41,421 nucleotides of DNA from Deltaproteobacteria bacterium. Lineage in GTDB: Bacteria; Myxococcota; Myxococcia; Myxococcales; 40CM-4-68-19. Location of the stretch: positions 1-41,421 of the forward strand of contig JANYKT010000153.1 of the NCBI GenBank assembly GCA_025358085.1, given 5' to 3'. Below, piece by piece: positions 1-41,421 of this stretch (positions within the stretch are counted from its first letter, which is position 1; every line of letters begins with the position of its first letter). The notes below the pieces were generated by a model that was given only the letters and a program-made list of their open reading frames with translations, was not told the origin of the DNA and searched no databases. Made by a program: the position numbers and the translations under genes.

Positions 1-168
1 CTTGCTGGATACCAAGCCCTGCACGCGCGATCGCTGGCTGAACCAGACGCTTTCTGGGCCGAACAGGCCGAGCGCCTGCAATGGTCGCGCAAGTGGGATC
101 GCGTCTCCCGCTACGACTTCGACAAGGCGGAGATCGCCTTCCATGGTGCCTCCTTGATTGAAGATTGA
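1..168 (+). pseudogene. Acetyl-CoA synthetase N-terminal fragment, truncated
   Basis: The reading frame enters from the left edge and ends at a TGA at 166-168. Its roughly 55 residues resemble the N-terminal domain of AMP-forming acetyl-CoA synthetase (ACAS_N): YQALHARSLAEPDAFWAEQA, then WDRVSRYDF, then a FHGASL block where the family has W-F-x-G-x-x-L-N. In intact enzymes this domain is followed by about 550 residues of adenylation domain. Here the frame stops right after the GASL block, and the next gene (thiO, opposite strand) begins 16 bp later, so no catalytic domain can follow. I infer a remnant left by deletion or rearrangement. The true 5' end lies outside the window. Propionyl-CoA synthetase or another ACAS_N protein is possible. 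Confidence 0.55.
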
Positions 169-183
169 TTGCAGATCGTGAAC

Positions 184-1173
184 TCAGTGCGGCAAAGACT
201 CCGCCGGGGGGCGGTGCGGCGCGAACGGCTTCAGATCGACAGGCGGCGTCTCGCCGAGCGCCAGCGCGCGCACGATGGCCGCGGTGACGGGAGCGAGTAA
301 AATCCCGTTGCGGTAATGACCGGTCGCGACGATGTCGCCCCACTCGGTCCGGCCCAGGAGCGGCAGCCCGTCGGCAGTGCCCGGACGCAAGCCCGCCCAG
401 TGATCGACCACCGGCCCGGCCGCGCCCAGCCTGGCTGCGATAGCCTCGAGCTGCAGCCGCCCTTCGCGGGTGATCGCTTTGTCAAAGCCGGTGCGCTCGA
501 CGGTGCTGCCCACCAGCGTGCGCCCGCCACGAGGGACAAGATAACCTCCAGCGCCAAAGACCACGCTCGGCGGCGGCGGCACATCCACGAGCAGCAGCTG
601 TCCGCGAACCGGCTCGACCCGGACCCCGGCGATGGGTCCGCTCCAGGCGCCCGCTGCCACCACCGCGAGCTCGCCTTCGACCCGGTCGAGCCGCGTGACC
701 TCGGTCTTGCGGACCTTGATGCCGCGCTTCTCCACCTCGGCGCGCAGCGCGGCGACCAGCCGCCGGGCGTCCACCCGGCCCTCGTCGGGAAGCCAGAGCG
801 CGACCTTGGCGCGGGCGTCGTTGTGCAACTCGGCGCGCAGGCCGGCCGCGATCTGCCAGTCGCGCAGCGCGGCGAGCGCGTCGGCCTCGGCGTTGGTGAA
901 GGCGAGGTGCAGCGTGCCGCAGCGCTCGTAGCCGACATCGACTTTGAGCTTCGCGACCCACTCGCCATACAGCTGGAAAGAACGCAGGCACAGGTCGAGC
1001 ATGGGGCCGGGAGCGTGCGACTCCGACTGCGGGCCGAGAATGCCGGCTGCCGCCCAGGACGCTTCACTGCCGGGCTCGCTCCGATCGACGATGGAGACGC
1101 GCAGGCCAGCCTCGGCGAGTTCGAGCGCCGACGCGAGCCCGATGATCCCTGCGCCCACCACGACCACGTCCAT
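184..1173 (-). CDS. thiO: ThiO-like FAD-dependent glycine oxidase
   Basis: A 329-residue flavoprotein of the DAO family. The N-terminus has a Rossmann FAD-binding motif (VVVVGAGIIGLASALEL, residues 3-19) followed by the acidic end of the second strand (VDRSEPG). The segment SEASWAAAGILGP is typical of ThiO. Near the C-terminus, GLRPGTADGLPLLG and GHYRNGILLAP form the second FAD-contact region of the family. ThiO oxidises glycine to the imine used in making the thiazole of thiamine; other small amino acids are possible substrates. The ATG at 1171-1173 is preceded by AAAAGGAGG four bases upstream, which fixes the start. It is slightly shorter than most ThiO proteins (about 350-370). No other thiamine gene is visible nearby, so the pathway link rests on homology only. 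Confidence 0.82.
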   Translation of the reverse strand: MDVVVVGAGIIGLASALELAEAGLRVSIVDRSEPGSEASWAAAGILGPQSESHAPGPMLDLCLRSFQLYGEWVAKLKVDVGYERCGTLHLAFTNAEADALAALRDWQIAAGLRAELHNDARAKVALWLPDEGRVDARRLVAALRAEVEKRGIKVRKTEVTRLDRVEGELAVVAAGAWSGPIAGVRVEPVRGQLLLVDVPPPPSVVFGAGGYLVPRGGRTLVGSTVERTGFDKAITREGRLQLEAIAARLGAAGPVVDHWAGLRPGTADGLPLLGRTEWGDIVATGHYRNGILLAPVTAAIVRALALGETPPVDLKPFAPHRPPAESLPH

Positions 1174-1289
1174 GAGGCCTCCTTTTGCACCCGGACGGCT
1201 TTTCCGGCAACCGCGACCTCTTTCAAGGCAGCCTTCTATGTCTCTTTGCGGTTGATCTGCAGAAGGAGTTGGGGGCTTTATCCGGCACC

Positions 1290-1730
1290 ATGCGAGTCGA
1301 GCTAAAGAGAGTTGGAGGCCGCGGCGCGCCGCTGGAGTTGCCTGCCTATGCGACCGAGGGCGCGGCCGGGATGGACCTGCGCGCCGACGTCGAGCTGAGC
1401 CTGCCGCCGGGCGAACGCGCGCTGGTTCCCACGGGCATCGCCATCGCGATTCCGGCCGGGCACGAGGCGCAGGTCCGTCCCCGCAGCGGGCTCGCGCTGC
1501 GACACGGCGTCACCTGCCTGAATAGCCCCGGCACCATCGACAGCGACTACCGGGGCGAGGTGGGCGTGATTCTGGCGAACCTCGGACGCGAGACTTTCCG
1601 CATCGCGCGCGGCGATCGTATCGCGCAGCTGGTGGTCGCGCCGCTCGCGCGGGCCGACCTGGTCGAGGTGGGTGAGTTGCCTGACACCAGCCGCGGTGAG
1701 GGCGGCTTCGGCCACAGCGGCCGCCACTAG
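1290..1730 (+). CDS. dut: Deoxyuridine 5'-triphosphate nucleotidohydrolase (dUTPase)
   Basis: A 146-residue trimeric-type dUTPase that hydrolyses dUTP to dUMP and pyrophosphate, keeping uracil out of DNA and feeding thymidylate synthesis. All five family motifs are present in order: AAGMDLRA (motif 1, metal-binding Asp), [10 protein letters not shown] (2), [16 protein letters not shown] (3, uracil pocket and catalytic Asp), [10 protein letters not shown] (4) and [10 protein letters not shown] (5, phosphate clamp, where the usual Ser-Thr is replaced by His-Ser). The reading frame stays open further upstream, but the conserved protein begins at MRVELKRV, so the ATG at 1290 was chosen. An AGAAGGAG sequence lies about 21 bases upstream, rather far for a ribosome binding site; an in-frame TTG at 1269 is the alternative. 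Confidence 0.92.
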
Positions 1731-1827
1731 AAGGACCCCGGCTTTATACGCCGGATGACGGAGGAAAGGCATCCGTCACCTGACCTGTGCCGCCGCGTGG
1801 AGTCCGCGTGCTACTTGCGCTGCTCCA

Positions 1828-3996
1828 ATGAGGTGGCTCCTGGTGCTTTGCTATCGCTGCGGTGGACACGTCAAAGACGCCTCCGAGAAGTGCACCAGCT
1901 GCGGGCAGCAGCTTGCCCCGAGCCTGAAGCCGGGCTCGGCTGCAGGCTTCGGCGTGGGGAACCGCCGGCATCGGGTGGCCGTCGAGGGAGCGCCGTACCG
2001 CGCCGGTGACATCGTGGCGGGCCGGTTCCTGGTTCGGGATCTCATAGGTCAGGGGCCGCTCGGCTGGATGTACCGCGCGGTCGAGATCAGCACCGACACT
2101 GCCATCGCGCTGAAGGTGCTTTCGCCGAGATTTCTTCAGGCGCCCGAGGAGAAGCGCGTCTTCCTCGCCGAGCAGCAGAAGGCGCAGCGGCTGTCGCACC
2201 AGAACATCGCCCAGGTCTACCAGGCGGGAGAGGACCAGGACCGGCCCTTCATTGTGCTGCAGCTGCTCGAAGGCCTGACATTGCGGCGGATCATGGAGCT
2301 GCGCCGGCAAAAGGGCCAGGGCTTCAGCCTCCAGGAAGTCGAGCCCATCGTGGCGCAGATCGCGGCCGCCCTCGAGGCGGCGGCGCGGACGTTCGCACAC
2401 GGCAACCTCAAGCCCGATAACGTGGTGGTGCTGCCTGACCTCCTCAAGCTCACGGACTTTGGCCTGGCGAGCAGCTTGCCGCGCGCGCCGTTCATGGCAG
2501 CGCAGCGCGCGAGCTTTGTGCATCGCTACCTCGCGCCCGAGTTCCTGCTGGGTGAGCCGCTCGACGCACGCACGGACGTATTCAGTCTGGGCGTCTTGCT
2601 GGGCGAGCTGCTCGGCGACACGCACCCGCAGGCGCAGCGCAGCCTGCTTTTGGACCGGCCGCAGTTGTCGCCGCGGCTCGAAGAGATGGTCCGGCACGCG
2701 GTGGCACCCCGCCCAGTGGACCGCTTCGCCAATGCGAACGAGCTTCTGGCCGAGCTGTCGGCGCTGGTCATGGCGGCGCCGCGGCAGTCGCCGCCCCCGG
2801 TTGACGACGACGCGGACGATGTCGTGATCGAGGAGGTGCACACCGATCCGCGGCTGCGGATCGCGCGGGCCTTGGCGGCGCAAGACACTGCGCCGTTGAT
2901 GCCGGCGCCGTTCGTAGCCCCGCCTTTTTATGAGCCGGCGGTGACGCGACCCGAGCGCACGGCGTCGCGAACCGGGAAGCTCCGTTCGCAGGACGAGGTG
3001 ACGGCACGGCATCAGGTGCCGCTGGCTCTGCGCGCGATGATGGTGCCGCCAGCAGAAGATCTTGCAAGCGAGGAGATCGCGGCAATCGAAGAGCAACCCG
3101 CGCAGCCGCAGATCCAATCCGATGCGGCCGTGCAGCGGGCGACCGCGGCCGAGGTGAAGCTGATCGAGGTCGCGGCCAGTGTCGGCGCGACGCCCGCGCT
3201 GCTCACCGCCGAGACAGCGGTCCGCGCCGCGCCGACGGAAGCGCCGCCACAGGCGCAGCCTGAAGAGCCCATTCTGAATCGGCCCCGGCGCGGCGCGGGC
3301 AAGCGCGGCAAAGAAAAGCTCAACAAGCGACTGCGACCGCGTCGCGGCAACCTGGCGGGCGAGGCGGGATTGACTCCCAGCTCGCCGCCGCTGGCCGCGG
3401 GCGCAAGCGTGCCACCGCCCGCAGTCGAGTCGAGCTTTCGGCAAATCGTCCCCAGCGCTGCGGGCTCCGCGAGCACGCCGCCTCTCGCGGCCATCGTCGA
3501 GGTGAAGAAGCGCCCCAAGGCCTTCATGGTGGCGACGGTGGCCATCGTCGCCGTTGCCATGCTGGTCGGCGCCGCGACCTTCCTGAACGGTCGCACAACT
3601 TCGACCGAGCTCGCTGCCGGAGACTCTCCGAAGACTTCAGCCGCGAGCAGCACGGCCAGCGCAGCCGTCGGCCCGGCTCCCGCCGCTACCGCGCCCAGAA
3701 CGCCGGGCAAGGCCGGCGAGAAGCCGGAGCCGCGCGATGCACCTGCCGCGCTCGAGAAGTCGAAGGCCCGTGCCATCGACCATCGCTCTCTGCGCGAGGA
3801 GATCCGCGCAGTGCGCGAGGCCGCGCGGCGGGCGCTCGACGCGCGAAAGCGCAAGCGCGACGAAGCGCTCGCGCAGACCAGTAAAACGCGCGCCGCTGTC
3901 AAGAGCGCAGCAGCGCATCCGGTCGCAATTCCAGCGCCTCTCGAAGCCGCGGCGCCTGTGGCGATCGCAGCGCCGCGGCTTCCGCTGCTGCGCTGA
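1828..3996 (+). CDS. Membrane-anchored zinc-ribbon Ser/Thr kinase-like protein (probable pseudokinase)
   Basis: A 722-residue Hanks-type kinase-fold protein. Residues 8-25 form a zinc ribbon (C8xxC11 and C22xxC25). The kinase domain spans about 68-315: a glycine loop GQGPLG (74-79), the ATP lysine in ALKVL (K96), HGNLKPDN (191-198), DFG (210-212) and APEFL. The HRD catalytic aspartate is replaced by asparagine (H191-G-N193), whereas the lysine, the second Asn and DFG are kept. Phosphotransfer is therefore doubtful although nucleotide binding may persist. Residues 320-560 are low-complexity Ala/Pro/Glu linker. A single transmembrane helix lies at about 565-586, followed by an Ala-rich tail ending in a basic, possibly coiled region. 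A GTG at 1843 (residue 6) is an alternative start. Role unknown; likely a signalling scaffold. Confidence 0.78.
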   Translation: MRWLLVLCYRCGGHVKDASEKCTSCGQQLAPSLKPGSAAGFGVGNRRHRVAVEGAPYRAGDIVAGRFLVRDLIGQGPLGWMYRAVEISTDTAIALKVLSPRFLQAPEEKRVFLAEQQKAQRLSHQNIAQVYQAGEDQDRPFIVLQLLEGLTLRRIMELRRQKGQGFSLQEVEPIVAQIAAALEAAARTFAHGNLKPDNVVVLPDLLKLTDFGLASSLPRAPFMAAQRASFVHRYLAPEFLLGEPLDARTDVFSLGVLLGELLGDTHPQAQRSLLLDRPQLSPRLEEMVRHAVAPRPVDRFANANELLAELSALVMAAPRQSPPPVDDDADDVVIEEVHTDPRLRIARALAAQDTAPLMPAPFVAPPFYEPAVTRPERTASRTGKLRSQDEVTARHQVPLALRAMMVPPAEDLASEEIAAIEEQPAQPQIQSDAAVQRATAAEVKLIEVAASVGATPALLTAETAVRAAPTEAPPQAQPEEPILNRPRRGAGKRGKEKLNKRLRPRRGNLAGEAGLTPSSPPLAAGASVPPPAVESSFRQIVPSAAGSASTPPLAAIVEVKKRPKAFMVATVAIVAVAMLVGAATFLNGRTTSTELAAGDSPKTSAASSTASAAVGPAPAATAPRTPGKAGEKPEPRDAPAALEKSKARAIDHRSLREEIRAVREAARRALDARKRKRDEALAQTSKTRAAVKSAAAHPVAIPAPLEAAAPVAIAAPRLPLLR

Positions 3997-4015
3997 CGCG
4001 CGGTATAAGAAGCGC

Positions 4016-5317
4016 ATGATCGCGCCCGGCCCCCGAGGTTCATTTCTCCTCGGCAGCCTGCCCGACGCGCAGCGCGACCCCATCGGGATGTTCCAGCGCG
4101 CCTTCAACGACTACGGCGATGTCGTGCGCCTGCGCTTTGGCTACCTCACCGCTCACCTGATCAGCTCGCCCGCGGGGGTGAACCACGTCCTCGCCGAGAA
4201 CAACAAGAACTACGGCAAGCAGACGCGCGGCTTCAAGAACCTCCGCCGCGTGATGGGCAATGGGCTGCTCACCGCCGAGGGCGACTTCTGGAAGAAGCAG
4301 CGGCGACTCGCGCAGCCTGCTTTTCACCGGCAGAAGATCGCGGGCTTTGCCGAGTCGATGTTGCGCGCGGCCGGGCGCTGTGCGGAGCGGCTGGCAGCAG
4401 CCAGGGCGCCGGTGGACGTGGCGGCCGAGATGATGCGCGTGACGCTCGAGATCGTGGGCGAGACGCTGCTCGGAACGCAGGTCGCGGGAGACACCGACCG
4501 GGTGCAGAGCGTGGTGGGTGACCTGCTGCGCGCAGCCAATCAGCGCATGACGCGCTTCATCGACCTGCCGCCGCCGCTGCCCACGCGCAGCAACTTGCGG
4601 TTGCGCGGCTGGCTGCGGGTGCTGGACGAGATCGTGCTGCGGATCATCGCCGAGCGGCGCAAGGCGCCCGGCGACGACCTCATCTCCATGCTGCTGGTCG
4701 CGCGCGACGAGGAGACCGGCCAGACCATGACCGACGGGCAGTTGCGCGACGAAGCGATGACCATCTTTTTGGCCGGTCACGAGACCACCGCCAACACGCT
4801 GACCTGGACCTGGCTGTTGCTCTCGCGCTACCCGGCGGCCGCGCGCGCGCTGCGAGCCGAGCTGGGGAACACGCCCATCACGGCGGCCGACCTGCCCCGG
4901 CTGCCGCTGTTGAAGATGTTGATCGAGGAATCAATGCGGCTCTACCCGCCGGCGTGGCTGATCGCACGCTCAGCCACGGGCGCTGATGAAATCGACGGCT
5001 ACGAGATTCCAGCGCAGTCGCTTGTCTTCGTCAGCCCGTACATCGTGCACCGCAGTCCTCGACTCTGGCGCGACCCCGAGGGCTTTGACCCGGAGCGGTT
5101 CGCGCAAGCGCCGCCGCGCGGAACCTATTTCCCTTTTGGCGGAGGCCCGCGCCAGTGCATCGGGAATGGTTTTGCCATGATGGAAGCGCAGTTGGTGCTG
5201 GCGACGCTCGCGCAGAAATTCGCGCTCGAACTGGTCCCCGGTCACCCGGTGGCGTTGGAGCCGAGCATTACGCTGCGACCGCGGCACGGCATGCGGATGT
5301 CCGTGCGACCGGCCTGA
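4016..5317 (+). CDS. Cytochrome P450
   Basis: A 433-residue soluble class-I-type bacterial P450 monooxygenase. The signatures are in order: C-helix WxxxR (W92-R96), I-helix oxygen-binding AGHETT (253-258), K-helix ExxR (E305-R308), FDPERF (357-362), and the haem-binding loop FPFGGGPRQCIG with the axial Cys at 381. The N-terminus (MIAPGPRG) has no membrane anchor. The frame is open about 280 bases upstream but overlaps the kinase gene there; the ATG at 4016 starts just 19 bases after that gene's stop and gives a family-sized protein. No ferredoxin, reductase or biosynthetic partner is adjacent, so the substrate cannot be inferred. Sequence style (AGHETTAN, SMRLYPPAW) is of the CYP102/CYP4-like fatty-acid or terpenoid group rather than the CYP107 macrolide group; this last point is only an impression. 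Confidence 0.93.
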   Translation: MIAPGPRGSFLLGSLPDAQRDPIGMFQRAFNDYGDVVRLRFGYLTAHLISSPAGVNHVLAENNKNYGKQTRGFKNLRRVMGNGLLTAEGDFWKKQRRLAQPAFHRQKIAGFAESMLRAAGRCAERLAAARAPVDVAAEMMRVTLEIVGETLLGTQVAGDTDRVQSVVGDLLRAANQRMTRFIDLPPPLPTRSNLRLRGWLRVLDEIVLRIIAERRKAPGDDLISMLLVARDEETGQTMTDGQLRDEAMTIFLAGHETTANTLTWTWLLLSRYPAAARALRAELGNTPITAADLPRLPLLKMLIEESMRLYPPAWLIARSATGADEIDGYEIPAQSLVFVSPYIVHRSPRLWRDPEGFDPERFAQAPPRGTYFPFGGGPRQCIGNGFAMMEAQLVLATLAQKFALELVPGHPVALEPSITLRPRHGMRMSVRPA

Positions 5318-5363
5318 TTCGCTGGTCGCAGCTTCGAGCTCGTTGACTTTCCGCAGCGCGAAA

Positions 5364-5477
5364 CTATCTGCCTCGGGTCCCGCGGCGCAGCCCCTTGTTG
5401 CGGCGGGCGCGCTTGCGTTTCAGGGCTGCCTTCTTGGGCTTCGCGCGGCTCTTGATGCTCTTCTTGGTCCTTGCCAT
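5364..5477 (-). CDS. 37-residue highly basic protein
   Basis: A short frame starting at ATG (5475-5477) and ending in TAG. About half of its 37 residues are Lys or Arg (it begins MARTKKSIKSRAKPKKAALK and ends RRGTRGR), with no acidic residue. Such composition fits a nucleic-acid-binding peptide, for example a small ribosome-associated or histone-H1-like protein, but I do not recognise a family. No clear Shine-Dalgarno precedes the ATG. It fills an otherwise empty 248-bp gap between the P450 and the WalJ-like gene, on the opposite strand to both. The unusually even spacing of basic residues and the tidy start and stop make it more likely real than chance, but a GC-rich random frame cannot be excluded. 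Confidence 0.4.
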   Translation of the reverse strand: MARTKKSIKSRAKPKKAALKRKRARRNKGLRRGTRGR

Positions 5478-5565
5478 GGGCGGGCTTCTAGCACACGCCC
5501 TGCTTTTCGCGCGATACGAAAAAGTGCTCCGGCCGCGCTTGCGGAAAAGGAGCGGCTGCTGATAC

Positions 5566-6393
5566 ATGCGTTCAGTGCGACTTTGCGTCCTGTCGAGCGG
5601 CTCCGGAGGCAATTGTCTCTATGTCGAGACCGGCGCAACCCGCGTGCTGGTCGACGCCGGGCTGCCACTCAAGGAGACCGCGAAGCGTTGCGCCAGCGTC
5701 GGCGTCTCGGTGAAAGACGTCACCGACGTGCTGCTCACGCACGAGCACGCGGACCACTCGCACGCTGCGGGGATCCTCGCGCGGCGGCTGGGAGTGCAAG
5801 TGCACGCAACGCGCGGCACGCTGCAATCGCTGCGCGATCCGCCGCCTCCTGAGCTGAAAGTCCCGTTGCGGGGCGGTGAGCCGTTTCAGATTGGCGACCT
5901 TCGCATCACGCCGGTCGCCGTGCCGCACGACGCGAGCGAGCCGGTGGCTTATGTCTTTGAAGACGGCATGGGCGCTCGCGCGGCAATCGTCACTGACCTT
6001 GGCTGCGCGCCGCGAAAGGTCTTGCTCGCCCTGCAGGGTCTCGACGCGCTGGTGCTGGAGATGAACCACGACGCGCGGATGCTGCTGGAAGGTCCCTATC
6101 CATTCAGCCTGAAGCGCCGCATCCGCTCGGACCTCGGCCACCTCTCCAACGCCCAGGGCGCGCAGGTGCTGGCGCAGGTGCTGCACCCGGGTTTGCGGCA
6201 CGTCGTGCTCGCGCACCTGTCCGAGCACAACAACACCGAGCGTTGCGCGCGCACCGCCGCGGAGTGCGTGCTCGAGCGGGCCGGCAGCGGCGCGAACGTG
6301 GTTGTGGGCTCCCAGGCGCGGGCGCTGGAACCGCTGGATCTGCGAGCTTGCGTCCGCATTTCGAGGCCGCGCCAACTCGCACTCTTCGCCTGA
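5566..6393 (+). CDS. WalJ/YycJ-like metallo-beta-lactamase-fold hydrolase
   Basis: A 275-residue metallo-beta-lactamase-fold protein. The family opening VRLCVLSSGSGGNCLYVE is that of the YycJ/WalJ group, and the metal motif HEHADH (H59, H61, D63, H64) follows at the usual place. Later ligands are suggested by the PHDASEP block (about 125), the VTDLG block and HLSEHNN (about 222-228). Members of this group are soluble nucleases or nuclease-like hydrolases with two metal ions; WalJ has been linked to DNA processing in Firmicutes. The gene ends 21 bases before the VOC gene and may be co-transcribed with it. The start ATG at 5566 is the first in frame. The exact substrate is unknown. Confidence 0.8.
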   Translation: MRSVRLCVLSSGSGGNCLYVETGATRVLVDAGLPLKETAKRCASVGVSVKDVTDVLLTHEHADHSHAAGILARRLGVQVHATRGTLQSLRDPPPPELKVPLRGGEPFQIGDLRITPVAVPHDASEPVAYVFEDGMGARAAIVTDLGCAPRKVLLALQGLDALVLEMNHDARMLLEGPYPFSLKRRIRSDLGHLSNAQGAQVLAQVLHPGLRHVVLAHLSEHNNTERCARTAAECVLERAGSGANVVVGSQARALEPLDLRACVRISRPRQLALFA

Positions 6394-6414
6394 GTAGAAC
6401 CAAGGAGCATCTCA

Positions 6415-6873
6415 ATGCCGGTAAAGCCGATCCCTGATGGTTATTCCACCGCCACGCCCTATCTCATCGTCGATGGCGCAAGCGATGCGCTGGCGTTTTA
6501 CGCGAAGGGGTTCGGCGCCAATGAACTCTTCCGTATGCCCGGGCCTGACGGCCGCATCGCCCATTCCGAACTCCAGATCGGCACCTCGCGCCTGATGCTC
6601 GCCGACGAGAATGCGGCGATGGGCGCGAAGGGGCCCAAGGCGTACGGCGGGTCGCCGTTGTCGCTGCTGCTCTATGTCGAAGACGTCGATTCCTTCATCC
6701 AGCGCGCAGTGGAGGCAGGCGCGAAGATCGAGCGGCCCATCGCCGACCAGTTCTATGGCGATCGCACGGGCGGAATCATCGATCCTTTCGGGCACCGCTG
6801 GTACATCGCGACTCATAGGGAAGACGTGGCGCCGGAAGAGATGGAGCGGCGCATGAAGGCAATGGTCCAGTAG
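6415..6873 (+). CDS. VOC-fold (glyoxalase/PhnB-like) protein
   Basis: A 152-residue vicinal-oxygen-chelate protein of the PhnB/YdcL-like type. It begins with VKPIPDGYSTATPYLIVDGA, then AFYAKGFGANELFR, HSELQIGTSRLMLADE, LLLYVEDVDSFIQRAVEAGA and DRTGGIIDPFGHRWYIATH. These blocks make the two beta-alpha-beta-beta-beta modules of the fold. The final GHRWYIATHREDV block carries the family histidine and glutamate/aspartate positions. A Shine-Dalgarno (AAGGAG) lies 7 bases before the ATG. Members are often assigned as glyoxalase, bleomycin-resistance or demethylmenaquinone-methyltransferase-like proteins, and this sequence does not decide between them. Function therefore unknown beyond the fold. Confidence 0.85.
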   Translation: MPVKPIPDGYSTATPYLIVDGASDALAFYAKGFGANELFRMPGPDGRIAHSELQIGTSRLMLADENAAMGAKGPKAYGGSPLSLLLYVEDVDSFIQRAVEAGAKIERPIADQFYGDRTGGIIDPFGHRWYIATHREDVAPEEMERRMKAMVQ

Positions 6874-6931
6874 CCGGTGCCGCGCGGCCCGCCGGGTGAC
6901 GGCGCGGGCCAGCCGTTGTAGAGGAGCGCGC

Positions 6932-8257
6932 ATGATTCCTCGCTACAGCCGGCCCGAGATGGCGCGTCTCTGGACGCCCGAGTATCGCTATTCGACCTGG
7001 CTTGCCGTCGAGCTGGCGGCCGCGCGGGCCATGGCCGAGAAAGGACTGGTTCCTCGCGATGCGGTCGCCGAGTGCGTGGCGAAGGCCGGCAGCTTCACCG
7101 CCGCGGACGCAGCGCGCATCGACGAGATCGAGAAGGTCACGCGCCACGACGTGATCGCGTTTCTGACTTTCATGGAAGAGCGCATCGGCCCGGCCGCGCG
7201 GCACCTGCACTTCGGCATGACCAGCTCGGACGTGCTCGACACCTCGCTCGCGCTCCTGCTGCGCGACGCGGCAGATCTGATCCTTGCCGGCCTCGACAAG
7301 GCGCGCGAGGCGGTGGTGCGGCGCGCGGTCGAGCACAAGCGCACGCCGTGCATCGGCCGCTCGCACGGCATCCACGCCGAGCCGACCACGTTCGGCTGGA
7401 AGCTGATCGTCTGGGCCGACGAGCTTTCGCGCGCGCGCACCCGCGTCCAGCATGCGCGCGCGGTGATCGCCGTGGGAAAGATCTCCGGTGCGGTGGGGAC
7501 CTTCGCGCACCTCGACCCGTCGATCGAGGAGGCCGCCCTGCGCGAGCTGGGCCTCGCTGCAGCGCCCGCCTCGACGCAGATCATCCAGCGCGACCGGCAC
7601 GCCGAATATTTCACCGCGCTCGCGCTCGCGGGCGCTTCGCTGGAAAAGTTCGCGGTCGAGATCCGCCACCTGCAGCGCACCGAGGTGCGGGAGGCCGAGG
7701 AGCCGTTCGGCAAGGGACAGAAGGGATCCTCCGCGATGCCGCACAAGCGGAATCCGATCTTGAGCGAGAACCTCACCGGCCTTGCCCGCATGTTGCGGGC
7801 CTATGCGGTCGCGGCCATGGAGGATGTGGCGCTGTGGCACGAGCGCGATATCAGCCATTCAAGCGTGGAGCGCATGATCGGCCCCGACGCGACCGTCACG
7901 CTCGACTTCATGCTGCATCGATTTGCCGGGTTGATGGAGGGTCTGCGCGTCTATCCCGAGCGGATGCTGGAAAACCTGCAGGCCACGCGCGGGCTGGTGT
8001 TCTCACAACCGGTACTGCTCAAATTGATCGAGCACGGCATGGAGCGGCAGGCGGCCTATGTCGTCGTGCAGCGCAACGCCATGCGCGTCTGGGACGAGGG
8101 TCGCGACTTCAAGGCGCTGCTTGCGGAGGACCCCGACATCAAGGCGCTGCTGCGGCCCGCTGAACTGGAAGCCTGCTTCGATTTGCAACACGAGCTGCGC
8201 CACGTCGACACGGTCTTCGCGCGCGTCCTGCAGGCCCCGGCCGCGGGCGGCAGCTAA
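6932..8257 (+). CDS. purB: Adenylosuccinate lyase
   Basis: A 441-residue homotetrameric lyase of the fumarase/aspartase superfamily. It cleaves SAICAR to AICAR and adenylosuccinate to AMP, both with release of fumarate, in purine synthesis. The signature loop GSSAMPHKRNPI carries the catalytic serine. Conserved blocks HFGMTSSDVLDT and GRSHGIHAEPTTFG supply the other active-site residues. MIPRYSRPEMARLW is the standard N-terminus, so the ATG at 6932, preceded by GAGGAG, is the start. The other purine gene in this window, purC, lies 3 kb away on the opposite strand, so the pathway is scattered. Confidence 0.96.
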   Translation: MIPRYSRPEMARLWTPEYRYSTWLAVELAAARAMAEKGLVPRDAVAECVAKAGSFTAADAARIDEIEKVTRHDVIAFLTFMEERIGPAARHLHFGMTSSDVLDTSLALLLRDAADLILAGLDKAREAVVRRAVEHKRTPCIGRSHGIHAEPTTFGWKLIVWADELSRARTRVQHARAVIAVGKISGAVGTFAHLDPSIEEAALRELGLAAAPASTQIIQRDRHAEYFTALALAGASLEKFAVEIRHLQRTEVREAEEPFGKGQKGSSAMPHKRNPILSENLTGLARMLRAYAVAAMEDVALWHERDISHSSVERMIGPDATVTLDFMLHRFAGLMEGLRVYPERMLENLQATRGLVFSQPVLLKLIEHGMERQAAYVVVQRNAMRVWDEGRDFKALLAEDPDIKALLRPAELEACFDLQHELRHVDTVFARVLQAPAAGGS

Positions 8258-8292
8258 CTCGCCAAGGCTCGCGGAATGCTAGCCTTGGCGCC

Positions 8293-8862
8293 ATGCAAAG
8301 AATCTGTGTCTTCGCGGGAGCAGCGAGCGGCGCGCGCGAGAGTTACCGGCAGGCAGCGCGCGAACTCGGCACCGAGATTGGCCGGCGCGGCCTGGGGCTG
8401 GTCTACGGCGGGGCGGCCTCGGGAATGATGGGCCTCTGCGCCGACGCCGCGCTCGCCGCGGGCGCGGATGTCACCGGCGTACTGCCGCGTGCGCTGATGA
8501 AGCGCGAAATCGCGCACCCGCGCTTGACCGAGCTGCGCGTGGTTAACTCACTGCATGAGCGCAAGGCGGTCATGAGCGCGCTCTGCGACGCGGTGGTGGC
8601 GCTGCCGGGCGGCTTCGGCACGCTCGACGAGCTGTTTGAGTCCATTACCTGGGCGCAGTTGGGGCTGCACGACAAGCCCATCGGCATGCTCGACGCCGAC
8701 GGCTATTACGGCCCGCTGCTTACTTTCATGGATCACGCGCGCGCCGAAGGCTTCGTCCAGCCGACGCCATTCCTCACCGCCGCACCCACCGCCAAAGCCC
8801 TCCTCGACGCGCTTGCCTCGCTGCCACGCCCGCGCACCGCCAGTGGTCCGCCCCGTCCCTGA
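8293..8862 (+). CDS. LOG-family cytokinin riboside 5'-monophosphate phosphoribohydrolase-like protein
   Basis: A 189-residue protein of the TIGR00730 / LOG family. It has the opening VFAGAASGARESYRQAA, the LVYGGAASGMMG phosphate-binding segment and the diagnostic PGGFGTLDELFE motif that holds the ribose-phosphate and the catalytic Glu. Family members hydrolyse nucleoside 5'-monophosphates to base and ribose 5-phosphate; the natural bacterial substrate is often AMP or a modified purine nucleotide. The gene starts 35 bases after purB on the same strand, so a two-gene purine-related unit is plausible. The C-terminal 15 residues are Pro/Arg rich and probably disordered. Confidence 0.9.
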   Translation: MQRICVFAGAASGARESYRQAARELGTEIGRRGLGLVYGGAASGMMGLCADAALAAGADVTGVLPRALMKREIAHPRLTELRVVNSLHERKAVMSALCDAVVALPGGFGTLDELFESITWAQLGLHDKPIGMLDADGYYGPLLTFMDHARAEGFVQPTPFLTAAPTAKALLDALASLPRPRTASGPPRP

Positions 8863-8894
8863 AAGCTGCAACCGCAACGTGGACCGCGTCAACC

Positions 8895-10187
8895 TCAGAC
8901 AGGCAGCCGAAGTTCGATGAGCGCGCCGCCGCCCGGCGGATTGGCCGCGCGGATGGTGCCCCCGTGCGCTTCGGCCACGCGGCGCGCGAGCGAAAGTCCG
9001 AGTCCGAAGCCACTGGCCTGGCCCCTCGCCGAGTTGCCTCGATAAAACGGATCGAAGACCCGCTCCAGCTCGTCGGACGCGAAGCCCGGCCCGCGGTCGC
9101 GCACGGCGATGAGCACTGATCCGTCAGCGCGCCGCACCTCTACGCGCAGCGGCTCGTTGCCTCCGTACTTGCGCGCGTTGTCGATCAGGTTGTCGAGAGC
9201 GCGCGCGAGCAGCGCCTCATCGGCCATCACCGTCAAGCCTGGCTCGACATCGGCCGTGACCTGCTGCGAGAGCAACTGAGCTCTCGCGCTGCTCTTGGCA
9301 ACCAGCCCGGACAGCTCCACCCTCTCCCGGCGCAGCGGCTGCGCCGACAGCTCGAGCTTGCTCGAAGTGAGCACGTCGGCGATCAGCCGCTCGAGCTCGT
9401 CGAGCTCTTCCTCAACCGTCGCCAGCCGGTGCCGCACCGCTGCGTCGCTCGCGTCGATGAGCGCCATCGCCACGCGGATGCGCGCGAGCGGCGTGCGCAG
9501 CTCGTGAGAGACATTCGCGAGCAGCTCCTTCTCGCCCTTGCGCGCGGCCTGGATGCGGTCGGCCATCTCATCGAAGGCCCGCGCGAGCCGGCCCACCTCG
9601 TCCTGGGATCCGGATGGGCCACCGAGCCCTGAACGCTTGCCGAGGTCGCCCTTGCCGTACGCCTCCACGGCAGCCGTGAGCTGCTCCACGGGCCGCGTGA
9701 TCGAACGCGACAGCGGATACACCAGCAAAAGTGAGATCAGCAGCGCGGCGACCAGCGGCAACAACGGGCGCAGGTGCCAATTACGACCCTCGGGCACCGG
9801 CAAGCGCGCCAGCACCATGCCACCGCCTCGCAGCGATCCGGCGATCACGCCGTGCAGGCCGTGCACCCATCCGGGGCCGCGCGGAAGATCATTCAAGCCG
9901 GGCGGAGGAATCGCCATGCCCGCCGATGCGCGCAAAACTCCCGTGCGATCGAGCACCGTGATGTCCACCATCAGCTCTTCGTGCAGCTCGTCCACCGCGC
10001 GCTGCAGGCCCGCAGTGTCATCGATGGACGGCAGCAGGCGCGCGAGATGGCTGGCGAAGCGTGGGCCGCCACGGGTCCAGAAAGACAGCCGGCCGGTGGC
10101 GAGGTTGATGCCTGCGGAGACCAGCCCGATAGCCACCAGCACGCCGAGGAAGGCGAAGTAGATGCGCACGTACAAGCGGCGCTGCAT
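8895..10187 (-). CDS. Cpx-like membrane sensor histidine kinase
   Basis: A 430-residue sensor kinase. Transmembrane helix 1 is at 7-29 and helix 2 at about 141-160, framing a periplasmic sensor loop of about 110 residues. A HAMP domain (162-215) leads to the dimerisation/phosphoacceptor motif NVSHELRTPL with H228. The ATPase domain has the N-box NLIDNARKYG, DRGPGF and GFGLGLSLARR. The ATG at 10185-10187 overlaps the regulator's TAA as TAATG, a sign of translational coupling. It is the last gene of a Spy-like / regulator / kinase operon whose order resembles cpxP-cpxR-cpxA or zraP systems. The likely stimulus is envelope stress or metal; this is inferred from the Spy-like partner. Confidence 0.92.
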   Translation of the reverse strand: MQRRLYVRIYFAFLGVLVAIGLVSAGINLATGRLSFWTRGGPRFASHLARLLPSIDDTAGLQRAVDELHEELMVDITVLDRTGVLRASAGMAIPPPGLNDLPRGPGWVHGLHGVIAGSLRGGGMVLARLPVPEGRNWHLRPLLPLVAALLISLLLVYPLSRSITRPVEQLTAAVEAYGKGDLGKRSGLGGPSGSQDEVGRLARAFDEMADRIQAARKGEKELLANVSHELRTPLARIRVAMALIDASDAAVRHRLATVEEELDELERLIADVLTSSKLELSAQPLRRERVELSGLVAKSSARAQLLSQQVTADVEPGLTVMADEALLARALDNLIDNARKYGGNEPLRVEVRRADGSVLIAVRDRGPGFASDELERVFDPFYRGNSARGQASGFGLGLSLARRVAEAHGGTIRAANPPGGGALIELRLPV

Positions 10188-10924
10188 TACGACTCGCGCG
10201 CCAGAAGGTACCCCGCGCCGCGAACCGTCTTGACGTAGCGCGGATGGCGCGGGTCGGGCTCGATCTTCTGGCGCAGGCGGCTCACGTGAACGTCGATGGA
10301 GCGGTCGAAGGCTTCGTCGGCGCTGTCGCCTTTGACCATCTCGAGAAGCTGATCGCGGCTGAGCACCCGACCGGCGTGACGTGCCAGCGCGCAGAGGATC
10401 TCGTACTCGTGCGCGGTGAGCGACTGCCGCGCCGCCGCCACCGTCACCTCTCGCGCGGCGAAGTCGATGATGAGTTCTCCACTCTTGAATTTGCCCTCGT
10501 CGGGCAGGTCGGGCACGGCGCGGCGCAGGACCGCGCGGATGCGCGCCAGCAGCTCGCGCGGGTTGAATGGTTTCGCCAGGTAGTCGTCCGCGCCCAGCTC
10601 CAGCCCGACGATCTTGTCGGCGTCGTCGCCGCGGGCGGTGACCATGATGAGCGGCGTGTTCCATCGCTCCCGGATGCGCCGCGTGAGCGTGAGCCCGTCC
10701 ATGCCCGGCAGCATGAGGTCGACGAGGAGGATGTCGAACCGCTCTGCCGAAAGCTGCCGCAGCGCCTCGACGCCATCGGACGCGATGGTAGCCTCGACCC
10801 CCGCCTGCGCCAGGAACTCCTGCAGCAGGGCAGCGAGCTTGCGGTCATCCTCGACGAGCAGGGCGCGGGTCACGGCGGCGGGAGGATACCCCACCGCCGC
10901 GACCGCGGGGGCGTTACCAGCCAT
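10187..10924 (-). CDS. OmpR/CpxR-family response regulator
   Basis: A 245-residue regulator. The receiver domain begins at ALLVEDDRK with the phospho-acceptor D69 in LLVDLMLPGMDG and the conserved lysine in LAKPF. The C-terminal winged helix has LTAHEYEILCALARHAGRVL and SIDVHVSRLRQKIE, with the closing VRGAGYLL of OmpR-type regulators. The ATG at 10924 lies inside the last codons of the Spy-like gene (11-bp overlap). An in-frame GTG at 10873, just before TRALLVEDD, would give a more usual N-terminus; neither has an obvious ribosome binding site, so overlap-coupled translation from 10924 is my first choice. It is cognate to the kinase that follows. Confidence 0.93.
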   Translation of the reverse strand: MAGNAPAVAAVGYPPAAVTRALLVEDDRKLAALLQEFLAQAGVEATIASDGVEALRQLSAERFDILLVDLMLPGMDGLTLTRRIRERWNTPLIMVTARGDDADKIVGLELGADDYLAKPFNPRELLARIRAVLRRAVPDLPDEGKFKSGELIIDFAAREVTVAAARQSLTAHEYEILCALARHAGRVLSRDQLLEMVKGDSADEAFDRSIDVHVSRLRQKIEPDPRHPRYVKTVRGAGYLLARES

Positions 10925-11351
10925 GTTCCCCGTGAAGTTCCTGGGCCTTCTGCGCGAGCTTCTGCCGCTGCGCAGGCGTCAGCACGTCGTGGACTTTCTG
11001 GATCTCCGGCATGACCAGCTTTGCCATCGCGCGGATCTCCTCGGCGTGCTGGTCAGCCATCGCGTAGAGCTTCGCCGTGTCCAGATTGTCGGCGGTGAGC
11101 GCAGCGATGATCTCGTCGCGGTGGCCCTTGCGCTGCTCCATGCGCGCCGTGATCTGCGAGACCACGCTGTCCTTGGCCGCGTCGATCACCTGCCTCTGCT
11201 GCGGAGTCGCCTCGATATAATCCTCAGCCTGCTCCACCTTGGCGCTGATCATATGCGTCATCATCCGGTGGTGGCCGCCGTGCCCCGCCCAGGCCGCGCC
11301 CGCCGCCGCAATGATCCCCAACGCCCCGATTCCAATCAATGCCTTCTTCAT
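10914..11351 (-). CDS. Spy/CpxP-like periplasmic protein (LTxxQ motif)
   Basis: A 145-residue exported helical protein. The signal peptide is clear (MKKALIGIGALGIIAAAGAAWA, cleavage after AWA), followed by a His-rich stretch GHGGHHRMMTHM that could bind metal. The rest is helical with two Spy-type motifs, ATPQQRQVI (about 49) and LTPAQRQKL (about 125). Spy and CpxP are periplasmic chaperones or stress sensors that feed back on the Cpx system. AAGGAGGA lies 7 bases before the ATG. It heads an operon with the regulator (11-bp overlap) and the kinase, so it is probably both a target and a modulator of that system. A metal-sensor (ZraP-like) role is an alternative suggested by the histidines. Confidence 0.85.
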   Translation of the reverse strand: MKKALIGIGALGIIAAAGAAWAGHGGHHRMMTHMISAKVEQAEDYIEATPQQRQVIDAAKDSVVSQITARMEQRKGHRDEIIAALTADNLDTAKLYAMADQHAEEIRAMAKLVMPEIQKVHDVLTPAQRQKLAQKAQELHGEHGW

Positions 11352-11470
11352 TTTGCTTCCTCCTTGTCCGCTAGGACAGGGAATGAATAGGAGGGCCGCA
11401 TTGCGGAGCCATTGCAGATGAATGTCGCTTTGTTTCTCTTCTCTTGTCTTATCGCCTGATGCAACACGCA

Positions 11471-11502
11471 GGGGACACCATTTGATGAAGCATGGTGTCC
11501 CC
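11471..11502. repeat. Perfect 11-bp inverted repeat, REP-like hairpin
   Basis: GGGGACACCAT and ATGGTGTCCCC form a perfect stem around a 10-nt loop in the 185-bp gap between the Spy-like gene's promoter region and the 3' end of purC. No T-run follows on either strand, so it is not a standard intrinsic terminator. The GGTGTCCCC core is like the palindromes that I associate with REP-type elements mobilised by Y1 (RAYT) transposases; that link is from memory. Confidence 0.6.
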
Positions 11503-11536
11503 GTATAGAGGACTGCTAACCCTGTAGCGAGCGCTA

Positions 11537-12502
11537 CTAGAGATAACCCTTTGCTTTCAGCGCTCCTTCAATGCGCGCTCGCGTATCGCCGACCGCGAGC
11601 CGGGGCGCCTCGCCGGTCAACGTCTCTACTAGCTCGCAGTATTTGCCAGCCAGCTGCACGCGCACGTCGTCGGAGATCTCCGGCAGCGGCCCGTCGCCCT
11701 GGTAGCCGCGCTCCTTGATGAGCCACTGGCGGAAGAACTCCTTGTCCAACATCTTCTGGTCCTCGCCCTTGCGGAAGCGCTCCTCGCTGCCCGCGGCGAT
11801 CCAGTAACGGCTGGAGTCCGGCGTGTGGATCTCGTCGATGACCCAGATCTTTCCCGAGGCGTCGGTGCCGAACTCGTACTTGGTGTCCACCAGGATGAGC
11901 CCCCGCTGCGCGGCCCAGGACTGGCCGGCGGCGAAAAGATCGAGAGACATCCGCGCCATCTGGTCCCACTGCCGCTGTGTGCAGGCCGAGCGCGCGATCA
12001 GCTCCTGCGGGGAGATGGGCTCGTCGTGCTCGCCGACCGCCGCCTTGGTGCTGGGCGTCACGATGGGCTGGTCGAACTTTTGATCTTTCCGGAGCTCGCG
12101 CGGAAGCTCGAGTCCATATGCCTTGGCCCCGCGGCCGGCCTGCTGGTCGCGCCAGAGCGAACCCGTGATGTAGCCTCGCACCACCATCTCGACCGGCAGC
12201 GGATGGAGCCTGCGGACGATCAGCACGCTCGGGTCCGGTACGTCGAGGATGTGATTCGGCACCACGTCTTTGGTCTTCTCGAACCAGAAGGTCGTGAGTC
12301 GATTGAGCAGCTCGCCCTTGAACGGCACCGTGGTGAGCACGCGGTCGAAGGCACTCAGCCGATCGGTCGTAATCATGGCGATGCGATCGCCCTTGGAAAA
12401 ATTATCGCGAACCTTGCCCCGGTAAAGCTCGCCCAGCGCGGGGAAGTCTGCTTCGCGCAGCGTGAACGGCAGCTGCTGCCTCAGCGTTTGATCTAGGGTC
12501 AT
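11537..12502 (-). CDS. purC: Phosphoribosylaminoimidazole-succinocarboxamide synthase (SAICAR synthetase)
   Basis: A 321-residue ATP-grasp-like enzyme that joins CAIR and aspartate to SAICAR in purine synthesis. Family blocks are LYRGKVRDNF, DRLSAFDRVL, PVEMVVRGYITGSLWR, DTKYEFG and DEIHTPDSSRYW. It is the longer form of PurC (about 300 residues, as in yeast) rather than the short 240-residue E. coli form. The frame is open 12 codons further upstream, but MTLDQTLRQ is the natural start, giving a 35-bp divergent gap to the TrmJ-like gene; on the minus strand this gap holds TTGTAC as a possible -35. The PurC product is the substrate of PurB, encoded at 6932. Confidence 0.96.
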   Translation of the reverse strand: MTLDQTLRQQLPFTLREADFPALGELYRGKVRDNFSKGDRIAMITTDRLSAFDRVLTTVPFKGELLNRLTTFWFEKTKDVVPNHILDVPDPSVLIVRRLHPLPVEMVVRGYITGSLWRDQQAGRGAKAYGLELPRELRKDQKFDQPIVTPSTKAAVGEHDEPISPQELIARSACTQRQWDQMARMSLDLFAAGQSWAAQRGLILVDTKYEFGTDASGKIWVIDEIHTPDSSRYWIAAGSEERFRKGEDQKMLDKEFFRQWLIKERGYQGDGPLPEISDDVRVQLAGKYCELVETLTGEAPRLAVGDTRARIEGALKAKGYL

Positions 12503-12537
12503 AGCGAGGCAATAGTGCAGGTTGTACAAGGTGCGCA

Positions 12538-13221
12538 ATGCCGATTCGCTTCGTGCTCCACCGGCCCCGGAATTCGAAGAACATCGGCTCCGCCGCGCGG
12601 GCGCTCGCCAACACCTCTGCGGGCGAACTCTGGGTGGTCGAGTTCCCCGAGTATGACCGCGCCCAGGCCGCGCGGCTGGCCGCGGGTGCCGATGACGTGC
12701 TCGACCGCATGCAGGTCGTGCCGACCTTCGAAGCGGCGCTCGCCGACTGCCTCGATGTCGTCATGACCACCGGCCGCGCCGTGCCAGGCGCGCTCGATCC
12801 GGCGCAGACGGCACTGCGGCTTCTCGCTTCACCGGGGCCGGTCGCGCTGGTGTTTGGCGACGAGGTGCGCGGGCTCAACAACCGCGAACTGCGGCGCGCG
12901 GCCGCGGTGGCGACCATTCCAACGGCGGAGAAGGCGTCTCTGAATCTCGCGCAGGCGGTGCTGATCTTCGGCTGGGAGATCTTCAAGGCACGCGGGCACG
13001 CCCCGCCGCCCATAGCGCCGGTGGCCGCGCCGCCGGACGAGCGCACTCTTTCACTCTTGCGGAACCGCGCGCAGGCGCTGCTGCTGGCCAAAGGCTTCCT
13101 CAATCCCCAGCAGCCCGACATGGTGCTCGAGGAACTGGTGCAGCTCCTGCGGCGCGCGCAGCCGTCGAAACGCGAGGTGGAACTGCTCCTCTCCGCGGTC
13201 AGCCAGCTCGCGCGGCAGTGA
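12538..13221 (+). CDS. TrmJ-like SPOUT RNA 2'-O-methyltransferase
   Basis: A 227-residue SpoU/TrmJ-family methyltransferase with the trefoil-knot motifs: FVLHRPRNSKNIGSAARAL (motif 1, catalytic Arg and Asn), ALVFGDEVRGLNNREL (motif 2) and IPTAEKASLNLAQAV (motif 3, SAM-binding knot). TrmJ methylates position 32 of tRNA, often C or U. The core SPOUT domain (1-155) is followed by a Pro-rich linker and a helical tail of about 55 residues. AAGG lies 7 bases before the ATG. It converges with the ankyrin gene (8-bp gap). A role on rRNA instead of tRNA cannot be excluded. Confidence 0.85.
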   Translation: MPIRFVLHRPRNSKNIGSAARALANTSAGELWVVEFPEYDRAQAARLAAGADDVLDRMQVVPTFEAALADCLDVVMTTGRAVPGALDPAQTALRLLASPGPVALVFGDEVRGLNNRELRRAAAVATIPTAEKASLNLAQAVLIFGWEIFKARGHAPPPIAPVAAPPDERTLSLLRNRAQALLLAKGFLNPQQPDMVLEELVQLLRRAQPSKREVELLLSAVSQLARQ

Positions 13222-13229
13222 CCGGCGCC

Positions 13230-13802
13230 TCAAGGCTCTCGCAACGTGCCTTCGGCGCCTTGAGTCTGCGAATCCAGCTTTTCCAGAAGCGCTGCCGTGT
13301 TGACCGCGCCCATGGCCCGCGCGGCCGCAAGCGGCGTCGCTCCGGCTGCATCAGGCGCGCGCAGCTGCGCTCCGCGGGACAGCAGTAGCTGCACCAGCTC
13401 GACGCGGTCGAACATGGCCGCGAAATGCAGCGCCGTGCGGCCCTGCGGGTCGACGCCGTCGACCTTCGCTCCGTGCTCGAGCAGCAACGCCACGATGGCC
13501 GCATCGCCCTTGAACACGGCTCCCGCGAGCGGCGTCTGCCCGCGGTCATTGGCGACCTCGGGGTCCGCCCCGCGCTCGAGCAGCAGGCGGACCGCATCGG
13601 CGTATCCGTAGTACGCCGCCAGCATGATCAGCGAGTCGCCCTTGTCATTGCGCGCGCGAACCGGCAGCCCGACATCGAGTGCCGTGCGGATGGCCTCGAG
13701 GTCCCCGCTCCGAGCGCCCTGAAACGCGGCCTGGGCGATCAGCAGCGCGTTGTCCTCCGTCCCGTCGGGAATCTCGGCTCCCTGGATTTTGCGGATGCGC
13801 AT
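13230..13802 (-). CDS. Ankyrin-repeat protein
   Basis: A 190-residue soluble protein made of four or five ankyrin repeats: a degenerate one around 25-45, then NDKGDSLIMLAAYYGYADAV, NDRGQTPLAGAVFKGDAAIV, DPQGRTALHFAAMFDRVELV and DAAGATPLAAARAMGAVNTA, each followed by the LLLxxGA loop. No signal peptide or transmembrane helix is seen, so it is probably cytoplasmic and binds another protein. The frame is open 17 codons upstream, but MRIRKIQG gives the most natural start (ATG at 13800-13802). It lies between convergent TrmJ-like and same-strand DUF1345 genes with no evident functional link. Confidence 0.85.
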   Translation of the reverse strand: MRIRKIQGAEIPDGTEDNALLIAQAAFQGARSGDLEAIRTALDVGLPVRARNDKGDSLIMLAAYYGYADAVRLLLERGADPEVANDRGQTPLAGAVFKGDAAIVALLLEHGAKVDGVDPQGRTALHFAAMFDRVELVQLLLSRGAQLRAPDAAGATPLAAARAMGAVNTAALLEKLDSQTQGAEGTLREP

Positions 13803-13862
13803 GACCGTGTTCCGATATCTGCTTGAAGACCTTTTAGATGCTCTGCGAGGCAAAGACAGCCG

Positions 13863-14537
13863 TCAGCTGGCGAACCCGAAGACCAGATTCAGCACGAAGG
13901 CGAGGACGGCGGTGTTGTACACGAACGCGAGCAGCGCGTGCAGGAGCAAGACGCGCCGGATCTGCGGGCTGGCAACGGTCACGTCCGAGACCTGGAAGCA
14001 CATCCCCACGGTGAAAGCGAGATAGGCGAAGTCAAAGTACGCCGGGCGTTGGCCGCCGGGCATTTCGATGCCGCCCACGCCCTCGTCGTCCTCGCGGTAG
14101 TAGAGGTGCGCGTAGCGCAGCGCGAAAGCGGTGTGGGTCAGCGCCCAGCTGAGCGCGACGGTCGCGAGGCAGAGCAGCACCAGCGCATCGCCCCGCGCGC
14201 CCGGGACCAGCTTCGCCTTGCGCACCAGCGCGGTGGAGGAGAGCAGGCTCGCGGCGGACGCCAACACCACCAGCACATAGACGACGGTGCGTCCGGGGTC
14301 GCTGGCCGCCGCGCGGCGCTGCGTGATTTCTGCATCGCTGCCTTTGATGACGAGCCAGGCGAGGACCAGCAGTACCAATCCTCCCGCGTCCCAGCCGCTG
14401 AGCGCGGCGAGGCTCCAGGGCGCTTGCTGTCCCCCGTCCAGCGCCCGAGTGCCGAGCCCGACCGCCATCGCGACGCCAGTGCCCGCGAGGAGCGCGAGGC
14501 TGACGCGGACGAGCGCTCGATGCGGTCGGAGCTGCAC
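13863..14537 (-). CDS. DUF1345 family membrane protein
   Basis: A 224-residue polytopic membrane protein. Hydrophobic helices are at about 10-30, 48-65, 85-105, 118-138, 165-185 and 195-220. The family signature is the segment THTAFALRYAHLYY, then a GIEMPGG block and YFDFAYLAFTVGMCFQVSDV, ending with a helix that carries LLLHALLAFVYNTAVLAF. The start is GTG (14535-14537). DUF1345 has no assigned biochemical role. The gene is 15 bases downstream of the small zinc-motif gene on the same strand, so the two may be co-transcribed. Confidence 0.85.
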   Translation of the reverse strand: MQLRPHRALVRVSLALLAGTGVAMAVGLGTRALDGGQQAPWSLAALSGWDAGGLVLLVLAWLVIKGSDAEITQRRAAASDPGRTVVYVLVVLASAASLLSSTALVRKAKLVPGARGDALVLLCLATVALSWALTHTAFALRYAHLYYREDDEGVGGIEMPGGQRPAYFDFAYLAFTVGMCFQVSDVTVASPQIRRVLLLHALLAFVYNTAVLAFVLNLVFGFAS

Positions 14538-14552
14538 GCGGCTTGACTTCGA

Positions 14553-14825
14553 CTAAGCCGGCGCAGCGGCGGGAGCGACGCCCGCCTTCTTCGGCTGGTG
14601 CTCGGCGCAGAGTCCGTGCGCGGTCACCTTCTTGAGACAAGCTTCGTTGCCGCAGGTCTTGTAGCGGCTCTTGGGCAGCTCGCCCGCCTTCCACTTGTCG
14701 TAGTGGAAGAAGCAATAGTTCTTCGCTTGGTAAGAGCGCTTGCAGCCCTCGATGGAGCAGGTCTTCCCATTGCCCTTGGGCTTGGGGGCGCCCGCCTTGC
14801 GGGTCGTGGTGGTGGTGTCGGCCAT
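14553..14825 (-). CDS. Small protein with two tandem CX4CX9CX2H zinc-knuckle motifs
   Basis: A 90-residue protein. After a disordered Thr/Lys/Pro head (MADTTTTTRKAGAPKPKGNG) come two copies of the same spacing, C-x4-C-x9-C-x2-H: TCSIEGC...NYCFFH and TCGNEAC...GLCAEH. They are joined by the basic linker KWKAGELPKSRYK. Each would bind one zinc ion, and the YDKWKAGELPKSRYKTC block between them suggests nucleic-acid or protein contact. I have seen similar sequences called vegetative proteins in myxobacteria, but this is a loose memory. AAGGA lies 6 bases before the ATG; a longer open frame upstream is not conserved-looking. The Ala/Pro tail is disordered. Function unknown. Confidence 0.8.
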   Translation of the reverse strand: MADTTTTTRKAGAPKPKGNGKTCSIEGCKRSYQAKNYCFFHYDKWKAGELPKSRYKTCGNEACLKKVTAHGLCAEHQPKKAGVAPAAAPA

Positions 14826-14864
14826 GAGTGTCCTTTTTACTGGAGTCTGAAAAGAAGGAGGCGC

Positions 14865-14894
14865 GTCATAGCGCAGTCCGGCCCACATTGACAA
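14865..14894 (-). promoter_or_regulatory. Putative sigma-70 promoter for the zinc-knuckle gene
   Basis: On the minus strand, TTGTCA (14894-14889) and TATGAC (14870-14865) are 18 bases apart and lie 40 bases before the ATG of the zinc-knuckle gene. Both boxes are near consensus in an otherwise GC-rich gap. Confidence 0.4.
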
Positions 14895-15013
14895 TGGCAC
14901 GCGCGCTGCAAACCCTTGGGTCTCAGGCGGTGGCTGGCGGGCGCTCGCTTTAGACGGTTGGTGACAGCGAACAGAGCGCGCGGGGCGCAGCAGGGGAATT
15001 GGGGGGGTGCGGC

Positions 15014-16111
15014 GTGGACTCATCGACGACAGGTTCGACAGGTGTAGTGGTGGTCGGCCTTGGTGGCCTGGGAAGCTCGCTGCTTGCGGGCATCGAAGCC
15101 GCGCGCGCGAATCTCGTGCACCCTTGGGGGAGCCTGGTCGAGGGCGGCGGCGGTGCCCGCGGCGCCTCGGGCTCGCTGCGAGAGCGCGCTCCCTTCGCAC
15201 GGCTGTCGGATCTGGTCCTTGGCGCGTTTGAGCTCAAGGAAGATGACGCCTTCCGCGCGGCGCTGCGGGCCGGGATGCTCAGCCGCGCGTTGGTCGATGA
15301 GCTGAGGCCACAACTCCGGCAGGTGCACGCCATGCTCGGCGCGAGGCAGGCGCCAACGCGCCGTCATCTGGCCGACACTCTCGCCGAAGATCTGCGCGGC
15401 TTCCTCGCACACAACCATTGCTCGCGTGGGGTGCTCGTGTGCACCGTGGCGGGACCCGCGCTCGCGCAGGGAAAGCAGGCTGCGACCTCCGCGGAGCTGT
15501 GGGCCGCGCTCGAGGAAGGCGGGGGAGACATCTCGGCCGGACTCGTCTATGCGGCCGCCGCTGCGCAGGCTGGGTTCTCTTTCGTGGCCGCCGCCCCGGA
15601 CGCCGCTATTGCCGCGCCGGGTCTCGCGGCTCTCTTTGCCGAGGCGGGCCTGCCCATTGCCGGATGCGGCCTGGTGGGCCCCGACCTGGCGCTGCGCGAG
15701 GCGCTCGCCCAGGTGTTGGTGGCCGAAGGTTTCGGACTTACCGGCGCGGCCTCCCTCTCCACCCGCGTCGAGGAGCGCGGCGCTCGCCTTTGGGGCGGCC
15801 CTGACCGAACCCAGGAGATGGGTCTCGCGTCGGCGTGGGCGGGGGGCGCGATGGAGCTGAGCCTGGAGCTGCGCGGGCAGGTCCCACTCTACCTCGCGGG
15901 ACGCGCGCTCGACGCCACTTTGATGCTCGATCTGGCAGCTCGCGCAGGGAGCGCAGGCGCGCAGGACTGGATGGGTGCGCTGTTCACAACGAGGCTGGGA
16001 ACAGGGGCGCCGCGCGAGGTCAACACCACCACATTGGCGGTGCGTCGAGCGCGGATGCTGGCTCAGCTACCGAAGCTCGCCGCTGCAGTGGCGCAGTCCC
16101 AGGCAGCGTAG
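15014..16111 (+). CDS. Divergent inositol-3-phosphate synthase (Ino1)-family protein
   Basis: A 365-residue NAD-binding protein with the layout of myo-inositol-phosphate synthases. The opening VVVVGLGGLGSSLLAGIEAA is the family's NAD glycine loop, followed by a Gly-rich GSL block, LSDLVLGAFELKEDDAFRAA (compare DLDDLVFGGWDI), a helix LRPQLRQVHAML, and AEDLRGFLAHNHCSRGVLV. A P-L-x-A-G-C-G block (about 218) precedes the C-terminal region. Lysines are almost absent from the C-terminal half, and the usual DSxxAAPLVLD strand is degenerate (RALDATLMLDLA), so the catalytic lysines of true synthases appear to be missing. I infer a non-canonical or inactive homologue. Start GTG at 15014, after a G-run ribosome binding site; an in-frame TTG at 14999 is possible. 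It is followed by the PomXYZ operon. Confidence 0.65.
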   Translation: MDSSTTGSTGVVVVGLGGLGSSLLAGIEAARANLVHPWGSLVEGGGGARGASGSLRERAPFARLSDLVLGAFELKEDDAFRAALRAGMLSRALVDELRPQLRQVHAMLGARQAPTRRHLADTLAEDLRGFLAHNHCSRGVLVCTVAGPALAQGKQAATSAELWAALEEGGGDISAGLVYAAAAAQAGFSFVAAAPDAAIAAPGLAALFAEAGLPIAGCGLVGPDLALREALAQVLVAEGFGLTGAASLSTRVEERGARLWGGPDRTQEMGLASAWAGGAMELSLELRGQVPLYLAGRALDATLMLDLAARAGSAGAQDWMGALFTTRLGTGAPREVNTTTLAVRRARMLAQLPKLAAAVAQSQAA

Positions 16112-16237
16112 TCCGCGCGGTTTCCGCAGTGGTCGCCTCCTTCGCTCTGGCGCGGCAATACATTTCCCATTGCCGACCTGCGTCGCAGCAGCCGCACCAG
16201 CGGCTCTTCGCGAAGAGAGCGCACGCATTTTCGGCCC

Positions 16238-16264
16238 TTGACCGATCAATCCACTCACTATACT
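16238..16264 (+). promoter_or_regulatory. Putative sigma-70 promoter of the pomYZX operon
   Basis: TTGACC (16238-16243) and TATACT (16259-16264) are spaced by 15 bases. Transcription would begin near 16271. This makes the in-frame TTG at 16238 and GTG at 16265 impossible as start codons on that transcript and supports GTG at 16331 for pomY. Confidence 0.5.
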
Positions 16265-16330
16265 GTGCCTGGCGAGCGCTCGATCCGCCGGAAGTCAGTT
16301 TCCGTCAAGTGGTGCTCGGGACGAGGCGCC

Positions 16331-17683
16331 GTGGCCGAGCGATCATCCGCAGCATCCGGCCAGCCGAGCCCGTCCGAGCTGCTGCGCGCCGCGCTGGAGA
16401 AAATTGTCTTTTTCGAGTGGCGCCTGTCCGAGATCGCGGCCGAGCTTTCCGCTTCGGAAGCGCGCTGCTCGTCGGCTGAGTTGGAGCGCGGGCGGGCCGA
16501 CCAGGCCACCCACGCTGCGCAGGCCCTGGCGCAGGCCGCGCGCATCCGCATCGCCGAGCTGGAGGCCGACCGCGCCCGCCTGGCCGCACTGCTGGCACGT
16601 CCCGCCCATGCCTTCGCCGCGCCTTCCGAGGCCGATCGCGAGCGCACCGCGCGGCTGGAGGCCGAGTTGACCGACGCGCGCGGCGTGCTGGCCCTGCAGA
16701 AAGAGGAACGTGCCCGGTGGCTCAACGAAATGATCGAGCAGGCCCGCGGTGGCGACGAAGCGCCCGCCGCGCTGGCCCAATTCATCAGCGAGCTGCGCGG
16801 CGACATCATCGCCCTGCGCGAGCGGGAGAAGCAGACGGACGCGCTGTTGCGAGGCGCGGGCATCGAGCTTCCTCAAGTCGTAACTGCACAGCCGCTGGTG
16901 GTCGCGGCGCGGCGCGAGCCGGAGCCGGTCGAAGCCGCCCGGAAGATGTGGGCCGAGGGGCGGCTCGCCGCGCCGACGCCGGACGGAGACTTGCCCTCGG
17001 GCGAGAGCGGTCCGGCACGAGCCTTGGCCGAGCAGTGCTTGCGCGCGCTGGCCTCGCAGGATCCGGCGCGGCGCGAGCAGGCCGCCCGGCATCTGGCAGC
17101 CATGCCGTTGCCATCTGCCGCGCCGCTGCTCGCCAGCGCGCTCGGCAGTGAGCGCGAGCCGCGCGCGCGGGCGCAGCTGGGTCGCGCGCTCGCGGCTTGC
17201 GGCGGCGAAGGCGCGGCCCATCTGGTCGAGCGGCTGCAGGAATCGGACGAGCATCCGCTGGTGCGGCTCGCGGCGCTGGAAGCGCTCAGCCAGCTTGGCG
17301 GCGAGCGCGCGCTCGCGGCGCTGCAGCGGGCCGCGATCGATCCGGCCCCTGCCGTACGCCGTCGCGCAGCCGCACTCGCCGCTTCCACCGACGGCGCGGA
17401 AAAGATCTTCCAGCTCTTCGGTACTGACGAGAACGCCAGCGTCCGGCGCATGAAAGAAGTGGCGCTCAACGAGGCAACGGCAGAGCGTGCACCGGTCGCC
17501 CGGGACGTCGCGCGCGAAGCGCTGCTCGCGGTGCAGGCCGCCATGTTCGGCCTCACCGATGGAGAGCTGGCCGAGACCTTGAACGTACCCGAGCCGGAGG
17601 CGTTCGCGATCGCCAAAGGGCTCGTCTCGGCAGGCCGCCTCGGTCGCCGGGGAAAGCGTTTGATCGCCGCGCAGGGAGGCTGA
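16331..17683 (+). CDS. pomY: PomY-like coiled-coil / HEAT-repeat division protein
   Basis: A 450-residue protein. Residues about 12-175 form a long charged coiled coil starting SELLRAALEKIVFFEW. Residues about 228-385 are HEAT-type helical repeats (LASQDPARREQAARHLAAM, LGSEREPRARAQLGRALAA, DEHPLVRLAALEALSQLGG, DPAPAVRRRAAALAA). The C-terminus (about 398-447) looks like a small winged helix (LTDGELAETLNVPEPEAFAI...GRLGRRGKRLIAA). In Myxococcus xanthus, PomY has an N-terminal coiled coil followed by HEAT repeats, and its gene lies next to pomZ and pomX in this order. PomY there bridges the PomX/PomZ cluster to FtsZ. This protein is shorter than the M. xanthus one and lacks its Pro-rich tail. 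Start chosen at GTG with GAGG four bases upstream. The assignment depends strongly on the neighbours. Confidence 0.7.
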   Translation: MAERSSAASGQPSPSELLRAALEKIVFFEWRLSEIAAELSASEARCSSAELERGRADQATHAAQALAQAARIRIAELEADRARLAALLARPAHAFAAPSEADRERTARLEAELTDARGVLALQKEERARWLNEMIEQARGGDEAPAALAQFISELRGDIIALREREKQTDALLRGAGIELPQVVTAQPLVVAARREPEPVEAARKMWAEGRLAAPTPDGDLPSGESGPARALAEQCLRALASQDPARREQAARHLAAMPLPSAAPLLASALGSEREPRARAQLGRALAACGGEGAAHLVERLQESDEHPLVRLAALEALSQLGGERALAALQRAAIDPAPAVRRRAAALAASTDGAEKIFQLFGTDENASVRRMKEVALNEATAERAPVARDVAREALLAVQAAMFGLTDGELAETLNVPEPEAFAIAKGLVSAGRLGRRGKRLIAAQGG

Positions 17684-17687
17684 AACA

Positions 17688-18662
17688 ATGGACTCGATCC
17701 GGTATTCACCGCGTCGCTTCGCCGAGGTGCTCGGTCTCTCCGCGCGCGAGCTTGCCGACGCCGAGGGCCACGGTTTCGTGCCGCCTTCCGCCACCCCGCC
17801 GCAGCGGACCAGCTACTCGCTCACGGACCTTGCCAGCGCGCGCAAGTCGCTGAACCGCCTGCCCGCCCGCCGGCCGATGCGCAAGCAGCTCTTCCTCAAT
17901 TTCAAGGGCGGTACTGGCAAGACCAGCGTCTCCACCAGCTACGCCTTCCGCCTGGCCGAGATGGGCCACCGGGTGCTGGTCATCGATCTCGATTCGCAGG
18001 GGCACGCCTCGAAGTGCCTCGGGGTCGCGGGCGAGGAGTCGGAGCGCACGCTCTTCGACGCCATCATCAAGAAGGCCCCGCTCGAGCAGGTCATTGTGAA
18101 GACCGGGATGCCGGGGCTGGACCTGGTGCCGTCGAACCTGAGCATGAGCACGATCGACCTCTCGCTGATGCCGCTGGCCGCGCGCGAGTTCCGGCTGCGC
18201 AACTGCCTTAAAGATGTCGAGAGCAACTATGACTTTGTCGTGCTCGACGCGCCGCCTTCCTTTGGCCTGCTCAACTTGAATGCATTGATGGCGGCCCAAG
18301 ATCTGTTTGTTCCGGTGCTGGCCGACTTCCTCTCGTTCCACGGATTGAAGCTGCTCTTCGAAACCGTGCAATCGCTCGAGGAAGATCTCGAGCATGTACT
18401 GGATCACATCTTCATCGTCATCAATGCCTATAACGCCACCTATAAAATCGCCAAGGAGGCGAAGGAGGCTTTGGAAAAGCATTACCCGGAATTCCTCTTG
18501 AAGCAGGTCATCCGGCAGTGCACCAAGTTCGCCCAATCCTCCAGCGAGGGGATCCCGATCTTCGCTTATGATGCGGAGAGCAAGGGCGCGCAGGACATTC
18601 AATCGGTGCTCGACGAGGTGCGGTTGCGCATCGGCGAGCCGTCGAAGTTGAAGCTGGCTTGA
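17688..18662 (+). CDS. pomZ: PomZ, ParA/MinD-type ATPase for division-site positioning
   Basis: A 324-residue ParA/MinD ATPase. Residues 1-60 are an N-terminal extension containing a MerR-like helix-turn-helix (YSPRRFAEVLGLSARELADAEG). The deviant Walker A is FKGGTGKTS (signature K73, K78), Walker A' VIDLDSQG with D102, and Walker B FVVLDAPPS. The residues known from memory as critical in M. xanthus PomZ (G62, K66, D90, K268) map with one constant offset of 12 to G74, K78, D102 and K280 here, which is strong support for orthology. PomZ binds the nucleoid as an ATP dimer and is released when PomX and PomY stimulate hydrolysis, moving the cluster to midcell. It starts 4 bases after pomY and 23 bases precede pomX. 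Confidence 0.87.
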   Translation: MDSIRYSPRRFAEVLGLSARELADAEGHGFVPPSATPPQRTSYSLTDLASARKSLNRLPARRPMRKQLFLNFKGGTGKTSVSTSYAFRLAEMGHRVLVIDLDSQGHASKCLGVAGEESERTLFDAIIKKAPLEQVIVKTGMPGLDLVPSNLSMSTIDLSLMPLAAREFRLRNCLKDVESNYDFVVLDAPPSFGLLNLNALMAAQDLFVPVLADFLSFHGLKLLFETVQSLEEDLEHVLDHIFIVINAYNATYKIAKEAKEALEKHYPEFLLKQVIRQCTKFAQSSSEGIPIFAYDAESKGAQDIQSVLDEVRLRIGEPSKLKLA

Positions 18663-18685
18663 AGCCGGGCATGAGGAGCAACTAG

Positions 18686-19696
18686 ATGAAGCGCGGCTTC
18701 GAGGAGAACGTTCCCAAGGTGCGGCCGCGCGTGCGGCTGGGTCGGGCACTCGACGAGCAACTCGCCGACGAACAGCGACCGGAGCCCGGTTCGGCCGGGG
18801 ACGTGCGGGAGCTTGCAGGTGGGCTGCTGGCGGCCGCGCCGCTGTCACGCACCGAGACTCCGCCGCTGACACGGCTCGAACCGCGCCCCCCGGCGGCTCT
18901 CGAGGCGCTGCAGGCGCTCTCCGAGATCCCGTTGCTGGAGAGCTTCGAGCGCGGCGCGCCGGCAGAAAACTTCGAGCGCGGCGCGCCGGCAGGAAGCTTC
19001 GAGCGCCGTGCGACGCCGGAGAGCTTCGCAAGTGCCGCGGCGCACGCCGAGCAACCGATGGCCCGGCTTGCGCCCGCAACCGGAGCCGCAGCCGAGAGAC
19101 CGCGCGCGCGGAAGCCATCGGCTGGCGCGCAGGTCGCGGGGCTCGCGCGTGAGTTGACCGCGGAGCTCACCCAGGCCGCCGAGGCAAACGGACGGCTCAA
19201 GCAGGATCTCGAAGCGTCCCTGTCGGCGCTGCGCCGCGCCGCCGAAGACGCGCGTGAGACTCGCGGCGAGCAGGACCAGCTGAAGCGGGAACTTCAACAG
19301 CGCGCCGCGGAAGGCCACGAGCTGGGCGCCGAGCTGCAGCTGATCGAGGCTGAACGCGACGGTGCGCTGCAGCAGGTGGCGCGTCTGTCGCGCGAGCTGC
19401 GCGAGGAAAAGGCGGGCTCCCAGGCAGCGGCGTCAGACCTGGGTCGCGCGCGCTCCGAGGCAGCGCAGACGCGCGAGGCGGCCCAGAAGCTGACCGTCGA
19501 GCTGCAGACGCGCACCACCGAGCTCTACCAGGCCCGGGCCGATCTCTTGTCCTCTCGCAGCGAGCGCGAGCGATTGTCCGAGGAGCTCCTGACCGCAAAC
19601 GCAGCCGCCGAGGAGGCAGCGCAGAGCCGGGCGGCGCTGGAGGAGATCCACGAGGCGCTCTCCGAGGCCCGCTCTCGCGTGGCGCGGCTCCGCTAG
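18686..19696 (+). CDS. pomX: PomX, coiled-coil scaffold and PomZ activator
   Basis: A 336-residue protein with two parts. The N-terminal half (1-150) is disordered and rich in Ala, Pro and Glu; the C-terminal half (about 150-336) is one long coiled coil. The first residues, MKRGFEENVPKVRPRVRLG, match the conserved basic PomX peptide that activates PomZ ATPase in M. xanthus. The two key basic positions (13 and 15) are Arg and Arg here. M. xanthus PomX is somewhat longer (about 400). A GAGGAG lies 9 bases before the ATG. Residues 87-113 are three 9-residue repeats. PomX polymerises and nucleates the PomXYZ cluster on the nucleoid. Part of the coiled-coil coding sequence is repeated 0.6 kb downstream (see 20224). 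Confidence 0.8.
   Translation: MKRGFEENVPKVRPRVRLGRALDEQLADEQRPEPGSAGDVRELAGGLLAAAPLSRTETPPLTRLEPRPPAALEALQALSEIPLLESFERGAPAENFERGAPAGSFERRATPESFASAAAHAEQPMARLAPATGAAAERPRARKPSAGAQVAGLARELTAELTQAAEANGRLKQDLEASLSALRRAAEDARETRGEQDQLKRELQQRAAEGHELGAELQLIEAERDGALQQVARLSRELREEKAGSQAAASDLGRARSEAAQTREAAQKLTVELQTRTTELYQARADLLSSRSERERLSEELLTANAAAEEAAQSRAALEEIHEALSEARSRVARLR
18943..19023 (+). repeat. Three tandem 27-bp repeats inside pomX
   Basis: Three in-frame copies of a 27-bp unit beginning CTTCGAGCGCGGCGCGCCGG encode FERGAPAEN, FERGAPAGS and FERRATPES in the disordered half of PomX. The first two differ by only a few bases; the third is more worn. Confidence 0.85.
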
Positions 19697-19917
19697 CCTC
19701 CGTCACTTGTCCGATTGAGAGCGGGTGGAGCGCGTGCGGCGATCGATCGCCGGTTGAGCGCTTGACATCGACCGGAGGAGGCCGCTTGCATCGAGAAGCC
19801 GGCTGCGAGGAGAATGATTGACAGGCGGCCGCGAAACTTGACCTGTGCCGACAATGTTTGCGCGCTGTCCGCAAAGACGCGATTGCAGGCTCGCAGTCCC
19901 ACCGGTGGAGAGTGCAG

Positions 19918-20208
19918 ATGAAGCGAATGAAGATGTTGCTGGCAATGCCTGCGTCCGCGTGTGCGAGTTCGTCGGCGGAACAGAAGCCGCGAGCAGCGGA
20001 AGCGGCCGGGAAGGTCGCGCAGGTTGCGGTGATGAAGGCGGGCCGAGACCCGAACGAGCTCGTGTGCACCCTGGAGATGGTTGTGGGCTCGCACATCCCG
20101 GAGAGGGTCTGCCGCACGCGCTGGCAAATTGAGGAAGAGCACCGCCAGACGCGGGAGTTACTGGAGCGCGGTTCCCGCACCAGCAACCCTCTCATGACGG
20201 GCCACTAG
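19918..20208 (+). CDS. Small exported protein with conserved-looking Cys/Arg C-terminus
   Basis: A 96-residue frame with an ATG preceded by GGAG 8 bases upstream. The N-terminus (MKRMKMLLAMPASACASSSA) reads as a short signal peptide, possibly a lipoprotein. The mature part contains NELVCTLEMVVGSHIPERVCRTR, a pattern C-x-x-x-x-x-x-GS-x-x-x-x-R-x-C-x-T-x that recurs in small periplasmic proteins of many Proteobacteria whose role is unknown. The 221 bases upstream (19697-19917) hold no gene; a consensus -35 (TTGACA at 19762-19767) is present without a clear -10. The gene lies between pomX and a duplicated scrap of pomX, in a rearranged stretch. Confidence 0.6.
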   Translation: MKRMKMLLAMPASACASSSAEQKPRAAEAAGKVAQVAVMKAGRDPNELVCTLEMVVGSHIPERVCRTRWQIEEEHRQTRELLERGSRTSNPLMTGH

Positions 20209-20223
20209 CGTCTTTCTACTCCC

Positions 20224-20308
20224 CAGACGCGCACCACCGAGCTCTACCAGGCCCGGGCGGATCTCTTGTCCTCGCGCAGCGAACGCGAGCGATTGTCCGA
20301 GGAGCTCC
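20224..20308 (+). repeat. 85-bp duplicate of the pomX coiled-coil region
   Basis: This segment matches pomX 19505-19589 with three mismatches over 85 bases (it starts CAGACGCGCACCACCGAGC and ends GAGGAGCTCC). It is not part of any gene here. It ends 4 bases before the stop codon of the broken tam-like gene, so its insertion probably accompanied the rearrangement there. Confidence 0.93.
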
Positions 20309-20312
20309 CGGT

Positions 20313-20875
20313 TTACAATCGTTCCTTCGCGCCCCAGAGCAAGAGCCGATCGTAGGTAAACAAGTACGGCCGCACCGGACCCAGCACGGCCAGCAGCCGC
20401 TCGCGATAGCGGTCGATGAACCGCGCGAAGTCCGCAGGCGCGAGGCGCCTTTGGTAATCGGTCAAGAGCGAGCCCCGTACCCACTCGACCACATCCTCGG
20501 CTGATTCCAGCAAGTGCGCATAAGTCTGGAGGCGCACCTGCTGCCTCGCGAAACCGAGCCAGTGCAGCAGCACGGCATAGGCCGCGGGTAGGAGCACGGG
20601 AGACTGCCGCTCGCAACCCTGCAGCGCGCGCGCGAACGCAGGCTCGCGGGCGACTGCCAGCGCAGTTCGGCGACGCATGCTCTTCATTGCACGGCACCTG
20701 AACCGCGAACTGGCCGCCTCGTCTCACCATCGCCGCCAGGTGGGGTAGCAGCGCCGGGTGGTCCGGCAGCCAGTGCAGAGCAGCATTGGAAAAAACCAGG
20801 TCGTACTCGCCGTCGACCTGCGCGATATCGCCCCAACCCGCGCAGGAGCAAATGAAAAGACGCGAGCTGATCGTG
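20313..20875 (-). pseudogene. Trans-aconitate 2-methyltransferase-like pseudogene, N-terminus lost and frameshifted
   Basis: Two minus-strand frames together give the C-terminal two thirds of a Tam-like SAM methyltransferase. The first (about 20870-20690) has GDIAQVDGEYDLVFSNAALH, WLPDHPALLPHLAAMVRRGG and FAVQVPCN. The second (about 20685-20313) continues with REPAFARALQG, SAEDVVEWVRGSLLTDYQRR, RYRERLLAVLG and ends at TAA. A frameshift near 20685 separates them. The N-terminal SAM-binding glycine motif is absent; similarity stops where a 20-bp palindrome (20876-20895) begins. The intact enzyme would methylate trans-aconitate or a related acid. Both the missing head and the frameshift say this copy is dead. 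Confidence 0.8.
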
Positions 20876-20895
20876 GACTTGTCCCGGGACAAGTC
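20876..20895. repeat. Perfect 20-bp palindrome at the tam breakpoint
   Basis: GACTTGTCCCGGGACAAGTC is its own reverse complement. Near-identical imperfect copies lie at 40585-40604 and 41001-41020, within the 3' ends of two HNH endonuclease sequences. It sits exactly where similarity to the methyltransferase ends. Confidence 0.85.
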
Positions 20896-21015
20896 GAGAT
20901 CCAAACCATAGGAGCCGGGATTGCGCCTGGCTCCTGATTTTGGTGTACCTCGAGCCCGAGACGACGTGGTCGGATATGTGAGCGCTGGGGGTGAGGAGGG
21001 GGTCTGCCGCGCGCT

Positions 21016-21094
21016 CGTACGGTTCGTACAAATTGAGCGAATTGAGCGGGGCAAAAAAGCCACTCCCGCAGGTCGATTCGTACGGTACGTACGG
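21016..21094. repeat. Paired CGTACGG/CGTACG near-palindromes in a gene-free gap
   Basis: The 311-bp gap 20896-21206 has no gene I can support. It contains CGTACGGTTCGTAC (21016-21029) and CGTACGGTACGTACGG (21079-21094), both partly palindromic, and a doubled AATTGAGCG (21031-21048) between them. They could be operator sites for the membrane-protein gene downstream or remnants of a repeat. No regulator is adjacent. Confidence 0.4.
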
Positions 21095-21206
21095 TCGCCC
21101 GCGGAGTCGTGCCCCGCTCCCACCGACCCGAGAAGCGGGGCGTCGCAATCCAGCACCTGCCACAGCTGTGCGCAGCTTCTCGTCAACGCTGCCACCCGAG
21201 AATTCA

Positions 21207-21731
21207 ATGACCAAAGTACCGGCGACCGCCACTCTCGGCTCTCCTCCAACAATCCATTGGCCCACGCTTGCCGCACTCGGTATCGCTTCCTACGCCGTCG
21301 GCGTCCCTTACTTCATCACCCGCTTCAGCGTGGATGCGAGTCACGCCCCATTGCCTCTCCCGGGGCCGCTTGCGATTGAGTTCGCCAAATTCGTGGTGTT
21401 GTCGATCCTTGCCAGTTGGGCTGGATCGCGTTGGGCGCGCAGGGTGGGCCTGCCCGATCAGATATGGACCCGGTCCGCTACGGCAGAACGTTTCTTCTGG
21501 CCCACGCTCGTGGGGCTCGGCGCGACCACGATATCTTTATTGTCGTTGCGCGAGCTCGCGCCCTCCATGCTCAATCGATACCTGCATGTGCTCGGAAATA
21601 TCGCAACAGCGTTTGCCATACCCTCCCTTTGTTACGGCGCGCTCTTTCGCCGCGCCGACCTGGGAGCGGCGAGGATGGCGCACGTCGCCGGCGCGCTCGT
21701 GCTGGCACTGATCATCTGCTTTGAGACTTGA
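21207..21731 (+). CDS. Polytopic membrane protein, unknown function
   Basis: A 174-residue protein with about four hydrophobic helices (about 20-40, 50-70, 95-115 and 155-172) separated by basic loops such as GSRWARRVG. I recognise no motif. The frame is open 72 codons further upstream, but that part is Pro/Arg/Ser rich and unlike a membrane protein start; the ATG of MTKVPATATLG is the natural one. No good ribosome binding site is seen. It stands between a pseudogene and a frameshifted locus in a low-conservation stretch, so it may itself be an accessory gene. Confidence 0.5.
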   Translation: MTKVPATATLGSPPTIHWPTLAALGIASYAVGVPYFITRFSVDASHAPLPLPGPLAIEFAKFVVLSILASWAGSRWARRVGLPDQIWTRSATAERFFWPTLVGLGATTISLLSLRELAPSMLNRYLHVLGNIATAFAIPSLCYGALFRRADLGAARMAHVAGALVLALIICFET

Positions 21732-21801
21732 GCCTGTTCGCGCCGTCTCTTGCGTCGTTTTTCCTCGACTGGTACCTATTCACACCGGTTAGGGAACAAT
21801 T

Positions 21802-22394
21802 ATGCGGCCACCTTTGCAAGTTTTGTTTGCGCTCTGTCTGGGATATGCTGGGTGCAATCCCAACCTGCTTAAGTCCGCTGGCTCAATCGGCGCGCGGATC
21901 GCCCTGAAAGATCCAGTCGACAAGAAATGCCAGGAGTCCGGGCTCAAACAATGCCCCGAAATCACGGAGGGAGTGCTCTTCTATGTCGAAGACAGATCGG
22001 TTACGGGAACCCCTCGATTGAAGGAGATCTGCGCGGATGGACTCCATTTGAATCCACGGCGCTTCTAGTAAGATATAATGGATTCGTTACCTTCGGTTCG
22101 GGCCCTCGCGGCAACCTTCTCATGCTCAACAGCGTGGCCCCTGCGCTTCGATACGACGCATCCTGGGCACCGCTGAGACTCGGCATAGCCGTCGGTCCCG
22201 CGCTCGCGCTCGTTCCTGACGTCCCCGCGAATCGGGGCAACACCCGTTATGAACTCGGCCTGTCCGGAGAGTCTTTTGTCGACGTGCTTTGGCCGCACGG
22301 ACGCATCGGACTCCGCTTCTCATTGCTGATTCTCAGGTCGTTGAATAACGTCAGCGCGGATGCAGCGACCGCCACATTGATCTTTGATCTTTAG
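21802..22394 (+). pseudogene. Probable frameshifted lipoprotein / envelope protein gene
   Basis: The first frame (21802-22068) starts with a lipoprotein-like signal (MRPPLQVLFALCLGYAGC, lipid-accepting Cys at about 18) and runs to VEDRSVTGTPRLKEICADG before stopping. A second frame overlapping from 21927 continues to 22394 with alternating hydrophobic/polar strands (LLVRYNGFVTFGSGPRG, LRLGIAVGPALALVP, RYELGLSGESFVDVLW, GRIGLRFSLLIL), as in an outer-membrane barrel, and ends LIFDL. The simplest reading is one gene broken by a frameshift between about 21990 and 22068. Two overlapping genes, or a sequencing slip, are alternatives. No family is recognised. Confidence 0.4.
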
Positions 22395-22449
22395 GGCCTG
22401 CTCAATTCAGCCGCCCAGTGCGAAGGAACCGGCCCGCTTTAGGCTCGCC

Positions 22450-23000
22450 CTACTCGCGCGGGTGCGCGAGGAAGAAGTCGAGCAGCGTCGTGGTCGCATC
22501 CAGATCGGACGAAGTCCCTCCCCACAAACGGCACGCGGGTCCCGCCTGGCCAGGTGTGGCCGCCGCCCTTCAATGTGCAGGCGATCACCTCGGCGGCGCA
22601 GCCGTCCCGCGCAGTCCAGCGTGCACATGATTCCTGCGCCGGCTTCAATGACCACCAGCCGCCGCCATAATGCACCACTGGATCGCTCGTTGCCGCCGGG
22701 TCTCAAGATCCATACGACTGAGCAGCTGCTGCAATTCGGGCGACTCGGTAGTGCCGTGGACATTGCGCACCAGCGGCGCTGCAACTCCGGACAAATGGAC
22801 CGGCAGCACCAGGATGAATCGCCGGGTGCGGCCGCCGCTGGTGATCCGGCGCGGGCCGGACAAAGGAACTGGTGCCCCGGGCCGGCAGCCGCGACTACGC
22901 GCCGGCTTGGGCTTCGAGCCTCGTGCCAAGCGATATTGCAGGCGCCGAGGTTCAGCAGGCGGGCAGCGCAAAGCGCGAGCAGCAAAGTCGCGGGCCGCAT
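22450..23000 (-). pseudogene. Decayed LpqC/feruloyl-esterase-type hydrolase
   Basis: Pieces of a secreted alpha/beta hydrolase of the polyhydroxybutyrate-depolymerase / feruloyl-esterase (LpqC) type occur in different minus-strand frames. They are an ATG and signal peptide (MRPATLLLALCAARLLN) at 23000, then TSGGRTRRFILVLPVHLSG and HGTTESPELQQLLSRMDLE, then ESCARWTARDGC and TLKGGGHTWPGG, then the tail LLDFFLAHPRE with TAG at 22450-22452. The central part with the GxSxG nucleophile, normally over 100 residues, is deleted, and there are at least two frameshifts. It lay 5 bases after the stop of the methyltransferase gene and so was probably the last gene of that operon. Confidence 0.75.
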
Positions 23001-23005
23001 CAAGA

Positions 23006-23572
23006 TCAGGCCGGCTTGCGCAGGATGAACTCAATCTCTTCGAAGCCGCCGACCCAATAGCACCAGATCCGCGAGCAGACGAGCGGGGAGAGGTTGGCAA
23101 AGAGGTCAATCAGGAAGCCTGCCGCCGAGCCGAGCGTGGCGAGCCAGGCGGGCAGCACGCTCTTTTTGAGATACGGCTGCGCGAACCAGCGCATGCGGAC
23201 GCTGCGGCTTTCAAACTCGACGCCGCTATAGCCGCCGGGAAACTCCGGCTTGAAGTAATAGACGAAGGTGGCGTCAAAGCCGCGGCGGTGCTCCGGGTGC
23301 GAGAAGCCGCGAGAGAAATGCGGCACGCGGATGATCAGCGCGCCTCCCGGTTTGAGCACGCGGTGTATCTCCCGCATGACGCCGAAGATCTGCGGCAGAT
23401 GTTCGAGCACATGGTCGGCCTCGACGTGGTCGAACTGCTGGTCTGCGAATGGATAAGGCAATACCGAGAGATCGTGCACCACGTCCACGCCGGGAGTCGC
23501 GGTCCAGTCGACGTTGACGAATCCCGGCTTGGGAAAACGGCCGCATCCAAGATTGAGCTTGTTCTCCGGCAT
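23006..23572 (-). CDS. Class I SAM-dependent methyltransferase
   Basis: A 188-residue methyltransferase of the Methyltransf_11 group. The glycine motif is LNLGCGRFPKPGFVNVD (about 6-22), followed by the acidic post-II segment and FDHVEADHVLEHLPQIFGVM and REIHRVLKPGGALIIRVPHF, typical of sugar- and lipid-linked methyltransferases. The C-terminal third has a hydrophobic segment (LPAWLATLGSAAGFLIDLFA) that could touch the membrane. The ATG lies 13 bases after the stop of the membrane glycosyltransferase-like gene, so the two are probably co-transcribed and may modify the same envelope glycan or lipid; that is inference. The start is the first ATG in frame. Confidence 0.85.
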   Translation of the reverse strand: MPENKLNLGCGRFPKPGFVNVDWTATPGVDVVHDLSVLPYPFADQQFDHVEADHVLEHLPQIFGVMREIHRVLKPGGALIIRVPHFSRGFSHPEHRRGFDATFVYYFKPEFPGGYSGVEFESRSVRMRWFAQPYLKKSVLPAWLATLGSAAGFLIDLFANLSPLVCSRIWCYWVGGFEEIEFILRKPA

Positions 23573-23585
23573 CAGACAATTGGTA

Positions 23586-25217
23586 TCAGAATGGCGTCGC
23601 GCCGGGAGGAGGATTCGGCTCCCAGACCGAGGTCAGAAAGCGCGCCGCGCCTGCGTCAGAACCGCGGCGCGCACCAAGCTGGACTGCGGCCAGCAAGAGG
23701 AAGATCGCCAGCGCGGCGATCGCTCCGGTGGCGCGGCCCCGGACCACCGCCGGCAGGCGCAACGGTGCAGTCAGCAACAGAACAATCGCGATCCCCAAGG
23801 CCAGGAAATAGGGAAGCGCGCTCCAAAGACCCGGTACGCCCGCGGCCTGCAGAAGGTTGCGGGGAACATAGCCGTGCGCGAGCAGCGGCAGCGCAACCTC
23901 GACGAGCGGATTGAATGGCTCGGGCGGGAATCCCTGGGAGATGGCCGATGCGATACCGGTTGCCAGGACGCCAGCCGCACCAGCGCCGCCGAGAACGCTG
24001 AGCAGCAGCAGACGCCGTCCGGCGAGCGAGAGCCCGATGGCCACCGCGGCCATTGGAACCAGGGGCGTCATATAACGGGGACCGACCGCCCAGCCGCTGC
24101 GCCACAGTGATTGTGTGATTTGAAAGACGAGGTAATACCCGGTCACCGCGCACGCGGTCAGCGCCGCGCCCCGCCCGGCCCCGGCCCCGGCGCCCCGCCC
24201 GGCTCCGGCTCCGAAACCCTGCCAGAAGGCCGCATGGCCAATCAACAGGATCCAGGGCGCCCAATAGAAGAGACCCAGATAAGGCGCGAAGAGCGAACCG
24301 CCCACCCGCTCCCAGGTCGGCGAGGAGATGCCGAAGGGTCCCGGTGCCATATCGACGACATATCCCGGATTCTCAAGATGACTATAGCCAGTAGACCAGG
24401 GCGCCCCGAACGCCGCCCAATGAAAATGCGCCAGCAGCAGCAGAGGCAGCACAGAACCCAATGCGGCCAGCGCGAACCCGCGGAGGCCGGGCCGGCGCAC
24501 CAGCAGCCACGCGCCAGAAATCAGCAGCGCCGCCGGGCCTGCCTGGTATTCCATGCAGATGGCGGTGCCCGCGCCCAGGCCCACCAGGAAGGCGAGGCTT
24601 CTGCCCGGCCAGAATCCGGCCAACAGTGCAACACCGAGTGCAAGCGACGAAAGCTGGTGGCCTGCGAACATCTGCCCATACGTCAGCGAGAGCGAGCCGA
24701 GAGCGCCGCAGAGGACGCACGCGAGCGCGACCGCGGGCTCGACCGCGTGAGCAAGCAGGAAGCGCCGCAGAGCGATCCAGAAAGCGATGGTGGGCAGGAT
24801 GCAGAGCAGCCAGCGAAGCGCGAAGACATAGGCCGCCCTGGAAGGTGGCGCGCCGGTCATCGCAAGTAAAGCCGGACGGAGTGCGGCCACCACCGGCACC
24901 GCGAGCAACGACGGTCCGGGGGCCTTGGCTGCATATAAAGTCCCTTCGCAGGCCGGCGCCTGCCCTCCTCGGCAGACCAGAGCCTTATCGTTCACGTAGC
25001 CCCAATCCGAATAGACAGGGCCCCTATCAATGAGCTGTCCGTCTGCCCCGCGGACGCGCTCGCCGATGGCGTAAGTGCCGTGCTCGGCGATGGCCCGCGC
25101 CATGTAGATGCGGACCATCTCATTCGGGTTGTTGATCTTCCCGAAATAGACGAACAGCCAGCCGTAGGCGACGAGCAGCAGCAGGAACAGCCATTGCTCG
25201 ACGCGCTTGCCTGGCAT
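23586..25217 (-). CDS. Polytopic membrane protein, GT-C glycosyltransferase-like (paralogue A)
   Basis: A 543-residue protein with about 12 transmembrane helices. The N-terminal helix (LFLLLLVAYGWLFVYF) is followed by a large periplasmic loop with NPNEMVRIYMARAIAEHGTY, DRGPVYSDWGYVNDKALVC and YAAKAPGPSLLAVPV, resembling the first loop of PMT/ArnT-type GT-C enzymes. A Gly/Ala/Arg-rich low-complexity stretch (about 335-352) reflects a GC-rich simple repeat at about 24173-24213. It is similar in plan to the protein at 29178. It follows doxX on the same strand after 43 bases and precedes a methyltransferase by 13 bases. The likely job is transfer of a lipid-linked sugar at the membrane, but the acceptor is unknown. 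Confidence 0.65.
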   Translation of the reverse strand: MPGKRVEQWLFLLLLVAYGWLFVYFGKINNPNEMVRIYMARAIAEHGTYAIGERVRGADGQLIDRGPVYSDWGYVNDKALVCRGGQAPACEGTLYAAKAPGPSLLAVPVVAALRPALLAMTGAPPSRAAYVFALRWLLCILPTIAFWIALRRFLLAHAVEPAVALACVLCGALGSLSLTYGQMFAGHQLSSLALGVALLAGFWPGRSLAFLVGLGAGTAICMEYQAGPAALLISGAWLLVRRPGLRGFALAALGSVLPLLLLAHFHWAAFGAPWSTGYSHLENPGYVVDMAPGPFGISSPTWERVGGSLFAPYLGLFYWAPWILLIGHAAFWQGFGAGAGRGAGAGAGRGAALTACAVTGYYLVFQITQSLWRSGWAVGPRYMTPLVPMAAVAIGLSLAGRRLLLLSVLGGAGAAGVLATGIASAISQGFPPEPFNPLVEVALPLLAHGYVPRNLLQAAGVPGLWSALPYFLALGIAIVLLLTAPLRLPAVVRGRATGAIAALAIFLLLAAVQLGARRGSDAGAARFLTSVWEPNPPPGATPF

Positions 25218-25260
25218 GCGCCGTTGGTATCACGCCTTTAGGAAATCAAGAGCCTTGGAC

Positions 25261-25803
25261 TTACTGCCTCGCGGAAGGCGCGGACAGCCCGTGCATCGTT
25301 TGAATGCCTCTGTCGCTCGATGGCGCTGGACTCTTCAGTCGGGCATCCAGGGCGAGCGGCCCCGGCCCTTCGAGGAGCAGGAAGAGGCTCACCGCAAGCT
25401 GCGCCCACTCGGAGCGGATCTCATGAAGCACGGCCCAGATACCGGAGATCGGCGGAGCGGGAGGAGGCGGGAGCGGCGACGTTCCCAGGAAGATTCCAAT
25501 CTTCGTCGAGAGCATGGCAACCACCATTTCGGCGATGAACGCGATTGCAATGGGCCGCGTCGCGAGCCCAAGCAGAATGAGGATCCCACCAACAATCTCG
25601 AGCGAGGCGACGAAATGAGCGGTCTGCACGGGAAACGGCATCCCCAGCTTGGTGAACCGCCCCACTCCCTGGTTTACGAAGGCGAACTTCATGCATCCTT
25701 CCCAAAGAAAGACGGAGCCGGCCATGATCCGGAGAACCAGTGTGGCCGGGGGGGCGGCAAGGGGAGGGAAGGCAAGCCAGCGAGTGAATGCAGCGACTTT
25801 CAT
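25261..25803 (-). CDS. DoxX-family membrane protein
   Basis: A 180-residue four-helix membrane protein of the DoxX/TQO-small-subunit superfamily. It has LVLRIMAGSVFLWEGCMKFA, then F-x-K-L-G-M-P-F-P, HFVASLEIVGGILILLGLATRP and a fourth helix around 140-158. DoxX proteins are linked to membrane redox or thiol stress; this one is unassigned. The start ATG (25801-25803) is preceded by GAGG 7 bases upstream, and 40 bases upstream of that lies an ECF-type -10. It is divergent from the sigma/anti-sigma pair, so it is probably part of that regulon. The C-terminal 25 residues are Pro/Ser rich. Confidence 0.88.
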   Translation of the reverse strand: MKVAAFTRWLAFPPLAAPPATLVLRIMAGSVFLWEGCMKFAFVNQGVGRFTKLGMPFPVQTAHFVASLEIVGGILILLGLATRPIAIAFIAEMVVAMLSTKIGIFLGTSPLPPPPAPPISGIWAVLHEIRSEWAQLAVSLFLLLEGPGPLALDARLKSPAPSSDRGIQTMHGLSAPSARQ

Positions 25804-25842
25804 GATTGACCTCGGGTCAGGGGTTGAAACGTCGCCGGTGCA

Positions 25843-25867
25843 GACGGGCTGGTTCCGGAATCGTTCC
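25843..25867 (-). promoter_or_regulatory. Putative ECF-type promoter reading toward doxX
   Basis: On the minus strand GGAAC (25867-25863) is followed after exactly 16 bases by CGTC (25846-25843), the standard ECF -35/-10 arrangement. The doxX ATG lies 40 bases further on. Its -35 forms one arm of the inverted repeat 25859-25883. Confidence 0.55.
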
Positions 25868-25874
25868 CGGCCAG

Positions 25875-25899
25875 GGAACGATTTTTTGGCGCAGACGTT
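25875..25899 (+). promoter_or_regulatory. Putative autoregulated ECF-type promoter reading toward the sigma gene
   Basis: GGAAC (25875-25879), 16 bases, then CGTT (25896-25899). With the opposite-strand copy this makes a back-to-back pair in which the two -35 boxes form a 10-bp inverted repeat (AATCGTTCCC...GGGAACGATT). The sigma gene begins 34 bases downstream. Confidence 0.55.
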
Positions 25900-25933
25900 T
25901 GGCCAAGGGTGACAGGAGGGGTATGTCTCTCGA

Positions 25934-26458
25934 ATGTTCGGCTTTGGAGGGGGCGCTCGCAGACGACTGCTGCGCGATGCGCTCGCGCATGCGGACGCCC
26001 TGCACAACCTCGCTCGCTATCTCACCGGTACCGCGGCCGACGCCGAAGATTTGGTGCAGGAAACCTTCGCGCGGGCGGCCGGCGCAGCGGATCGCCTGGC
26101 TCCCGGCGTCAATCTCCGGGCCTGGCTCTTTCGTATCCTGCGCAATGCGCATCTCGATCAATGCCGCCGCGCCGGCCACGATCCGGCGCGTCCGGGCGAG
26201 GATGACGGCGCGCTTGAAGAGGCCGCCGACCCTCAGCAAGATCCCGAATCGGCCTGGCTGCGCAAATGCGCGGCGCTGGAGCTGGAGGCCGCTTTGCGCT
26301 CGCTGAGTGAAGACCGGCGGACGGTGATCCTGCTTGATCTCGAGGGTTTGCCTGACGGAGAAATCGCGCAGGTGCTGGGCTGCGCGCCCGGGACGGTCAA
26401 GTCGCGACTCTCACGCGCGCGGGCCGAGCTGCGGCGAACGCTGCGGAGGGCGGAATGA
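25934..26458 (+). CDS. ECF RNA polymerase sigma factor
   Basis: A 174-residue group-4 sigma factor. Region 2 includes LHNLARYLTGTAADAEDLVQ (the DAEDLVQETF core-binding motif) and LRAWLFRILRNAHLDQCRRA. Region 4 has LSEDRRTVILLDLEGLPDGEI and the helix-turn-helix GCAPGTVKSRLSRARAELRR. No extra domain follows. An AGGAGGG lies 13 bases before the ATG, a little far. An ATG at 25923 in another frame is nearer, so the first codons are uncertain. The stop codon overlaps the anti-sigma ATG (ATGA), typical of coupled sigma/anti-sigma pairs. It probably controls its own operon and doxX through the divergent promoters upstream. Confidence 0.93.
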   Translation: MFGFGGGARRRLLRDALAHADALHNLARYLTGTAADAEDLVQETFARAAGAADRLAPGVNLRAWLFRILRNAHLDQCRRAGHDPARPGEDDGALEEAADPQQDPESAWLRKCAALELEAALRSLSEDRRTVILLDLEGLPDGEIAQVLGCAPGTVKSRLSRARAELRRTLRRAE

Positions 26459-27213
26459 AGCCGATGGATCACGCCGTCGCACGGGAGCTTTTGATCGATG
26501 ATCAGCGTGGACGGCTTACGCCTTCGCAGCGCGTCGAGCTGCGGACCCATCTGGACGGGTGCGCCGCGTGCCGCGCGTTCGATGCGCGCGAGACCACTCT
26601 CACCTCCGCGCTGGAGCAGAGCCTGCCGCGCTATCCCGCTTCGCTGGCGCTGCGCCGGAAACTCAACGCGCGGCTGGGCGAAGAGCGCGTGCCTCGCCTC
26701 CGCTGGGCCCGCGCGGCGCGAATAGTGAGCGCGGCCGCCGCGGTGGTGCTGGTCGCCGTCCTAGTGCGACAGCAGCGCGACGCGGGCCTGCGCACCGTGG
26801 GAGAAGAGACGGTGAGCGACCATCTGCGCTTGCTGGACGGGGAACTGCGTCTCCAGGTCATCAGCAGCGGCATCCACGAGGTGAAACCATGGTTCGCGGG
26901 CCGGCTTGATTTTGCGCCCGAGCATGTCTTTGCCGGCGATGCCGAGCTACCGCTGCAGGGTGGCGCGGTTGCCCGCTTCCTCGACCGGAAGGCCGCGCTG
27001 CTGGTCTACAAGCGGCGCGAGCACCTGATTTCGCTCTTCGTGCTTCGCCCCGACGGGCTCGACTGGCCAGAAGCCGGGAGCCCGCGCTCGCTTCAGCTGC
27101 GCGGTTTCCACCTCGTGCTGTGGCGCACCGGCGACCTCGGATACGCGCTCGCGTCAGACCTGGAAACCGGCGAACTGGGCCGCCTTGCGACGCAACTCGA
27201 GGCAACGCGCTGA
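26455..27213 (+). CDS. Membrane-bound zinc-finger anti-sigma factor
   Basis: A 252-residue single-pass protein. Residues 1-45 form a ZAS-type anti-sigma domain with HLDGCAAC (H32xxxC36xxC39), which coordinates zinc and can sense thiol oxidation. A transmembrane helix lies at about 89-104, placing a domain of about 145 residues in the periplasm; it is similar to the C-terminal domain of other anti-sigma factors (LDFAPEHVFAGDAELPLQGG, AALLVYKRREHLISLFVL). Release of the upstream sigma factor is the expected role. The periplasmic part has two strands with conserved Arg/His but no cysteine. It converges with the M3 peptidase gene. Confidence 0.87.
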   Translation: MKPMDHAVARELLIDDQRGRLTPSQRVELRTHLDGCAACRAFDARETTLTSALEQSLPRYPASLALRRKLNARLGEERVPRLRWARAARIVSAAAAVVLVAVLVRQQRDAGLRTVGEETVSDHLRLLDGELRLQVISSGIHEVKPWFAGRLDFAPEHVFAGDAELPLQGGAVARFLDRKAALLVYKRREHLISLFVLRPDGLDWPEAGSPRSLQLRGFHLVLWRTGDLGYALASDLETGELGRLATQLEATR

Positions 27214-27222
27214 CCAAGCTTT

Positions 27223-29067
27223 TCAGGCCGCGTTCAGCCATTGCTCGAATGCGCTGAAGTCATAAGGCCTTCCCAGGAAGTCGCTCACCAGCTCGGCGGC
27301 TTTTTTCGAACCGCCCGGCTCCAGCACGGCCTTTCGATAGCGCCGCGCCGGCGCGGGATTCAATAACCCTTCGCGGCGGAAGGTGGTGAAGAGGTCCTTC
27401 GCAATCACCAGCGACCACATATAAGTGTAATAGATGGCCGAGTAGCCTTCAAGGTGGCCGAAGCTCTCGTGGAAGTACGTGCCGGGCACGGTGCGGAACG
27501 GCGTGTAGCGCGCCTGCAACTCCGCCACCAGCGCGGTCGCGTCCAGCCCGGCCGGATCGCGATCGTGCAGGGATAGAGAGGTCGCCGCGTAGAACATCTG
27601 CTGCCGCACGCGCAGGCCTTTGCCGAACTCGTCGGCTGCACGCATCCGGGCCACCAGTCCGGCAGGGATTGGCTCATTGCTGTCGATATGAAGGGCAAAG
27701 TCCGCCAGGACCTCGGCGTCCCAGCACCATTCCTCCAGCATCTGCGAGGGCGCCTCGACGAAGTCCCATTCGGTGCGAACTCCGGAGAGCCCGGCCCAGC
27801 GCGTGCGTCCGCCAAGCAGATGGTGCAGGAGATGGCCGAATTCGTGAAAGAAGGTGACGACTTCGGTGTGCTCCATGAGCGCAGGCGCGACTTGCGGGAA
27901 ATTGCACAGCAGAGCCGCCTCGGGGAGCGTGCCGCCGGCCACGCCCGACGCCAGCGTGAATTGCGCCGCGTGTTTGTACTTGCCCTCGCGCGGGAAGAGA
28001 TCGAGGAAGAACCGGCCCACGCAAGCGCCGTCTTCCATCAGGTCCCAGGCCGTTACGGCCGGGTGCCAGACCGGCGCATCCGAGGCGCGGTATTCGATTC
28101 CAAAGAGCCGCGCAGTCAAGTCGAACAGTCCTCGCTGGACCCGGGAGACCTCGAAATACGGCCGCACCGATTGGGAATCGAATGCGTACTGGTCGGCGCG
28201 GATGCGTTCTTTCGCGAACTCCGCATCCCACGGCTCGACAGCGGGAGCTTCCCCTCGCAATTGATCGTAATCCCGCTGCGCCCGCTCCCTTGATGCGGTC
28301 GCAATGCGCTCGATGAAGTCCCGCGCGGCGCTCGCGCTGCCGATCATCTTGTCCCCGGTGATGTAAGCGGCCCAGGATTCATATCCGAGCAGCCGCGCCA
28401 GCTCGTATCGCTTCTCCAGCATCCGCTGCAGCACCGCGCTGTTCTGCGGGTGCGCGCGCTGCCGGTACACGCGCCAGAGTTCCTCCCGCGCCTTCGAGCT
28501 GCGCGCATAGGTCATGAACGGCAGGTAATCAGGCGTATCGGTGGTGATCCGTTTTTCGGGGTGCGAGCGGATGTAATCGGCAGGCAGGCCGCTCAAGTCA
28601 TCGGCAATGATGCTGGGCATATCGTCGCAAATGTTACGGCTGAACTCCTGGCCAATCTTGACCAGCTCTTCATTCAATTCTCGCACCCGCGCGCGGGTAG
28701 CAGCGTCCTGGTCCACTCCGGCGCGGCGAAAGTCGCGCAGCGTGCGCTCCAGGTAATAGTCGCCGGCCGGTACCGCGGCGAGCGCAGCATAGATCTCCGG
28801 ATCGAGCGAGAGCTCGGTGTTCAACGCCTCCAGCTCCTGTTCGCACTTCTCGGCGGCGTCGCGCATGGCCGCGTCGGGGTGCGCATTGCGCGCGACGCTC
28901 GCCCGCGCGCTCGCGTCGCCCAGCGTCGCGAACGCCAGATCCCACAATTCGAGCGCGGCGCCTCCAGCTTTGAGTCGCGCCACCGCCTCTCGCGCCTGCC
29001 GCAACGCCGCCTGCGACGCGGCGATGAATTGATCAGGTGTCCCTGCCAGCAGTCGAGAAGCCGTCAT
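27223..29067 (-). CDS. M3-family zinc oligopeptidase
   Basis: A 614-residue cytoplasmic metallopeptidase of the thimet-oligopeptidase/oligopeptidase A type (M3A). The zinc site is HEFGH (408-412) in VVTFFHEFGHLLHHLLGG, with the third ligand Glu in WDFVEAPSQMLEEW (about 438). The substrate-binding tail FRTVPGTYFHESFGHLEGYS carries the usual Tyr/His/Gly loop. The length is shorter than E. coli OpdA (680) but within the family range. AAGGAGG lies 7 bases before the ATG and fixes the start. It degrades peptides left by ATP-dependent proteases, or cleaves signal peptides; no specific partner is adjacent. Confidence 0.93.
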   Translation of the reverse strand: MTASRLLAGTPDQFIAASQAALRQAREAVARLKAGGAALELWDLAFATLGDASARASVARNAHPDAAMRDAAEKCEQELEALNTELSLDPEIYAALAAVPAGDYYLERTLRDFRRAGVDQDAATRARVRELNEELVKIGQEFSRNICDDMPSIIADDLSGLPADYIRSHPEKRITTDTPDYLPFMTYARSSKAREELWRVYRQRAHPQNSAVLQRMLEKRYELARLLGYESWAAYITGDKMIGSASAARDFIERIATASRERAQRDYDQLRGEAPAVEPWDAEFAKERIRADQYAFDSQSVRPYFEVSRVQRGLFDLTARLFGIEYRASDAPVWHPAVTAWDLMEDGACVGRFFLDLFPREGKYKHAAQFTLASGVAGGTLPEAALLCNFPQVAPALMEHTEVVTFFHEFGHLLHHLLGGRTRWAGLSGVRTEWDFVEAPSQMLEEWCWDAEVLADFALHIDSNEPIPAGLVARMRAADEFGKGLRVRQQMFYAATSLSLHDRDPAGLDATALVAELQARYTPFRTVPGTYFHESFGHLEGYSAIYYTYMWSLVIAKDLFTTFRREGLLNPAPARRYRKAVLEPGGSKKAAELVSDFLGRPYDFSAFEQWLNAA

Positions 29068-29136
29068 TCTTCGTGCCTCCTTCAGCGGTGCGCGCGTGTT
29101 GCTGCCGTCTTCATTCAGGCATCGCGAGGGAGACTC

Positions 29137-29170
29137 GCAGCATCGTCTTGCCTCGGCAAGGGTATGCTGC
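29137..29170. promoter_or_regulatory. Interrupted hairpin just upstream of a membrane-protein gene
   Basis: GCAGCAT-CGT-CTTGCC-TC-GGCAAG-GGT-ATGCTGC folds into a 7-bp outer stem, a 3/3 internal loop and a 6-bp inner stem. It ends 7 bases before the ATG at 29178, so in RNA it would cover or border the ribosome binding site. It may be a translation control structure or a protein operator. Confidence 0.45.
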
Positions 29171-29177
29171 AGGCCCG

Positions 29178-30455
29178 ATGAAAGTCGCCGCGCTCCTGCT
29201 GCCGTTGTTACTTGTGTTTGGTTTCGTTGCGCGGCATGACGGCTTCGGGCTGGTCGAGCCCGCAGTCGGCAGCGGAGACGAGTCGCACTATCTCCTGACC
29301 GTCTCGAGCCTGCTCTATGATCGCGATCTGCAACTACAGGACGATTACCGCCGCGTGCGCGCGGGAGGGGCGCAGGCGGGCTTGAGCTATCGCGGCAATG
29401 AGCTCGATCACCACACCATCCTGGTCAATGTCCGCACCGGCGAGCAAGCGCTCTGGCAGCGCGTCTATGACTGGCAAGTCCACCAGCCGTGCACGCAGCC
29501 TTGCGTACCTTTCAAGAAGCTCACGGAGAAGTTCGCACCTGGGCCGGACGTCATCGAAGTGCCCGCGCATCCGCCCGCCTGGCCCTTGCTGCTGGCGGCG
29601 CTGGTCGCGCCGCTCCGGCCGGGTCCGGAATCTTTGGAACGGGTCGCCGCGAATGCCATCGCGCTCCTGGCCTATCTCGCGCTGGTCGCCACGGCGCTCG
29701 CGGCGATTCGCCTTGGGTTCAGCGCACCAGAAGCCCTGGGCATTGCTCTCCTGGCAGGACTCGCGAGTCCGTGGCTCGCGTATACGCGATCGTACTTCGC
29801 GGAGATACCGATTGGCCTGGCCCTGGCTCTCGCGCTCTGGGCGATGGTCTCGCGGCGCCCCTTGCTGGCTGGGCTCGCCGTCGTTGCCGCGGCGGCTCTC
29901 AAGCCGCCCTTCGGACTGACCGGCGTCGTGTGGGCAATGGACCTGTGGCTGCAAGGGCGGCGCCAGGAAGCGCTGAAGCTGTTGGCCGTGGTGGTTGCAG
30001 GCGGCGCGGGTATCGCCAGCGTCAATCTGTGGCTCGCGCATACGCCAATCATTGCCGGGACCGCGGGCTTCATACCCGGCGCACCCGGCCTCGGCGGAGT
30101 CGGCGTCATGCTCTTCGGCGACGCGCACGGGTTGTTGAACTTCGCGCCCTGGGCGCTACTTTCGCTTTGGGTGGCCTCGCGTCCGGGCCCGGACTGGGTC
30201 CGGTTCATCTCGCTCGGCGCCGCTCCCTATCTGATCCTCGTTGCAGCCAGCAATGCGCCGGACGGCGGCTTTTGCTATGGACCGCGCTATTGGATCCCGT
30301 TGATCCCCTGGCTCGCGCTCTTGGCCATGCAGGCGCGGGGCGCGCGCAAGTTGCTCCTGGGGCTCGCCCTTGCTTCCGCGCTGGTCGGGATACCAGGCGC
30401 ATTGCGCTATCGACACCTCTTCAATGCGCCGGCCATTGCTGCGCTGCGGCGATAG
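29178..30455 (+). CDS. Polytopic membrane protein, GT-C glycosyltransferase-like (paralogue B)
   Basis: A 425-residue protein with about ten transmembrane helices. After helix 1 (VAALLLPLLLVFGFVA) a loop contains GSGDESHYLLTVSSLLYDRD, CTQPCVPF (two cysteines three apart) and APGPDVIEVPAHPPAWPLLL; the GSGDEsHY acidic pair resembles the catalytic Asp/Glu of GT-C enzymes. It is similar in plan to the protein at 23586 but shorter. It is divergent from the M3 peptidase, and the ATG lies 7 bases after the hairpin. The start is not supported by a clear Shine-Dalgarno; the longer open frame upstream overlaps the peptidase gene. Glycosyl transfer to an envelope acceptor is inferred. Confidence 0.62.
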   Translation: MKVAALLLPLLLVFGFVARHDGFGLVEPAVGSGDESHYLLTVSSLLYDRDLQLQDDYRRVRAGGAQAGLSYRGNELDHHTILVNVRTGEQALWQRVYDWQVHQPCTQPCVPFKKLTEKFAPGPDVIEVPAHPPAWPLLLAALVAPLRPGPESLERVAANAIALLAYLALVATALAAIRLGFSAPEALGIALLAGLASPWLAYTRSYFAEIPIGLALALALWAMVSRRPLLAGLAVVAAAALKPPFGLTGVVWAMDLWLQGRRQEALKLLAVVVAGGAGIASVNLWLAHTPIIAGTAGFIPGAPGLGGVGVMLFGDAHGLLNFAPWALLSLWVASRPGPDWVRFISLGAAPYLILVAASNAPDGGFCYGPRYWIPLIPWLALLAMQARGARKLLLGLALASALVGIPGALRYRHLFNAPAIAALRR

Positions 30456-30508
30456 CTGTCGGCCAGCATGACGCCCTTCGGCACGCCGGCCCTCATTGCG
30501 CAGTAGTG

Positions 30509-32395
30509 CTAAGGCTTCGCGGCTGGCGTGGTTGAACGCGCGATCTCCTTGCGCTGTACCCACTCCTCGACCATCCGCCCCAGCACGGCGAGCGGCACCG
30601 CGCCGTGGTCCAGGACCACGTCGTGAAATTCCTTGAGATTGAATTGGGTGCCCAGCCGCCGCTCGGCCTCGTGGCGCAGCCGGAATATTTCCTCTTCACC
30701 GACCATATAGGCCAGCGCTTGTGCCGGCATGATGACATAGCGGTCGATCTCGTTCTCAGCCTCGTGCGGCGGCAGCGTCGTATGGTCGCGCAGGAACTGC
30801 AGCGCTTTGGCACGGTCCCAGTGCAGCGAGTGCATTCCGGTATCGACCACCAGCCGCGAGGCTCGCCACGCCTGGTAGCCCAGCATTCCATAGCGCGCGA
30901 GGGGCCCCGAATAGAGATGGAGGGTCTCGTCCGCCAGTCGCTCGCTATAGAGCGCCCAGCCTTCGATATAGGCGGTCTCGCCCGTCTGCCGCCGGAAGTC
31001 GGGCAAGCCTTTAAGCTCCTGGGCGATCGATCCCTGCAGGTGATGCCCGGGGATGGCTTCGTGGAAGCATAATGCCTCTTCGTTATAGAGCGCGCGCGTC
31101 TCCGGGTTGAAGGTATTGACGTAATAGACCCCAGGCTGCGTGCCATCGTCCGAGGCGGGCTGGTAGAAAGCGGGAGTACTTGTTTCGGCCCGGTAAGCCT
31201 CGATGGCGCGGGTGACGATAGGCCGGGGCGGCAAACGATTGAAAGCCTGCGGCAGCGCGGCCATGGCGCGCAAGAGCGTGGCCTTGTTCCAGTCGAGCAG
31301 CTCCTCCGCGGTCTGCTTGAATTGATCTTTGCGCGCATCGACCGACTTGCGAAAGGCTTTGAGATCGACCGGGAGCTTGAAGCCTTGTGACGCGGCGATT
31401 TCGCCCTGTTCCGCCTCGATGGCCGTCAGCAGCCTCAAGCCCAGCTCGTGAAGCTCTTGCGGCTTGCGTTGGGTTCCAGTGTGATATCGAATCAGAAAAG
31501 CATAGCAAGCCTCCCCGCCCGGCTGCGCCCACAGGCCCACGTCGACGCGCGCCTTGGGCAGCAGCTGCTTCTGCAGAAAGTCGCGATACTTCTGGAGACC
31601 CGGAAGCACCGATTCGCTGACCGCCTTTCTGATCGCCTCCCGTGCCGTGTCGCGCTGCGCCGCGGGAAGACCCTTGAATCTCTCCTCGGCCGGAAGGAAG
31701 TCGTCGGCTCTCAGCTTCACCAGCTGGTCGATGACTTTCTGCACATTCGTCTTCGGCGAGGTCTTTCCCGCCGCGAGACCGCGCGAAAGGTTGGCAATCT
31801 GCTGGTCGAACATTCGAGAAGCCTGGCCATACCGCGAGGCCAGCTCGGCTGCGCCCTGCGCGGTCCCCAGCCGATAGAAGAGCCCGGTCTGCGCGAGCGA
31901 CACCTGCACTCCATTCATTTGATCGACCAGCCAATCCTCGCCGCCGCAGACCAGCGATGATTTGATGTCTTCGAGTTGGCCGCGCAGGATCTCGAGCGTC
32001 AGCGCGTCCTCGCCGCCGAGCAGCCCGGAAGGGATCGAGTCCACCTCGGTCCGCAGGCGCTCGATCTCCTGCAGCGTCCGTGTGTAAGCCTCGGGGGAGA
32101 GATCGTCGAGGCGACCGTCGAAGCGGTGATCACCCATCGCGGTGGCCGCGAGCGGGCCGCCCAGGCCTCCCTCGCCCAGGAGCGGGAGCTGGCCAGTTTC
32201 CAGTAGAGCGGTCCAATAGCGACCGCTCAGTTCGCGCAGGTGGTCAGCGGCGCTGGTGTCCGAATGCCGGACCGCGACTTGCGCCGGCTCGGTCAGCCTG
32301 GTCGGCGCCGGTTGTTGCGGCGTCGCGCAGGACACGATGAGGGGGAAAGCAGGAAAGAGGACCGCGAAAAAGGCGACGCAGGGGCGAGCGCTCAT
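30509..32395 (-). CDS. DUF885 lipoprotein metallopeptidase
   Basis: A 628-residue exported protein. The signal peptide ends in IVSC with the lipid-accepting Cys at 23. The family's zinc motif is HEAIPGHH (H445, E446, H451) and the distal glutamate is in EGWALYSE (E478). DUF885 proteins are gluzincin-like peptidases, mostly exported. It is the last gene of the minus-strand operon selenocysteine DsbA / ycaO / tfuA / this gene, beginning 10 bases after the tfuA stop. No clear ribosome binding site is seen, so translation may be coupled. In RiPP-like clusters a peptidase often removes the leader peptide; that role here is only a suggestion, since an extracytoplasmic lipoprotein would act after export. 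Confidence 0.82.
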   Translation of the reverse strand: MSARPCVAFFAVLFPAFPLIVSCATPQQPAPTRLTEPAQVAVRHSDTSAADHLRELSGRYWTALLETGQLPLLGEGGLGGPLAATAMGDHRFDGRLDDLSPEAYTRTLQEIERLRTEVDSIPSGLLGGEDALTLEILRGQLEDIKSSLVCGGEDWLVDQMNGVQVSLAQTGLFYRLGTAQGAAELASRYGQASRMFDQQIANLSRGLAAGKTSPKTNVQKVIDQLVKLRADDFLPAEERFKGLPAAQRDTAREAIRKAVSESVLPGLQKYRDFLQKQLLPKARVDVGLWAQPGGEACYAFLIRYHTGTQRKPQELHELGLRLLTAIEAEQGEIAASQGFKLPVDLKAFRKSVDARKDQFKQTAEELLDWNKATLLRAMAALPQAFNRLPPRPIVTRAIEAYRAETSTPAFYQPASDDGTQPGVYYVNTFNPETRALYNEEALCFHEAIPGHHLQGSIAQELKGLPDFRRQTGETAYIEGWALYSERLADETLHLYSGPLARYGMLGYQAWRASRLVVDTGMHSLHWDRAKALQFLRDHTTLPPHEAENEIDRYVIMPAQALAYMVGEEEIFRLRHEAERRLGTQFNLKEFHDVVLDHGAVPLAVLGRMVEEWVQRKEIARSTTPAAKP

Positions 32396-32405
32396 CTAAG
32401 GCTCT

Positions 32406-33422
32406 TTACGCCCCCTCGCGCCTCGGCGCTACTCCTCGCACTCGCGCTTCGTCGGCCAGCGCTTCCTCGCGCGAGGGCCCGTCGGGAACGATGCGTTCGG
32501 CGTGATCGAGCACCAGCCGCTCCAACGCCACATCCTCATCCAGCCGCGTCGAGCAAGGAGGTACCCGCAAGCCCAGCGACCGCGCCCACGCGGCCAACAG
32601 CGCGCGGCGCAGTCCCGCATCGATCAGCTCCCGGGCGTCGGGCCGGGCGGAGAGCTCGATCAAAAGCGCCTCCGGAATGCGCCGCCGCCGGACCAGCGAA
32701 GAAGGCGCCTGCAATCGCGGCAAAGGTTGCGGGCCCGGACTAGCGGCCACCGCGCTGCGAATGGTCTCGCGGGCATCAATGCTTTTCAAATCCTCGACAA
32801 AGGTCCATCGCGCGCGCGCCGCCGCGGGCAAAAGCGACAGCACGACAGGCCAGGTACGCTCTTGATAAAAGATGCGTGCGGAAGCGCGGACCAGCGCGTG
32901 AGCCTGCTTGATGGTCAATACCTTCGCCTTCGTCGCCTGCGCCGCGGCATGCCGCACGTTGACCTGCGCAAGCGTCAGAGGTCGATAGTCGTGCTCGGCG
33001 TCCGCGTGCAACAGCGCGACCTCGGCATCATCTTCAATCAATCCGTCTCGCACCCAGCGAAAGATCTGCCCGACGCCGACCATGCCGCGGTCCTGCAACT
33101 CCGCGGCGCGCAGCGCCCCCATGCTGGCGCCACCGAAGACGGCCACTCCTTGATCGAGCGCATCGAGCAATTCATGGTGCCAGACCGACGGCTGCGATTC
33201 GAAGACTCCGTCCACCAGCGCGATGGCGCGCGGCCGCAGCTCGAGTGCGCGCCAGACGTCGCCCTGGCGCGCAGGCCCGAGCACGACGTCCGCACCCAGC
33301 GAGCGCGCCTCCGGATGCGACAGTGAGGGGCCGACAAAGGCGACCACCGGTCCGCGCAAGAGAGGAGCGGGGTGATCGCGCGGCACCTTCGTCCGGCGCG
33401 CCTTTGCTCTTGCGCGCTTCAA
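32406..33422 (-). CDS. tfuA: TfuA-like protein
   Basis: A 338-residue protein of the TfuA family (named from trifolitoxin synthesis). Family blocks: VVAFVGPSLSHPEA, VVLGPARQGDVWRAL, ALVDGVFESQPSVWHHELL, VAVFGGASMGALRAAEL, GMVGVGQIFRWVRDGLIEDD and YRPLTLAQVNVR. TfuA partners YcaO in installing thioamides, probably by supplying sulfide from a thiocarboxylated carrier. The start is TTG at 33420-33422, overlapping the ycaO stop as TTGA, with GGAG 5 bases upstream; a GTG at 33386 is the alternative. The N-terminal 25 residues before the conserved part are basic. No ThiS-like carrier is in the window. Confidence 0.9.
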   Translation of the reverse strand: MKRARAKARRTKVPRDHPAPLLRGPVVAFVGPSLSHPEARSLGADVVLGPARQGDVWRALELRPRAIALVDGVFESQPSVWHHELLDALDQGVAVFGGASMGALRAAELQDRGMVGVGQIFRWVRDGLIEDDAEVALLHADAEHDYRPLTLAQVNVRHAAAQATKAKVLTIKQAHALVRASARIFYQERTWPVVLSLLPAAARARWTFVEDLKSIDARETIRSAVAASPGPQPLPRLQAPSSLVRRRRIPEALLIELSARPDARELIDAGLRRALLAAWARSLGLRVPPCSTRLDEDVALERLVLDHAERIVPDGPSREEALADEARVRGVAPRREGA

Positions 33423-34441
33423 AGCAGCTCCGAGATTGCGAGTCCGGGAACAAGCACCTTCACCACCCAGAGCGGCGTACGCGTGAGCACGACCTCAGCG
33501 GCCCGGCGATGGCCCGCGCGCCACAGGCCGCGCGCCACGTCGCCTTGTCTACCGGAAAGCCGCCTCCGCTTCCCGCGAATGCTCAAGCACGCATCGCGCA
33601 GTCCCGCCGCGTCGGCTCGGTCTATCGGGGTGACATCCTCGCGCGCGCCGTGGATGTCGGTGAGCCGCGACTGCGCGGCCTCCAGCAGCGCGCGCTCGAG
33701 CGCCTCGTCCCCGCAGGCATAGCCCGCGGCGACCGGCACCGGCCCTTCCTCCCGATCGATCAGCAGCGCCGCCGCCACGGGCAGCCCGAGGTTGCCGCCC
33801 AGATCGAAGAAATGCGCCTCGAGGGCCGGCCCGATTGCGCGAACCTCGCGCAGCTTGCGTTCGCGCATCGCAGCGAGTGTCCAGCCATCGGGCAGCGCGC
33901 GGGCGACTTGATCGCGCTCGGCCGCCTCCTGCAGCGCGTGGCGCAGCGCCAGCGCGTGCGTGCGGTGCGCGCCCATTCCATTGGTGCTCCAGCGAATGAT
34001 CGCGGGGCCCAGCTGCGCCGCGCCTGGCGGAGGGCAATGCACTGCCTGCGCCGGAACCAGCACGCTGGTCGCGGAAAACAATTCGCGCGCGGGCCGCCAG
34101 GCGATGCGCGTGTCCTCACTCCACAGACGCTGTGCGACCAGATCTCCGCCCGAGCCTAAATCAGCCGCGTCCCACGCGCCGGGCAATGCGCGCAATGAAC
34201 CAAAGACACACTCGACAGGATCGAATCGCTCGGCCGCCCACAACTCCGCGGCTTCCGAGAGCGCGCCGCGCGCTGCCTGCGCGAAGGTTCGGCCCTTGCC
34301 GTTGGTGACTTGCAAGACATGCCCGCCCGGCCGGATGGCGCAAGCCACTTCGATCCCGGCGCGGTCCAGCCCGGTCACGCGTGCGATTCGCGTTACACCG
34401 AGCGCTTTGGCAATGCCTTCCAAGAGTCCCCTTCGGTTCAC
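33419..34441 (-). CDS. YcaO-domain ATP-dependent cyclodehydratase/thioamide synthetase
   Basis: A 340-residue stand-alone YcaO protein. The ATP-site region includes the segments GRTFAQAARGALSEAAELWA (51-70), WSTNGMGAHRTHALALRHAL (151-170) and QEAAERD (171-177), with the ExxxExxxxxxE spread of YcaO Glu residues. The C-terminus ends PLWVVKVLVPGLAISELL. YcaO enzymes activate a backbone amide by phosphorylation, and with TfuA they give thioamides. The start is GTG at 34439-34441, overlapping the stop of the DsbA-like gene as GTGA; the frame further upstream is antisense-like noise. It is the second gene of the operon. The missing precursor peptide leaves its substrate unknown; a ribosomal or metabolic protein is an option, as with methyl-coenzyme M reductase in methanogens. 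Confidence 0.92.
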   Translation of the reverse strand: MNRRGLLEGIAKALGVTRIARVTGLDRAGIEVACAIRPGGHVLQVTNGKGRTFAQAARGALSEAAELWAAERFDPVECVFGSLRALPGAWDAADLGSGGDLVAQRLWSEDTRIAWRPARELFSATSVLVPAQAVHCPPPGAAQLGPAIIRWSTNGMGAHRTHALALRHALQEAAERDQVARALPDGWTLAAMRERKLREVRAIGPALEAHFFDLGGNLGLPVAAALLIDREEGPVPVAAGYACGDEALERALLEAAQSRLTDIHGAREDVTPIDRADAAGLRDACLSIRGKRRRLSGRQGDVARGLWRAGHRRAAEVVLTRTPLWVVKVLVPGLAISELL

Positions 34442-35046
34442 TGCTTCCGCTTCTCCCCCAGGCGCTCCATCGCGGCGCGGAAAGCGGGCTGCTCCTCGGC
34501 CCCTTGAATCGCGAAAGCATCGTTGAAGATGAAAGTGGGCACCGCGCCAATGCCTATCTCTTGCGCTTCCCGCACGCCCTGCTCCACCGCGGCGCGATAA
34601 GTCCCGCTCTCGAGCGCTCGCACGAGCTGGTCCGGGTCGAGACCCGCGTCGGTCGCCGCGCCCCGCAGCACCTCGAGCGAATAGAGGTCCTGCCCCTCCT
34701 CCCAATAGCGCTTCAGCAGCGCCGCGTGCAGCGGCTCGAGCTTGCCATGCGCTCGCGCGAACTCGACTGCCTCGTGCGCCCGGCGCGTAGAAGGAATCCG
34801 GTCCCCGCGCACCATCTTGAGTCCTTCGCGCGCCGCGCGCAGCTTCAGGGGCTCATTCGGGTCCTTCATCTTCTCGAGGATATAGGCGGGCACCGGCATC
34901 CCTTCCGGCGGGGTCTCGGGCCGCAGGAAGAACGGCTTCCAGTCCACTTCCAACTCATAGTCCTTGCGCAGCTTTTCGATCTCCACGAGACCGACGTAGC
35001 ACCAGGGTCAAACGAAGTCAGACCAGATCTTTACTTGCACCGTCAT
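34438..35046 (-). CDS. DsbA/FrnE-like selenoprotein with in-frame TGA at the active site
   Basis: Translated through the TGA at 35008-35010, this is a 202-residue thioredoxin-fold protein of the FrnE/2-hydroxychromene-isomerase DsbA group. It begins MTVQVKIWSDFV-U-PWCYVG, where TGA (U13) replaces the first Cys of the CPWC active site. The cis-proline loop is GIGAVPTFIFNDAFA (about 170), and DLYSLEVL and the C-terminal helix are typical. The ATG at 35044-35046 has AAAAGGAG 5 bases upstream, far better than the GTG at 34984-34986 just past the active site, so translation surely starts before the TGA. A stable hairpin follows the TGA (see 34976). The gene leads the ycaO/tfuA operon, overlapping ycaO as GTGA. 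Sec gives a stronger thiol-like nucleophile; the substrate is unknown. A sequencing error (TGC read as TGA) is the main alternative. Confidence 0.82.
34976..34994 (-). promoter_or_regulatory. Bacterial SECIS-like stem-loop
   Basis: In the mRNA, UCGGUCUC and GAGAUCGA pair in an 8-bp stem (one G-U) around the loop GUG. The stem begins 14 bases and the loop 22 bases after the UGA. A short apical loop with G among its first two bases, at this distance, is what SelB recognises in bacterial selenoprotein messages. It lies in coding sequence. Confidence 0.7.
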
Positions 35047-35149
35047 ATGCGCTCCTTTTGCGACCTCGCGTGCTCCCTGGAAATCATAGGGCAGCGAATG
35101 CAGGGGGGCCAGTCGATTCTGCAAGGCCCGCCCGGCCGCGAACGGCGCT

Positions 35150-35779
35150 ATGTTGCGGTCCGCGATGACGACGGATGAGTTCCGGGAGAAGTACCGAATC
35201 GAGCACGTCGGGCCCCGCTACAGCGGACCGCTTCATCTCGTCTTTACCAGCGCGCTCGCGCTCGGCACCATCGCGCTCGCGCTGTCCAGGGTTCATACGC
35301 CGGGCTGGGCCCTGCTCACCGTGCCCGCGACCTTCCTCTATGCGAATGTCATTGAATACTTCGGTCACAAGGGGCCAATGCACAAGCCCACGCGCCTGCT
35401 GCGGCTGGTCTATCGCCGCCACTTGCTCGAGCATCACGCGTTCTTCACCGACGCGCGGATGCAGACTGACTCGACGCGCGATTACAAGATGGTGCTCTTT
35501 CCGCCGCTGTTGATCGTCTTCTTCTTCGGCGTCTTCGCCCTGCCGGCCGGCCTGCTGCTTTCCGCGCTCGCGGGAACGAACGTGGCCGCCCTCTTCGTCG
35601 CCACCGCGATGGGTTATTTCCTTTCCTATGAATGGCTGCACCTCGCCTATCACCTGGGCCACGGCGGCCCGCTGCGCCGCCACCACGCGGCCCACCACGA
35701 TCCGGCCCAGATGGGGCGATTCAATTTCAACATCACCTTTCCTGTCTGCGACCTGATCTTCGGGACCGCGAAACGCTAG
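35150..35779 (+). CDS. Sterol desaturase / fatty-acid hydroxylase family protein
   Basis: A 209-residue membrane di-iron enzyme. Histidine boxes are present in order: HKGPMH (about 72-77), HLLEHH (about 90-95), HLAYH (about 164-168) and RRHHAAHH (about 175-182). Hydrophobic helices flank them (LHLVFTSALALGTIALAL, LLTVPATFLYANVIEYF, LLIVFFFGVFALPAGLLL, ALFVATAMGYFLSYEW). The family hydroxylates or desaturates lipid chains using O2. The ATG at 35150 was kept; an ATG at 35165 is equally possible and neither has a clear ribosome binding site. It stands 10 bases before the RegB-like kinase, so oxygen/redox control may be linked to this oxygen-using enzyme; that is inferred. Confidence 0.88.
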   Translation: MLRSAMTTDEFREKYRIEHVGPRYSGPLHLVFTSALALGTIALALSRVHTPGWALLTVPATFLYANVIEYFGHKGPMHKPTRLLRLVYRRHLLEHHAFFTDARMQTDSTRDYKMVLFPPLLIVFFFGVFALPAGLLLSALAGTNVAALFVATAMGYFLSYEWLHLAYHLGHGGPLRRHHAAHHDPAQMGRFNFNITFPVCDLIFGTAKR

Positions 35780-35789
35780 AACGGTATCC

Positions 35790-37040
35790 ATGCTCGTAGA
35801 GCCGGCTCCCAGAATCAACCTCCGCTGGATCGTCCTGTTGCGCTGGGGCGCGGTCGCCGGGCAGGCCATCACCATCCTGGTCGCTGGCCGGTTCCTCAAG
35901 CAGCCGCTTCCCCTCACGCCACTGCTCAGCGTCGTCGCCGCGCTGGCGCTGATGAATGCCGTGATTCATGTCTGGCTGTGGCGCGGTGGCCAGCCGACCG
36001 ACCGGGCCTGCGGGCTGAACCTGCTCGCCGATATCGCCGCGCTCACCGCCCTGCTGGCGCTCTCGGGCGGCGCTTTCAATCCCTTCTCGGTTCTTTACCT
36101 GGTGCACATCACCATCGCCGCCGTGATCCTGCCGGCGCGCTGGAGCTTGCTGCTCGCGGCCGCCAGCGCCCTCTCCTATAGTGTGCTGCAGTTTACCATC
36201 GTTACCGATCTGGCACTGATCAGCTCCGATCCGGGCTTGTTGCAATTGCGCGGCAGGTGGGTCGCTTTCCTGGTGGCGGCCGCCTTCATCTCCACCTTTT
36301 CGTTGCGGATGAGCGAGTCGTTGCGACAGCGCGGAGAGGAGCTGGAGCGCGCCAGATCGGACGCCGAGGCCGCCGAGCGGCTCGCGGCGCTGGGGACGCT
36401 CGCAGCCGGCACCGCGCACGAGCTGAATACGCCGCTCGGCACCATCGCCATCCTGGCCGGCAAGCTGGCCGCGCAGCTGGAAGGAGACCGCCGCGACGAA
36501 GCCGAGGACATCAGGCTGCAAGTGCGCCGCTGCAAAGAAATTATTACCAAGATGATGGCTCCGCGCGGCGGCGTCGAGCTGGAAGAGCCCAAGGAGATCG
36601 AGCTCGCGCCCGTGATCGAAGGTGCGGTGCGGCGCTGGCAGGACGGCAGGCCGGGGCCGAAGCCGGTGCTGATCATCGACCCCAGGGTGGCCCGGGCGCG
36701 GGCGCGGCTCGCGGTCCACGCCTTCGAGCAGGCCGTGGCGAACCTGCTCGACAATGCCGCCGAGGCGACCGAAGGAAAGCCTCTGCGCGAGGTCCGCGTC
36801 GCGCTCGACCGGCATGGCGATCTGCTCCGGCTCTCCGTCGCCGACAATGGAGTGGGCGTGCCCGAGCCGCTCCTGCGCCGGATCGGCGAGCCCTTCTTCA
36901 CCACCAAGGAGCCCGGCCGCGGCACGGGACTCGGCCTCTACCTGGCGCGTCACGTCGTCGAACGGCAGGGCGGGGAGATGACGGTCAGTTCGACGCAAGG
37001 CCGCGGCACGCAGGTGGTGCTGACCGTGCCTGAGGCATGA
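35790..37040 (+). CDS. RegB/PrrB-type redox sensor kinase
   Basis: A 416-residue sensor kinase with six predicted transmembrane helices in residues 12-170. The quinone-binding motif of RegB, GGxxNPF, is present as GGAFNPF (93-99). The phosphoacceptor is in AAGTAHELNTPLGTIAI (H210), and the redox-active cysteine typical of RegB is found as RRCKEI (C248). ATPase motifs NLLDNAAEA, DNGVGV and GTGLGLYLARH follow. RegB senses the quinone pool and thiol oxidation and phosphorylates RegA; kinase activity is normally highest when reduced. It is followed after 37 bases by a RegA-like regulator. The gene order (desaturase, RegB, RegA) suggests co-transcription. Confidence 0.9.
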   Translation: MLVEPAPRINLRWIVLLRWGAVAGQAITILVAGRFLKQPLPLTPLLSVVAALALMNAVIHVWLWRGGQPTDRACGLNLLADIAALTALLALSGGAFNPFSVLYLVHITIAAVILPARWSLLLAAASALSYSVLQFTIVTDLALISSDPGLLQLRGRWVAFLVAAAFISTFSLRMSESLRQRGEELERARSDAEAAERLAALGTLAAGTAHELNTPLGTIAILAGKLAAQLEGDRRDEAEDIRLQVRRCKEIITKMMAPRGGVELEEPKEIELAPVIEGAVRRWQDGRPGPKPVLIIDPRVARARARLAVHAFEQAVANLLDNAAEATEGKPLREVRVALDRHGDLLRLSVADNGVGVPEPLLRRIGEPFFTTKEPGRGTGLGLYLARHVVERQGGEMTVSSTQGRGTQVVLTVPEA

Positions 37041-37077
37041 CCTTGGCTTTCGAGGAACCGCGCGTTAAAGAACTTTG

Positions 37078-37593
37078 ATGCGTCTCCTGATTGTCGACGA
37101 TGACGAGCCGTTTCGTCTCGCCTTGCGCAACGCTTTCCTGCGCCGCGGCTACGAGGTCATGGTGGCTGCAACGCCAGCCGAGGCCGATACCTCCGCGCGC
37201 GCGACCCCGCCGGCCTATGCGGTCGTCGATCTGCGAATGCCGGGCGGCTCGGGTCTCGAGGTGGTCCGCTCGCTGCGGGCCCTGCCCAAGCCCCCCTCAG
37301 TGGTGGTGCTCACGGGCTACGGCACCATCGGGACCGCGGTCGAGGCCATCCGGCTGGGCGCAATCAACTATTTGAACAAGCCCGCCGATGCCGACGAGAT
37401 CGAGGCCGCGCTGCTGGGCAAGCGGGCTTCACCTTCGGTGGACGAGGTGCCGTCACTCGACCGCCAGGAGTGGGAGTATCTCAATCGGATCCTCGCCGAT
37501 TGCGAGGGCAATATCTCTGAAGCAGCGCGCCGGTTGAAGATGCACCGGCGGACGCTACAGCGAAAATTACAGAAACATCCGCCCAGGGTTTGA
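37078..37593 (+). CDS. RegA/PrrA/ActR-type response regulator
   Basis: A 171-residue regulator. The receiver has LLIVDDDEPF, phospho-acceptor D51 in VVDLRMPGGSG and the lysine in LNKPAD. The C-terminal Fis-type helix-turn-helix reads NISEAARRLKMHRRTLQRKL, almost the invariant RegA/PrrA/ActR recognition helix. A TTG directly before the ATG keeps the frame open but the ATG at 37078 is the usual start. It is the cognate partner of the RegB-like kinase. In other bacteria RegA controls respiration, carbon fixation and nitrogen genes; its targets here are unknown. Confidence 0.92.
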   Translation: MRLLIVDDDEPFRLALRNAFLRRGYEVMVAATPAEADTSARATPPAYAVVDLRMPGGSGLEVVRSLRALPKPPSVVVLTGYGTIGTAVEAIRLGAINYLNKPADADEIEAALLGKRASPSVDEVPSLDRQEWEYLNRILADCEGNISEAARRLKMHRRTLQRKLQKHPPRV

Positions 37594-37677
37594 GCGGCGA
37601 TCAGGCCCTCGACTGGATCGACAGCTTCGATCCACAGTAGCGATACAAAGCCGCCCTGTGTTAGACGCAGCGCCCTT

Positions 37678-39270
37678 ATGATTCAAGTCACGGGCGTCAC
37701 CAAAGCCTTCGCCGGCAAGAAGCTGTTCGAGAACGTCAACGTCGCGTTCCCCCCGGGCCGCCGCTACGGCCTCACCGGTCCGAACGGCGCGGGCAAGACC
37801 ACTTTCATGAAGATCCTCTCCGGCGATCTCGATCCCGACAGCGGCACCGTCTCGCGCCCCAAGCGCTTCTCGATGCTGAAGCAGGATCAATTCGCCTTCG
37901 AGGAGAAGCGCGTCATCGAGGTCGTGCTCATGGGCAACGCGCCGCTCTGGGCCGCCATGCACGAGAAAGAGAAGCTGCTCGAGAAGTCAGACCTCACCGA
38001 CGACGACGGCGCGCGCCTGGGCGAATTGGAAGGCATCATCGGTGAGGAGGACGGCTACTCGGCGGAGTCGCAGGCCGCGACCATGCTGGAAGGCCTGGGG
38101 GTCTTCGAAAAGGACCAGGGCCGCTTGATGAAGGAGATCACCGGCGGCGACAAGGTGCGCGTGCTGCTGGCGCAGGCGCTCTTCGGCAAGCCAACGGCGC
38201 TGCTGCTGGACGAGCCCACCAACTCGCTCGACCTCGATTCAATTCACTGGCTGGAGGAGTTCCTCGAGCACTTCGAGGGGACGCTCATCGTCATCTCCCA
38301 CGACCGGCACTTCCTGAATTCGATTACCACGCACATCGCCGATATCGATTACGAGACGATCATCACCTATAATGGCTCGTACGACGACATGGTCCGCGCC
38401 AAGGCGCAGGTCCGGTCGCGCATCGAGTCCGAGAACCAGGACAAGGAGAAGCGCCGCGAGCAGCTGCAGGACTTCGTTGCGCGCTTCTCGGCCGGCACCC
38501 GGGCCTCCCAGGTCCAGAGCCGGATCAAGCAGCTGGAGAAGCTGTCGCTCGCCGACACCAAGAAGTCGAACATCGCGCGGCCGTTCATCAAGTTTGAAAT
38601 GAAGCGGCCGAGCGGCAAGCAGACGCTGACCGTGGACCACCTCTCGAAAAAGTTCGACAAGCAGCTCTTCAAAGGATTCTCCGCGCTGATCACCAAGGGC
38701 GAGAAGGTCGCCATCGTCGGCCGCAACGCGATGGGGAAGACCACCTTCCTGCGCACCATTTTAGGAGAGCTCAAGTCCGACGCCGGCACCGCGGTGTGGG
38801 GACACGAGGCAAACATCGGCTATATGCCCCAGGACGTGAAGCCGACCATTCCCACCAATACGACCTGCTTTGATTACCTGCACGACATCGATCCTTCGGC
38901 GGGCAATGAACAGATCCGCGGACTGCTTGGCCGGATGCTCTTTCGCGGCGACGAAGGAATGAAGCCGACCAAGGCTTTGAGCGGCGGCGAGGCGGTGCGG
39001 CTGCTCTTCTGCAGGCTGATGCTCGAACAGCCCAATATCCTCGTGCTCGACGAGCCGACCAATCACCTGGACCTGGAAGCCATCTCGGCCTTGGGCGAAG
39101 GATTGCAGAGCTATCCCGGCACGGTGCTGTTCGTGGCGCACGACCGCGACCTCATCGAAGCCTGTGCGACTCGCATCTTTGCCTTTCACCACGACGGGCT
39201 GGAGGACTTTCCGGGGAACTACCAGACCTTCCTCGAGAAGCACGGCGGTGTCATCGACGCGCAGGCGTAG
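37678..39270 (+). CDS. ABC-F family translation factor, YbiT-like
   Basis: A 530-residue soluble protein with two ATP-binding cassettes and no membrane domain. The first has GPNGAGKTT, an altered signature (ITGGDKVR where LSGGxxxR is usual) and LLLDEPTNSLD. The second has GRNAMGKTT, LSGGEAVRL and LVLDEPTNHLDLEA. A charged linker of about 70 residues (SRIESENQDKEKRREQLQD) joins them. The length and linker are those of YbiT/Uup-type ABC-F factors, which act at the ribosomal E site to relieve stalls. A 3'-untranslated gap of 84 bases separates it from the RegA-like gene. The end is followed after 21 bases by tyrA. Confidence 0.93.
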   Translation: MIQVTGVTKAFAGKKLFENVNVAFPPGRRYGLTGPNGAGKTTFMKILSGDLDPDSGTVSRPKRFSMLKQDQFAFEEKRVIEVVLMGNAPLWAAMHEKEKLLEKSDLTDDDGARLGELEGIIGEEDGYSAESQAATMLEGLGVFEKDQGRLMKEITGGDKVRVLLAQALFGKPTALLLDEPTNSLDLDSIHWLEEFLEHFEGTLIVISHDRHFLNSITTHIADIDYETIITYNGSYDDMVRAKAQVRSRIESENQDKEKRREQLQDFVARFSAGTRASQVQSRIKQLEKLSLADTKKSNIARPFIKFEMKRPSGKQTLTVDHLSKKFDKQLFKGFSALITKGEKVAIVGRNAMGKTTFLRTILGELKSDAGTAVWGHEANIGYMPQDVKPTIPTNTTCFDYLHDIDPSAGNEQIRGLLGRMLFRGDEGMKPTKALSGGEAVRLLFCRLMLEQPNILVLDEPTNHLDLEAISALGEGLQSYPGTVLFVAHDRDLIEACATRIFAFHHDGLEDFPGNYQTFLEKHGGVIDAQA

Positions 39271-39291
39271 AGTTGCAGGTAGAAGAGTGGC

Positions 39292-40197
39292 ATGGCGGAC
39301 GCAGAACGAATCGCAATCATCGGGCTCGGGTTGATCGGCGGCTCTCTGGCGCTGGCACTCAGGCGCGCGCGCCCGATGCTGCACATTTCCGGTGTCGATC
39401 TCGACCCGCGCGCGCGCGAGCAGGCGCTGAAGATTGCCATTGATGAGGGGTATTCGCTCGAGGACGCCCCGCTCGACGACTGCGACCTGGTCGTGCTGGC
39501 CACGCCCGCGCGCGAACTGCTGGCGCTGCTGCCGCAGGTCGCTGCACGGATGAGGTCCGGCGCGGTGCTGACCGACGTCTGCGGCGCGAAGGAGCTTGTC
39601 TGCGCCGAGGGCGCGCGGCAACAGCGGGTGGTCTTCGTCGGTGGACACCCGATGGCGGGCAATGAATATCGCGGCTTCAGTGCCGCGAGCCCGGTGCTCT
39701 TCAGCCGCGCGACGGTTGCGCTTTGCCCGCCGGCAGGAAGGGAGGACGCGGCCGCGCGCAAGGCCGCCACGGAGCGTGTGCGCGCGCTCTGGCTGAGCGC
39801 GGGCGCGGAAAAGATCCTCGAAATCGCGCCGGACGACCACGACCGCGCAGTCACCTTTGCGTCGCATTTGCCTTATCTCGCGGCGGCCTCGGTGGTGGAT
39901 GCGCTCACCGGCTGCGGCGCGGCTTCGGAGCTCGCGCGGGAGCTGGCCGCGGGCGGCTTTCGCGATACCACGCGGCTCGCGGGTGACGGCACGGTGGGCG
40001 GGGCAGCCGCGCTCAATCGATTCGTTCCCGCCGCGGCGCGGGCGCTGGCGGAGCAGCTGCGGGGGCTCGCCGATGCATTCGAGAACGATCCGGCCGCGGC
40101 GCTCGCCCGCCTGGCCGCGCTGGCCGACGAGCGGCGGCGCATGCCCATGCCAGCGATCACGGCCACGGGTCCGGCACCGCGCCTGCCATCGGCCTGA
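39292..40197 (+). CDS. tyrA: Prephenate dehydrogenase
   Basis: A 301-residue NAD(P)-dependent enzyme of tyrosine synthesis that converts prephenate to 4-hydroxyphenylpyruvate. The dinucleotide motif is IAIIGLGLIGGSLALAL (7-23), and catalytic blocks are LTDVCGAKE, GGHPMAG (substrate-binding His), and DDHDRAVTFASHLPYLAAA. There is no fused chorismate mutase or ACT domain. The ATG is the first in frame; no strong ribosome binding site is seen. It lies 21 bases after the ABC-F gene with no obvious metabolic partner adjacent. A possible hairpin follows the stop. Confidence 0.93.
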   Translation: MADAERIAIIGLGLIGGSLALALRRARPMLHISGVDLDPRAREQALKIAIDEGYSLEDAPLDDCDLVVLATPARELLALLPQVAARMRSGAVLTDVCGAKELVCAEGARQQRVVFVGGHPMAGNEYRGFSAASPVLFSRATVALCPPAGREDAAARKAATERVRALWLSAGAEKILEIAPDDHDRAVTFASHLPYLAAASVVDALTGCGAASELARELAAGGFRDTTRLAGDGTVGGAAALNRFVPAAARALAEQLRGLADAFENDPAAALARLAALADERRRMPMPAITATGPAPRLPSA

Positions 40198-40214
40198 TTT
40201 CGAACTCGCGATCT

Positions 40215-40243
40215 CCCGGCACCTTCCTGCAGGCGGTGCCGGG
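40215..40243. terminator. Inverted repeat after tyrA
   Basis: CCCGGCACC and GGTGCCGGG form a perfect 9-bp stem with an 11-nt loop, 18 bases after the tyrA stop. No T-tract follows, so it would be a weak or Rho-assisted terminator at best. Confidence 0.4.
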
Positions 40244-40314
40244 CGCCGCGCGCCCCATATTGAGATCGGTTGCCTGGAACCCGGGCAGCGCAGCCACTTG
40301 ACGGGAAGGTCGTG

Positions 40315-40605
40315 GTGTCCGCGCCAGTGGCGATAAGGATACATGCGCCTTTCGTCGTTGCCGAGCATCTCGCCAACGCGATCAAAGAAGCCTCGAGTCT
40401 CGACATCGCTCCTGCGTCCATGATGGTTATCGTCGCTGCAAAGATTATCTGGGAGCGCCCGCGCAAGCGGCTTTTGAGGACCTTGCGCCAAGCAATCGAT
40501 CTTACTCCGGGTGAATCGTCTCCGGGTCTCAACGCGGTAGTGTTAGACGAATCGGGACGATCATCTTGCGGATCCTGTTTGACGACTTGTCCCGGGACGA
40601 GTTGA
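40315..40605 (+). CDS. Short hypothetical frame, low support
   Basis: An open frame of about 96 residues from a GTG preceded by GGGAAGG. It contains IHAPFVVAEHLANAIKEASS and VAAKIIWERPRKRLL and ends in the palindrome at 40585-40604 (as TTCPGTS). I recognise no family. Third-base GC preference is weaker than in the core genes. It may be a real small gene cut short by the palindrome, or noise in a decayed stretch. Confidence 0.22.
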   Translation: MSAPVAIRIHAPFVVAEHLANAIKEASSLDIAPASMMVIVAAKIIWERPRKRLLRTLRQAIDLTPGESSPGLNAVVLDESGRSSCGSCLTTCPGTS

Positions 40606-40905
40606 ATCGGCGGTACCGGTCAATGGCAGTAAACGGCGCGCTTGATAGGGTCGGGTGTGCCGCGCGGCTCGATGGCCCTCGACATCCGGCGCGACAGGGC
40701 CTGTCGGCGGAACTGTCGTCGTCTTCCGGCCCACGGCGATCTTTCCCTCTTCACTTTCTGAATCGGCACATCTTCGCGGCCCCTCGAGGGCGGCCGCCAG
40801 TTCGCCATCAGGAACAGGCCGAAGCAGATCCTGTATCTGTTTAGCAAGACCCTGGATCGCAGAAGCAGTGAACCAAGCGCGACAGGGTCCACAACCCGAG
40901 GCCAC
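40561..40905 (-). pseudogene. Decayed HNH endonuclease copy
   Basis: Minus-strand fragments in two frames align with the intact copy to the right. They are QIQDLLRPVPDGELAAALE, then PIQKVKRER, then AVGRKTTTVPPTGPVAPDVE and GHRAARHT, then PDPIKRAVY, after which the whole HNH catalytic core is missing and the shared tail DSTRPGTS follows. At least three frameshifts and one deletion of about 70 residues are needed to explain it. The tail includes an imperfect copy of the GACTTGTCCCGGGACAAGTC palindrome at 40585-40604. This is a duplicated, inactivated paralogue of the gene at 40975. Confidence 0.75.
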
Positions 40906-40974
40906 TTCTAAGCGAGGACAAGGGTCACTCTTCAACGGGGAGCTGAAACCCTCCTGTCCTTTTGCGGGTCCTGT

Positions 40975-41421
40975 TCAAATGAGCCGGCTCTGAATCTGAG
41001 GACTCGTCCCGGGGCGAGTTGAATCACTGGTGCCAGCGGCCACACGCGCTGTCGCCGGTCCCGAGAGCCGCGCTCGCTGCATGAAAGTGCGTCCGTACAG
41101 TTGCTCCGCAGCATACTGGTTGTGCGGACGGCAGAGGAGGCGGATCCGTTCAACGGAATGGACTTGCGCGCGCGCGAAGCCGTCGAGGTGGTCGAATTCG
41201 AGCGTGCCAGTCTCGCCGCATCTGCGGCCCTTTTCGTCAGCGAAGGCGCAGCGCCCACCATCGCGTTCGTAAACGGCGCGCTTGATAGAGTCGGGAATGT
41301 GCCGCGTGGGTCGATGACCCTCGACTTCCGACGCGACAGGGCCTGTCGGCGGAGCTGTCCTCGTCTTCCGGCCCACGGCGAATCTTTCCTTCTTCACTTT
41401 CTGAATCAGCAAATCGAGCGC
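40975..41421 (-). CDS. HNH endonuclease, 5' end beyond the window
   Basis: The frame enters from the right edge (ALDLLIQKVKKERFAVGRK) and covers the C-terminal 148 residues. The HNH core is IPDSIKRAVYERDGGRCAFA, a second Cys in RRCGE, LEFDHLDGFARAQ and IRLLCRPHNQYAAEQLYG. The histidine of FDH and the HN pair are the metal/catalytic positions. It matches a family found in many copies in myxobacterial genomes, where a long N-terminal helical region precedes the HNH domain. The C-terminal tail DSTRPGTS is encoded by an imperfect palindrome (41001-41020). The true start is outside the window; I cannot say whether the N-terminal part is intact. Confidence 0.85.
   Translation of the reverse strand, partial: ALDLLIQKVKKERFAVGRKTRTAPPTGPVASEVEGHRPTRHIPDSIKRAVYERDGGRCAFADEKGRRCGETGTLEFDHLDGFARAQVHSVERIRLLCRPHNQYAAEQLYGRTFMQRARLSGPATARVAAGTSDSTRPGTSPQIQSRLI

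Follow-up and report, generated by a model that had tools for sequence, protein, structure and literature searches.

The Pom system of Myxococcus xanthus, which positions the ring at which the cell divides, is made up of PomX, PomY and PomZ (MXAN_0636, MXAN_0634 and MXAN_0635, respectively). Two residues of PomX, K13 and R15, are both needed for PomZ activation (PMC7993993). Activation of PomZ by PomY depends on residues 496-682 of the latter, where a disordered part and a winged-helix domain designated gD (residues 624-682, three helices and two strands) are both needed, proteins without 496-623 or without 624-682 failing to activate PomZ; how gD contributes was stated to be unknown in the 2026 paper, in which K268 of PomZ is described as a DNA-binding residue (PMC13170346). 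When only the coiled coil and HEAT repeats of PomY are present, FtsZ recruitment, constriction and the marking of constriction sites persist (PMC10307791). The published survey of Pom orthologs drew on fully sequenced genomes.

The window analysed here is a stretch of 41,421 nucleotides corresponding to contig C153 of a draft genome (5.4 Mb, 98% complete), the closest named relatives of which are uncultured “Deltaproteobacteria” assemblies. In the genome set compared, this genome and its relatives form one family, labelled f1, of the same order as Myxococcus and Anaeromyxobacter. Three adjoining genes of the forward strand (450, 324 and 336 codons in the list of open reading frames) occupy positions 16331-19696, and their succession, HEAT protein, ParA-type ATPase and coiled-coil protein, is the pomY-pomZ-pomX order of M. 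xanthus AM003 (locus L024). A preliminary description of this DNA had proposed a complete PomY-PomZ-PomX locus in the M. xanthus order, and it proved right in both respects, with gene order, key residues, PomZ phylogeny, conservation of the PomX peptide and comparison of PomX profiles all in agreement. Searches of Pfam and NCBIfam yielded no Pom-specific family model. Judged from sequence, the three genes almost certainly represent an orthologous PomX/PomY/PomZ locus of an uncultured soil family of Myxococcales (Table 1).

Table 1. Coordinates of the pom genes and of the features recognised in their products
Feature	Position	Strand	Basis and remarks
pomY	16331..17683	+	450 aa, GTG start; ORF; orthologous to PomY in 12/12 f1 genomes
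PomY N-terminal coiled coil, residues 14-175	16370..16855	+	AlphaFold2 model; invariant/near-invariant LRAALEKIVFFEWR segment (alignment)
PomY HEAT array, residues 227-386, about five repeats / ten helices	17009..17488	+	Pfam, model
PomY 6-residue junction, residues 387-392, site of M. xanthus disordered tail with helix alpha5	17489..17506	+	model
PomY gD winged-helix domain, residues 393-446	17507..17668	+	HHHEE, block pLDDT mostly >90
PomY F406-G407-L408, Arg-Gly site in other families	17546..17554	+	alignment
pomZ	17688..18662	+	324 aa ParA/MinD-type ATPase
PomZ P-loop FKGGTGKT, holds G74 and K78	17901..17924	+	alignment
PomZ K280, equivalent of DNA-binding K268	18525..18527	+	alignment; PMC13170346
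pomX	18686..19696	+	336 aa; profile match (hhalign) to PomX of the M. xanthus type
PomX N-terminal PomZ-activating peptide, residues 1-22	18686..18751	+	invariant positions in 9 f1 members
PomX C-terminal coiled coil, about residues 150-336, ends in ALEEIHEAL box	19133..19693	+	alignment, profile

The likeness to M. xanthus PomXYZ covers the gene order, the catalytic and DNA-binding residues of PomZ, and the peptide and coiled coil of PomX. With chromosomal ParABS and MinCDE the system has in common a ParA/MinD ATPase whose activity is stimulated by a basic N-terminal peptide; unlike in those systems, the ATPase forms a separate clade (PomZ), and no MinC was found in the genome of the window. 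This absence, together with the presence of an FtsZ gene, makes the Pom system a plausible regulator of the division site in this organism.

As for the surroundings of the locus, a myo-inositol-1-phosphate synthase-like gene (14999-16111, forward strand) lies directly upstream of pomY; it is also found there in the f1 relatives L008, L010, L015 and L016, and nothing matching it turned up in the Myxococcus loci used for comparison. A methyltransferase gene on the reverse strand (20331-20805) is split over two frames (tblastn with the intact L010 homologue, frames -1 and -3), which indicates a frameshift or an assembly error. Farther along, adjoining TfuA-like and YcaO genes (32406-34705, reverse strand) form a pair of the thioamidation/RiPP type, beside which a DUF885 protein (30509-32395) is encoded, with an M3 peptidase (27223-29067) nearby.

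The PomZ of the window shares 199 of 312 aligned residues (~64%) with that of M. xanthus, and G62, K66, D90 and K268 of the latter align with G74, K78, D102 and K280 at the constant offset of 12 given in the preliminary description. Across 60 genomes of the order there is a clear gap in identity, PomZ-like matches reaching at least 57% and the next ParA at most 37%. A maximum-likelihood tree of 52 sequences, obtained by a quick search with SH-aLRT support values only, separated PomZ from ParA with a support of 100 and placed the ATPase of the window among the former, inside an f1 clade (support 97) whose nearest neighbours are f5 and f8 and which groups with Anaeromyxobacter. Three Pom loci labelled Comamonas (L025), Chitinispirillaceae (L057) and Fibrobacter (L067) are myxobacterial in look, and the L057 PomZ groups with Anaeromyxobacter in the same tree; these records were probably mislabelled or their contigs mis-binned.

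The product of the third gene, shorter than M. xanthus PomX (336 versus 404 residues), starts with MKRGFEENVPKVRPRVRLG, to be compared with MKKAFEQNVSRAKPRLRLG, the activating peptide of 22 residues in M. xanthus; R15 is kept and K13 is replaced by R. In 104 PomX sequences, near-duplicates included, position 13 was K or R (R in 39/104) and position 15 R or K, without exception, in line with the basic activating peptide announced for the PomX N-terminus. Among nine f1 members M1, K2, G4, F5, E6, N8, R13, P14, R15, V16 and R17 are invariant. A comparison by hhalign of the f1 coiled-coil profile with the M. xanthus-type profile returned a probability of 99.1 and an E-value of 6e-19, values of a kind that coiled coils inflate, with which the peptide and the gene position concur.

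It is in PomY that the locus departs from the M. xanthus system. The two PomYs are about 31% identical in the alignment, and the protein of the window is indeed short, as had been noted, with about 450 residues against 682. Its AlphaFold2 model (mean pLDDT 84.9) comprises the same coiled coil, HEAT and gD modules, the HEAT repeats exceeding the Pfam cut-offs (HEAT_2, E 7.9e-13; HEAT, 2.7e-7) and numbering about five instead of the seven reported for M. xanthus, the last HEAT segment of which has no counterpart here. At the C-terminus, three helices and two strands are predicted, that is, a winged helix, and the gD profile retrieved it from the window's own genome with an E-value of 1.3e-29. 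The preliminary description had a winged-helix C-terminus standing in place of the Pro-rich tail. A winged helix is indeed predicted and the tail is missing, but the domain is not a substitute, for M. xanthus PomY also ends in gD, besides carrying a long tail. The winged helix is a known, ancestral feature of PomY (PMC13170346), matched by the gD profile in 99 of 110 Pom loci (two collections, duplicates included). A search of the PDB with the whole PomY model returned nothing but artificial alpha-helical repeat proteins and other HEAT proteins, and was uninformative on gD. The net charge of PomY differs as well (pI 5.7 in the window against 8.9 in M. xanthus AM003), but other families overlap with this shift, and it has no diagnostic value.

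What f1 PomY lacks is the last HEAT segment (about two repeats) and the disordered tail with its helix alpha5. The spacing between the last shared HEAT column and helix 1 of gD, measured with truncated and gD-less rows counted in, amounts to 26-58 residues in f1 and f5, whereas the remaining families and loci have 73-304; since disordered tails diverge fast in all families, functional proof of tail loss is hard. The alpha5 motif (PVQAALVAM), for which contact with PomZ has been proposed, occurred in exact or nearly exact form in the Myxococcus/Corallococcus/Pyxidicoccus group alone, with scores of 46-51 against a shuffled maximum of 31, and motif scoring against shuffled sequences did not detect it in the PomY of the window or in most other lineages. 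Its absence alone is therefore not special and does not define the PomXYZ system. The Anaeromyxobacter and Archangium systems likewise have gD and no detectable alpha5, but, unlike the window, they retain the Arg-Gly of gD together with a tail of some 150-210 residues. Their alpha5-less PomYs have in common a short R-x-A-V-A-V motif immediately preceding gD, at a distance of about 68-76 residues from the C-terminal end (L038, L042, L053, L072, L074, L075, L078, L080 and others), which could be an alternative PomZ-contact motif.

A further change affects the Arg-Gly pair in gD helix 1, which 81/81 PomYs from outside f1 carry, as does every sampled family from f2 to f9, and which is replaced by [FL]G[LM] in the six f1 PomYs that have gD (6/6; FG in the window). 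The pair corresponds to R641-G642 of M. xanthus, by numbering counted from the C-terminus on strain AM003, a count under which the alpha5 residues match their published numbers.

In part of the family gD itself is gone. In five species, all from a single f1 genus, PomY is devoid of gD and its stop codon overlaps the start of pomZ, and the gD profile found no gD anywhere in these five genomes at E <0.005. Assembly error or frameshift was ruled out by the stop-start overlap, the agreement of five separate species, one genome rated 100% complete with its Pom locus on a 175-kb contig, and the genome-wide absence of gD. The dN/dS values of 0.15-0.22 between gD-less PomYs indicate a protein maintained under purifying selection and exclude a decaying gene. 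One or two losses within the genus would account for the pattern, both numbers being compatible with the PomZ tree. Elsewhere, L082 and L087, near Vulgatibacter-like sequences, carry PomY-like proteins without detectable gD, possibly through independent loss.

These observations can be placed on the M. xanthus model, from which all the biochemical steps for f1 are taken over, what was computed here being order, orthology, layout and losses. The coiled coil of PomX would polymerise into a scaffold, which PomY would coat by means of its coiled coil and HEAT array while recruiting FtsZ; DNA-bound PomZ-ATP dimers would tether the PomX/PomY assembly to the nucleoid, and the N-terminal peptide of PomX would trigger ATP hydrolysis by PomZ, moving the assembly to midcell. 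In f1, PomY would have seen its own PomZ-activating (AAP) role eroded, leaving the PomX peptide as the main or only activator. We infer the latter because f1 PomY is reduced in the regions that activate PomZ in M. xanthus and keeps those that bind the scaffold and recruit FtsZ. By this analogy, the chances that the PomX peptide acts as main or sole PomZ activator in f1 appear to be even. For the combined reading, with an orthologous Pom system, an eroded AAP role of PomY and activation by PomX alone or nearly so, the balance tips modestly in favour. A stricter version, with f1 having a single-activator Pom system, PomY serving only in condensate formation and FtsZ recruitment, and the gD Arg-Gly (R641) being the activating arginine of PomY, is put forward tentatively and is rather doubtful. 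The retention of gD in the window and in other lineages indicates that some gD function is still under selection. Moreover, since the equivalent truncation of M. xanthus PomY impairs positioning, f1 would need a compensating change, and none was identified.

Against an eroded role of PomY, seven of the eight PomZ residues modelled as alpha5 contacts are identical in f1, the eighth being a fixed A147 to S change, which leaves room for another PomY ligand. The background of 161 identical columns among the 260 compared (about 62%) gives this conservation little power either way, and no signal of co-evolution between the alpha5 pocket and alpha5 loss emerged. The same residues are equally conserved where the alpha5 motif is undetectable; their conservation thus lends weak support to the alpha5-binding model, and likewise does not show that f1 has lost PomY binding. 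It is on such a nearly unchanged pocket that the best surviving alternative builds, according to which f1 PomY still activates PomZ in a compact manner, through a HEAT-docked gD whose helix 1 (AVQAAMFGL) would stand in for alpha5, so that dual activation persists. The retention of gD and of a basic C-terminal RRGKRL in the window and several relatives, the restriction of the [FL]G[LM] replacement to f1 and the VQAALFG of L011 at the helix-1 site all speak for it. Yet the likeness of helix 1 to alpha5 scores within the shuffled range (15-19, 95th percentile 25), which led us to reject a convergent alpha5 in gD, the domain is absent in the five sister species, and the residues of helix 1 may lie in the interior of the wing fold. 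Compact activation is held to be rather unlikely.

Far less probable is the suggestion of the preliminary description that a short PomY with a winged helix is a variant of FtsZ coupling. PomY is short and its Pro-rich tail is absent, but the winged helix is ancestral, being found in M. xanthus as in nearly all PomYs, and some relatives do entirely without it. What has been altered, tail and gD, is the PomZ-activating region (PMC13170346), whereas the coiled coil and HEAT repeats, which in M. xanthus are enough for constrictions to be marked (PMC10307791), are retained. That the locus merely holds an ordinary ParA ATPase flanked by unrelated coiled-coil proteins, as the generic families scoring on it (AAA_31, partition ATPase) might suggest, is already refuted by the PomZ phylogeny and the PomX peptide, the genome having its own separate ParA gene on another contig (C6) and the peptide and PomY profile being kept as a unit across families.

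In summary, the locus is a known Pom system with a slimmed-down variant of PomY. The presence of two ATPase activators in PomXYZ is unusual among ParA/MinD systems, and in f1 the system is kept while the tail, the gD arginine and sometimes gD as a whole are lost, which amounts to a natural dissection of the PomY parts that are needed. The comparison singles out one residue of PomY, R641 in M. xanthus, and the family offers a natural test of whether the Pom machine needs two switches or one.

Follow-up and report, generated by a model that had tools for sequence, protein, structure and literature searches.

ECF sigma factors, according to PMC8103513, have a linker limited to 50 residues and act at a canonical promoter with AAC in the -35 and CGT in the -10 element. 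The same text describes autoregulated ECF sigma/anti-sigma modules as well as the EcfG/NepR/PhyR locus, in which divergent units are both driven by one ECF sigma factor from promoters with AAC and CGTT. Bidirectional promoters in E. coli share a -10 element, with transcription starts ~10–23 bp apart and polymerases that can compete (PMC12825309). An ECF sigma factor and DoxX occur in one paper for RpoE2 of Haemophilus influenzae (PMC7907618) and for sigmaF of Caulobacter crescentus (PMC3511200); the comparison with these systems is by co-mention, and the DoxX protein described below scores 44.1 bits against the HvfX NCBIfam model (copper-RiPP maturation), under the cut-off of 80. The text examined on the copper-dependent sigma factor CorE (PMC3107203) contains nothing comparable, and no title or abstract among the matches listed by a full-text literature search describes phased back-to-back ECF promoters.

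The locus presented here lies in a stretch of 41,421 nucleotides that was analysed as a whole (the window; Table 1). It resembles the autoregulated modules in its sigma2–sigma4 protein, overlapping downstream anti-sigma gene, AAC -35 and CGT -10 elements and putative own promoter; it differs from them in having the promoter twice, the two copies abutting and facing opposite ways, and in the helical-turn distance classes that such pairs display in the Rokubacteria phylum. With the EcfG/NepR/PhyR locus it would share a divergent pair of units controlled by one ECF sigma factor, with AAC and CGTT in their promoters, but the partner here is a zf-HC2 anti-sigma factor and the divergent gene is doxX or encodes an envelope protein, and is not phyR. 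Neither NepR nor PhyR, which characterise EcfG, is encoded beside the sigma gene, whose neighbours are the zf-HC2 anti-sigma gene and doxX. One short symmetric element would serve two opposed transcripts, as at the E. coli bidirectional promoters; in contrast to these, it is the -35 boxes that abut, while the -10 boxes (25843–25846 and 25896–25899) are 49 bp apart in the window and none is shared.

Table 1. Features of the sigma/doxX locus (positions in the window)
Feature	Position	Strand	Description
Methyltransferase-like protein	23006..23572	-	Methyltransf_11 3.1e-11
543-aa protein, downstream of doxX	23586..25217	-	no Pfam or NCBIfam match
doxX, 180 aa	25261..25803	-	PF07681 1e-16
Predicted doxX promoter	25843..25867	-	-35 GGAAC 25867-25863, N16, -10 CGTC 25846-25843
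Perfect inverted repeat, 10-bp arms, 5-bp loop	25859..25883	.	AATCGTTCCC-GGCCA-GGGAACGATT
Predicted sigma/anti-sigma promoter	25875..25899	+	-35 GGAAC 25875-25879, N16, -10 CGTT 25896-25899
ECF sigma factor, 174 aa	25934..26458	+	Sigma70_r2 3.8e-17, Sigma70_r4_2 2.3e-16
Anti-sigma factor	26455..27213	+	N-terminal zf-HC2 1.8e-6; 4-bp overlap (ATGA) with sigma gene

The sigma factor consists of sigma2 and sigma4 only, matched at residues 18–81 and 115–166 of 174 and joined by a short linker; with an adjacent anti-sigma gene and with AAC in the -35 and CGT in the -10 of its own promoter, it has the features of an ECF (group 4) factor. Besides the ECF superfamily model, the 24 top-scoring NCBIfam sigma models were all under their cut-offs (best 25 of 87). 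By our own reading of its sequence, the anti-sigma factor would span the membrane once and expose its C-terminal domain on the outer side. At one orthologous locus (L033) the called frame of the anti-sigma ortholog (5649–6326, minus strand) begins past the zinc-finger segment, and a second anti-sigma-like gene lies upstream of the sigma gene on the same strand.

The sequence-only reading had proposed GGAAC-N16-CGTC on the minus strand and GGAAC-N16-CGTT on the plus strand sharing an inverted repeat, and this arrangement is exact to the base at 25843–25899. Its term 'head to head' was loose, the true layout being divergent, or back to back. The arms of the repeat are the two extended -35 boxes (the boxes and their flanks), with a gap of 7 bp from GTTCC to GGAAC. 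The predicted plus promoter ends 34 bases before the sigma ATG and the predicted minus promoter 39 bases before the doxX ATG. A second GGAAC is found on the minus strand (GTTCC at 25852 on the plus strand), the closest CGTT being 20 bases off. The inverted repeat alone is not special: a search for arms of at least 10 bp and loops of 3–20 returned 12 rows at 8 distinct places in the window, including two longer perfect inverted repeats at 3943–3982 and 11471–11502 (13- and 11-bp arms).

It is the conservation of the promoter pair that sets the element apart. Eleven sigma loci were assembled from the window, four clear orthologs among 60 relatives, four from an order search of 145 genomes and two Rokubacteria found by contig scan, and their sigma factors form one clade in a tree of 42 ECF proteins (support 98/97). 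Under one motif rule, which looked for GGAAC-N15-18-CGTY between 300 bp before and 30 bp after the expected start, the motif precedes the sigma gene on the plus strand in 11/11 and on the minus strand in 8/11 orthologs, as opposed to 2 and 0 at 112 other ECF loci, a control set that overstates independence because it includes near-copies. When each of the 11 ortholog upstream regions was shuffled 300 times with dinucleotides preserved, the plus promoter arose in 2.3% and the minus promoter in 1.3%, and the back-to-back pair never. From 195 genomes of the window's phylum a profile of the 11 sigma factors retrieved nine loci, all already known (scores of at least 245, next 169), and from 60 genomes of a Rokubacterium's order it retrieved 29 loci (at least 230.9, next 177). 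Of the latter, 27 were new, and 22 of these carry the motif on the plus and 20 on the minus strand, in a stretch of at most 340 bp that leads up to the conserved domain. The motif of the sigma gene's own promoter, which bears on positive autoregulation, is thus retained at 33 of 38 loci. The pair is missing in 10 of the 38: contig ends cut two (L313 and L326), four have neither promoter (L317, L333, L334 and L335) and four have the plus promoter only; at L325 the minus -35 box is kept at 13 bp with no -10. The four copies with neither promoter all reside in Rokubacteria genomes that hold another copy of the sigma gene.

A search that ignored genes altogether (AACG-N16-GTTCC-N0-30-GGAAC-N16-CGTT, 95 genomes of the Rokubacteria phylum) found 27 sites in 23 genomes and none for the reversed pattern. 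Each of these 23 genomes belongs to the 25, of 60 searched with the profile, that have a clear sigma ortholog; 72 of the 95 genomes have no site, 35 of them outside the sigma search. By contig, 21 of the 27 sites adjoin a sigma gene and six do not. Loosening the pattern, at the cost of 2 control matches, brings in a further AACG...CGTT site in G206 with a gap of 24, as well as five sites in which one end is degenerate: one in G145 (gap 29) and four (gaps 21, 3, 0 and 22) whose genomes have no clear sigma ortholog.

Within the genome itself the shorter motif is uninformative. The regulon search put forward in the sequence-only reading was run and had no power, GGAAC-N15-17-CGTT matching 74 times in 5.4 Mb against 161 times for the reversed pattern, with no bulk enrichment. 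The extended form GGGAACGATT-N12-CGTY occurs exactly three times, twice at this locus; the third site, GGGAACGATT-N12-CGTC (L188, G000:C71:75021-75046, minus strand), stands 55 bp ahead of a MEDS-domain gene (PF14417, 9e-43), which we consider a candidate regulon member. With up to two mismatches the extended motif has 64 matches versus 35 for its reverse, and none of the inexact sites inspected (L190, L191, L192 and L203) was convincing. In ten genomes GGAACGRTY-N11-13-CGTY yields 53 matches, in nine of them, versus 17 reversed; matches beyond the sigma loci were set aside because many fall inside reading frames, gene calling being crude.

The sequences of the two promoters, their specificity to the sigma clade and the conservation of the divergent pair are directly established, and the comparison supports well the earlier claim that the sigma factor would drive both its own gene and doxX. 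From them we infer transcription, its dependence on this sigma factor, the competition of holoenzymes and an envelope or redox signal. We regard the element, with a probability of roughly 0.8, as a bidirectional control unit that belongs to an autoregulated ECF sigma/anti-sigma pair. Upon release of the sigma factor by its anti-sigma factor, the holoenzyme would be free to recognise two opposed copies of one promoter, with the extended -35 GGGAACGATT in this genome and a CGTY -10, and would transcribe sigma and anti-sigma genes on one side as feedback and doxX on the other as output. At a separation of 7 bp between the boxes, two holoenzymes would probably compete for the site. The inverted repeat would be a by-product of a single sigma factor reading both -35 boxes. 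The nine bases flanking the -35 boxes agree within loci at 44 of 72 positions against 27.9 between loci (p 5e-5, first eight pairs); such agreement is expected if a single sigma factor reads both boxes, and local homogenisation of palindromes is an alternative source of it.

What counts against a control unit also feeds its most durable rival, that only the plus promoter depends on the sigma factor, doxX being read from another promoter and the window's minus motif being a relic. The window has CGTC as its minus -10, the doxX orthologs of G004 and G008 (70–75% identical) are preceded by different sequence with no GGAAC-CGTY pair, and the loci lacking a pair include orthologs that retain the plus promoter alone. 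Against this, the divergent gene is doxX in G006 and G096 as it is in the window, with the minus-strand motif in all three, and a sigma70-type scan of 23000–27400, which covers that consensus only, revealed no promoter. We therefore hold this rival to be improbable.

The bidirectional control unit may have a further, geometric property. The gaps between -35 boxes are 7, 13, 14, 14, 16, 23, 33 and 97 bp in the first eight pairs, the window's phylum contributing 7, 13, 14, 16, 23, 33 and 97. At the 27 gene-blind sites they are 2 (one site), 3 (11), 14 (three), 15 (one), 22 (three), 23 (four), 24 (three) and 25 (one), leaving 0–1, 4–13, 16–21 and 26–30 empty. They cluster near 3, 13–16 and 22–25 bp, in steps of about one DNA turn, and for a period of 10.5 bp the 27 sites give a Rayleigh R of 0.88, with a p of 8e-10 that assumes an independence which the sites lack. 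On the tree of the 38 sigma loci the gap classes interleave, with 19 changes for five labels versus 22.4 in shuffles, and sister loci differ by 10 (L322/L324), 19 (L032/L182), 21 (L308/L307) and 9 bp (L310/L327). Counted as events taken from this tree by eye, where deep forks are weak and L307/L308 and L310/L327 are weakly supported, phasing has a p of 0.0004 for 16 events, 0.00005 without the window and 0.037 for the strictest nine events; it has 0.024 for eight class centres and 0.16 for the seven gaps of the window's phylum alone. Helical phasing of the gap is hence probable though short of certain; the window's own gap of 7 bp falls out of phase.

Phasing would be explained by a fixed rotational relation of two holoenzymes or by a shared alpha-CTD. 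A bolder proposal, which we offer tentatively and would not ourselves back at even odds, is that the opposed promoters form one helically phased unit whose gap moves in steps of about one turn (3, 13–16, 22–25, 33 bp), such that two holoenzymes keep a constant rotational relation and make contact, or else use in common a protein or an alpha-CTD docking site located between the boxes; the pair might then be a cooperative or strictly alternating two-way switch, and the window would represent a lineage that left the rule. Gaps of 22–25 bp look A/T-rich in their middle, a hint towards alpha-CTD that fails a shuffle test. A shared UP element is not claimed for these gaps: an A/T run of at least 4 is present in 6 of 9 (p 0.064; centrality p 0.11), three near-copies having been dropped from 12.

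The same tendency of the gap to follow the helical repeat is found with dimeric regulators, and the inverted repeat might accordingly be the operator of such a protein, with the promoter-like boxes being part of the operator or coincidental; its perfect 10-bp arms in the window and the agreement of half-sites within loci would suit such a protein. Yet the gap spans 2 to 97 bp and the element is therefore not one fixed operator, which led us to reject that form of the idea, while 27 sites retain a -10 box at N16 on either side and lone plus copies precede sigma genes without a partner. An operator is in our estimation very unlikely. Least probable is an intrinsic terminator formed by the repeat and T residues, as the RNA fold (-18.1 kcal/mol, z -2.9) and the T run behind the repeat on the plus strand might suggest, and it was rejected: the repeat precedes both predicted starts and sits in a divergent intergenic region, it is not among the hits of the terminator scan, and 27 other pairs have, by eye, no comparable T run after the plus arm.

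The reach of the bidirectional control unit on the doxX side is a separate matter. An operon of doxX, a 'glycosyltransferase-like' gene and a methyltransferase gene had been predicted. The glycosyltransferase label could not be confirmed, the 543-aa protein having no match among Pfam or NCBIfam models. Close packing of the three genes and the lack of a terminator between them speak for the operon; the terminator scan from doxX to the methyltransferase gene gave a sole match at 23721–23703, inside the 543-aa gene, where shuffles average 3.0. Against it stands the gene order, which is missing in relatives: by our own gene calling, doxX is followed by a convergent gene in G006 and G096, and within ~1.5 kb of the 543-aa orthologs of seven relatives there is neither doxX nor a methyltransferase of the window's type. 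A conserved operon was consequently rejected, the order not being kept in the relatives fetched; read-through from doxX into the two genes is possible, and their membership of an operon under the sigma factor appears doubtful. Orthologs of the 543-aa protein are present in 12/12 family genomes searched, the window's own included, and an M3 peptidase gene is beside them in five of seven relatives, the other two loci ending near the gene. In the window the M3 peptidase gene is beyond the anti-sigma gene. Thus, at 23586–29067, the 543-aa and M3 peptidase genes flank the sigma/doxX module, and in several relatives they are tail to tail. The module between them looks like a local insertion or inversion, a rearrangement of the lineage.

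Elsewhere in the clade the divergent gene varies. It encodes a metallophosphoesterase in G065 and a small protein without Pfam match in G031, while in G043 a MetOD1 gene followed by a histidine kinase gene diverges from sigma. In G060 (L182) it encodes a small exported protein that by eye resembles a protein near L181, where a cupredoxin match is below cut-off. A cupredoxin and/or metallophosphoesterase is encoded at 18 of the 21 sigma-linked sites of Rokubacteria (by eye; one of each was checked with Pfam), with other proteins at L306, L307 and L327. At L342 (G204:C683) the pair sits between a cupredoxin gene and an apparent anti-sigma remnant with no adjoining sigma gene. The MEDS gene at the third extended site fits the MetOD1 gene of G043, because both domains, going by their Pfam names, are parts of DcmR-type sensors. 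Envelope or redox/copper proteins may constitute the common theme of these outputs. A related layout, ATTCC-N4-GGAAT, is seen at a sigma-like locus of G004 (L007) and before doxX in G004 (L119) and G008 (L121), with CAGTC-, AAGTC- or CCGTC-like sequences at N16 (by eye); possibly, a sister sigma factor with another -35 code controls doxX there.

These results define an ECF sigma clade in the window's phylum and in Rokubacteria, together with a predicted promoter code and predicted outputs that include DoxX, cupredoxin, metallophosphoesterase and MEDS/MetOD1 proteins. The locus is a variant of the known autoregulated ECF arrangement, and its spacing rule, broken by the window itself, is testable: the natural spacing series lends itself to a direct test of the way in which two divergent polymerases would share -35 boxes that abut. 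Set back to back between a stress-response sigma gene and the membrane-protein gene opposite, the mirror-image start signals recur in distantly related bacteria and could together work as one two-way switch.
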